Below, in pieces: positions 1-37,672 of a DNA stretch of 37,672 nt. Positions within the stretch are counted from its first letter, which is position 1. Each line of letters begins with the position of its first letter. The notes beneath the pieces are model-generated. The model searched no databases, was not told where the DNA came from, and saw nothing but the letters and a program-made list of their open reading frames with translations. The position numbers were made by a program, and so were the translations under genes. This DNA comes from a virus. The stretch covers positions 1 through 37,672 of the IMG/VR virus record IMGVR_UViG_3300031975_001008, one strand, 5' to 3'.

Positions 1-753
1 TATTCGTGTAATGTGTTTGATGTACTCAGTCATTGAATGATCACCAAAGCTATCTATCTTACCTTGCTTTAGGCCCATCCATATACCACGCCACTTGTCT
101 TTGACTAGTTGCCAACCTGTAGGCTTTCTATAGTTTCCGTATGCATTTAGATAATGTTCTGTACCGTGATGTACATAGCCCATAATCCAAAGAGGAACAG
201 TAGTAACAATATCATTGTTGTTCTTCCAACGGTGATGTGTTACACCCAAACTCTTAACATATCCTCTCCAACCCACACGTGGTGAACCATAAGTATAAAG
301 TTCAACTGGATCATTAAGTTCTACATCATGCATACAACGACTTGCCATTATAGTAGCCATTGCCGCTCCTAGTGAGTGTCCACAGAACCATAGTGTCTTG
401 CCTAAGTTTGCTTTACGATTAATATCTTCTGTAATCGCAGGCCATAGTTCGTCTACTTCTGCTTTGAATCCTCTATGTACACGACTAACTGTTTCAGCCA
501 TTACTGGCAATGCTTTTAGATCTGCACTAATATCATTAAACTCTTTTGGTTCAGTTCCTCGGCATGCAATGACTAAATCTTCTTTGTTCATAAAGCGATA
601 TGCTTGCGCTCCGTCTTTTTCGTAAAACTCTGTTGTTGTAAAGCCTAACCGTTTTGCTTGACTCTTGGCTTCTTTTGTGTTATTATAAGCAATAGAAGCT
701 AATTGTGCAAAAAGTAGGGACCTTTCATTAAATGTTAATTGTTTTATGCCCAT
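1..753 (-). CDS. Class 3 lipase-like alpha/beta hydrolase, partial
   Basis: The reverse-strand frame is open from an ATG at 753 to the window edge (251 codons, no stop), so the C-terminus is missing. The nucleophile elbow GHSLG places the serine at residue 127. A candidate aspartate follows in NNND (181) and a histidine in GDHSM (239), the order of a class 3 (fungal-type) lipase triad. A ribosome-binding site (GGAGGG) lies just upstream. There is no clear signal peptide. The substrate cannot be read from sequence; phospholipid or triglyceride ester hydrolysis is the family norm. It is divergent from the next gene, with AATAAATA on its own strand at 784-777 as a possible late promoter. Confidence 0.85.
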   Translation of the reverse strand, partial: MGIKQLTFNERSLLFAQLASIAYNNTKEAKSQAKRLGFTTTEFYEKDGAQAYRFMNKEDLVIACRGTEPKEFNDISADLKALPVMAETVSRVHRGFKAEVDELWPAITEDINRKANLGKTLWFCGHSLGAAMATIMASRCMHDVELNDPVELYTYGSPRVGWRGYVKSLGVTHHRWKNNNDIVTTVPLWIMGYVHHGTEHYLNAYGNYRKPTGWQLVKDKWRGIWMGLKQGKIDSFGDHSMTEYIKHITRI

Positions 754-776
754 CGTTGCCCTCCGTTATGTACTAA

Positions 777-800
777 TATTTATTTTATTAACGGTAAATA
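777..800. promoter_or_regulatory. Divergent late-promoter-like boxes
   Basis: AATAAATA on the - strand (784-777) faces the lipase gene, and GTAAATA on the + strand (794-800) faces the gene at 820. Both resemble the T4 late promoter box TATAAATA. Inferred from motif and position only. Confidence 0.4.
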
Positions 801-819
801 CATTGTATAGGAAAGTGCC

Positions 820-1077
820 ATGAAAAAACAAACTCGTAGTATATTAGATGAACTTAACAATCTGGGCCTAAATAAGGATCAGGATCGTTTAATTGAGACG
901 ACTGCTAATAATATCATTAATAGTTCTATTAACTTAATTAACAATATGCATAAAAACTATGATGCTACTACTGCAAATGAGTTAGAACGGCGTTTTCTAA
1001 ATAGTATTAAAAGTGGAGATCCACGTAAATTTAAACGTGGTGTGCAAAAAGTGATTGAAGCTAGGAAAAAAAAATGA
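820..1077 (+). CDS. Conserved T4-like phage protein, unknown function
   Basis: An 85-residue, mostly helical, basic protein (C-terminus VIEARKKK) with no recognised domain. It begins KKQTRSILDEL and resembles a small protein common in T4-like cyanophages; I recognise the type but know no function for it. AGGAAAG upstream is an adequate ribosome-binding site. It overlaps the start of the next gene by 4 bases (ATGA), so the two are probably translationally coupled. Confidence 0.75.
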   Translation: MKKQTRSILDELNNLGLNKDQDRLIETTANNIINSSINLINNMHKNYDATTANELERRFLNSIKSGDPRKFKRGVQKVIEARKKK

Positions 1078-1907
1078 TTCTTAACGAAGGCGGCAACGTA
1101 TTTAAAACTGAACCTGAAAAGGAAATGATGACACAGCGTATAGCAACACAAGATGTGCATCCTACTATACAGTTTATTGAAAAAATTACAGGCTTAACCT
1201 TTGACGAAGAAGACTGGTTAGGTACTACAGGAAAGAAAAAAGACCCAGACGGAGCGTTTGAAAAGAATAGCTCAGGGGATTTAGATCTAAACACAGATGC
1301 AAACAAAGTCAGCAAAGAAGAATTGATTGCTAAACTAAGTGCTTGGCTTAAGAGTCAAGGTGTTCCAGAAGATCAAATTATGAATGTGGGTAGAAAAAAG
1401 CAAGACGGATGGATTCATAACGCAGGTGACCAAGTACATTTCAGAACCCCTATTGACGGAACAGATCAAAAAGGCTTTGTACAAACAGACTTTATGTTTA
1501 CAAACAATCCAGACTTTCAGCGTGGAGCCAAGCGTGGCGGCACAGAAGAATACGGTGGAGCATTAAGGGCAATGTTACTAGCAAGTATTGCACGAGGCAG
1601 AGGATATAAAATGAGTCCTAAGTTCGGACTACTTGATCCAAACAAAGGCGATGCTGTAATAGCAGACACATGGGATAAGATTGCTCCTCTGTTATTAGGA
1701 CCAGGTGCAACTGAAGAAGATACTCACACAGTTGAAAGTATGATTAAGTTTCTTAGAAACGATCCTAACTATGATGAACTTATATCACAGTTTGAATATC
1801 AACTCGAAAAAGCAGGTAAGAAACTTCCTGAAAGCGAAGAAGATAAACAATTAGACAGAATAAAAGAACTTGCTGGACTTAATCTAAACAGCGTGAGAAT
1901 GATATGA
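1074..1907 (+). CDS. Pol-beta-superfamily nucleotidyltransferase-like protein
   Basis: A 277-residue protein. Residues 50-71 (G-T-T-G-K-K, then S-G-D-L-D-L) fit the G[GS]-x(n)-DhD metal-binding signature of Pol-beta-fold nucleotidyltransferases. VQTDFMF around D139 fits the third acidic strand. The expected product transfers a nucleotide to a nucleic acid, protein or small molecule; the substrate is not predictable. It starts inside the preceding gene and overlaps the ligase-like gene downstream by 4 bases (ATGA), so the two enzymes are probably made together. The fold call is from motif reading only. The N-terminus (MILNEGGNVF) may also be a short targeting segment. Confidence 0.65.
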   Translation: MILNEGGNVFKTEPEKEMMTQRIATQDVHPTIQFIEKITGLTFDEEDWLGTTGKKKDPDGAFEKNSSGDLDLNTDANKVSKEELIAKLSAWLKSQGVPEDQIMNVGRKKQDGWIHNAGDQVHFRTPIDGTDQKGFVQTDFMFTNNPDFQRGAKRGGTEEYGGALRAMLLASIARGRGYKMSPKFGLLDPNKGDAVIADTWDKIAPLLLGPGATEEDTHTVESMIKFLRNDPNYDELISQFEYQLEKAGKKLPESEEDKQLDRIKELAGLNLNSVRMI

Positions 1908-3070
1908 GATTTTACGAATTTGTAAATTATACAAAATCTATGTTGACAGAAGGTGCTCGTATTGATCATGCTGAAGATATTATCTTCGATGAAGGTTCTC
2001 AAGGAGCTATACGTGCTATAGAATCATTAAAGAGACTTGAGCAAGGAGGACACACAGATGTCACTATCAAATGGGACGGATCTCCCGCTATCGTTTTTGG
2101 CCGCAATGAAAATGGAGAGTTTGTACTTACAGACAAATCCGGGTTTGTTAAGAAGGGTGGTGTTGAACGAGCAACTAGTGGAAAAGAACTTGCAGGACAT
2201 TTACTCAACAGAGGCGGTGGCGCCAACAAAGATAAACCAGACCGCATAGAATTTGCAAACAACATGAAAGATATTTTTGACGAGTACGAAAAAGCAACTC
2301 CTAAAGACTTTAGAGGTTACTTAATGGGCGACTTGTTATATTATAACACACCTGAAATTAGAAACGGCAAATATATCTTTACACCTAATATTGTTACATA
2401 CGAAGTTGATACACAAAGTGACATAGGCAAACGTATTGCACAATCAAAAACTGGTGTTGTGGTACATAGATTATTAGACGAAGAAGGCAATCAATCTCCA
2501 GTTCCACAAAACTTAGCAATGCTCGGCACTGAAGTTTTTATCTTTCCTAGTGTAACAGTTTCTAAATCAGCAACTATTGATGATAACGATATCAACACAT
2601 TAAAGGCAACTGTAGCTAAAGATGCACAGGCAATTGATTCGTTACTTAACAAACAAGAACTTGTACAATTAAAAATGACAGACTTACCTAAAATATTTTA
2701 TACATATCTTAATAGCACTGTTGACTCAGGTGTAACTGATTATGCAAAAGGATTTATGAACTGGCTCAAGACTAGTAAGATAAGTGGAGTAAAGCAACAA
2801 CGTATTGCAGAATATGTAGGACAAAAGAGTGCAGGGTACAATGCAATGTGGAATACAGTAGCAGGTATAATGCAATTAAAAGACAAAATTATAAAACAGT
2901 TTGACGCACATGAAGCAGATGTTAAAGCACACATTGGAGACCACGGTCCTGTTGATAGTTCGGCACACGGTGATGGCGGAGAAGGTTATGTAATGACACA
3001 CCCTAAGGGTGATATTAAATTAGTATCTAGAGGATACTTTACTAAAGCAAACAGATCAATCAAACGTTAG
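1904..3070 (+). CDS. Ligase-fold nucleotidyltransferase with capsid-targeting-like N-terminus
   Basis: A 388-residue protein. KWDG at 56-59 matches motif I (KxDG, the lysine that becomes adenylylated) of ATP-dependent DNA/RNA ligases and capping enzymes. GDLL near D143 could be motif III, EGYV at 360-363 motif IV, and IKLV with K372 motif V. The order and spacing are right for the superfamily, though divergent. The first 17 residues (MRFYEF..., ending LTEG) resemble the T4 capsid-targeting leader, whose cleavage site is hydrophobic-x-Glu. The inferred role is a nucleic-acid ligase or adenylyltransferase packed in the head and injected with DNA. Coupled to the upstream Pol-beta-type gene. Confidence 0.7.
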   Translation: MRFYEFVNYTKSMLTEGARIDHAEDIIFDEGSQGAIRAIESLKRLEQGGHTDVTIKWDGSPAIVFGRNENGEFVLTDKSGFVKKGGVERATSGKELAGHLLNRGGGANKDKPDRIEFANNMKDIFDEYEKATPKDFRGYLMGDLLYYNTPEIRNGKYIFTPNIVTYEVDTQSDIGKRIAQSKTGVVVHRLLDEEGNQSPVPQNLAMLGTEVFIFPSVTVSKSATIDDNDINTLKATVAKDAQAIDSLLNKQELVQLKMTDLPKIFYTYLNSTVDSGVTDYAKGFMNWLKTSKISGVKQQRIAEYVGQKSAGYNAMWNTVAGIMQLKDKIIKQFDAHEADVKAHIGDHGPVDSSAHGDGGEGYVMTHPKGDIKLVSRGYFTKANRSIKR

Positions 3071-3080
3071 GAGAGAACAA

Positions 3081-3458
3081 ATGAAAATGAAAGATATTGT
3101 TAAAGAAGGAACACTAGACGACCTAGGCCTTAGAGGACATGGTGCTGAGCTAGATAACGATGAAAAGGATATAGGTAAAGGTTTTGAAAAAACTTCTATC
3201 TTTGATCAACTTGGAGCAGTGTTAGATACACGTACAGGCGATGATCCAATTACAACAGTACAGACTGATGATGGTAAAGAATTAAATGTAAGTCCAAGAC
3301 AGGCAGTTAATTTACGTAGACTTCTTACAGCAGAAGGTATGAAGCCGCAACTAAAATTACAATTTACAAAAGATATACAAATGAGTAATAACCTACATGA
3401 CTTCTTAGATGTGCATCCAGATAAGATGTCACAGGTGTTTATGAAAAAGTACATGTAA
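3081..3458 (+). CDS. Probable internal head protein, unknown function
   Basis: A 125-residue acidic protein starting MKMKDIVKEG, which resembles the capsid-targeting leaders of its neighbours (a short helix ending in Glu-Gly). No domain is recognised. A good ribosome-binding site (GGAGAG) precedes the ATG, ten bases after the ligase-like gene ends. The gene stops one base before the next start, consistent with one transcript for the head-protein block. The packaged-cargo role is inferred only from the N-terminus and neighbours. Confidence 0.7.
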   Translation: MKMKDIVKEGTLDDLGLRGHGAELDNDEKDIGKGFEKTSIFDQLGAVLDTRTGDDPITTVQTDDGKELNVSPRQAVNLRRLLTAEGMKPQLKLQFTKDIQMSNNLHDFLDVHPDKMSQVFMKKYM

Positions 3459-3459
3459 T

Positions 3460-4329
3460 ATGCAATTAGATTTTTTACAGCAACTCGAAGAAGCAAGGAT
3501 GACACGCAATGATCAAAGCGTAAAAGTTTTGACATATGCAGATTGTTGTGAAAGGCTATATCTAACACTGTTAATATTAGAACTACTAAAAAACTTTCCG
3601 AATGCTACAAGTGTTGTGCGTGATTACGCTCGTAAAACTCTTGACGTAAAGTATGAACGTTTCAAAATGAATAGTACAGACTTGTATAACTTCATATACT
3701 TTGTTACTGGTGACGAACGTGCATTAGGCAAGCTAAAAGATCCTGGAGCTGCAATGCGTTCAAGACAATCAACGACTCTCCCGTTAGATGCCTTGAAAGC
3801 ATATCTAAGATCTATCAGCAGTGGATCAACGCCTAATCCTACACAGTTATTTGTAAGATTAGAGAACGTTCTAAATGTATCAAACACTGACTATAAAACA
3901 ATTAGACGCAACGTAACAAATTGGAGTCAGCTTACTAATGACAAAAGACGAGTTATTGTAACTAAACTTCTCTATGCAACTAGAGCTAAACTAAGAAGCA
4001 GTGATATAATTGACGACCTAGAAAAGTTTGCAAGTCAACGTGATCTAGAAAGCAACTGGGTAAAAGATAACGAACCTACTATTAGTATGCCCGATATGAG
4101 TGCCGCTAGTAGAGATTATGTGTTCTATAGATATCTTGTAGGACCTGAAAATATTATGTTAGTAAAAGGTTTTTTACAACTAATGGCAGAAGGCAAACCT
4201 ATACCAAGTAATATGGTAAGAGCCATGCGGCCAGCGGTAAAAGCATTAGATGATATAGTTAGAGCAGGGCCTGCATACATAAGTATGTTTAGATCCATCC
4301 AAAATCGAGCCAAAAAGACCTTAAAGTAG
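3460..4329 (+). CDS. Probable internal virion protein, unknown function
   Basis: A 289-residue, helix-rich, basic protein. The N-terminus MQLDFLQQLEEARM looks like the other capsid-targeting leaders in this block, with LEEA as a possible head-protease site (hydrophobic-x-Glu before a small residue). The rest contains regular amphipathic helices and ends in a basic tail (KKTLK). No enzymatic motif is visible. It is the last gene before a 100-base leader that starts a new unit. A real gene judging by length and codon use; the function is unknown. Confidence 0.75.
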   Translation: MQLDFLQQLEEARMTRNDQSVKVLTYADCCERLYLTLLILELLKNFPNATSVVRDYARKTLDVKYERFKMNSTDLYNFIYFVTGDERALGKLKDPGAAMRSRQSTTLPLDALKAYLRSISSGSTPNPTQLFVRLENVLNVSNTDYKTIRRNVTNWSQLTNDKRRVIVTKLLYATRAKLRSSDIIDDLEKFASQRDLESNWVKDNEPTISMPDMSAASRDYVFYRYLVGPENIMLVKGFLQLMAEGKPIPSNMVRAMRPAVKALDDIVRAGPAYISMFRSIQNRAKKTLK

Positions 4330-4347
4330 GTTATTTTTCCATACAGA

Positions 4348-4404
4348 CTAAATACAAAGTAGGGAAACGACAAACGTTTCTTTGAAACTCTCCGGAGCGG
4401 AGAG
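4348..4404 (+). promoter_or_regulatory. Late-type promoter box and tandem-hairpin leader
   Basis: CTAAATA at 4348-4354 is a T4-late-like box. It is followed by two hairpins: GAAACG/CGTTTC (4364-4380) and CTCTCCG/CGGAGAG (4388-4404). The next gene starts at 4430. Two stable leader hairpins ahead of a single terminated gene suggest a long-lived, heavily translated message; the role is inferred. Confidence 0.55.
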
Positions 4405-4429
4405 TGCTATTTAGAACAGGAGAAATAAA

Positions 4430-4777
4430 ATGGCATCATTCACAAGAGTAAACCCTGTAGCAGGCGCAGGATCAGGTTATGATCACGGCGAAAACTACAG
4501 CACATCACAGATCACAGCAATCGAAATCGACGCTGGAGCTAATTTAACATCAAAAGACGGAATCGGCGGAGCAATCGAAGCAATCGTACGTGAGTTTTCA
4601 CCACTAATGTATGTATCAACAGGTACAGCAGGTAAGATTTTTGCAATCATTGATGGACATCATTCAGATGCAGCATCTTTGACACGTAGACATCAAGCAT
4701 TAGGAACAGTAGACGGAGTTGATTTATCAGCACAAGTTGTTCTTATCCGTGACTTAGACGCATTTGATGCAACATAA
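4430..4777 (+). CDS. Probable abundant virion structural protein
   Basis: A 115-residue protein with no signal peptide or enzyme motif. It begins ASFTRVNPVAG and is rich in Gly, Ala, Ser and Asp, giving a small beta-rich profile like head decoration or other surface proteins of marine T4-like phages. The codon choice is noticeably uniform (GCA, GGA, ATC-rich start). A strong AGGAG site sits eight bases upstream. It is bracketed by its own late-type promoter with leader hairpins and by a strong terminator, the layout expected for a highly expressed single gene. The exact virion location is not known. Confidence 0.7.
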   Translation: MASFTRVNPVAGAGSGYDHGENYSTSQITAIEIDAGANLTSKDGIGGAIEAIVREFSPLMYVSTGTAGKIFAIIDGHHSDAASLTRRHQALGTVDGVDLSAQVVLIRDLDAFDAT

Positions 4778-4803
4778 GTCTTAATTAACTTAATACTTAA
4801 ATT

Positions 4804-4835
4804 AAAGGGCTCAGTTTTCACTGGGCCCTTTTTTT
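4804..4835 (+). terminator. Strong intrinsic terminator
   Basis: A GC-rich stem (AAAGGGC-TCAGT paired with ACTGG-GCCCTTT, with a TTTC loop) ends in a run of seven T. It closes the single-gene unit at 4430-4777. Confidence 0.9.
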
Positions 4836-4841
4836 ATCTCT

Positions 4842-4848
4842 GTAAATA
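4842..4848 (+). promoter_or_regulatory. Late-promoter-like box close to a start codon
   Basis: GTAAATA ends only five bases before the ATG at 4854, and no Shine-Dalgarno sequence is visible. If the box is used as a -10 element, the transcript would be nearly leaderless. Confidence 0.4.
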
Positions 4849-4853
4849 TAGTC

Positions 4854-5246
4854 ATGCGTGTAATTATAACAACAGTAATTGATATTACAGAAACTAATGC
4901 AAGGAAGCACGACGATAATTTATTGCGGCAACAGCAAGCAAATTATCTTACGGTATTGCAAACAGTAGGACTTAGAGTACAATTAACACCTATCGAATGT
5001 AAAACACATGTAGGCGATGTAAGTAGTTTCGGATTTGGATCTAGCATACAAGACAAACAGAGATATTGGACATTTGAATTTACATATGATCAAGCAGGAG
5101 CTGTTACACTAGACACGCTAATAAATGACTTTGATCTTGTTCCTGTTATTACAAGATTAAATGATACGGCTAATATAACTAACAGTGCATTTAGGACTAA
5201 ACACAAGGCAGACCGTAATATTATTTTTAAACTAGCTGATAATTAG
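4854..5246 (+). CDS. Conserved T4-like phage protein, unknown function
   Basis: A 130-residue, soluble, mixed alpha/beta protein with no recognised domain. It starts directly after the terminator and has no visible ribosome-binding site. The start chosen is the first ATG; a later start would lose the hydrophobic first strand (RVIITTVIDIT), which looks structural. I recognise the general type from T4-like marine phages but cannot name a function. It is followed by a 97-base untranslated stretch holding another late-type box. Confidence 0.65.
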   Translation: MRVIITTVIDITETNARKHDDNLLRQQQANYLTVLQTVGLRVQLTPIECKTHVGDVSSFGFGSSIQDKQRYWTFEFTYDQAGAVTLDTLINDFDLVPVITRLNDTANITNSAFRTKHKADRNIIFKLADN

Positions 5247-5343
5247 ACTGGTACTATATGATAAATAATTACACTAAGGCTTACACAACATCTCATTTAG
5301 GTATTCATAGATCCCTTGCACTAACGCAATAGAGAGAAATATT
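5247..5343 (+). promoter_or_regulatory. Leader with late-type promoter box
   Basis: GATAAATA at 5260-5267 is followed by a 76-base leader and AGAGAG before the ATG at 5344. No strong secondary structure is obvious. Confidence 0.5.
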
Positions 5344-5574
5344 ATGGCAACTGCCTTAGAAAAAAAGAATTTAGAAGCACATGTTGACTTGTGTCAACAG
5401 AGATATGAAAACTTAGAAAGCCGTTTGACCGCGGTTGAGAAAAAACTTCATCATGTGCATCTTGATATACAACAAGGTAATAAGTCTATGATCAAAGTGG
5501 TCATAGGAGCAACAGGCACTATTGTTGCAGGCTTACTTTCTACCATCGTCGTTCTGCTAATCAACTTCACATAA
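5344..5574 (+). CDS. Coiled-coil tail-anchored membrane protein, XhlA/holin-like
   Basis: A 76-residue protein. Residues 5-45 form a heptad-patterned amphipathic helix (LESRLTAVEKKL), and residues 50-75 a single hydrophobic membrane segment at the C-terminus. Coiled coil followed by a C-terminal anchor is the layout of XhlA-type lysis accessory proteins and some holins. Lysis is inferred from layout only; a membrane adaptor for virion assembly is the alternative. The next gene follows after 20 bases with its own late-type box (CTAAATA at 5580-5586) but little leader. Confidence 0.65.
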   Translation: MATALEKKNLEAHVDLCQQRYENLESRLTAVEKKLHHVHLDIQQGNKSMIKVVIGATGTIVAGLLSTIVVLLINFT

Positions 5575-5594
5575 AACAACTAAATAAGTGTGTT

Positions 5595-7982
5595 ATGCTT
5601 TTAAGAGAACTCACATATCACGTCACCGAAGCATTAGATGCTGCAATAAACGCCGCAATTATTAAGATTAAATCTAATGGTAGCATGTGGCGCAAGGTTA
5701 AGCAGGGTGCTATAAACAGCCCCGAGCTTAAAACTATACAAACTGCCCTTACACAATTAGGTTTCAAAGCAAAAGCTGATGGATGGTTCGGTCCAGGCAC
5801 AGCAAAAGCAGTAAGAGACTTCCAAAAGTCTAAAGGACTAAAAGTGGATGGCGATCCAGGACCCAACACACTAAAAGCAATGGCTAATGCTGTTGGAGGC
5901 AGAGGTAAATCAGTTGAAAAACCAGGTGAGCGACAAGCATACTTAGATAAGCAAAAAGACGGCGAGAAAGCATATGCACAAGTAGGAAAAGCTGAAGCGG
6001 CTTATAAAATTGTTACAGGGTCAGGACAAGGCACACGCTACAAGGTTTACGACAAGGATGGTAATCTAATTTCAAGCGGTAGAGGAAAAGGTCCTTCTAA
6101 TGTTCCTCTAAAAACAGATCCAGATGCAAAAGATCCGCGTGGTAATCAAATTAAACCTATAGCTAACTTCAAAGACGCTAATACAGATAAAAAGGTTGTT
6201 GCAGTAGTCGATGATGCTCTTAAAAAAGCAAGGGCTAACGATGCAGATGCAAATCAAATTGCACAGATTGTTGCCGCTGGTAGTGCAAACTTTAATAATG
6301 TTGCAGGTCCAGGTGAGCGAGCAGATAGAGCACAAGCTATAATAGCAACTGTAACTGATACGGAATTACAAGATCCGAAAGTAAGGGCCGCCCTAGCTGG
6401 TGAGCTGTTAGCAATCGACAAAGTAAAAATGGATCCAGAAAAAGCTCTAAGAAAATTTGTACAAAGTTCTTATGCATATGTGATACCAGAGAAATTCAGA
6501 GATAAAGCAACAGACAAGCAAAAGTTTGAGGCTATGGTTCGCAAAGCACAAGACGAACAAATGATGAGTGCTTTTACAGATCCTAGCAAAGCAATAAAAA
6601 TAATACAAGATGAAATAAAGAAAATAGAAGCTGATCCAAGTGCAGGCGGTAATGCAATGGCCGCAGGACAAAAAGGCGGTGATGACGCAACTAAGCCAGG
6701 CAAAGGTCCTAATGTAAGCACAGACGGACCGCAAGCACCTGGTGGTAACACTAGCAGTAGTGATAGTGGACAGACTAGTAGTAAAAGTGACAAAGAAATA
6801 AAACTTTCTCCTCCACCACAACTTAAAAAAACTGACGATGAAATGAAAGACTTTGCGGCTGCAGTGGATACTGCTCCACCAACTGAGAAGCCTGTTGTGA
6901 TGGGCATGACTCAAGAAGTAGCACAAGCAGTAGAAGCATTGGGCGGAGATCTATCTACAAGCAATTTAGAGAAACTAGTAGTAATAATAGAAAAGCAAAG
7001 CACCAAACCAATACTGCAAAAAATAGTTGGTAGACGTTTAGAAAAACTATACAGCAAAGATGACCTAACAGACCTAGATGGAATAAACAGTATTTCGCCT
7101 GAAGAATTAAAAGCAGCTAAGATGCTTATACAATTTAAGGCCGCACTGATGAATGGTACAGCTACAAATTTTGTGTACGAGCCTGAAGATCCAACTAAGA
7201 AAAAAGGTGATGCACAAGACAACAATCCAAATAAAGGTGACGGTGGTGGTGAAGTAGTAGGTGCAGCACCCAACCAGTATAAAAAAGATGCAGACGGCAA
7301 CTTAACACCAGTATCTAAACCTAAACAACCAGGTAGAGGCGATGGAGATGCAGAAGTCAAAAGAAGAAATGCTGATGCTAAAAAAGACGAACCTAAACTA
7401 ACTGATCGCCAACAGATTGTATTAAGAAGCACAGCCGAACAACTTTATCTTTCAATGAAGGGCGGTACTGGTATTGGTACATCAAAGAATAAATTAAGAA
7501 GGCAACTTAGAAAGATTGAAGATAAAGATCAATATGATTTTGTTGCCAAAGAATATAAAAAGGAATATGGCACTGATTTGTTTGCACACTTCTATGATGA
7601 AATGAGCGACAGAAACATTAAAAAATATGTAGCACCAGAAATGAAACGTCTTGGTATTGAAATGCCGGAACGTAGTGAGTTTGAAAGTTTTACGTATGAA
7701 AGTATAATAAACGATTTACAAGACTTTATTAACGAAAGGCAAGTATGGGCCAAGTCAGGTTCAAAGGTTGTTAGGAAATATCGTTGCATGACCGGCAAAC
7801 GCAAAGGCAGAGTTGTAAAACAACCAAGTCAATGTTTTGCAGCACCAGACATAAAGAAACGTATTTTATTAAAGAAGACTAAGGCACGATTAGGAAGTAG
7901 GATGGCACGTAAAGCAAAGCGTACTAAAAGAACTAACCCAGCTTCAAAAAGAGTTGCTCAAATGAATAGGAGTGCTAGATGA
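5595..7982 (+). CDS. Large internal virion protein: peptidoglycan-binding domain and basic C-terminal domain
   Basis: 795 residues. Residues 1-14 (MLLRELTYHVTEAL) look like a capsid-targeting leader. A PG_binding_1-like domain spans about 45-98 (LGF, DGWFGPGTAKAVRDFQ, GLKVDGDPG). The long middle (about 330-450 and 540-630) is low-complexity and charged. Near 700 a segment ending DFINE resembles an internal leader/cleavage site. It is followed by a strongly basic domain, 716-795, with two cysteines (YRC...GKRKG...SQC) and KRTKRTNPASKR. The basic domain is repeated in the next gene. Likely an internal head or injected protein that touches both the cell wall and DNA; no catalytic domain is visible. 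The next gene starts at the overlapping ATGA. Confidence 0.75.
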   Translation: MLLRELTYHVTEALDAAINAAIIKIKSNGSMWRKVKQGAINSPELKTIQTALTQLGFKAKADGWFGPGTAKAVRDFQKSKGLKVDGDPGPNTLKAMANAVGGRGKSVEKPGERQAYLDKQKDGEKAYAQVGKAEAAYKIVTGSGQGTRYKVYDKDGNLISSGRGKGPSNVPLKTDPDAKDPRGNQIKPIANFKDANTDKKVVAVVDDALKKARANDADANQIAQIVAAGSANFNNVAGPGERADRAQAIIATVTDTELQDPKVRAALAGELLAIDKVKMDPEKALRKFVQSSYAYVIPEKFRDKATDKQKFEAMVRKAQDEQMMSAFTDPSKAIKIIQDEIKKIEADPSAGGNAMAAGQKGGDDATKPGKGPNVSTDGPQAPGGNTSSSDSGQTSSKSDKEIKLSPPPQLKKTDDEMKDFAAAVDTAPPTEKPVVMGMTQEVAQAVEALGGDLSTSNLEKLVVIIEKQSTKPILQKIVGRRLEKLYSKDDLTDLDGINSISPEELKAAKMLIQFKAALMNGTATNFVYEPEDPTKKKGDAQDNNPNKGDGGGEVVGAAPNQYKKDADGNLTPVSKPKQPGRGDGDAEVKRRNADAKKDEPKLTDRQQIVLRSTAEQLYLSMKGGTGIGTSKNKLRRQLRKIEDKDQYDFVAKEYKKEYGTDLFAHFYDEMSDRNIKKYVAPEMKRLGIEMPERSEFESFTYESIINDLQDFINERQVWAKSGSKVVRKYRCMTGKRKGRVVKQPSQCFAAPDIKKRILLKKTKARLGSRMARKAKRTKRTNPASKRVAQMNRSAR

Positions 7983-8284
7983 TTGTATCTGATATTACCG
8001 AAGCTGGCGCAATAAGAGTTTGGAGTCGTAGCGGCGGCAAACAAACTAGAAAGTTTAGATGTCAGTACGGTGCTAGAAAAGGTCAAGTTAGAGCTAGTCC
8101 AGCTGCTTGCAATGCACCTATCAATGTTAAGAAGAGTGTAGGACTAAAACAGACTAAAGCTAAAAGGTCGGGAACAATGAAAGTTAAAAGTGCTATTGCT
8201 AGAAGAGCAAATCCTGCGGCAGTGCGATTAACAAGACTTAATAAGCCTAAGAAGAATCCCTTTGGAAGGAAGAAGTTTAAATGA
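7979..8284 (+). CDS. Small basic internal protein, paralogue of the preceding C-terminal domain
   Basis: A 101-residue, very basic protein. It starts MIVSDITEAG, a leader-like segment ending in Glu-Ala. The body repeats the basic domain of the preceding gene in the same order: W-x-R-S-G, R-K-F-R-C, G-x-R-K-G, a second Cys, K-K-x-x-x-L-K-x-T-K-A, then R-R-A-N-P-A. The two cysteines may bind a metal or pair. Likely a DNA-condensing or DNA-binding protein packed in the head; inferred from charge and leader. It overlaps both neighbours by 4 bases (ATGA). Confidence 0.7.
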   Translation: MIVSDITEAGAIRVWSRSGGKQTRKFRCQYGARKGQVRASPAACNAPINVKKSVGLKQTKAKRSGTMKVKSAIARRANPAAVRLTRLNKPKKNPFGRKKFK

Positions 8285-8529
8285 GAATGTACGAATTGTT
8301 AGAGAACGAATTAGATGTTATGTCAGCAGACGATAAGCAGGTAACACTTAAAGATCCTAAAACAGGCATTGAAACTAAAGTACCTAGAGATCCAAAAAAA
8401 CCCGGAGTAATACAAAAAGACCCTAGTGATGCAAGTGGAAAAAGATTTGTAATTGACACATCAAGTAATGGCGAGGTTGATAAAGGCATCCAACCTGGCG
8501 CAAAAGTTGTAATGAAAACTCCAATGTAA
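8281..8529 (+). CDS. Small probable internal head protein
   Basis: An 82-residue soluble protein. MRMYELLENELD at the start is a good match to the acidic leader helices of neighbouring genes. The remainder is polar, rich in Lys, Asp, Pro and Gly, and lacks a known domain. The start overlaps the previous stop (ATGA) and the stop touches the next ATG (TAATG), so it sits in a tightly coupled string of head genes. Confidence 0.65.
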   Translation: MRMYELLENELDVMSADDKQVTLKDPKTGIETKVPRDPKKPGVIQKDPSDASGKRFVIDTSSNGEVDKGIQPGAKVVMKTPM

Positions 8530-8732
8530 TGAAGATAAATGAACTTATACAGTCATTTGACATTTACAAAACCAATGAAGAAACAGAATTGTTGGGCAAG
8601 ATGGACGCGAAGCCGATTCCTCTAAGCTCATATACTGAAAGAGAACAAGTCATAATTGATAATATGGTGAAGAAAAGTTTAGTAAGTAAAGTACGCAATA
8701 AAGATCTTTATTTGGTTATGAGAAATGATTGA
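8529..8732 (+). CDS. Small conserved phage protein, unknown function
   Basis: A 67-residue protein starting MKINELIQSFDIYKTNEE, again leader-like (M-K-x-N-E-L). The remainder is a small helical domain (SYTEREQVIIDNMVKKSLV) of winged-helix length, but I cannot assign a fold. Coupled at both ends by overlapping start and stop codons. Confidence 0.6.
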   Translation: MKINELIQSFDIYKTNEETELLGKMDAKPIPLSSYTEREQVIIDNMVKKSLVSKVRNKDLYLVMRND

Positions 8733-9144
8733 CGAACAACTATTAACACAACTTGAAGAATTAGTAAACAGCATAGACCTTAGTGTTATTCCTTATCAAA
8801 AAGGTAATAGCATTAGGATAAAGCATTTTGTTATACGCAAGTCCTGGCATGGATACTTAATCTACGACACTAAAGAAAACAAACAAGTTACAAGTTACTA
8901 CAGTAAATCTGCCGCTGTTGCTCATGTGCATTGCAGTATCTACAAACCTAATAGGAATATTGATGAGATACGTAGATTAGATAATACTTTGTCTAAACAT
9001 CATATAGATAGTCTTTTTTATAAGAATACTATTGAGAACAGTAAAGACGAATTAAAGTGTGATGTTGCCGAACAAAGACTAGATATAGCCCTACACTATA
9101 CTACAGACGCCAAAGCCAAACTCATGCAGTATATTCTAGGTTAA
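8725..9144 (+). CDS. Conserved T4-like phage protein, unknown function
   Basis: A 139-residue protein with an N-terminal helix, a beta-rich middle (IRIKHFVIRKSWHGYLIYDT) and a helical C-terminus. No catalytic motif or membrane segment. It resembles a protein found near the head genes of T4-like marine phages. It starts within the last codons of the preceding gene, which argues for coupled translation. It is the last gene before a late-type box at 9149-9155. Confidence 0.65.
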   Translation: MIDEQLLTQLEELVNSIDLSVIPYQKGNSIRIKHFVIRKSWHGYLIYDTKENKQVTSYYSKSAAVAHVHCSIYKPNRNIDEIRRLDNTLSKHHIDSLFYKNTIENSKDELKCDVAEQRLDIALHYTTDAKAKLMQYILG

Positions 9145-9148
9145 ATGG

Positions 9149-9155
9149 CTAAATA
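9149..9155 (+). promoter_or_regulatory. Late-promoter-like box
   Basis: CTAAATA, 31 bases before the ATG at 9186, with AGGAAGAG as ribosome-binding site between them. Confidence 0.45.
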
Positions 9156-9185
9156 ACTATAACAATAAACATTAGGAAGAGACTG

Positions 9186-10187
9186 ATGAACATTAGAGAA
9201 ATTAATAAACCAGTGACAGCGGCATCGTTAAACGAGAGCCTTGCTAAGAGATTCGGAAAGAAGATCAATCTTGAAGCATTTACTTTGGAGCAGTTAGAAG
9301 ATGCTCGGAATAAACTAAGAACTACACTTAGTCAATACGAAACAAATGAAAGTTTCGATTCAGTACATGACGGAAAATACCAAAAGAACAAACTCTTCCT
9401 AGACGTTCTTAATCAAGCAGTCATTGAAGCTGAAGAAGTAGCAGAAAAAGCCGCAAAGCCAGACTTTCCTGATATAGATGGTGATGGTAATACAAAAGAA
9501 CCAATTGGTAAAGCCGCGAAAGATAAAAAAGACGCAGGTAAAGGCGACAAAAAAGGTTCAAAAGGTCTAAGTTCAAAACAAAAGAAATTACCAGCAGGAT
9601 TACAGGCTGCCATTGCTAAGAAGAAGACTCCCGAAAGCAAGTACATTGATGAAGGAAAAGCCATCATAGATAATTATTTTACATCACTACTAGAAGGCGA
9701 AGAAGACAAAGCAGAAATTGTTATGGCTTCTAAAGATATGGTTGACAGAGTTACAGGTTGGATGGAAGACACAGCAGAAATGCAAGCTGAATCAATGTTA
9801 GAACTAGGCGATGCAATACGTGATGAAATGGGTCAAGCACAGTCAGAAACATTTATAGGTACAGTAAAACCAGGACTCGAAAGTTTATACACAGCACTAG
9901 AAGCAACAAGAGCTGCATTAACAGCTGGTGTTGCACAAATGACAGGCGAAGGTGGAGAAATACCAATGGGTGGCGAAGAAGCGCCGATGGATGCAGAACC
10001 AGCAGCAGATGCTGAGATGGAGCCAACAGTAGATGCTGAAGCCGCTGAAGACGACTTTGCAGCTGCAGAACCTGCCGCAGGCGGTGAAGCAGAAGCTGGA
10101 CGTGAAAAACGTGAAAGCAAAATAGCTAAAAAGAAAATGATAGAAACTAGTCGGAGACTAGGTACAATTCTTTCAACAAAGAAGTAA
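9186..10187 (+). CDS. Probable prohead core/scaffold-like protein
   Basis: 333 residues. It begins MNIREINKPVTAASLNES, a leader-like N-terminus. Residues about 95-106 read DFPDIDGDGNTKEP, a DxDxDG calcium-loop-like motif. A Lys/Gly-rich linker follows, then a long helical region (165-255) and a very acidic Ala/Glu tail (260-308) ending in a basic stretch. Helical body plus acidic tail is the profile of T4 prohead core proteins. The scaffold role is inferred from composition and neighbours, not from a recognised family. Preceded by a late-type promoter. Confidence 0.65.
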   Translation: MNIREINKPVTAASLNESLAKRFGKKINLEAFTLEQLEDARNKLRTTLSQYETNESFDSVHDGKYQKNKLFLDVLNQAVIEAEEVAEKAAKPDFPDIDGDGNTKEPIGKAAKDKKDAGKGDKKGSKGLSSKQKKLPAGLQAAIAKKKTPESKYIDEGKAIIDNYFTSLLEGEEDKAEIVMASKDMVDRVTGWMEDTAEMQAESMLELGDAIRDEMGQAQSETFIGTVKPGLESLYTALEATRAALTAGVAQMTGEGGEIPMGGEEAPMDAEPAADAEMEPTVDAEAAEDDFAAAEPAAGGEAEAGREKRESKIAKKKMIETSRRLGTILSTKK

Positions 10188-10196
10188 GGATTAGAC

Positions 10197-10601
10197 ATGA
10201 GAGTGTCTGACATTATACTCGAGGCAGAGCCTAATCAATCAGCAAGTAAACTTGTACAGATTCTAAGAACTGTTATTAATAGTGCTGATCAAGCAGGACA
10301 ATCAGTATACTTACACTTCGAAAAACCATCCAAAGAAGCCATTAGAAAAGGATCTAAAAACTTAGACCTTAACAAACTTATGCAAAATGTAGGTGGCGAG
10401 CAGTTTGATTACAGTACGTTCAAAGCTGCATATGATACTGATGCAAGAGTTAAAACAATGGTGACTAATTTTAACGAAAAAGGTATCGAACCTAAGACTG
10501 CACAAGCAGTTTCAAAAGGTGATACACCTCAGCAAGATGCAGAAGGTGACAAAGTATCCCAAATGGCAAAAAACGCAACTGACGTAGGCGCCAGCATTTA
10601 A
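10197..10601 (+). CDS. Probable internal head protein
   Basis: A 134-residue protein starting MRVSDIILEAEP, a clear leader-like helix with LEA as a possible head-protease site. The body is soluble, alpha/beta, with no recognised domain and an acidic, Gln-rich C-terminus. It is ten bases after the preceding gene, with AAGGA as ribosome-binding site. Last gene of the left head block; a strong sigma70-type promoter follows. Confidence 0.65.
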   Translation: MRVSDIILEAEPNQSASKLVQILRTVINSADQAGQSVYLHFEKPSKEAIRKGSKNLDLNKLMQNVGGEQFDYSTFKAAYDTDARVKTMVTNFNEKGIEPKTAQAVSKGDTPQQDAEGDKVSQMAKNATDVGASI

Positions 10602-10604
10602 TAC

Positions 10605-10633
10605 TTGACATAGTACAACAAAGGTGCTATAAT
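10605..10633 (+). promoter_or_regulatory. Consensus sigma70-type promoter
   Basis: TTGACA (10605-10610), 17-base spacer, TATAAT (10628-10633). A perfect match in both hexamers; it drives the NifU-like gene at 10657, probably early in infection. Confidence 0.9.
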
Positions 10634-10656
10634 ATATAGACACTAGGAGAAACCGT

Positions 10657-10998
10657 ATGGCTGAACGCAGCAATGAAGAAATTATTACACAAATTAAAGA
10701 TATTATAGAAACAAATGTAAAACCAGCGGTGGCAAGCCACGGCGGAGTTATTGATTTTGTAAGTTATGATGACGGTCATCTAAGTTTAATACTCGGAGGT
10801 GCATGTAGTGGTTGTGCAAGCAGTACTATTACACTAAAGATGGGTGTTGAGAATATGGTAAAACACTTTGTTCCTGAAGTGAAAACAATTACTGCTGAAG
10901 ATGATCCCAACTCTACAGTTGATCCATATTATATGTCCGATCCGTTTATGGATCGTTGGGACGAATATGAATATGAGGATACTGATGAGTCTAATTAA
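10657..10998 (+). CDS. NifU/NfuA-like Fe-S scaffold domain protein
   Basis: A 113-residue protein, essentially one NifU C-terminal domain. The N-terminal helix (IKDIIETNVKPAVASHGG) leads to the CSGC pair at Cys50/Cys53 (GGACSGCASS), where a [4Fe-4S] cluster is assembled at a dimer interface. The C-terminal 30 residues are acidic and not part of the domain. The likely role is Fe-S supply or repair. Ferredoxin-linked bilin reduction elsewhere in the window is a possible beneficiary, but this is speculation. It has its own consensus promoter, and the next gene starts inside its last codons. Confidence 0.85.
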   Translation: MAERSNEEIITQIKDIIETNVKPAVASHGGVIDFVSYDDGHLSLILGGACSGCASSTITLKMGVENMVKHFVPEVKTITAEDDPNSTVDPYYMSDPFMDRWDEYEYEDTDESN

Positions 10999-11689
10999 AA
11001 ACAAATACAATTACCAACCTATACATAGAAAACAAATAGAGGGTAAGCGGAAATATCTGACCCCCGATGGAAATGCTGTAGCCTCTGTCACAACTATTCT
11101 AGACGCTACTAAAGATAAGACACACCTTATCGCTTGGCGCAAGAGGGTAGGTGAAACTAAAGCACAAGAGATTGTAACAGAAGCCGCGGGTGTTGGTACC
11201 CGGATGCACAAATACCTTGAAGACTATGTAGAGTTCGGTGAATGGCCAAGCCCAGGGTCGAACCCATTCGCAATAAAAGCACATCGTATGGCAGAGGTCA
11301 TACGAGATAATGCAATGGTTGATGTAGATGAGATATGGGGTAGCGAAGTACAGCTATACGTTCCGCAATTATATGCAGGAACTACTGACCTAGTTGGACA
11401 GTATAAAGGTAACCCCTGCATTATGGACTTTAAGCAAACTAACAAACCAAAGAAGCCCGAATGGGTAATAGATTATTACCTGCAGATGGTAGCTTATGCT
11501 GAAGCACACAATGCAGTATACGGGACTGAAATACGTGAAGGACATGTTTTTATGTGTAGTCGCGGAGATGACGGAATGATACTAGGCGGTGAAACCTATC
11601 AACAGTTTGATCTTTGGCCACACGAATATGATGAATGGAAACACGAATGGTATGAACGAGTATACAAATATTATGAAACACTAGCATAA
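10985..11689 (+). CDS. PD-(D/E)XK nuclease, Cas4/RecB type
   Basis: A 234-residue protein when started at the ATG at 10985; the frame is open further upstream, but that part only overlaps the NifU-like gene. Motifs appear in family order: GTRMHKYLE (His75), E121, GTTDLVG (D135), IMDFKQ (D148 and K150) and QMVAY (Q167, Y171). This is the His-Asp-DxK-QxxxY signature of RecB/Cas4-type exonucleases. No cysteine cluster is seen, so it probably lacks the Fe-S part of Cas4. Likely degrades host DNA or processes phage DNA ends. Coupled to the Fe-S protein upstream. Confidence 0.8.
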   Translation: MSLIKNKYNYQPIHRKQIEGKRKYLTPDGNAVASVTTILDATKDKTHLIAWRKRVGETKAQEIVTEAAGVGTRMHKYLEDYVEFGEWPSPGSNPFAIKAHRMAEVIRDNAMVDVDEIWGSEVQLYVPQLYAGTTDLVGQYKGNPCIMDFKQTNKPKKPEWVIDYYLQMVAYAEAHNAVYGTEIREGHVFMCSRGDDGMILGGETYQQFDLWPHEYDEWKHEWYERVYKYYETLA

Positions 11690-11692
11690 ATA
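11685..11692 (+). promoter_or_regulatory. Late-promoter-like box
   Basis: CATAAATA overlapping the nuclease stop codon, 23 bases before the GTG start at 11716, with AGGAG between. Confidence 0.5.
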
Positions 11693-11715
11693 CATTAAAC
11701 AAGTAGGAGAAACTA

Positions 11716-13338
11716 GTGGCAGTCGTACAGATATCGCGTATACAAGTCCGAAGAGGACAAAAGAATGCAGGTGCAGGTTTACCGCAACTTTCAAGTGGTG
11801 AGCTAGGTTGGGCAATTGACAGTCGTGAATTATTCATAGGAAACGGCAGTGTTGCAGAAGGTTCGCCGGCAGTAGGTAACACAAAGATTCTTACTCAGTA
11901 TGATGATATTTTTAGTTTAGCTGATACCTATACATATCGCGTAGGAGACGGTTACCTACAAACAGGATCATCAAGTGCAAGTCCTATACAAAGAACATTG
12001 CAAGCAAGATTAGATGACATAGTAAGCATAAAATCATTTGGCCTTACTGGTATAGCCAGTGACGATGCAACAGCAGGATTACAACGAGCAGTTGATCAAT
12101 TATTTTTAAACAGTGCAACAAAAGCAAATGAATCAAGCAAGGTTGTTTTATATTTAGAACCAGGTATCTATTCAATAACTAGCACAATACATATTCCACC
12201 ACAGGCGAATATTATAGGTGCTGGACCTCGCAAAACTATTATACGTAACTCTGGTGCTGGCGCTATATTTGATACTGTTACAAGTTCTAGTACGCCAGGT
12301 GCACCAAATTATGCACCTACAAGTGTAACACAGTCTAAAAATTTACGCATTGAAAACCTTACACTAGATACTACAGCATCAAACACAGGTATAGATCTAC
12401 AAAGTTGTGAAGATAGTTACTTTTATAATATAGATGTTACCGGAGCTTGGACGCAGTCTAGCAGTTTAGTAGATGCTAATATTGGTATTAAAATGTCAAG
12501 TTACAGTGGCAGCGTAGAAACAAAAAATAACACATTCCAAAATGTTAGAGTTACAGGTTTTAGTTATGCTGTTGAATCTGTGTGGGATATCCATAATAAC
12601 ATATTTGATAAGTGTACTTTTGATACACTTGGATACGGAATTACATTTGGTAAAGGCATGACACTAGGAGGATCGGGTAAACTTACTGGTCCTTCAAAAA
12701 ATAGTGTATCAAATAGTACTTTTAATAAAGTAAACAAGCAAGCCATCTATATCGAGCAAGGCGAATACAATCATAGCCAATCGAACAAGTTCACAGATTG
12801 TGGCAACGAAGCAGGTACAGAAGGACAGCCTCAAACTAGTGTTATAAAATTTAATAAAAACAACAACAACAGTGACAGTGATTATTTCAGTAGAACAGAA
12901 TCACTATCTTATGACCAAGCAAATATTAATAATGTCGCATATATACCTGAAGTAGAAGGCAACAGTATATATACACAAGGTTATCACAGCGTTGTTAATA
13001 TAGGTCAAGGTACAAATGTTAAGACTTTTAGACTTCCAGGAAGTGAAAATCAGTCATATGACATTGATTACCTGATTACTGCTACCAACTTTGAAGCAGT
13101 ACGTAGTGGAACACTAACCATTACACAAGAAAACTTTGGAACTGCTGCTGTTACAGTCACTGACGATTATAACTATTCAGGAAATGCTTTATACGAAGAA
13201 GATATTATTTTTAATGCAACGTTAATTGATGAAAATTCGGACTTGACAAAAGAAACAATTTCTGTTAATATAACAAGTACAAACTTAATAGCAGAGATGA
13301 AATTCACAATCAGGTGTAAACAAAGTAACATAATCTAA
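11716..13338 (+). CDS. Fibre/baseplate protein with beta-helix
   Basis: 540 residues, starting at GTG (11716) after AGGAG. Residues 1-60 (SRIQVRRGQ, LSSGELGWAID, LFIGNG) match the N-terminal attachment domain shared by phage tropism determinants and T4-like fibre proteins. Residues about 110-400 read as a right-handed parallel beta-helix of the pectate-lyase type: the YLEPGIYSITSTIHIP opening, IIGAGPRKTII, then repeating short strands with Asn ladders. The C-terminal 100 residues are a separate beta domain. Probably a receptor-binding or polysaccharide-binding part of the tail; no catalytic residues are evident. Confidence 0.85.
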   Translation: MAVVQISRIQVRRGQKNAGAGLPQLSSGELGWAIDSRELFIGNGSVAEGSPAVGNTKILTQYDDIFSLADTYTYRVGDGYLQTGSSSASPIQRTLQARLDDIVSIKSFGLTGIASDDATAGLQRAVDQLFLNSATKANESSKVVLYLEPGIYSITSTIHIPPQANIIGAGPRKTIIRNSGAGAIFDTVTSSSTPGAPNYAPTSVTQSKNLRIENLTLDTTASNTGIDLQSCEDSYFYNIDVTGAWTQSSSLVDANIGIKMSSYSGSVETKNNTFQNVRVTGFSYAVESVWDIHNNIFDKCTFDTLGYGITFGKGMTLGGSGKLTGPSKNSVSNSTFNKVNKQAIYIEQGEYNHSQSNKFTDCGNEAGTEGQPQTSVIKFNKNNNNSDSDYFSRTESLSYDQANINNVAYIPEVEGNSIYTQGYHSVVNIGQGTNVKTFRLPGSENQSYDIDYLITATNFEAVRSGTLTITQENFGTAAVTVTDDYNYSGNALYEEDIIFNATLIDENSDLTKETISVNITSTNLIAEMKFTIRCKQSNII

Positions 13339-13773
13339 ATGTTCTATAAACATAAGTATGAAGACAGGTTAGCCTCCTGGAGCGATTTTCGTGAGACATT
13401 AGAAACTTGCAAAGATCCAATACAAGAGGCGATTAATTACTACGATAACGCTCCTCAGGTGAGTATAAATACTGACCCGTGGGATCAAAGTACTTGGCCC
13501 ACACCCTGGCAATTAGTTGCAGAAAATCAATATTGTAACTTTTGTAAATTGTTAGGATTGTGCTATTCTTTACAGTTAACTAATCGTTTTACTGGTAAGG
13601 AGTTTGAGATATATATTGGTACAGACATTGAAAAATCTAATACAATGTATGTGCTAAAGATAGAGAGTGATGTTGTTACTGTGGATCAAAACAGTAGTAA
13701 TATTAAAAATGAAATAAAACAGTTAGGCAACGTAGCTATCGAAAAACGCTATAGCTTGCCAAAGCTAAACTAA
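13339..13773 (+). CDS. Conserved T4-like phage protein, possibly virion-associated
   Basis: A 144-residue protein rich in Trp and Cys (DPWDQSTWPTPWQ, YCNFCKLLGLCYS). It starts immediately after the fibre stop codon, so the pair is probably cotranscribed. This small protein type accompanies fibre genes in marine T4-like phages; an assembly chaperone or small tail component is a reasonable guess but not shown. No ribosome-binding site is obvious, so translation may depend on coupling. Confidence 0.65.
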   Translation: MFYKHKYEDRLASWSDFRETLETCKDPIQEAINYYDNAPQVSINTDPWDQSTWPTPWQLVAENQYCNFCKLLGLCYSLQLTNRFTGKEFEIYIGTDIEKSNTMYVLKIESDVVTVDQNSSNIKNEIKQLGNVAIEKRYSLPKLN

Positions 13774-13776
13774 ATA
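13770..13776 (+). promoter_or_regulatory. Late-promoter-like box before nrdA
   Basis: CTAAATA, 22 bases before the nrdA ATG, followed by AGAGG as ribosome-binding site. Confidence 0.45.
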
Positions 13777-13798
13777 TTAAATTAACAAAGAGGTAAAA

Positions 13799-16126
13799 AT
13801 GTCAAACGGAATCAACATCAACATTGTCAAACGCACAGGTCAAAAAGAAGAACTGAATATAGATAAAATTCATAAAGTTGTAGAATTTGCGTGTGAAGGA
13901 CTAGCTGGTGTTAGTAGTAGTCAAATTGAAATGAATGCAAATATTCAATTTTATGACGAGATGAGTACAGATGAAATACAAGAAATATTAATCAAAAGTG
14001 CTAACGATCTTATAAATTTAGATGCACCTAACTATCAATATGCGGCGGCAAGGCTATTATCATATGCAGTATATAAACAAGTATTTGGCGGCTATGATAA
14101 AATTATTACATTAAAAGAAATGATTGAGCTGAACATTGAAAGAGGTATCTATGATAGAGCAATTTTAGATTCATATGACGACGACGAACTTGCTAGATTA
14201 GATTCATATATGCATCACAAACGCGACGAAAATTTTACCTATGCAGGTTTACGACAGGTAGTAGACAAATATCTTGTACAGGATAGAAGTACTGGAAGCC
14301 TTTTTGAAACACCGCAGTATATGTATATGATGATAGCAGCAACTCTGTTTGCTAACTATCCTAAAGAGGACAGGTTATATTATGTAAGGAGATACTACGA
14401 TGCGACCTCACTATTTAAAATCAATATCCCAACGCCGGTCATGGCCGGAGTGCGTACTCCAGTTAGGCAGTTTGCCTCTTGTGTGCTTGTTGACAGTAAC
14501 GACACGCTCGATTCAATCTTTGCGTCGGACATGTCCATCGGTAGATACACAGCTCAAAGAGCTGGTATCGGTATTAACGCAGGACGTATCCGAGGAGTCA
14601 ATGCAAAAATCCGAGGAGGAGAAGTTGCACACACAGGAATAATCCCGTTCCTAAAAAAGTTTGAAAGCACAGTACGTTGTTGTACACAGAATGGAGTACG
14701 TGGCGGTAGTGCTACTACACACTTCCCGTTTTGGCATCAAGAGATTGAAGACATCCTTGTGCTAAAGAACAACAAAGGCACAGAGGACAACAGAGTACGC
14801 AAACTAGACTATTCAATTCAGCTTAACAAAACAATGTATGAACGATTGTTATCTGGAGGCGACATAACTCTTTTCTCGCCACATGATGTACCCGGATTGT
14901 ATGAAGCATACTTTGGCGATGCAGACAAGTTTAAAGAGATGTATGAGAAATACGAACGTGCAACAAGCATCAAGAAGAAAACGGTACCAGCAATGGAATT
15001 GTTTAGTGCATTAATTAAAGAACGTGCAGAAACAGGTCGTATTTACATTATGAATGTTGATCATTGTAATACACACAGCTCATTCAAAGATACTGTATAT
15101 ATGAGTAACTTATGTCAAGAAATTACACTACCAACCAAACCTTTAGAACATATCGATGACGAAGAAGGCGAAATTGCATTGTGTATCTTAAGTGCAATTA
15201 ATGTAGGTATTCTACGTAACTTAGATGATTTAGAGGAATTATGCGAACTAGCAGTAAGAGCATTAGAAGAAATTATTGACTATCAGAAATATCCAATTAA
15301 AGCGGCAGAGATTAGCACAAAAGCAAGACGTTCATTAGGTGTAGGTTATATCGGCCTAGCACATTACCTAGCAAAGCACAAAGTACATTATGATGACAAA
15401 GAAGCATGGAAACTTGTACACGACTTGTCAGAAGCATTTCAATACTATTTGTTAAAAGCATCAAACAAATTAGCACAAGAGCGTGGTGCTTGTGAATACT
15501 TTAATCGCACTAAATACTCAGAAGGCATATTACCTATTGACACATACAAAAGTGATGTTGACAGCATTGTAAAGAATAAACTAAATTATGATTGGAAGAC
15601 TTTACGAATACAGATTAAGGAACACGGACTACGGCACAGTACATTGTCCGCACAGATGCCATCAGAGAGCAGTTCCGTTGTGTCGAACGCAACAAACGGA
15701 ATCGAACCACCTAGAGGATACTTGTCCGTTAAGAAAAGTAAAAAAGGGCCTCTTAAGCAGATTGTTCCTCAGTATCAAACTCTAAAAAATCACTATACTT
15801 TATTATGGGACATGCCAAGCAACGAAGGATATATTAATATAGTTGCAGTAATGCAAAAGTTCTTTGATCAAGCCATTAGTGGCAACTGGAGTTACAATCC
15901 AACACATTTTGAAAACAATGAAGTTCCGATGAGCGTAATGATGAACGACTTATTAACAACTTATAAGTTTGGTTGGAAAACTAGTTACTATCAAAACACA
16001 TATGATTATAAAACAGACGACGAAGAACCAGCACATTCTTTAGGTTGGCATGATAATGTTGAAGAGACACAACCTGCTACCCTACAAATTGGTGACGAAG
16101 AAGAGTGCGAGGCATGCAATATATAG
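13799..16126 (+). CDS. nrdA: Class Ia ribonucleotide reductase, large subunit
   Basis: 775 residues, full length. An N-terminal ATP-cone spans about 5-95. Active-site residues fall at MSNLCQE (Asn437, Cys439, Glu441), the same numbers as in E. coli NrdA. The disulfide partner is C228 in FASCVLV, and the C-terminal redox pair is CEAC (770-773), which hands electrons to glutaredoxin or thioredoxin. It reduces ribonucleoside diphosphates to deoxy forms for phage DNA synthesis. It precedes nrdB and glutaredoxin. A GC-richer patch around 14430-14640 stands out from the AT-rich surroundings. Confidence 0.98.
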   Translation: MSNGININIVKRTGQKEELNIDKIHKVVEFACEGLAGVSSSQIEMNANIQFYDEMSTDEIQEILIKSANDLINLDAPNYQYAAARLLSYAVYKQVFGGYDKIITLKEMIELNIERGIYDRAILDSYDDDELARLDSYMHHKRDENFTYAGLRQVVDKYLVQDRSTGSLFETPQYMYMMIAATLFANYPKEDRLYYVRRYYDATSLFKINIPTPVMAGVRTPVRQFASCVLVDSNDTLDSIFASDMSIGRYTAQRAGIGINAGRIRGVNAKIRGGEVAHTGIIPFLKKFESTVRCCTQNGVRGGSATTHFPFWHQEIEDILVLKNNKGTEDNRVRKLDYSIQLNKTMYERLLSGGDITLFSPHDVPGLYEAYFGDADKFKEMYEKYERATSIKKKTVPAMELFSALIKERAETGRIYIMNVDHCNTHSSFKDTVYMSNLCQEITLPTKPLEHIDDEEGEIALCILSAINVGILRNLDDLEELCELAVRALEEIIDYQKYPIKAAEISTKARRSLGVGYIGLAHYLAKHKVHYDDKEAWKLVHDLSEAFQYYLLKASNKLAQERGACEYFNRTKYSEGILPIDTYKSDVDSIVKNKLNYDWKTLRIQIKEHGLRHSTLSAQMPSESSSVVSNATNGIEPPRGYLSVKKSKKGPLKQIVPQYQTLKNHYTLLWDMPSNEGYINIVAVMQKFFDQAISGNWSYNPTHFENNEVPMSVMMNDLLTTYKFGWKTSYYQNTYDYKTDDEEPAHSLGWHDNVEETQPATLQIGDEEECEACNI

Positions 16127-16155
16127 TTGACACAGGGTACTGATGGTGTTATACT
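16127..16155 (+). promoter_or_regulatory. Sigma70-type promoter for nrdB
   Basis: TTGACA (16127-16132) begins just after the nrdA stop codon; 17-base spacer; TATACT (16150-16155). It allows nrdB and glutaredoxin to be expressed separately from nrdA. Confidence 0.85.
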
Positions 16156-16181
16156 ATACAAATAGCTAAGGAAAGAGACAC

Positions 16182-17285
16182 ATGGCAAAGACAGTTTTTA
16201 ACAAAGAAAAAGTAGACTTCACTAAACAAAATATGTTCTTCGGAGAAGATCAAAACACTCAGCGATACGATACGTTTAAGTTTCCTGTGTTTGATAAACT
16301 TAATCAAACAATGCTTGGTTACTTTTGGAGACCTGAAGAAGTGAGTCTGCAGAAAGACAGAGCTGACTTTGCTAACTTTCGTCCAGAACAAAAACATATC
16401 TTTACAGCTAACCTAAAGTATCAAACACTTCTTGACAGTGTCCAAGGACGTGGTCCATGCCTAGCATTTTTGCCGCATGTTTCACTTCCTGAACTAGAAG
16501 GTTGTATTGTTACTTGGGACTTCTTTGAAACAATCCATTCACGTAGTTATACACATATTATGAAGAATGTATATGCTGACCCAGGAGAAGTGTTTGACAC
16601 TATTTTAAATGACGAAAAGATTATTGCACGAGCAATGAGTGTTACTAAACACTACGACGAATTCACAGAAGCAGCTGATGCCTTTAATCATCGTAAAGAA
16701 GGCAACATGCGTGACGTTAAGAAGAAATTATATCTTGCTATGCAAACTGTAAATATTTTAGAAGGCTTGCGTTTCTATGTAAGTTTTGCTTGTACGTTTG
16801 GCTTTGGAGAGTTGAAACTAATGGAAGGCTCTGCAAAGATTATTTCATTAATTGCTCGCGATGAAGCACAGCATTTGGCCCTAAGCACACATATTCTTAA
16901 ACTTTGGGCACAAGGCAAAGACGATCCAGAGATGGCTAAGATTGCTAAGGAATGTGAACAAGAAGTTTACGACCTGTGGCGTGAATGCGTTGCAGAAGAA
17001 AAAGATTGGGCAGAATACCTGTTCAAAGACGGAAGTATGATTGGTTTAAATACACAATTATTACATCGATATGTTGAATATATTGCAAACCGTAGATTAA
17101 AAGCACTAGGTATGCAAGCAATATTTGATCAACCACAAAACACTAACCCACTACCTTGGACACAGCACTGGCTATCTAGCTCAGGCTTGCAAGTTGCACC
17201 ACAAGAGACAGAAGTAGAGTCATATATCATCGGCGGCATCAAGCAAGATGTGGACAAGGATTCACTGAAAGGATTTAGTTTATGA
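16182..17285 (+). CDS. nrdB: Class Ia ribonucleotide reductase, small subunit
   Basis: 367 residues, normal length. Diiron ligands are visible at D85 (LLDSVQ), E116 and H119 (DFFETIHSRSY) and in the second half at IARDEAQHLAL. The radical tyrosine is Y123, equivalent to E. coli Tyr122. The last residues (KGFSL) form the tail that docks on NrdA. It makes the tyrosyl radical for NrdA. It overlaps the glutaredoxin start by 4 bases (ATGA). Confidence 0.98.
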   Translation: MAKTVFNKEKVDFTKQNMFFGEDQNTQRYDTFKFPVFDKLNQTMLGYFWRPEEVSLQKDRADFANFRPEQKHIFTANLKYQTLLDSVQGRGPCLAFLPHVSLPELEGCIVTWDFFETIHSRSYTHIMKNVYADPGEVFDTILNDEKIIARAMSVTKHYDEFTEAADAFNHRKEGNMRDVKKKLYLAMQTVNILEGLRFYVSFACTFGFGELKLMEGSAKIISLIARDEAQHLALSTHILKLWAQGKDDPEMAKIAKECEQEVYDLWRECVAEEKDWAEYLFKDGSMIGLNTQLLHRYVEYIANRRLKALGMQAIFDQPQNTNPLPWTQHWLSSSGLQVAPQETEVESYIIGGIKQDVDKDSLKGFSL

Positions 17286-17533
17286 TTACTATATGGGGTA
17301 AACCTGCATGTCCAAGTTGCATGAAGGCCAAAGCATTATGCGAATCAAGACAACTGAAATACGAATATAAAGAACTAGGCAAAGACTTTACTAGAGAAGA
17401 GGTATTTGAAACATTTCCGACAGCAAGAACTTTTCCACAAGTTATTATTGGTGGGAACAAAGTGGGCGGATACGAACAAATGGTAGATTATATTGAAAAC
17501 ACTAACTATACTGGAACAGGATATACAATATAA
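17282..17533 (+). CDS. Glutaredoxin
   Basis: An 83-residue, complete small glutaredoxin. The CPSC redox site is at residues 10-13, the TFPQV cis-proline loop follows, and GGYEQM sits near the C-terminus. It likely reduces the NrdA C-terminal disulfide, given the nrdA-nrdB-grx order. Start and stop codons overlap both neighbours, as in an operon. Confidence 0.93.
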   Translation: MITIWGKPACPSCMKAKALCESRQLKYEYKELGKDFTREEVFETFPTARTFPQVIIGGNKVGGYEQMVDYIENTNYTGTGYTI

Positions 17534-17820
17534 TGTTAATTGAAACACCGTATAAAGTAGGAGATACTATATCTCTAAAACTAAGTTCAGGCGAAGAAAT
17601 TGTAGCTCGACTTGAATCAGAAGACGATAATCACTACACATTAAGAAAACCTATGGTGCTAATTGCACAAGAAAAAGGTTTAGGTTTAGCGCCGTTTATG
17701 TTTAGTGTAAGTCCTGAAAACAAGTTTATGATGCGAACAGCATCAGTGTCTTGTGTATCAAAAACACAAGACGAAATAAGCAAACAATATGTTGCAACAA
17801 CATCAGGTATTGCAATATAA
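17533..17820 (+). CDS. Conserved small phage protein, possibly Sm/SH3-like barrel
   Basis: A 95-residue protein. The first 40 residues (VGDTISLKLSSGEEIVARLESED...YTLRKPMVL) read as a small five-strand barrel of Sm or SH3 type. The C-terminal half is less ordered. Its place between glutaredoxin and a PAAR protein suggests phage core or tail genes. The barrel call is from pattern only; the function is unknown. Coupled to the next gene by TAATG. Confidence 0.6.
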   Translation: MLIETPYKVGDTISLKLSSGEEIVARLESEDDNHYTLRKPMVLIAQEKGLGLAPFMFSVSPENKFMMRTASVSCVSKTQDEISKQYVATTSGIAI

Positions 17821-18116
17821 TGAGTGTGGCCATACATAGAGACACTGACGGAAGAGCTTGTGGTGCAACTACGACTGTTACAGGACAGTCCAACGTGTAT
17901 GCAAATAATTTGTTAGTATCTGTAGATGGAGATCCAAACACACACGGCGGCGGCGAACTTATTGCCGCAAATAATAAAGTTTATGTAAACAATAAACTTG
18001 TGGTCAACAATACACCTGAAAGTGCAAATCCGGACAATTTATGTGTGCCATTAGGTGGTGCTCATTGTGCTCCTGTTACAGCAGGCGGATCTGGAAATGT
18101 ATTTGTTGGCGATTAA
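17820..18116 (+). CDS. PAAR-motif tail-spike tip protein (gp5.4-like)
   Basis: 98 residues from the ATG at 17820; an upstream extension of the frame only overlaps the previous gene. Repeated short strands with G-x-x-N-V-Y/F-V-N (GQSNVYANN, NNKVYVNN, GSGNVFVGD) and paired His/Cys residues (CGATT, GGAHCAPV) match PAAR spike-tip proteins that cap the gp5 needle of myoviruses. Likely sharpens the cell-puncturing device with a bound metal. The sequence is more Asn-rich than usual, hence moderate confidence. Confidence 0.7.
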   Translation: MSVAIHRDTDGRACGATTTVTGQSNVYANNLLVSVDGDPNTHGGGELIAANNKVYVNNKLVVNNTPESANPDNLCVPLGGAHCAPVTAGGSGNVFVGD

Positions 18117-18119
18117 TGG

Positions 18120-18148
18120 TTGACAAACTGAAAAAAATTTCGTATAAT
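18120..18148 (+). promoter_or_regulatory. Consensus sigma70-type promoter
   Basis: TTGACA (18120-18125), 17-base spacer, TATAAT (18143-18148). It drives the small basic protein at 18170. Confidence 0.9.
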
Positions 18149-18169
18149 ATATTAACAAAGGAGAATAAC

Positions 18170-18346
18170 ATGAATGTACATGAACAAATCGTACAAGCCT
18201 TCAATAACTATTTGACTGAACAAGAGTCATTTGAAACAAAAGGTGTAAAGGCTGCAGCAACTAGAGCTAGAAAAGCACTAGGTGATCTAGGTAAACTTAC
18301 CAAAGAACGCAGAAAAGAAGTACAAGACAAAAAGAACGCGATGTAA
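18170..18346 (+). CDS. Hc1-like small basic DNA-binding protein
   Basis: 58 residues from the ATG at 18170, after AGGAG. The core (ETKGVKAAATRARKALGDL...TKERRKEV) matches the histone H1-like Hc1 pattern seen in Chlamydia and in many phages: G-x-K-x-A-x-x-R-x-R-K-A-L, then L-x-K-x-x-R-K-E. Likely binds DNA. Its strong consensus promoter points to early, high expression. The next gene begins at the TAATG overlap. Confidence 0.75.
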   Translation: MNVHEQIVQAFNNYLTEQESFETKGVKAAATRARKALGDLGKLTKERRKEVQDKKNAM

Positions 18347-18555
18347 TGAGCGGACAACGGCGCTGGCTTAAATTATGGGCTAGGACTGTTGGTATGCCTA
18401 TAGGCATAACAGACGACGATAAGCCAGAGTTCCTACCTATATCACAAGATGATGTAAAACGAGCTCTGGCTTTTCGCACCTTTTGGATCATACTGCATAT
18501 TCTTACATGTATTATGATCATAGCAGGCAACACAAAAACACTATTCTTCGCATAA
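18346..18555 (+). CDS. Small conserved membrane protein
   Basis: A 69-residue protein. The basic N-terminus (SGQRRWLKLWART) and the segment PIGITDDDKPEFLPI lie in the cytoplasm; one membrane helix spans about 45-66 (FWIILHILTCIMIIAG). It resembles a small membrane protein widely found in marine T4-like phages. Function unknown. Confidence 0.7.
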   Translation: MSGQRRWLKLWARTVGMPIGITDDDKPEFLPISQDDVKRALAFRTFWIILHILTCIMIIAGNTKTLFFA

Positions 18556-18558
18556 ATA
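18551..18558 (+). promoter_or_regulatory. Late-promoter-like box
   Basis: CATAAATA, 32 bases before the ATG at 18591; AAGGAG lies between. Confidence 0.45.
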
Positions 18559-18590
18559 ATAAAGTACGCAGTTAATAAGGAGTACTTTAT

Positions 18591-18824
18591 ATGATGTGGC
18601 TTGATTATACCATAGAACAGTTTGGCGACGACTTTTCAGTTAGAGGAGAGTGGCCAGGTGAAGTAATGGGATTAAGGAAAGATGGCACCTACAAAGGTAA
18701 TCATCTTTACAAACCTGGAGATGTCTTTGTCGTACAGCCAAACGGCATTCTCAAAAAAACAGACGACCTCTATGCTTTAATGATGAAGTATGAACAAAGT
18801 AAATTAAATGCAGAAAAAGGTTGA
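18591..18824 (+). CDS. Small conserved phage protein, unknown function
   Basis: A 77-residue protein rich in Gly, Trp and Tyr with a beta-strand pattern (YKPGDVFVVQPNG) and a helical, charged C-terminus. No domain is recognised. Its stop overlaps the -35 hexamer of the tmRNA promoter. It follows AAGGAG and a late-type box. Confidence 0.6.
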   Translation: MMWLDYTIEQFGDDFSVRGEWPGEVMGLRKDGTYKGNHLYKPGDVFVVQPNGILKKTDDLYALMMKYEQSKLNAEKG

Positions 18825-18851
18825 CACCTACCTTAAAAGACTGTATAAATA
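18821..18851 (+). promoter_or_regulatory. Promoter of the tmRNA gene, overlapping a late-type box
   Basis: TTGACA (18821-18826), 17-base spacer, TATAAA (18844-18849). The -10 lies inside TATAAATA (18844-18851), an exact T4 late box, so the RNA could be made both early and late. Confidence 0.8.
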
Positions 18852-18938
18852 TATATGTAACGTTGAAGCAATTTGACGACTGGACAGGACCCGGGGGCGG
18901 TACCCGGCGGCTCCACCATAAGCACATTTGGAGATACA

Positions 18939-19190
18939 GTGAAGACACGTATTAAAATGATTAGCGGCGATGAGTTTGATGCTCTAAGCAAAAAGGCTAA
19001 GAAATACTTTCATTGGAAACCAGGTGAACGTAAGAAGATTAAGCGTGGTTATAACAAAAGACTTCGCAAGTGTGCTTATGATGGGGCCGAAATAGGATCG
19101 ACTGACTGGATAGAAGAGTGGAGTTACCCGGATCTAAGCACGGTTATCGCGAAGAAAATTGATAATTGCAAACGCAAATTTCAAACCTGA
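18939..19190 (+). CDS. Small ORF inside the tmRNA intervening segment
   Basis: GTG at 18939 has a well-spaced GGAG (18930-18933), and the frame runs 83 residues to TGA at 19188. The first 48 codons fill the spacer between the CCA end and the mature tmRNA 5' end (VKTRIKMISGDEFDALS, then a Lys/Arg-rich helix). That part resembles a small phage protein beginning KTRIKxISGDE; function unknown. The rest crosses the 5' acceptor strand and ends within the tag-coding frame, so the protein C-terminus is constrained by the RNA. It may be a real gene with a readthrough tail. RNA processing would cut its message. Confidence 0.5.
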   Translation: MKTRIKMISGDEFDALSKKAKKYFHWKPGERKKIKRGYNKRLRKCAYDGAEIGSTDWIEEWSYPDLSTVIAKKIDNCKRKFQT

Positions 19191-19297
19191 AGCGTTTACA
19201 TCTTTAGACATGTCTATGGATAGTGAACTACTTGCAGCCTAAGCTGTAAACTTCGCGGTATGGTTCCACCGGGCAACAGGACGGGCCACTTAATTCA

Positions 19298-19317
19298 CTT
19301 TGTAGTTAACTACAAAG
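19298..19317 (+). other. Hairpin at the end of the tmRNA coding piece
   Basis: CTTTGTAG-TTAA-CTACAAAG, an 8-bp stem with a 4-base loop. It is probably the last helix of the coding RNA or a processing site; no T-run follows directly. Confidence 0.5.
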
Positions 19318-19324
19318 CGTAGGA

Positions 19325-19332
19325 GATAAATA
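19325..19332 (+). promoter_or_regulatory. Late-promoter-like box
   Basis: GATAAATA, 77 bases before the beta-barrel gene at 19409. Confidence 0.4.
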
Positions 19333-19349
19333 TTTCGCTGGGGGACAAG

Positions 19350-19380
19350 CCTTTGGCGTTTTTTTATATCGATATAAAAA
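19350..19380 (+). terminator. Possible terminator and AT palindrome
   Basis: A short GCC-TTT-GGC stem is followed by a run of seven T, a weak terminator for the tmRNA. The T-run enters a perfect 20-base AT-rich palindrome centred on ATCGAT (19361-19380). Confidence 0.4.
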
Positions 19381-19408
19381 TAAAAAATTAAAGGAAAAAA
19401 CAATCAAA

Positions 19409-19816
19409 ATGAATAAAATACTTATAGCAATTGCCGCTACGGCAATTCTAAGTACTACTGCTATGGCAGAAGACTTAGGATCAAATTTAGCTCTTAACAC
19501 AGAGCTAAAAGCATTTCATAAAGTTGATGCGGAAACAAACCACATCACTATTGAACCAGAATTACGTTGGACACCTGCTGCAGGACCACTATCGATTTGG
19601 GGCGAAGTTCCAATTACTGTGTATGAAACAGATCATGCATCAGGCGACGATCTTGCACTAATGAATGTACTAGACGATGGATCATATCCTGTACTAGAAT
19701 TAGGCTTTGATTATGCTGTTAATCCAACATCAGTTGTATACGGCGAAACAACATATGACTTCAACGGCGATAACGACCGTGGAGAAATTGAAGTAGGCGT
19801 AAAAATTAACTTCTAA
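19409..19816 (+). CDS. Small outer-membrane beta-barrel-like protein
   Basis: A 135-residue protein. Residues 1-20 are a signal peptide (KILIAIAATAILSTTAMA, cut before EDLG). The mature part alternates amphipathic strands (ELKAFHKVD, HITIEPELRW, LSIWGEVPITVYE, VVYGETTYDF, EIEVGVKINF) and ends in Phe, as most outer-membrane barrels do. About eight strands would fit. A phage-encoded outer-membrane protein could mask receptors or change permeability; the function is inferred. It has its own leader and a strong terminator, suggesting high expression. Confidence 0.75.
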   Translation: MNKILIAIAATAILSTTAMAEDLGSNLALNTELKAFHKVDAETNHITIEPELRWTPAAGPLSIWGEVPITVYETDHASGDDLALMNVLDDGSYPVLELGFDYAVNPTSVVYGETTYDFNGDNDRGEIEVGVKINF

Positions 19817-19845
19817 ATATTTTAATTAATTTATAAAAATTAACT

Positions 19846-19871
19846 GGGTCGCTTCGGCGGCCCTTTTTTTT
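19846..19871 (+). terminator. Strong intrinsic terminator
   Basis: GGGTCGC-TTCG-GCGGCCC stem-loop with a stable UUCG tetraloop, followed by eight T. It ends the beta-barrel gene. Confidence 0.93.
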
Positions 19872-19882
19872 GATTAAAGTAC

Positions 19883-19890
19883 AATAAATA
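19883..19890 (+). promoter_or_regulatory. Late-promoter-like box
   Basis: AATAAATA, 23 bases before the ATG at 19914, with AGGAG between. Confidence 0.5.
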
Positions 19891-19913
19891 CACAGATAAT
19901 AGGAGAAGTCTAA

Positions 19914-20111
19914 ATGGCCGAAAAAGAAGATAACACAGGAAAATTAGAAGTTGCAGTACGTATACTAGGTAATGAATTAGTTGCACTGAAAATGGTAGTG
20001 GATGATTTTAAAATGAAATGGTTAGTATATGGTGTTATTACTATAGTAGCACTAGGTTGGGCTGCAAGTAGTTTTGGACCTGCACTTTTTGACATGGTAT
20101 CGAGTGGCTAA
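19914..20111 (+). CDS. Small single-span membrane protein
   Basis: A 65-residue protein. Charged N-terminal helix (about 1-35, acidic then amphipathic) and one membrane span at about 38-60 (WLVYGVITIVALGWAASSF). The layout is like phage membrane adaptors or lysis accessory proteins. Function unknown. Its stop overlaps the next start (TAATG), so the two membrane proteins are coupled. Confidence 0.65.
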   Translation: MAEKEDNTGKLEVAVRILGNELVALKMVVDDFKMKWLVYGVITIVALGWAASSFGPALFDMVSSG

Positions 20112-20452
20112 TGTGGCAACGGTTTCGCAAATGGTTAAACATAGACCATATTGTGGATCTAGCTGTTGACCTGTTCTTAATACTGTTTGATGTGTTAAGT
20201 TCTCCTATCCTGATTGTAATGAGATTAGCACGTTGGGTAATAGGCACTTATTTGTTAGATGGGTTTAAGAACAAAATAAAAAAAGTAGCACATTGGGCAG
20301 AAGGCAGGCACATATTACTACAAATTTTAGTATGGGCACTTATAATATGTGTAGGAGTAATTATTCTAACATTAATGTGGCTCTTCGGAACAGCCTTTGG
20401 AGAGTTTGTAATGGAAGAATGGGGTGACCAAGCACTAAACTTGGATGAATAA
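20111..20452 (+). CDS. Conserved two-span membrane protein
   Basis: A 113-residue protein with hydrophobic segments at about 14-45 (IVDLAVDLFLILFDVLSSPILIVMRLA; its start is amphipathic) and 68-93 (LLQILVWALIICVGVIILTLMWLF). A basic stretch lies between them and the C-terminus is acidic. It resembles membrane proteins carried by marine T4-like phages next to the SNase gene; function unknown. Confidence 0.65.
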   Translation: MWQRFRKWLNIDHIVDLAVDLFLILFDVLSSPILIVMRLARWVIGTYLLDGFKNKIKKVAHWAEGRHILLQILVWALIICVGVIILTLMWLFGTAFGEFVMEEWGDQALNLDE

Positions 20453-20469
20453 TAAATGAGGGAAAATAA

Positions 20470-20937
20470 ATGTACGAATATAAATGTAAAATCCTAAGGG
20501 TCGTTGACGGTGATACTGTTGATGTAGACATAGATCTAGGCTTTGGAATGTGGATGCACAAAGAACGTGTACGCATGATGGGTATAGACACACCAGAATC
20601 AAGAACTCGTGATAAAGTGGAGAAAGCCTTTGGACTTGCATCAAAAGAAAGACTTAAAGAACTACTACCGATTGGGTCGATCCAAGTACTTAAAACAGAA
20701 ATTGATAGAAGCGGAGAAGACAAAAAAGGAAAGTTCGGACGTATCCTTGGAGACTTCCTCGTTGATGACAACAGAAGATGCACTGATATACTTGTCGAAG
20801 AGGGACATGCTGTAGCATACTTTGGCGGATCAAAAGACGAAGTTGATGCACAGCATATGGCAAATAGAACAAGATTGCTTGAAAACGGTACTATGAGCAA
20901 AGCAGTTTATGATGCTGCTGTAGCAGAAATGCAGTAG
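20470..20937 (+). CDS. Thermonuclease-like (SNase) endonuclease
   Basis: 155 residues, a single SNase domain. RVVDGDTVDVDID carries the calcium-site acids (D13, D15), RVRMMGIDTPE carries R35 and E43, and KFGRILGDF gives R91, matching the catalytic Arg-Glu-Arg of staphylococcal nuclease. No signal peptide, so it acts inside the infected cell, probably in host nucleic acid breakdown. Ribosome-binding site GAGGGAAA. Last gene before the first of three repeated promoter cassettes. Confidence 0.9.
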   Translation: MYEYKCKILRVVDGDTVDVDIDLGFGMWMHKERVRMMGIDTPESRTRDKVEKAFGLASKERLKELLPIGSIQVLKTEIDRSGEDKKGKFGRILGDFLVDDNRRCTDILVEEGHAVAYFGGSKDEVDAQHMANRTRLLENGTMSKAVYDAAVAEMQ

Positions 20938-20979
20938 TTTACCAAAATAGGTTGACTTTTCTCCTATAGAGTATATTAT
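20938..20979 (+). promoter_or_regulatory. Promoter cassette copy 1
   Basis: A 23-base element (TTT plus ACCAAAATAGGTTGACTTTT, 20938-20960) contains TTGACT (20952-20957). TATTAT (20974-20979) is 16 bases further. The same 23 bases recur at 21270 and 22365. Confidence 0.85.
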
Positions 20980-21007
20980 ATACACAATGTTAACAAAAAG
21001 GAGAAAC

Positions 21008-21268
21008 ATGAAAACAAAAGCAAAAGGAACAAAGTTCTTTAAAGAAGGCACACAAAATCAACAAATCCTAGAAAATTACTGGGGTAACGGTAAATCTTTT
21101 ACTACAGAAGATCTAACTGATAACTTGGACATTATGTCTCCAGGTGCTAGATTAACTGAGCTAAGAGACGCTGGTTTCGATGTAAGAGTAGTAAAAACTA
21201 ACCCAAACGATTCAGTAGGTAGACCACAGGCAACATATAAAATTATGCAAAGAAGAGCTCACGCATAA
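21008..21268 (+). CDS. Small winged-helix/HTH protein
   Basis: 86 residues from the ATG at 21008, which follows AAGGAG; an ATG seven codons upstream lacks a site. The fold reads as helix (NQQILENYW), a turn, helix (TTEDLTDNL), recognition helix (SPGARLTELRDAG) and wing (FDVRVVKTN), like the HTH_39 family of phage proteins. Likely a DNA-binding regulator. It sits between two copies of the repeated promoter cassette, which it might control; that link is speculative. Confidence 0.7.
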   Translation: MKTKAKGTKFFKEGTQNQQILENYWGNGKSFTTEDLTDNLDIMSPGARLTELRDAGFDVRVVKTNPNDSVGRPQATYKIMQRRAHA

Positions 21269-21269
21269 T

Positions 21270-21312
21270 TTTACCAAAATAGGTTGACTTTTGCGCCTAG
21301 GCGTGCTATATT
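21270..21312 (+). promoter_or_regulatory. Promoter cassette copy 2
   Basis: Same 23 bases at 21270-21292; TTGACT (21284-21289), 17-base spacer, TATATT (21307-21312). It drives the gene at 21346. Confidence 0.85.
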
Positions 21313-21345
21313 ATACAAATAATAGGCAAACGAAAGGCGCACAAC

Positions 21346-21741
21346 ATGACAATGCAAATGGTAGGTCCGTACTTAACGACCACAAGATACAATAGCAAGA
21401 AGAAAAAGCCTAACGCTAAACAGCTCAAGGCACAAGCAGAACATGACAAATGGCTCCGCAAACAAGGAGTTCATCCTGATCAACTTGCTGATAAGAAACG
21501 CACAGCAGATCCGATAAATTCAATTCCAGACTATAGAAGCAATAGCAGAAACACAGTTCCTACAAGCGACAAAATTTGCGGCAACGGTACTCAGCGAGAG
21601 CAGATGACCTATAGTGGCGAACGTAAACTAGTAGGTATTGCTATGATGCACAAGTCAAATCTTGTGCCTGTATTTGCTGATGCCGATGATAAGAATGGAT
21701 CTAAACAAGCTACTGAGATAGCACAAATGCGTAGAAACTAA
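21346..21741 (+). CDS. Conserved basic phage protein, unknown function
   Basis: A 131-residue, polar, Lys/Asn-rich protein with little predicted hydrophobic core at the N-terminus (YNSKKKKPNAKQLKAQAEHDKWLRK). The C-terminal part (MTYSGERKLVGIAMMHKSNLVPVF) is more ordered. It resembles a conserved protein of marine T4-like phages, but I know no function. Transcribed from promoter cassette copy 2. Confidence 0.65.
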   Translation: MTMQMVGPYLTTTRYNSKKKKPNAKQLKAQAEHDKWLRKQGVHPDQLADKKRTADPINSIPDYRSNSRNTVPTSDKICGNGTQREQMTYSGERKLVGIAMMHKSNLVPVFADADDKNGSKQATEIAQMRRN

Positions 21742-21771
21742 ACTACACACTAAATGTAGTACCAAATCAAT

Positions 21772-21778
21772 CTAAATA
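21772..21778 (+). promoter_or_regulatory. Late-promoter-like box
   Basis: CTAAATA, 17 bases before the ATG at 21795, matching late expression of a lysis gene. Confidence 0.5.
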
Positions 21779-21794
21779 AATTATGAGGTATATT

Positions 21795-22361
21795 ATGAAG
21801 ACAGCTATTTTAGCAGCCATGATACTAACAGCGACTACTGCGTTCGCATCATCGGCATCTACTTTTCAAAATCCACAAATTGAAGAATTGTACACAGAAG
21901 AAAACAGACCAGAACTGTATTGTCTTGCACAAAACATTTATTTTGAAGCAAAATCAGAACCATTAGCAGGGCAGTATGCCGTTGCTGATGTAGTTCTTAA
22001 TCGTGTTAACGACACACGTTATCCTAACACAATCTGTGAAGTTGTTAGAGAAGGTCCAATCAAAGAAAGTTGGAAAACTAAACAACATGCAGACTTACCA
22101 GATGACCAACGTATCTATCATCCGATTAAAAATCGTTGCCAATTCAGTTGGTACTGTGACGGCAAGGCTGATACTATTCGAGATAGTGATGCTTGGCGTA
22201 CCGCACAAATTATTGCGTACAAAATTGTACACACTGATAAGATGCGAGGTATCACAGAAGGTGCTACACACTATCATGCTGACTATGTTTCGCCTAAGTG
22301 GGCAAGTAAGATACAACTAGTCGGATCAATTTCAACACACATCTTTTATCGTTGGAACTAA
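21795..22361 (+). CDS. Secreted SleB/CwlJ-type cell-wall hydrolase
   Basis: 188 residues from the ATG at 21795, placed 7 bases after GAGG; an ATG four codons upstream is less well placed. Signal peptide 1-20 (ILAAMILTATTAFAS). The hydrolase_2 domain follows: CLAQNIYFEAKSEP with the catalytic Glu51, VADVVLNRVND, CQFSWYCDG and ATHYHADYVSPKW. Family members cut peptidoglycan glycan strands. With a signal peptide it would be exported by Sec and could be the phage endolysin. A late-type box precedes it. Confidence 0.88.
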   Translation: MKTAILAAMILTATTAFASSASTFQNPQIEELYTEENRPELYCLAQNIYFEAKSEPLAGQYAVADVVLNRVNDTRYPNTICEVVREGPIKESWKTKQHADLPDDQRIYHPIKNRCQFSWYCDGKADTIRDSDAWRTAQIIAYKIVHTDKMRGITEGATHYHADYVSPKWASKIQLVGSISTHIFYRWN

Positions 22362-22364
22362 AGG

Positions 22365-22407
22365 TTTACCAAAATAGGTTGACTTTTACACTTAAAGATA
22401 GTATTAT
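22365..22407 (+). promoter_or_regulatory. Promoter cassette copy 3
   Basis: Same 23 bases at 22365-22387; TTGACT (22379-22384), 17-base spacer, TATTAT (22402-22407). It drives the three-lipoprotein cluster. Confidence 0.85.
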
Positions 22408-22447
22408 ATACGTAACATTAATAAAAGGCTAGGCTATGGAGGCTAAT

Positions 22448-22981
22448 ATGAAAGGCTTTACTAAGATCGTCACTATGACTGCAATGCTAGGTATGCTAGG
22501 TGCATGTAGTGGTATGAAAGAAATTGAAATCCGCGAAACAAAAGCACACCCAACATGGTATGAAGACTGTGAACAGATTGGTTCCGAAGGTTGGTTGTTT
22601 TGGAAAACAGACTTTGCTTATTCCTGTGGAATGGGTGAGAGTAAGTTTGAACAAGCAAGTGAATCTCAAGCATACGCATTTGCAGTAAAAGGCTACGCAG
22701 AACGTTTGAACGGTGAAGTTAACTCAAGCACTACTGTTGAGATTAAAGGTAACACTGGCAACGAAACTAGAGTAACTAGAACATTTGTAGAACACAGTGT
22801 TCAAGATACTGTAATTAGAGAGCATCTTGAAGTTAAAAGGTATGCATATGAGTTAGGCGCAACTGGTAGAGTACACACATATGTACGTATCAAGATGCCA
22901 CTTGAAGTATTTGACAGACTATTGCAACAAGCAAAGGATGAACGTAATGCTAAGATCGCTTCTAATTCTAACAACGGTTAG
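22448..22981 (+). CDS. Lipoprotein, LPP20-like
   Basis: 177 residues from the ATG at 22448, just after GGAGG; a start four codons earlier would overlap that site. Lipobox LGAC with the acylated Cys near residue 20. The mature region (HPTWYEDC..., SQAYAFAVKGYAERLNGEV, TYVRIKMP) resembles the LPP20 lipoprotein fold. It probably sits on the periplasmic face of the outer membrane. First of three adjacent lipoprotein genes; the next gene starts within its last codons. Confidence 0.75.
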   Translation: MKGFTKIVTMTAMLGMLGACSGMKEIEIRETKAHPTWYEDCEQIGSEGWLFWKTDFAYSCGMGESKFEQASESQAYAFAVKGYAERLNGEVNSSTTVEIKGNTGNETRVTRTFVEHSVQDTVIREHLEVKRYAYELGATGRVHTYVRIKMPLEVFDRLLQQAKDERNAKIASNSNNG

Positions 22982-23279
22982 TCTATTAGCGGCGTGTTCA
23001 GGGAAGCAGGTTGAACTTGCTTCCGCTGGTCCACAATATTGCTATACAGACGAAAAGATTCAAATCGAAAATGGTCAAAAGGTCAATAGTAAGACTACAC
23101 TTGACTGTTCAGATAAACCAAGAGTAGAACATTTTGTTAAAGACACAGGCATTGCTAAAAATTGTAGACCTTATCAACAAATTGTTTCTATTAAAGGAAG
23201 GGAAAAGAATGTACAAGGATTCTTATGCCAGTTTGCAGACGGTAGTTGGCAAGCTGTTGATGGCAGTTACGCTTATTAG
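22947..23279 (+). CDS. Lipoprotein with 17-kDa-antigen-like C-terminus
   Basis: 110 residues from the ATG at 22947, nine bases after AAAGGA; an ATG three codons earlier is possible. Signal MLRSLLILTTVSLLAAC with the lipobox Cys at 17. The C-terminal half (CRPYQQIVSIKG, then GFLCQFADGSWQAV) matches the pattern of the Rickettsia 17-kDa surface antigen C-terminal domain: C-R-x-Y, V-x-I-x-G, C-x-x-x-D-G-x-W. It overlaps the preceding gene by 35 bases and the next by 71. Function unknown. Confidence 0.7.
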   Translation: MLRSLLILTTVSLLAACSGKQVELASAGPQYCYTDEKIQIENGQKVNSKTTLDCSDKPRVEHFVKDTGIAKNCRPYQQIVSIKGREKNVQGFLCQFADGSWQAVDGSYAY

Positions 23280-23661
23280 TCTTAGTGCTTGCGGTGCTAC
23301 AACACCTTACTATGGCAACATGACAACAGCAGATAACTTTCAGTCGAATAAGTCTGTGTTCGACGTAGCATTTAATATTGGCAAGGCAAATGCATATACA
23401 ATTCCTGCTAAAGATAGGCAAAGACATGAACGATGTGTTTATTTTGCACTTGAAACTTTAAACGTAGGAGAAGATTGTAAATGGTATAGTCCTGACAATA
23501 GTGCATCAGGAGTTGTACAAGTTGTACGCATTTATCCTGCTGGTAGCGGAAGTTGTCAAACATTTCATACAAGCCTAAATTACAAAGGCAAAACAAAAAA
23601 CATTCAAGACACAGCCTGCTGGTATCCTAATATTGGCAAATGGCAATTCATTTCTAAATAA
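23209..23661 (+). CDS. Third lipoprotein of the cluster
   Basis: 150 residues from the ATG at 23209, after GGAAGGGAA. The hydrophobic signal ends in SLSAC, with the acylated Cys at 28. The C-terminus (CQTFHTSLNYKGKTKNIQDTA, CWYPNIGKWQF) repeats the plan of the preceding lipoprotein in divergent form, suggesting an old duplication. The first 71 bases overlap that gene in another frame, an unusually long overlap. Confidence 0.7.
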   Translation: MYKDSYASLQTVVGKLLMAVTLISLSACGATTPYYGNMTTADNFQSNKSVFDVAFNIGKANAYTIPAKDRQRHERCVYFALETLNVGEDCKWYSPDNSASGVVQVVRIYPAGSGSCQTFHTSLNYKGKTKNIQDTACWYPNIGKWQFISK

Positions 23662-23676
23662 GGGTACTTATATTAT

Positions 23677-25665
23677 ATGCAAAACTCCGGTAAATACAGT
23701 ATGTTCTTAGGATTATTAGTTTTAATAACCGCTCTAACAATAAGCGGTATAGCAATTTATTATTCTGTCGCAGGCCTTGTGGCCATATTTGCCGCAGCCG
23801 CACTACCTATTATGATTATGGGTGGTGCATTAGAAATAGGTAAACTAGTTACCGCAGTTTGGTTACACCGTTATTGGAAACAAGCCGCTTGGTGGCTTAG
23901 GACCTATCTAGCATTAGCAGTAGTCATTCTTATGCTCATCACTAGTATGGGCATCTTTGGCTTTTTATCTAAAGCACATATCGAGCAAACTAGTGCAAGC
24001 GAAGAAACAGTAGCTAGAGTTGAAACAATTGAAAAAGAAACTCTACGTTTACAAAAAATTATAGAACGTGCAGAGAATAAAATTAAAGCACTAGAAACTA
24101 GTGGTACAGGCGCTGATGCTAATATACAATCACAAATTGATAAAGAGCAAGAGCGTATCGACAAAGCATTTGATCGTATCAAGCCTGCTATTGAACAACA
24201 GAACAAAATTATTACTGATGCCAGAGGCACAGACGCTAATCGAACTAAGCCCTATGAAGATCAATTAACAAGTATTACCGCAGAAATACTACGTTTAGAA
24301 ACTAGTGCTAAAGAATACGAAACAAAAATTGAAAACTTAGACACAGACTCTAGCGGAGTAGAACCTTTACTAGCACAGATAGCCGCACTAGAAGAAGAAA
24401 TTATACGTGTCACAAATCAGTTACAATCAAAAGAGCAAGGACAAGTTCGTGCAGGGCAAGCCATTATAGGTGTTACTAGCGATGGACTGTTTGGTGGTAA
24501 TACTAGAACTGCTCTCGCTAAGTGGGTACAAGGACAACGTGATAGAATCACACAAATACAAGGAGAGGTAGCACAAGTTCGTAAAGATGCTACTACAACA
24601 GTAGATGCAGAACGTACCAGACTAGCAGGCGTAGTTAAAGATATTCGTACAGTTCAAATACCTGCACTCAAAGAACGTGAACTTACAATGCTAGGCAAGA
24701 TTGACGAAGTGCGTCAAACTGAATCACCTGTTATACAAACCGCAAGAGATGAAATACAAAGACTACGTGAAAGTGCAGAGAAACAAGTACAACAATCGCA
24801 AAACCTAATCGAAAGATTACGCTCACAACTAGCAAAAACAGATAATGCTGATGACATCCAAAAGGCTATAGACGAACAAGAAGAACGTGTTCGAACAGCG
24901 TCGAATGAGATAGAATTAATCAACGATAAGAGAATAGAATTAGAATCTGAATACCGTAAACTAGAAGCTGAAGTGGGTCCTATTAAATATATTGCTGAAT
25001 TTGTTTACGGCGAGCAAGCAGATAAGAATTTATTAGAAGAAGCAGTACGTTGGGTAATTATAACTATTATATTTGTTTTTGATCCATTAGCAGTATTGCT
25101 TCTTATCGCATCACAATATACCTTTGAATGGCGACACGCAAAAAAAGAAGATGATTTTGACTTTGATTCTTATGAGCGAAAAAGAGCAGAGAAGATAGCA
25201 GGCAATCCAGGACCAGAGCCTGAAGAAAGCACAGAAAATGAAACTAGTAACGAAACCGATGAAACCGAAAAAGATATAGATTACAATGAACACGAGCCAG
25301 TTGTAATCAAAACAGAAGATACTACACAAGCCTGGCAAGAGCTTTATGGTGAAGTTGAAACAGTGCAAGAAGCATTAGAATCAAATGATCCAACAGAAAT
25401 AGTCGAAAAAAAAGACGAATTATCGGCCGAATCAAAAAAACTAACTAAAGAAGAATTGGAAGCATTAGACGAGGACGTAGACTGGAAGCACGCCAAACAA
25501 CAATGGAAAGTTGATAATCCAGATGATAGTATTAAATCCTATAAAGATTGGTATCTATCAGGTAAGATAAATTCTTTACCTTGGGAAGAGTATCTACCAA
25601 AAAAAAAGAGACCTTATCTAATGAAAGAAAACGGCCAACAGAAGAAAGGCACAGCGGTAGAATAA
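23677..25665 (+). CDS. Multi-span membrane protein with long coiled coil
   Basis: 662 residues in the zero frame. Three N-terminal membrane spans (about 8-30, 32-52 and 74-96). A long charged coiled coil runs about 105-440, with a short peptidoglycan-binding-like insert (GVTSDGLFGGNTRTALAKW, about 267-285). A fourth span is at about 455-480 (IITIIFVFDPLAVLLLIAS), followed by an acidic tail. It resembles a large membrane protein of marine T4-like phages with no assigned function; a membrane anchor spanning the periplasm is possible. An A-AAA-AAG slippery site near the end would shift to a frame ending at 25760 (694 residues). Confidence 0.8.
   Translation: MQNSGKYSMFLGLLVLITALTISGIAIYYSVAGLVAIFAAAALPIMIMGGALEIGKLVTAVWLHRYWKQAAWWLRTYLALAVVILMLITSMGIFGFLSKAHIEQTSASEETVARVETIEKETLRLQKIIERAENKIKALETSGTGADANIQSQIDKEQERIDKAFDRIKPAIEQQNKIITDARGTDANRTKPYEDQLTSITAEILRLETSAKEYETKIENLDTDSSGVEPLLAQIAALEEEIIRVTNQLQSKEQGQVRAGQAIIGVTSDGLFGGNTRTALAKWVQGQRDRITQIQGEVAQVRKDATTTVDAERTRLAGVVKDIRTVQIPALKERELTMLGKIDEVRQTESPVIQTARDEIQRLRESAEKQVQQSQNLIERLRSQLAKTDNADDIQKAIDEQEERVRTASNEIELINDKRIELESEYRKLEAEVGPIKYIAEFVYGEQADKNLLEEAVRWVIITIIFVFDPLAVLLLIASQYTFEWRHAKKEDDFDFDSYERKRAEKIAGNPGPEPEESTENETSNETDETEKDIDYNEHEPVVIKTEDTTQAWQELYGEVETVQEALESNDPTEIVEKKDELSAESKKLTKEELEALDEDVDWKHAKQQWKVDNPDDSIKSYKDWYLSGKINSLPWEEYLPKKKRPYLMKENGQQKKGTAVE
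25583..25608 (+). promoter_or_regulatory. Candidate programmed -1 frameshift site
   Basis: The heptamer A-AAA-AAG (25602-25608) lies in the correct zero-frame phase, inside a run of nine A. A Shine-Dalgarno-like GGGAAGAG (25583-25590) sits 11 bases upstream, as in E. coli dnaX. The -1 frame stays open for 50 codons and ends TAA at 25758-25760, one base before the next ATG. A one-base sequencing error in the A-run is the alternative. Confidence 0.55.
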
Positions 25666-25761
25666 CCAAACCAACTCTCACTGAAGTTATTGAACCGCAA
25701 GGCTATATACAAAACGCAGAACAAAACGAAAAATCAATTTGGCAAAGAATTAAAAAGTAAC

Positions 25762-26142
25762 ATGTCTGATATAACTCTTATTACTCCACCTGATAAAATA
25801 TTCAATCAGAGTAATAGTATTCTTTTAGTTTATCCGTCGGATGAATCAAAGCAAGCTATACAAACTTTTCTTGCAGAATCAAACAAACATTTTAACGTAT
25901 TTTTGTACACAGAAGAATTAGACATTGACTGGTTACTCAGTGTTCATAAGTTTTGCGAACGAACATTTTTAGAATTAGATAATCTTCCGCCTGAATTGAC
26001 AAAACTAGTTTCATATTTTATTAGTTTTAATTCAACTTTCTGGTTGACAAAAGGTGAACATCTGTATTATAATAAACTAAGTGCAAATAGAATATATAAT
26101 TTTGAATTTTTAAACACATGGATAGGAGGTGAAGCTAAGTGA
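25762..26142 (+). CDS. Conserved T4-like phage protein, unknown function
   Basis: 126 residues from the ATG at 25762; the frame opens earlier but the upstream part overlaps the -1 extension of the previous gene. It starts SDITLITPPDKIF and has alternating strands and helices (ILLVYPSDESKQAIQTFL, FNVFLYTEE) like a small Rossmann-type domain. It resembles a conserved protein of marine T4-like phages. A promoter for the next gene (26044-26073) lies in its 3' part. Confidence 0.65.
   Translation: MSDITLITPPDKIFNQSNSILLVYPSDESKQAIQTFLAESNKHFNVFLYTEELDIDWLLSVHKFCERTFLELDNLPPELTKLVSYFISFNSTFWLTKGEHLYYNKLSANRIYNFEFLNTWIGGEAK
26044..26073 (+). promoter_or_regulatory. Sigma70-type promoter inside the preceding gene
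   Basis: TTGACA (26044-26049), 18-base spacer, TATAAT (26068-26073). Placed to transcribe the bS21 gene at 26139. Confidence 0.7.
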
Positions 26143-26387
26143 AGAACTTTAAACGTAGGAGAGACGATGTCAGTTTGCAAGGACTTACTGTAACAGTAAG
26201 GAATGATGATGTAAACAAAGCAATTAGAATTTTTAAAAAGAAAGTTGCTGAAGAAGGCATTATACAAGACTACAGAGCTAGGCAAGAATATATTAAGCCA
26301 AGCGAAAAAAGACGTAAAGCAAAAGCCGCAGGCAGAGCTAGATGGCTAAAGAAGCAGGCAAAAGAGAAGCAAGAACGAGGATACTAA
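26139..26387 (+). CDS. rpsU: Ribosomal protein bS21 homologue
   Basis: 82 residues, GTG start after a very strong GGAGGT. The core (VRNDDVNKAIRIFKKKVAEEGIIQDYRARQEYIKPSEKRRKAKAAGRAR) follows bacterial bS21: V-R-x-x-x-x-x-x-A-x-R-x-F-K, then R-x-x-Y-x-K-P-S-x-x-R-x-x-K. The first 16 residues are an extra basic extension. bS21 sits near the 16S 3' end, where Shine-Dalgarno pairing occurs, so a phage copy could favour phage messages; that role is inferred. Confidence 0.88.
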   Translation: MKNFKRRRDDVSLQGLTVTVRNDDVNKAIRIFKKKVAEEGIIQDYRARQEYIKPSEKRRKAKAAGRARWLKKQAKEKQERGY

Positions 26388-26388
26388 A

Positions 26389-26976
26389 ATGGCAATGCAT
26401 ACGGAACTATGGTTCCCGCAAGTTATTTGGTCAGCAGTAATTCATATGGTTGATAATTATGAATTAAAGAACTGGGCCTATGAACGTAAGATGAACGACA
26501 TAGGCCGCAGGGTTACAAACTTTGGAGGATATCAAAGTGATGACATTCGAAAAGGTGTAAACCCACAGGTTGATAAATTAGTAGACTATTTAAATCAGGA
26601 AGTAAAAAACCTAACATTACAAGTTTCTTTACCTCAACTAGATGTCAAAAATATATGGTTAAACATTAATCCTCCGGGCAGTTATAACGAACTGCATACT
26701 CATGCAGGTGCAGTTCTTAGTGGAGTTTATTATGTTGATGCAACTGATAAACAAGGCAATATTCAATTTGAGAGATCAGATAACGCAGAATATCACTTGC
26801 CGGACTATATAGAAAAGATGAATTACTTTAATTCCACAAGAGCAACTTATGCCGCTAAGACCGGTGCATTATATATATTTCCTGGTTGGTTAAAGCATAG
26901 TGTGCAAGGAAATCAATCGCATACAGATAGGATCAGTATGTCTTTTAATTTTGGAGAGAAAACAAATGAGAATTGA
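26389..26976 (+). CDS. 2-oxoglutarate/Fe(II) oxygenase-like protein
   Basis: 195 residues. [18 protein letters not shown] (His103, His105), GNIQFERS, then FPGWLKHSV (His170) and DRISMSFNF (Arg181, likely 2-oxoglutarate binding) match the 2OG-FeII_Oxy_5 family common in marine phages. Substrate unknown; a protein or nucleic acid hydroxylase is possible. It starts directly after the bS21 stop. The guaC start lies in its last codons. Confidence 0.8.
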
Positions 26977-28147
26977 AGAAGATATGAAACTTGATTACAA
27001 GGATGTTCTTATTCGACCTAAACGTAGCACACTAGGAAGTAGAAAAGAAGTTGACCTAGAACGTGGATTTACTTTTCGAAACTACAAACCATATGTAGCA
27101 ACTGACGTGTTGCCAGATGGTTATCCAGTTGTACAAAAACAAGAACGACACTATCGTGGTACTCCTATTATGGCAAGTAACATGGATGGTGTTGGTACAT
27201 TTGAAATGGCAGATGTACTTGCTACTGGAGGTATTTTTACTTGTCTAGTCAAAACTTATAGTGTTAACGAACTTGTAGGTTACTTTGATCAAGATGATAG
27301 ATCACATGATCCAGCAAGAACAGAATATGTTGCGATGAGCATAGGAATTACAGATGCAGATCATCAAAAGTTTAGAAATGTATATGAGCAAACAGGCAGT
27401 AGACTGAAGTATGTTTGTATTGATGTAGCAAATGGTTATTCAGAACGATTTGCACAATTTGTAAAAGAATTTAGAAACCAGTATCCTAACATTGTTATTA
27501 TTGCAGGTAATGTAGTTACTGGTGAAATGACAGAGGAGTTAATTCTAAGTGGAGCAGATATTGTTAAAGTTGGTATTGGTCCTGGGAGTGTTTGCACTAC
27601 TCGTATCCAAACTGGTATTGGTTACCCTCAGCTTTCTGCTGTTATCGAATGTGCAGACGCAGCTCACGGTCTTGGCGGTCACGTTATCGCTGATGGCGGC
27701 TGTACTTGTCCTGGTGATGTGGCTAAAGCATTTGCTGGCGGTGCTGATTTCGTTATGCTGGGAGGAATGCTTGCCGGACACGACCAAGGCGGCGGCGAAG
27801 TAATTACAAAATATTATACTACAGGTGAGCAATGGTTTAAGCCAAACGATGAAACTTATCATCCAGTAGTAACGAATAAAAAGTTTGTACAGTTTTACGG
27901 CATGAGTAGTAACGCTGCAAACGAAAAGCATTTTGGTGGACTTAAAGACTACCGTTCATCAGAAGGCCGTGAAGTACTTGTTCCATATAGGGGCGATGTT
28001 GCGGCTACAGTGCAGGATTTACTAGGCGGATTGCGTAGTACTTGCACATATGCAGGCGCACTAAGGCTAAAGCACCTTATGCGTTGCACAACATTTGTAC
28101 GTTGCACTCAACAATTTAATAGTGTGTATGCGTCAAATGATAAATAA
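26966..28147 (+). CDS. guaC: GMP reductase
   Basis: 393 residues from the ATG at 26966, after GGAGAG; the frame is open further upstream but lies inside the oxygenase gene. [21 protein letters not shown] at the start, [17 protein letters not shown] with the catalytic Cys210, DGGC and [16 protein letters not shown] follow E. coli GuaC closely rather than IMP dehydrogenase; no CBS domains are present. It is about 45 residues longer than E. coli GuaC, with insertions near 41-65 and 300-330. It converts GMP to IMP with NADPH, feeding recycled guanine nucleotides into adenine synthesis. A GC-richer stretch spans about 27600-27790. Confidence 0.93.
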
Positions 28148-28234
28148 ATTTGTACAAAGGGAAGAGCCCAATGTACATGGTGTGTCCATTAGGAACACTT
28201 TAATATAAATCTTGCTTATTATAAGGAGAAAACA
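28148..28234 (+). other. 87-base gap before hsp20
   Basis: No convincing consensus promoter. TATAAATC (28203-28210) is near the late-box pattern, and AAGGAG precedes the ATG at 28235. Confidence 0.3.
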
Positions 28235-28687
28235 ATGACAAGACTAACAACTCTAGACCTACCACATTTCCACAGAGCAACTATTGGCTTTGATAGACTA
28301 TTTAATGAACTCGAAAGAGGATTTGCTAATAGTCCAAACGGAAACGGGTATCCCCCATATAACATTGCACAAATCAACGATGACGAGTATATGATCTCGG
28401 TTGCCGTTGCTGGCTTTGGTATGGACAATCTTTCAATTACTACTGACGGTAATCAACTTAAGATTGAAGGAACAGCTCCTAAAGGAGATGAAGACGTTAA
28501 TTACCTACACAAGGGTATTGGCGGACGCAACTTCCGTAGAGAGTTCACACTTGCTGATCACGTAGAAGTAGAAAATGCAAACCTTGAATTAGGAATGCTA
28601 AACATTCATTTGAAACGTAATATTCCTGAAGCCCTAAAGCCTAAGACTATTACAATTAATGATAGTTCAGTAATCGATAGTAAGTAA
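28235..28687 (+). CDS. Small heat-shock protein, Hsp20/IbpA family
   Basis: 150 residues. The alpha-crystallin domain spans about 40-135: YNIAQINDDEYMISVAVAGFGMDNLSI, LKIEGTAPKG, then NFRREFTLADHVEVENANLELGMLNIHLKR. The N-terminal part (FDRLFNELERGF) is typical of IbpA. An ATP-independent holder of unfolding proteins. Small heat-shock genes are common in T4-like marine phages, and in them may help capsid assembly. Confidence 0.93.
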   Translation: MTRLTTLDLPHFHRATIGFDRLFNELERGFANSPNGNGYPPYNIAQINDDEYMISVAVAGFGMDNLSITTDGNQLKIEGTAPKGDEDVNYLHKGIGGRNFRREFTLADHVEVENANLELGMLNIHLKRNIPEALKPKTITINDSSVIDSK

Positions 28688-28693
28688 CACAGT

Positions 28694-28719
28694 TTGGGGG
28701 AACTTCCACGTTCCCCCAA
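28694..28719 (+). other. Strong intergenic hairpin
   Basis: A 10-bp perfect stem TTGGGGGAAC/GTTCCCCCAA with a 6-base loop between hsp20 and clpS. No T-run follows, so it is more likely an mRNA 3'-end stabiliser or attenuator than a full terminator. Confidence 0.65.
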
Positions 28720-28733
28720 TTAAGGATATAGAC

Positions 28734-29060
28734 ATGATAAGTAGTAATATGGATACTGGAATTTTAGAAGAAGTAAAGATTGACGAAAAAATTGTAAAAC
28801 AGGTAATCGAGCCTGGAAAATATAATGTCATCTTCTTTAATGATAACGTCACACCTATGGAATGGGTGGTAGAACTACTACAAAAGATATTTAGGCACTC
28901 CGAAGAAACTGCTCATAATCTTATGCTAATAGTGCATGAAAAAGGTTCAGCAGTAGTTGGAACATACGGTTTCGAAATTGCAGAACAAAAAGCAGTTGAG
29001 TCTAATATGGCTAGTCGGTCGCAAGGATTTCCTCTTGTAGTAAAAGTGGAGGAAGAATGA
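28734..29060 (+). CDS. clpS: ClpS adaptor protein
   Basis: 108 residues. YNVIFFNDNVTPMEWVVELLQKIF, then AHNLMLIVHEKGSAVVGTYGFEIAEQK covers the ClpS core, including the N-degron pocket (NDNVT in place of the usual NDDYT). The N-terminus is slightly longer than usual. ClpS delivers N-degron substrates to ClpA and blocks ssrA-tag degradation by ClpAP, so a phage copy could redirect the host protease. It overlaps the heme oxygenase start by 4 bases (ATGA). Confidence 0.92.
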   Translation: MISSNMDTGILEEVKIDEKIVKQVIEPGKYNVIFFNDNVTPMEWVVELLQKIFRHSEETAHNLMLIVHEKGSAVVGTYGFEIAEQKAVESNMASRSQGFPLVVKVEEE

Positions 29061-29623
29061 GTAATTTAAAAGAACTAACCAAAGATGTACATAGAAATGC
29101 TGAAAGACAGGACTTTGTAAAAGTTTTAATGAGCGGAAAAATTAATCCAAAGTTGTATGCAACATATCTTTGGAACCAACACAAGAAGTATGATCTCTTA
29201 GAAGCTATGGCAAACGTACACGGTTTATTAGATGACTTACCTGACATAAGAAGAAAAATGAAAATAGAAGAAGATTTTTTGGAATTATGGACAGATAAAC
29301 AACCTCCTACTATTGTTAAAAGTACACATGATTATATAATGCACATGAAAACTATTATGCATGATCCAACGGCATTAATGGCACACATTTATACACTGCA
29401 CATGGGTGACCTAAGTGGTGGACAAATGATAGCTCGTAAGGCACCTGGTACAGGGCGGATGTATAAATTTGAAGGTGACAACGCAGAATTAAAAGAAACA
29501 ATACGTGCAAAAACAAATGATGATATGGCTGAAGAATCAAAATATTGTTTTCATGCGTCAACCGAATTATTTAAAGAACTTATGGAGTTAGATATTGAGC
29601 CTTATTTGGAACAAACTGATTGA
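29057..29623 (+). CDS. ho1: Heme oxygenase
   Basis: 188 residues. KDVHRNAER supplies the proximal His12, and HMGDLSGGQ (117-123) the glycine-rich distal helix. Family length is usually 190-240, so this is a compact form, like phage-encoded HO1. It opens heme to biliverdin IX-alpha with release of CO and iron. The next gene, a bilin reductase, starts inside its last ten codons, so biliverdin is probably passed on. Confidence 0.93.
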   Translation: MSNLKELTKDVHRNAERQDFVKVLMSGKINPKLYATYLWNQHKKYDLLEAMANVHGLLDDLPDIRRKMKIEEDFLELWTDKQPPTIVKSTHDYIMHMKTIMHDPTALMAHIYTLHMGDLSGGQMIARKAPGTGRMYKFEGDNAELKETIRAKTNDDMAEESKYCFHASTELFKELMELDIEPYLEQTD

Positions 29624-30290
29624 ATGTCAAGATGAAATTATTTCTATCTTTGACAAAAATGCAACAGAATATGATGAACCAGGACTAGCACACTTTAATA
29701 ACGACACTTGGGTCAATAGGGTATGGGCTAACGATGATATTCGCAGAGCACACATAGATGTTGTAGATGCACGTGACTCTAAAGGCTTGTGGATGATGCA
29801 TGTGTGTGTATTTCCTGTTCTTAATAACGATGGTCCTATATACGGCTTTGATGTTATATCAGGTAAAAGCAAAATGACAGGAGCATTTCATGACTTCTCA
29901 GCAAGTAGCGGCGGAGAAGATCATCCTATGATACAAGGATACAAAGAATCTGTTGCAGACTTTATTCCTAGCAAACAACGCGAACTTCCACAATGGGCAA
30001 CTAATATCTTTACTGATAAAATGCTTGCCGCTGGTAATGTTAAGACCGAAGAAGAAGCAGTTGCTATTATTGAACTTGCTTTAAATAATCTACGTGCATA
30101 CTTTGATGAAATTGGAGAGTTTACTGGATTTGGTGATAGAGATTTAACTATTGCCTCACAAAATTATTACTGTCATAATCAGCAACAAAATCCGCATACT
30201 CCTCGTACAATGAAAAGTTTAGGACTTAACGAAGAAGACGTAGATAAGTTCTGTACTGATATGTTGTTCCCTAAGATAAATACTTTATAG
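29595..30290 (+). CDS. pcyX: Ferredoxin-dependent bilin reductase, PcyX-like
   Basis: 231 residues, starting at TTG (29595), seven bases after GGAG; no ATG is available. It aligns by eye with PcyA over its length: MMHVCVFP (His69, PcyA His88), YGFDVISGK (Asp86, PcyA Asp105), QRELPQWATNIF and QNYYCHNQQQNPHTPR. These are the substrate-protonating residues. PcyX enzymes from uncultured marine phages convert biliverdin to phycoerythrobilin. The choice of PcyX over PcyA or PebS is inferred from phage origin, compact size and the PcyA-like sequence. Paired with heme oxygenase. Confidence 0.82.
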   Translation: MSLIWNKLIECQDEIISIFDKNATEYDEPGLAHFNNDTWVNRVWANDDIRRAHIDVVDARDSKGLWMMHVCVFPVLNNDGPIYGFDVISGKSKMTGAFHDFSASSGGEDHPMIQGYKESVADFIPSKQRELPQWATNIFTDKMLAAGNVKTEEEAVAIIELALNNLRAYFDEIGEFTGFGDRDLTIASQNYYCHNQQQNPHTPRTMKSLGLNEEDVDKFCTDMLFPKINTL

Positions 30291-30292
30291 GG
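30285..30292 (+). promoter_or_regulatory. Late-promoter-like box
   Basis: GATAAATA overlapping the bilin reductase 3' end, 6 bases before the ATG at 30299. It may be coincidental because it is partly coding sequence. Confidence 0.35.
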
Positions 30293-30298
30293 GTTAGT

Positions 30299-31840
30299 AT
30301 GCGTTATCACGAAATAAGATTAGTTGAGCAAAAATTATTTGAATCCAATAGAGGTATTATTGGAGTTGTTCTTGACAATCAAGCAGGCAGGGGCAAGAGT
30401 TTTAAAAAGCCAGACGGTACAGACGTCAATGCAACTAACGCCTGGAAGTTTCCTTTAGATCCTACTATAAAAAGATATGAACCTTCAGAGCCTAATCCAG
30501 AACTAGCAGATGATGATATTGAAAATTTAGACATAGATGGACAATTTGCAAAAGAACTAGAACAAGAAACAAAATTAAAAGTAAACAACATTAAATGGAT
30601 CGGTGGACAAAAACCAGCAACAGGATTTTGTGCGTTAGTAATTGAATTAACTAGCGAAAAAGGCCGTGAGTTTGTAGGCAAGTATTTTAGAACAAAGGAT
30701 GAAGCAGGGCATATATTTTGGCAACTTACTAAGTTTACACAAGATATGAAAACTATAGGTATTGATCTTGTAACAAAAGCGGCGGCAGGCGCAACAGGAG
30801 TGCATGGTGCTGTAAATTTAGGACCAAGAGAAGTTGGCGTCACTGATAGAGTAATTAATATAAACAACCTTGTTGCAGAAGTACAAAACGGTGTTAAGAA
30901 CCAAACAAGTATTCCTGATCCTGAAAAGGTAGCTGTAGTAGAATTACTAGAAAATCTAGGTGGTAACACAGTAACTATTAATCCAGAATACAAAGCAAAC
31001 TACGAAGTACAGTTTGGGGAAGTAGCGGCACCTTTAGCTATTACTAGCGGAGTAAACGTTTCAGGGTCTATACAAGATGCAGAAAATATTTTATTAAATT
31101 ATCTTGACCCAGGCGTAAAATTTCAAAGTATACAACAGGTTGAATTTCCAGAGAATATTGCTGAACAACTAATTGATAGCTATTTAATAACACCAAACGG
31201 CAGTAAAGTTGGCGTAAGTTCTAAAAATAACAAAGGCGGAGCTGCTGCTAGTATTTCATCTATTATTGATACTATAAACAAGAAGATGGACTTAATTGAA
31301 GAACGTGTTCCTAGTTTTAGAAAAAGATTTAAATATTACATAGATATTCTTAAAGTTATGGAAGGCAACCCTGGCAAGAAGGTAGCATTTGATGTCGCGG
31401 CTACTATGAAAATTATTACTCCTCAAGTTGCAGAACAAGCATACAATGCAATGTTAGCTGGACCAAATGACATAGAAAGCCTTAAAGCAATTGACAATGG
31501 AAAATACTATACGTTGACTATTGACTACCCAGGGTACAAGCCAACTAGAACACATAACATGTATCAACTACACTATCATTCAACAGCCAGTCTTGCTAGA
31601 ATGGTAGCGGACAAGTTTAATGAAAACACTCAAGAAGTCAAAGATTTCTTTGGTACAGTTTTAGAAAGTTCTAACATGATCCAAGTTATGACAAAATTGT
31701 CTGAAAAAGAAGGCCAAGCTTCATTTACTGATTTTAACGTAATTTACCCACCAACATTTACTGGCGGTATTGAATTACTAGCTGGTAGTTACTTCTATGC
31801 TACTAAGCCACCTGCAGGGTTTACATTTAAAATTAAGTAA
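30299..31840 (+). CDS. Large probable internal head protein
   Basis: 513 residues. MRYHEIRLVEQKLFESN is leader-like, with FES as a possible cleavage point. The body is alpha/beta. Around 295-318, LIDSYLITPNGSKVGVSSKNNKGGAAAS has an acidic residue followed by a strand with SSK, which loosely recalls PD-(D/E)XK nuclease cores; this is weak evidence. No other motif. It faces and overlaps by 8 bases the 3' end of the reverse-strand HTH gene. Possibly packed in the head and injected. Confidence 0.7.
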   Translation: MRYHEIRLVEQKLFESNRGIIGVVLDNQAGRGKSFKKPDGTDVNATNAWKFPLDPTIKRYEPSEPNPELADDDIENLDIDGQFAKELEQETKLKVNNIKWIGGQKPATGFCALVIELTSEKGREFVGKYFRTKDEAGHIFWQLTKFTQDMKTIGIDLVTKAAAGATGVHGAVNLGPREVGVTDRVININNLVAEVQNGVKNQTSIPDPEKVAVVELLENLGGNTVTINPEYKANYEVQFGEVAAPLAITSGVNVSGSIQDAENILLNYLDPGVKFQSIQQVEFPENIAEQLIDSYLITPNGSKVGVSSKNNKGGAAASISSIIDTINKKMDLIEERVPSFRKRFKYYIDILKVMEGNPGKKVAFDVAATMKIITPQVAEQAYNAMLAGPNDIESLKAIDNGKYYTLTIDYPGYKPTRTHNMYQLHYHSTASLARMVADKFNENTQEVKDFFGTVLESSNMIQVMTKLSEKEGQASFTDFNVIYPPTFTGGIELLAGSYFYATKPPAGFTFKIK

Positions 31841-32063
31841 GTTCGTATTTTTTCATTTTAGCAATAAGACAAGTTCTTCCTATACTAAGCATGTCAGCAG
31901 CTTTAGTTTGATTACCTTTTACAGCTTCTAACGCATTCTCGATACAGCCGCGTTCAAGTTTCGATAGTTCTTCATTTAGATCTGTTTTGTAAACAACAGG
32001 CACAGCAGGAAATGCATCGTCTAAACTTTGCCAAATTAAATCTTGTTCTGTTTTATTGTCCAT
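31833..32063 (-). CDS. Fis-type HTH protein
   Basis: 76 residues when started at the ATG at 32063, although the frame opens further upstream. The C-terminal 40 residues (LERGCIENALEAVKGNQTKAADMLSIGRTCLIAKMKKYEL) match the HTH_8/Fis DNA-binding domain found at the end of NtrC-type activators. There is no ATPase domain, so it acts as Fis does. TATAAATA on the same strand (32076-32069) lies just before the start. It is divergent from the curli-like operon and could regulate it. Confidence 0.85.
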   Translation of the reverse strand: MDNKTEQDLIWQSLDDAFPAVPVVYKTDLNEELSKLERGCIENALEAVKGNQTKAADMLSIGRTCLIAKMKKYELT

Positions 32064-32068
32064 ACTAT

Positions 32069-32159
32069 TATTTATAATCATTAACTTGGTGTAAAAAAAT
32101 TTACACCTTTCGCTAAATACATACAGCAGAGCGTGAGGGAAAAGCGAACAAGATAAATA
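32069..32159. promoter_or_regulatory. Divergent promoter region of HTH gene and curli-like operon
   Basis: Exact late box TATAAATA on the - strand (32076-32069) towards the HTH gene. On the + strand, CTAAATA (32113-32119) and GATAAATA (32152-32159) face csgF at 32180. GTGTAAAAAAATTTACAC (32090-32107) is an inverted repeat and a candidate operator. Confidence 0.55.
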
Positions 32160-32179
32160 CAAGTGAATAGGGAGTAACA

Positions 32180-32644
32180 ATGAAATTACTAATTTTAATC
32201 ACGAGTTTTTTAATAGTTTGTTCAACAAGCGTTAGTGCTGAACTTACATGGGGTTTTAAATCGCCCGCATTCCATTATGGAAATGGTTATTCGTCACATG
32301 TTTTAAGTGTTGAACAACTACAACATAATAGAAAGCAAGATTTAGCAGATAAGGCAGACGCAGAGGCAAAGAGATTAGAACGTGAATTAGAAAATACTAC
32401 CCTAAACAAGTTTGTTAAAAACGTTGAGTCAAGAATTTACGCAACGTTAAGTAAGCAAATGGTAGATAGTATGTTCGCTGATTGTGGGAACAGTTGTGCA
32501 AACAGTGGAACAGCTGAAATCGAAGGCTCACAAATATCGTGGGTCAAAGACGCAACAACAGGAGCAATTACGCTAACTGTTATTGAAGAAGATGGAAGCA
32601 CTACAACTATCGAGATACCAGGATCAGGGAATTTTAACTTTTAA
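32180..32644 (+). CDS. csgF: Curli assembly factor CsgF
   Basis: 154 residues. Signal peptide 1-20, cut before ELTW. The mature N-terminus LTWGFKSPAFHYGNGYSSHVLS follows CsgF (TMTFQFRNPNFGG...), the segment that plugs the CsgG pore. The middle is helical (FVKNVESRIYATLSKQM), and the C-terminus (ISWVKDATTGAITLTVIEEDGSTTTIEIPG) matches the CsgF end. A Cys pair (CGNSC) is an addition relative to E. coli. AGGGAG precedes the ATG. It overlaps csgG by one base (TAATG). Confidence 0.92.
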   Translation: MKLLILITSFLIVCSTSVSAELTWGFKSPAFHYGNGYSSHVLSVEQLQHNRKQDLADKADAEAKRLERELENTTLNKFVKNVESRIYATLSKQMVDSMFADCGNSCANSGTAEIEGSQISWVKDATTGAITLTVIEEDGSTTTIEIPGSGNFNF

Positions 32645-33618
32645 TGAAACGTATATTAATCCTATTAGGCACACTACTAGCACTTGCAGGCTGTAGTAGC
32701 ACCATGCAACAGTCGCTGGAAATCAAAGAGAACGCAGGTCCTCCGAGAATACAACCAGCACCGTTAGCAGAACGTATGCTACAAGTTCCTGAGCTAGATG
32801 GCAAGAAAATGACAGTTGCAGTTTACAGTTTTCAAGATAAAACTGGACAACGTAAGCCAGCAGACAATATTGCTAATCTATCTAGTGCAGTAACACAAGG
32901 TGCAGAAGTTTGGGTTATAAAGGCATTATCAGAAGTAGGCAATGAAACCTGGTTCGAAGTAGTTGAACGTGTGGGAATGGACAATCTGATCAAAGAGAGA
33001 CAGCTGATCCGCAACACACGCCAAGCATATGAAAAAGATCTACCTAACGGTCCCCGCGAATTGAAACCAATGGTTTTCGCAGGATTAATATTAGAAGGCG
33101 GTATTATCGGATATGATAGTAACGTAGCTATAGGAGGAGTCGGAGCAAGGTATTTAGGAGTAGGCGCACAAACTGAATACAGAGTTGATACTGTAACAGT
33201 TGTTATGAGAGTAGTTAGTGTAAGTTCAGGCAAAGTATTATTGAGCATTGCGACAGAGAAGACAATAGCAAGTTCAAGGTCCGGAGCGGATATATTTAAG
33301 TTCCTTGATATGGGAACGAAGTTAATAGAGTCAGAAACAGGTTATTCTGTTAACGAACCAACAAATTATGCTGTGAGAGCAGCTATTGAAGCAGGCATAG
33401 TGCAGTTGGTTTATGAGGGTAAAAATAAAGGACTTTGGAAGTTCAAGGATAAAAAATACACAGGAGCCATACCAAAAGTAAGGCCTCTACCGATGAAGCA
33501 GGCTTTAAAAAAATGGCCAAATGATAGGCTATACTGCGACAAAGTAGATTTGTGTTATCCGGTAGCATCCAAAGATAACAACACGAGGGACAAAAATGAT
33601 AAGAAAGTACACCAATAG
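32644..33618 (+). CDS. csgG: Curli secretion pore CsgG
   Basis: 324 residues. Lipobox LAGC with Cys17. GIIGYDSNVAIGGVGARYLGVGAQTEYRVD, VVMRVVSVSSGKVL, TEKTIASS and the C-terminal GLWKFK follow E. coli CsgG, which forms a nine-subunit outer-membrane channel. The constriction loop differs: E. coli has Tyr-Pro-Ala-Ser-Asn-Phe, whereas here the aromatic positions are Ala/Asp and Leu with one residue inserted. A 45-residue tail follows GLWKFK. It overlaps the next gene by 23 bases. Confidence 0.95.
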   Translation: MKRILILLGTLLALAGCSSTMQQSLEIKENAGPPRIQPAPLAERMLQVPELDGKKMTVAVYSFQDKTGQRKPADNIANLSSAVTQGAEVWVIKALSEVGNETWFEVVERVGMDNLIKERQLIRNTRQAYEKDLPNGPRELKPMVFAGLILEGGIIGYDSNVAIGGVGARYLGVGAQTEYRVDTVTVVMRVVSVSSGKVLLSIATEKTIASSRSGADIFKFLDMGTKLIESETGYSVNEPTNYAVRAAIEAGIVQLVYEGKNKGLWKFKDKKYTGAIPKVRPLPMKQALKKWPNDRLYCDKVDLCYPVASKDNNTRDKNDKKVHQ

Positions 33619-34342
33619 CTTTTACGCTTTAGTGCTTGCATCAATACTACACTTAACTCCTGTAATGGCAAATGATATCTATATCGAACAAGTAGGCGAC
33701 ACACTTGATTTAGATATTACACAAGACGGACAAGATAACGTAATTGGTACAAGTTCCGCTGACGTAAATTTAGACGGCGATACAATGACATTCGCTATAA
33801 CACAAACAGGGTCGTTCAACACAATAGCGGCTGATATACAAGGTAACACATACACAGGTACGTGGGCATTTACTGGTGATTCAAACGCAGTAGATCTAAG
33901 TTGTGATAGCACAACAGGAACAAATTGTGAAAACATCACACTTAATATAACAACAACAGGTGATTCAAACACATTTGATTTTAATGTAGGTGATGTATCT
34001 GACGCAGACGGTTCAACTATTTCGTTTACTGTAACAGGTGACGGAAACGTAATTGAATCAGACATTGATGGTAAGAGCGCGGCACTTACTGTGGTTATGA
34101 ATAATAGTGCAAGTACAGCAACTGGCGGAGCATCAAGTGGACTATTAAGTTCAAGTGGTGCAGGTAACGTAGTTGATATCAACGTAGATGGAGACGGCGA
34201 CAGTGCTGGACACACAATTAACTTAGATATCACAGGTGGTGGAAGTAGTTACACAATTACACAAAGTGGAATTAACGACAACACAGTTGATGCTGACTTC
34301 TCGGGTGATAACCAAGACGTTGACATTACACAAAGCGACTAA
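33596..34342 (+). CDS. Secreted curlin-like repeat protein 1
   Basis: 248 residues. Signal peptide 1-25 (…LTPVMA). The mature part starts NDIYIEQVGDTLDLDITQDGQDN and continues with at least five strand units of the form I-T-Q-T-G-x-x-N-x-I (AITQTGSFNTI, NITTTGDSNTF, TVTGDGNVI, TITQSGINDN, DITQSD). These have the Gln-x-Gly-x-x-Asn spacing of CsgA/CsgB repeats. Very rich in Asp, Thr, Asn and Gly, with no lysine-rich region. Likely exported through CsgG to form amyloid fibres or a surface coat. Start chosen by GAGGGA. Confidence 0.85.
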   Translation: MIRKYTNSFYALVLASILHLTPVMANDIYIEQVGDTLDLDITQDGQDNVIGTSSADVNLDGDTMTFAITQTGSFNTIAADIQGNTYTGTWAFTGDSNAVDLSCDSTTGTNCENITLNITTTGDSNTFDFNVGDVSDADGSTISFTVTGDGNVIESDIDGKSAALTVVMNNSASTATGGASSGLLSSSGAGNVVDINVDGDGDSAGHTINLDITGGGSSYTITQSGINDNTVDADFSGDNQDVDITQSD

Positions 34343-34345
34343 GGA

Positions 34346-35506
34346 ATGTCGATGGCTCCTAACAAGTACACATGGATTCTCCTCTTAGGTCTCATACTAA
34401 TTGCTATGCTGGCCAGGCCAGCTCATAGTAAAGTAGGTGAGATAGGACAGATCAAAGGATCTGGTGTGCTTGAACGTGAAGGTGACATTGTTATTGACGG
34501 TAATGCTGGCGTAGGTGTTCTAAGCATGGACGAAGCTGTTACAGCAAATGGTACTATGCGTATTGACTTTGTTGACGAAACAAGAGTTGAACTTACAGAA
34601 CAATCTAGACTAGTAATTGACGAGTTTGTATATGACCCTGCTAACGATATAGGATCGTTATCAATGAAGGCTTCTCTCGGTACAGTTCGTTATGCTAGTG
34701 GACAAATTGCTAAAAAATACAAGCAGAATGTAAAGATTAGAACACCTAGTGCAACTATCGGTGTACGTGGTACAGACTTTGTAATGGTTGTTGACGAAAT
34801 GGGCGGTAGTATGATCACATTGCTACCAAGTTGCGACACAGCTGGTATGTGTTATGTGGGCGAAATAGAAGTAATGACTGATGCTGGATTTGTTGTTCTT
34901 AATCAAGCGTTCCAAGCAACAGCAACAGTACATGGTATGCGTAAACCAACAACACCAGTAATATTAGATATTAACGAAGACATGATTAATAACCTACTTA
35001 TTTTACGTAAGCGTACACCTATTGATGAATACGCTGAAGAAGAAATGCAAAGACGTAGAAAATTAGCAGACTTTTTAGGTGTAGACTTCTTAGAGTTTGA
35101 CGGCTTAGATGGTGATGCTCTTAAAGATAGTATCGAAGGTATTTGGAAAACAGCACTAGACGAAACTGACTTTATGTTAGCTGATATGCTACATGACATG
35201 TTAGACAAACTTAATGAAGCACTAGCGGCATTATTCCAAGATGAACTTGCTAGACAAAACAAAAGACTATTAAGTAATGTGCCTCAGGTAGGTTTTGATC
35301 CTAATACACAAATTAGATTAGACTTAATAGAACCTTATTGGGTATGGCAACGTGAAGACTTTGAACAGGGCGGCTTTATAAGATTAAGGTTAAATAATCA
35401 GTACGACTATACACTAGACGTACAGCAAGGGGAGTTCTTTCTATATGACTATAGATTGGGTAGCGAAGGCACTAATAGTATTACTATTATTCAAACCAAC
35501 AACTAG
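34346..35506 (+). CDS. Periplasmic FecR-domain protein
   Basis: 386 residues. Signal/anchor segment 10-28. FecR-like domain about 40-200: MRIDFVDETRVELTEQSRLVIDEF, then the signature IRTPSATIGVRGTDF (131-145). A helical middle (220-310) and a C-terminal beta domain follow. The last residues (GTNSITIIQTNN) read like a curlin strand unit. FecR domains of this secreted type occur beside CHASE2 sensors and surface fibre proteins in bacteria. It starts four bases after curlin 1, with AAGGAATG as a site. Its 3' end overlaps the second curlin gene by 62 bases. Confidence 0.85.
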   Translation: MSMAPNKYTWILLLGLILIAMLARPAHSKVGEIGQIKGSGVLEREGDIVIDGNAGVGVLSMDEAVTANGTMRIDFVDETRVELTEQSRLVIDEFVYDPANDIGSLSMKASLGTVRYASGQIAKKYKQNVKIRTPSATIGVRGTDFVMVVDEMGGSMITLLPSCDTAGMCYVGEIEVMTDAGFVVLNQAFQATATVHGMRKPTTPVILDINEDMINNLLILRKRTPIDEYAEEEMQRRRKLADFLGVDFLEFDGLDGDALKDSIEGIWKTALDETDFMLADMLHDMLDKLNEALAALFQDELARQNKRLLSNVPQVGFDPNTQIRLDLIEPYWVWQREDFEQGGFIRLRLNNQYDYTLDVQQGEFFLYDYRLGSEGTNSITIIQTNN

Positions 35507-36140
35507 TTGGGCCAATGAAATTTATATAAACCAAGTTGGCGACAATCTCAATATGGAAGTTGTTCAAGATGGTGAGGACAACTACTTTCAGTATTGTGCT
35601 GTCAATAATGATTCAAATTGTACAGATATGAACGGCAACGCACACGGTTGGGCCGATGGTGTCGCAAGTGACAATGCTGAAGTGAATAGTAGTACGGTTG
35701 GTGATGATAACACAGTTGTCGTAGCACATGCAACTGGACAAAATAATACTAATGAAAATATAACCAATATTGATATTATAGGTGACCGCAATAAAGCACA
35801 AAGCATCTTTGCAAACGCCAGCTATGGCAACGGTTCAGGTGGTGTTAAAGAGAGTAACATTGAGATTTACGGTGATGATAATATAGTAAAAGTTGGTAGT
35901 GACAGTTATGGCCAAGTCGAAGCAAACATCAGTGTAACTGGTGATGATAATGATGTACAAGTATACCAAAGGTCGAAGAACAACATTGCTAATATAGATG
36001 TAACTAATGCAGGTGGCCCTGTTAGTGTTAATCTTCAACAACTTGGTAGTGGTTATCAAGATACTGGATTAAACACATACAACCTTACACAGTATTGTAC
36101 AAATGCAAACGGCTGTACAGTAAACGTTACTCAAAACTAA
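35445..36140 (+). CDS. Secreted curlin-like repeat protein 2
   Basis: 231 residues. Signal peptide 1-23 (…TTSWA). The mature start NEIYINQVGDNLNMEVVQDGEDN is a clear paralogue of curlin 1. Repeat units of type G-D-x-N-x-V/A continue (STVGDDNTV, IIGDRNKA, IYGDDNIV, VTGDDNDV), ending LTQYCTN...VNVTQN. Four Cys residues may form disulfides. Probable second fibre subunit or nucleator. It starts 62 bases inside fecR, after GGGGAG, so expression of the two is tied. Confidence 0.82.
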   Translation: MTIDWVAKALIVLLLFKPTTSWANEIYINQVGDNLNMEVVQDGEDNYFQYCAVNNDSNCTDMNGNAHGWADGVASDNAEVNSSTVGDDNTVVVAHATGQNNTNENITNIDIIGDRNKAQSIFANASYGNGSGGVKESNIEIYGDDNIVKVGSDSYGQVEANISVTGDDNDVQVYQRSKNNIANIDVTNAGGPVSVNLQQLGSGYQDTGLNTYNLTQYCTNANGCTVNVTQN

Positions 36141-36143
36141 ATA
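36137..36143 (+). promoter_or_regulatory. Late-promoter-like box
   Basis: CTAAATA overlapping the end of the second curlin gene, 38 bases before the TTG start at 36182; GTAGGG is the ribosome-binding site. Confidence 0.45.
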
Positions 36144-36181
36144 CAACTGACAGAGGGCAGACTGTCAGAAAGTAGGGCAAA

Positions 36182-36664
36182 TTGATCGATCCGTTTACAG
36201 CCGTAGCCGCGGCAACAACAGCATTCAACACAGTCAAGAAATTTGTTGCAGCTGGACAAGAATTCGAAAATGTAATGGGCCAAATGGGCAAGTGGTACAC
36301 TTCAGTATCCGATTTCCGTAAAGGCCAACAACTACAAAAGAAACCACCAATATTTAAAAAACTACTAGCCGCAGGCTCAGTTGAAGAAGAAGCACTTAAT
36401 CTATTAATCCACGAAAAGAAAATTATGGAAATGGAAAAAGAACTTCAGCAAATGCTAAACATGCGTTTTGGCTTTGGTACGTGGGATGAACTTAAAGACA
36501 TGCAACGTAAGATTAGAGCAAAGCGAGAGAAAGAAGTTTATGCAGCCGCAGAAGCACGTCAAGCATTTGTAAATGGTGTTGCAATTATAGCATTACTATT
36601 AGCATTAAGTGGAATAGTGTTTGGATTGTTTTATTTTATAGCCAAGGCAAAAGGAATGATCTAA
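36182..36664 (+). CDS. Conserved T4-like phage membrane protein
   Basis: 160 residues, TTG start after AGTAGGG. An Ala-rich N-terminus (DPFTAVAAATTAFNTVKKF), then PPIFKKLLAAGSVEEEALNLL, a long charged helix and one C-terminal membrane span (about 130-153, VAIIALLLALSGIVFGLFYFI). I recognise this layout, including the K-K-L-x-A-A-G-S-V-E-E-E-A core, from marine T4-like phages. Function unknown; it may be a membrane-linked structural or assembly protein. It returns to core phage genes after the curli block. Confidence 0.78.
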   Translation: MIDPFTAVAAATTAFNTVKKFVAAGQEFENVMGQMGKWYTSVSDFRKGQQLQKKPPIFKKLLAAGSVEEEALNLLIHEKKIMEMEKELQQMLNMRFGFGTWDELKDMQRKIRAKREKEVYAAAEARQAFVNGVAIIALLLALSGIVFGLFYFIAKAKGMI

Positions 36665-36665
36665 A

Positions 36666-36884
36666 TTGAAATATGTTTACAACAATTTAGTATATGACAA
36701 TAGAAATAATAAAGGTGTACTTTATAGAGATAATAAGATATTGTTTATGGGAAATAGTTGGAGCGGCATATTACAATTTTTAGCATACAGTGGCAACGCA
36801 CCCGAAGTACAAGAAATGTTTAAAGCACAACTATCTCAAAGAGAACGACCTAAGTTCCAGTCCGCACATGAGGAACCTAAATGA
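36666..36884 (+). CDS. Small phage protein, unknown function
   Basis: 72 residues, TTG start one base after the previous stop. Short strands at the N-terminus (YNNLVYDNRNN, GVLYRDNKILFMG) and a polar C-terminus. No domain recognised. It overlaps the next gene by 4 bases (ATGA). Translation probably depends on coupling, since no separate site is clear. Confidence 0.6.
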   Translation: MKYVYNNLVYDNRNNKGVLYRDNKILFMGNSWSGILQFLAYSGNAPEVQEMFKAQLSQRERPKFQSAHEEPK

Positions 36885-37099
36885 TACACGCATTTATGTT
36901 AGTCGTACTGATAGCAGATGTACAACAACCAAGCCCTATGTATTTTAGGAGTATAGATGTATGTCAATACTATGCTAAACGTATACCTAGACAGTACGGA
37001 AACTATTCACACAGTTACCTAGTGCCTAAAGAACACAGAGTTACAGCATATTGTAAACCTGTAAAAGTTCAAGACGGACCTAACATATACGACCACTGA
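36881..37099 (+). CDS. Small conserved phage protein with hydrophobic N-terminus
   Basis: 72 residues. The N-terminus MIHAFMLVVLIADVQQ is a short hydrophobic, signal-like segment. The remainder carries two cysteines (DVCQYYAK, AYCKP) and a Tyr-rich core (QYGNYSHSY). It resembles a small protein common in marine T4-like phages. Possibly periplasmic; function unknown. Confidence 0.65.
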   Translation: MIHAFMLVVLIADVQQPSPMYFRSIDVCQYYAKRIPRQYGNYSHSYLVPKEHRVTAYCKPVKVQDGPNIYDH

Positions 37100-37100
37100 C

Positions 37101-37108
37101 AATAAATA
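37101..37108 (+). promoter_or_regulatory. Late-promoter-like box
   Basis: AATAAATA, four bases before the ATG at 37113. No Shine-Dalgarno site is visible, another nearly leaderless arrangement. Confidence 0.4.
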
Positions 37109-37112
37109 CAGT

Positions 37113-37672
37113 ATGACAAAGTATATTACACATTGGGCTGTAGCATTTGTTACGGCTTTTATTATGATAGGTTTTCACTACAACGATAGCTCTGTGGTGC
37201 AAACGGCTCGGCTGAAGTCATTTGATATACTTCAACAAACAGATCAGCCAACATTATCCCAAGACGTTGCTGTCGTTACTATCGACGAGAGCGCCATTGA
37301 AAAGTACGGTCAGTGGCCTTGGAAGCGTGATGTTCTTGCAGATATAATCTGGAAGCTTCGTGAAGCAGGTGCTGGCATCATAGTGATGCCTATAATCATG
37401 TCAGAGCCCGATAGACTAGGCGGGGACATGGCTTTAGCCGAAGCACTTGTAGGTAACGGTGTAGTTATTGCTCAAACGGGAACTACGTCCGGTGTAAGCC
37501 GCAACGCTGTACCGCGCGGTGTTGCGAAAATAGGTGACCCAATTCCTTTCCTTTTTGAATGGCCAGGAATGTTAGGACCTATACCATTGTTAGGGGATAA
37601 CGCTGACGGTGTAGGCGTGTTGAACACGTTTCCTGAAATCGACGGTGTAGTACGTAGAGTACCTCTCCTTAT
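37113..37672 (+). CDS. CHASE2-domain protein, partial
   Basis: ATG at 37113, open to the window end (186 codons). An N-terminal membrane helix spans about 7-22 (HWAVAFVTAFIMIGFH), followed by an extracytoplasmic CHASE2 domain: VVTIDESAIEKYGQWPWKRDVLADIIWKLREAGAGIIVMP, then DGVGVLNTFPEIDGVVRRVPLL. D-x-S-x(5)-G-x-W-P-W-x-R is the family hallmark. In bacteria CHASE2 is followed by membrane helices and an output domain (adenylate cyclase, diguanylate cyclase or kinase), which lies beyond this window. It is two genes and a membrane protein away from the FecR/curli block. Confidence 0.88.
   Translation, partial: MTKYITHWAVAFVTAFIMIGFHYNDSSVVQTARLKSFDILQQTDQPTLSQDVAVVTIDESAIEKYGQWPWKRDVLADIIWKLREAGAGIIVMPIIMSEPDRLGGDMALAEALVGNGVVIAQTGTTSGVSRNAVPRGVAKIGDPIPFLFEWPGMLGPIPLLGDNADGVGVLNTFPEIDGVVRRVPLL

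Follow-up and report, generated by a model that had tools for sequence, protein, structure and literature searches.

The window analysed here, the whole 37,672-nucleotide stretch of the linear IMG/VR virus record IMGVR_UViG_3300031975_001008, contains a complete alpha-type circularly permuted two-piece tmRNA gene at positions 18821-19365, which confirms an observation of the initial annotation. All features described below lie on the plus strand. ARAGORN places a permuted tmRNA at 18826-19333, and the covariance-model check proposed with that observation gave a match to the Rfam alpha_tmRNA model (RF01849) at 18817-19290 with 100.5 bits against a cut-off of 50 (E 1.7e-26), along with a 386 nt match to the tmRNA_permuted model (RF04321) at 18857-19242 (90.3 bits, cut-off 47).

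It can be seen in the alignments to both models that the acceptor (3') piece occupies 18857-18918 and comprises the T arm, the 3' acceptor strand (18908-18914) and ACCA (18915-18918), with the CCA end at 18918 lying upstream of the mature 5' end at 19083. The 3' acceptor strand CGGCUCC pairs over 7 bp, including the alanine-type G-U, with the 5' acceptor strand GGGGCCG at 19083-19089; the order of the ends and this pairing had both been described initially and were borne out. As full acceptor pairing was a selection criterion for relatives, only two-sided variation counts as evidence for this stem, and compensatory changes of this kind were present at two pairs (A-U/G-C/U-A and G-C/C-G/A-U). 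Pairing of the T stem was not demanded during selection; the stem was paired in 46 of 46 distinct tmRNAs, with several pair types and two-sided changes.

The tag reading frame begins with an alanine resume codon and ends, as initially described, in a C-terminal SELLAA followed by TAA. ARAGORN gives the tag as ANFKPEAFTSLDMSMDSELLAA; however, the covariance-model alignment places the resume codon at GCA 19168, two codons before the ARAGORN start, and the tag ANANFKPEAFTSLDMSMDSELLAA, encoded with its TAA at 19168-19242, is the more likely one. Downstream of the coding piece there is a 20-nt perfect palindrome able to form a hairpin (19298-19317), whose counterpart in L012 and L013 is CTTTGCAGTTAACTGTAAAG, and an intrinsic terminator with a 9-bp stem and a T run (19336-19365). 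The sigma70-type promoter that had been noted, TTGACA-17 nt-TATAAATA at 18821-18851, was likewise substantiated: the window contains one match where 0.01 would be expected, and about 75 of the fetched loci each have a single copy of this element, preceding the tmRNA where checked. The exact late box TATAAATA reported alongside it is present, but it occurs three times in the window against 4.45 expected by chance, and therefore provides no evidence of a late promoter, which we reject.

The phage and the origin of its tmRNA

The NrdA protein of the window is closest to that of Pelagibacter phage Mosig (70.6%), and positions 32644-33618 encode a CsgG curli pore protein (Pfam E 1.4e-47), a gene reported for T4-like myophages of SAR11 and OM43 such as HTVC008M and Melnitz (PMC9004378). 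We infer that the window derives from a marine T4-like phage of the pelagimyophage or Melnitz-like kind, a statement about the kind of phage and not about its host. Other genes in the window encode an IMP dehydrogenase/GMP reductase domain protein (26900-28147; Pfam E 2.9e-67), possibly an auxiliary metabolic gene, a FecR-domain protein (34346-35506; Pfam E 9e-9) and a tail-fibre-like protein (11716-13338) with weak Mtd N-terminal and beta-helix matches under the Pfam cut-offs. Right behind the tmRNA terminator is a gene (19409-19816) that has no Pfam match and encodes an N-terminal signal-peptide-like stretch, MNKILIAIAATAILSTTAMA; similar signal-peptide ORFs also come after the tmRNA in L006 and L009.

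Two-piece phage tmRNAs, including that of phage Melnitz, have been published already: of 133 unique phage tmRNA structures, 53 were counted as probable two-piece tmRNAs, 50 of these from marine or aquatic samples (PMC9004378), and a phage permuted tmRNA alone is therefore not new. The initial annotation had pointed to an alphaproteobacterial or cyanobacterial source and had proposed a phylogeny against host ssrA. An alphaproteobacterial assignment stands as regards the type of tmRNA, but a recent acquisition from a host is not supported, because in a tree from a short alignment (257 columns, rough support) the phage copies mostly formed their own lineage apart from bacterial ssrA, the labels changing 3 times compared with about 32 times after shuffling. 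No gene for SmpB was found in this contig, so that host SmpB would have to serve. It is plausible that the tmRNA could exert control over ribosome rescue and proteolysis during infection, as had been suggested.

A protein gene between the two tmRNA pieces

The intervening segment (IVS) between the CCA end and the mature 5' end is 164 nt long (18919-19082) and its removal is expected at maturation. A protein gene in this segment was missed by the initial annotation, and the coding, exchangeable spacer is the most unusual part of the locus. The nested ORF has a Shine-Dalgarno (SD) sequence, GGAG, at 18930-18933 and starts with GTG at 18939; 48 codons lie within the IVS, and the frame there, MKTRIKMISGDEFDALSKKAKKYFHWKPGERKKIKRGYNKRLRKCAYD, is open up to the mature 5' end and past it. 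As there is no stop before 19083, the ORF continues into the mature coding piece, and on the unprocessed transcript it would end at TGA 19188-19190 and encode 83 amino acids (18939-19190). The expected RNase P cut at 19082/19083 coincides with a codon boundary of this ORF. No second copy of the spacer ORF was found elsewhere in the contig.

Relatives of the nested protein were found at 78 viral loci. The closest occupy the same position in other phage tmRNAs. Most others, spread over dozens of phages, stand alone as genes of about 47-79 amino acids that have a tail and a stop of their own; in 47 of 50 contigs with such a gene no permuted tmRNA was detected, many of these contigs being fragments. 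No relatives were found in cultured phages, and the same was true of three further nested families. The protein is small and basic and matches phrog_16066, a PHROGs family of unknown function. Its AlphaFold model consists of two helices (pLDDT 86), for which a PDB fold search gave no match, and Pfam, PHROGs and the fold search together detected no endonuclease, integrase or transposase domain. The family has a pN/pS of 0.30. Taken by themselves, the closest copies give a weak coding signal (the W-L002 pair has a dN/dS of 1.2 on 6 changes), the strong signal stemming from divergent pairs, and the conservation of KKIKRGYN among homologues is partly a search artefact because the search patterns included this peptide. 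Leaving expression aside, we conclude from these comparisons that the spacer of the window carries what is, by its coding conservation, a real protein gene.

Spacers of phage and bacterial tmRNAs

Two scans of IMG/VR with patterns blind to the spacer yielded 177 distinct permuted tmRNAs of phages as an unbiased sample. The spacer was at least 95 nt long in 64 of them, and in 38 of these long spacers a single SD-led ORF filled at least 70% of the length, compared with 1.64 filled spacers expected from a shuffled control (maximum 6) and 1 on the antisense strand; the other 26 had no such filling. Nested ORFs grouped into ten families of at least two members and about 13 singletons, and all ten families had pN/pS values of 0.15-0.47, indicating purifying selection. 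Of 57 nested ORFs, 30 stop inside the spacer and 27, that of the window among them, reach the mature 5' end without a stop, so stoplessness is not general and we reject a general selection for stop-less ORFs. A candidate tRNA gene was seen in the spacer of L146 only, with pairing that looks spurious. At positions 4657-4860 of L061 there is a different stop-less spacer frame, similar to a small ORF upstream of the tmRNA in L008 and L009.

Applied to bacterial genomes, the same pattern recovered 56 permuted tmRNAs, whose spacers measured 4-68 nt and lacked an ORF. Among the matches listed, all covariance-model hits from 176 Pelagibacterales genomes measured 181-189 nt, whereas the match in the window spans 386 nt, and among those listed from Alphaproteobacteria there were two long hits (L489 and L490), whose spacers of 115 and 165 nt had no ORF either. 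Apart from these spacers, the bacterial RF01849 tmRNAs resemble that of the window in gene order, acceptor stem, T arm and a tag ending in AA. Permuted tmRNAs are also present, unannotated in the GenBank records, in Erythrobacter phage vB_EliS-L02 and Rhodobacter phages RcXuper and RcRudolph (L486, L487 and L488), with spacers of 88, 109 and 98 nt that no SD-led ORF fills; the RcRudolph record has a hypothetical protein annotated across the tmRNA gene.

The closest described system is that of phage Melnitz (PMC9004378), likewise a T4-like marine phage with CsgG that has a permuted alpha-type tmRNA and a sigma70-type promoter. We found that its 142-nt SsrA spacer contains an unannotated stop-less SD-ORF with a GGAG-spaced ATG (MFKWLSKTRLVVITRDYFRERNRKADAKIPKYLSGTRSVYDG...), the ATG codon lying at 46096 of MZ577097 and the predicted peptide starting MFKWLSKTRLVVITRDYF...; this ORF resembles that of L446 and others. 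The nested protein families of Melnitz and the window differ, and a glutamine riboswitch follows the tmRNA of Melnitz, whereas none was found in the window at the Rfam cut-off. Both the Melnitz paper and its record annotate SsrA only, and a nested ORF or exchangeable spacer is undescribed there (PMC9004378). An earlier report of protein genes in phage tmRNA spacers was not found in the open-access literature, although subscription journals could hold one.

Comparison of the loci points to exchange of the spacer. Both flanks of the spacer are 97-100% identical between the window and L013 or L011, and in L011 the 5 kb leading up to the spacer match the window at 97%, yet the spacers are unrelated. 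Conversely, the L004 spacer is identical to that of the window at 162 of 164 positions (99%), with an identity of 0.72 in the coding piece, and the contigs L004, L006, L007 and L009 have nothing but the tmRNA locus in common with the window at the nucleotide level. In a second family (b), L169 and L464 have an identity of 0.95 in the spacer and 0.75 in the coding piece. Spacers that are 90-99% identical were found in otherwise unrelated phages. Most of these loci are metagenome contigs and chimeric assembly could mimic one exchange, but it hardly explains all of them, as seven different backbones, some from two metagenomes each, are involved. We conclude that the spacer, as read from these alignments, is exchanged as a unit. 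The slot may also capture neighbouring genes: family f is nested in L198 and L437, yet it is free-standing as gene 85 just upstream of the Melnitz tmRNA, which suggests such capture. Melnitz SsrA and gene 85 directly upstream are at 3193-3645 and 2989-3189 of L484 (MZ577097.1). Taken at the level of sequence, protein genes occur in the tmRNA spacers of many phages, in a slot that is swappable, and are not seen in the sampled bacterial versions.

Predicted folding of the precursor and possible roles of the nested gene

The IVS is closed by a stem with its 5' arm, TAAGCACA, at 18919-18926 and its partner, TGTGCTTA, at 19071-19078; among 46 distinct tmRNAs this stem is paired in 40-46, with changes on both sides, and it has a pairing probability of 1.0 in the window. 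In the full precursor the SD of the nested ORF is predicted to pair with the 3' end of the IVS. The mean unpaired value of the SD was 0.27 in the full precursor, against 0.44 in the nascent precursor and an equal 0.44 across 247 further phage ORFs (p 5e-6), these ORFs being mechanical calls and the p-value taking no account of kinship. Part of this occlusion arises because the nested start codon sits just 11-23 nt past the CCA. The predicted folding suggests that closing of the tRNA-like domain hides the SD, and that nested translation and tmRNA maturation may compete.

From known biology, RNase P is expected to generate the 5' end of such RNAs and tRNA 3'-processing the CCA end. On the reading that we consider probable, the window holds a functional-looking tmRNA gene of a marine T4-like phage whose spacer serves as a cassette slot, here occupied by a gene for a small basic protein. 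A single strong promoter would make the precursor; the nested protein would be translated from it, and host RNase P, together with enzymes that process tRNA 3' ends, would release both tmRNA pieces. Foreign DNA in the spacer would cost the tmRNA nothing because the spacer is excised from the RNA, and co-infecting phages could swap it by homologous recombination because the most conserved tmRNA sequences flank it. Once cleaved, the message of the window's nested ORF would lack a stop, and an RNA of this sort is a natural substrate of trans-translation.

Each of these features has a partial counterpart in a known system. A protein gene inside a segment removed from the tmRNA precursor is also found in tmRNA genes with self-splicing group I introns, which lie in the T loop and some of which carry homing endonuclease genes (PMC11915505). 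In contrast, the segment in the window sits between the CCA and the mature 5' end and is expected to be removed by tRNA-processing enzymes; cmscan matched no intron family in the window and no endonuclease was found, and we reject a group I intron or homing endonuclease here. The separate rescue-factor gene arfA, which has a nonstop mRNA (PMC10107115), is a coding sequence lacking its own stop within reach of trans-translation, as the nested ORF would be on a cleaved RNA, and Carsonella smpB, which runs into and abuts a one-piece ssrA, is a coding frame that enters tmRNA sequence (PMC4131195); unlike either, the ORF of the window is nested between both tmRNA pieces.

A potential explanation that gives the nested ORF another purpose is that it is a regulatory device, with a ribosome-binding site accessible only as long as the precursor has not folded. 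Translating ribosomes would then delay closure and RNase P cleavage, and the product of the excised nonstop spacer would be marked for destruction by this very tmRNA, which would feed back on tmRNA supply by an arfA-like logic. The predicted SD occlusion in the full precursor, the 27 stop-less ORFs and the codon boundary at the expected RNase P cut in the window are all consistent with this; however, the occlusion is due in part to the position of the start codon, 30 of the 57 ORFs stop in the spacer, and the conserved protein sequences indicate a useful product rather than merely a translated leader, so that we regard a regulatory device as rather unlikely. It is more doubtful still that the spacer is a minimal selfish cassette, spreading among phage tmRNA genes and made harmless, like an intron, by RNA processing, with a protein that aids its own spread or excludes competitors. 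Near-identical cassettes in otherwise unrelated phages, boundaries precisely at the processing sites and 8-bp inverted repeats at the ends would fit such an element. Against it, the protein resembles no endonuclease, integrase or transposase and has no structural match in the PDB, the end repeats form an RNA stem that is also present in ORF-less spacers, free-standing homologues exist in phages with no detected tmRNA, and ordinary recombination needs no more than the conserved flanks. That this is an ordinary phage permuted tmRNA with a fortuitous or decaying spacer ORF is very improbable: the tmRNA itself is of a known kind (PMC9004378) and 26 long spacers are unfilled, but the excess of filled spacers over the shuffled and antisense controls, the homologues outside tmRNAs and the low pN/pS in ten unrelated families all argue against it.

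The cassette slot may have wider consequences, which we put forward tentatively. On a reading that we regard as rather unlikely, phage permuted tmRNA genes would be general expression slots for small proteins, driven by recombination, in which cargo translation and tmRNA maturation exclude each other; the supply of ribosomes during infection would then set the ratio of cargo to rescue RNA, and stop-less cargo would be tagged by its own tmRNA. The idea of a coding slot is directly testable because cultured phage Melnitz carries a nested ORF. The spacers of permuted tmRNA genes have so far been treated as waste, and if phages use them as swappable coding slots driven by a promoter, small phage proteins have been missed by annotation. 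If true, this would be a new sort of nested gene, a protein encoded within the discarded part of a structured RNA. It would also give unrelated phages a route for exchanging small genes and might connect ribosome rescue with the making of phage proteins.
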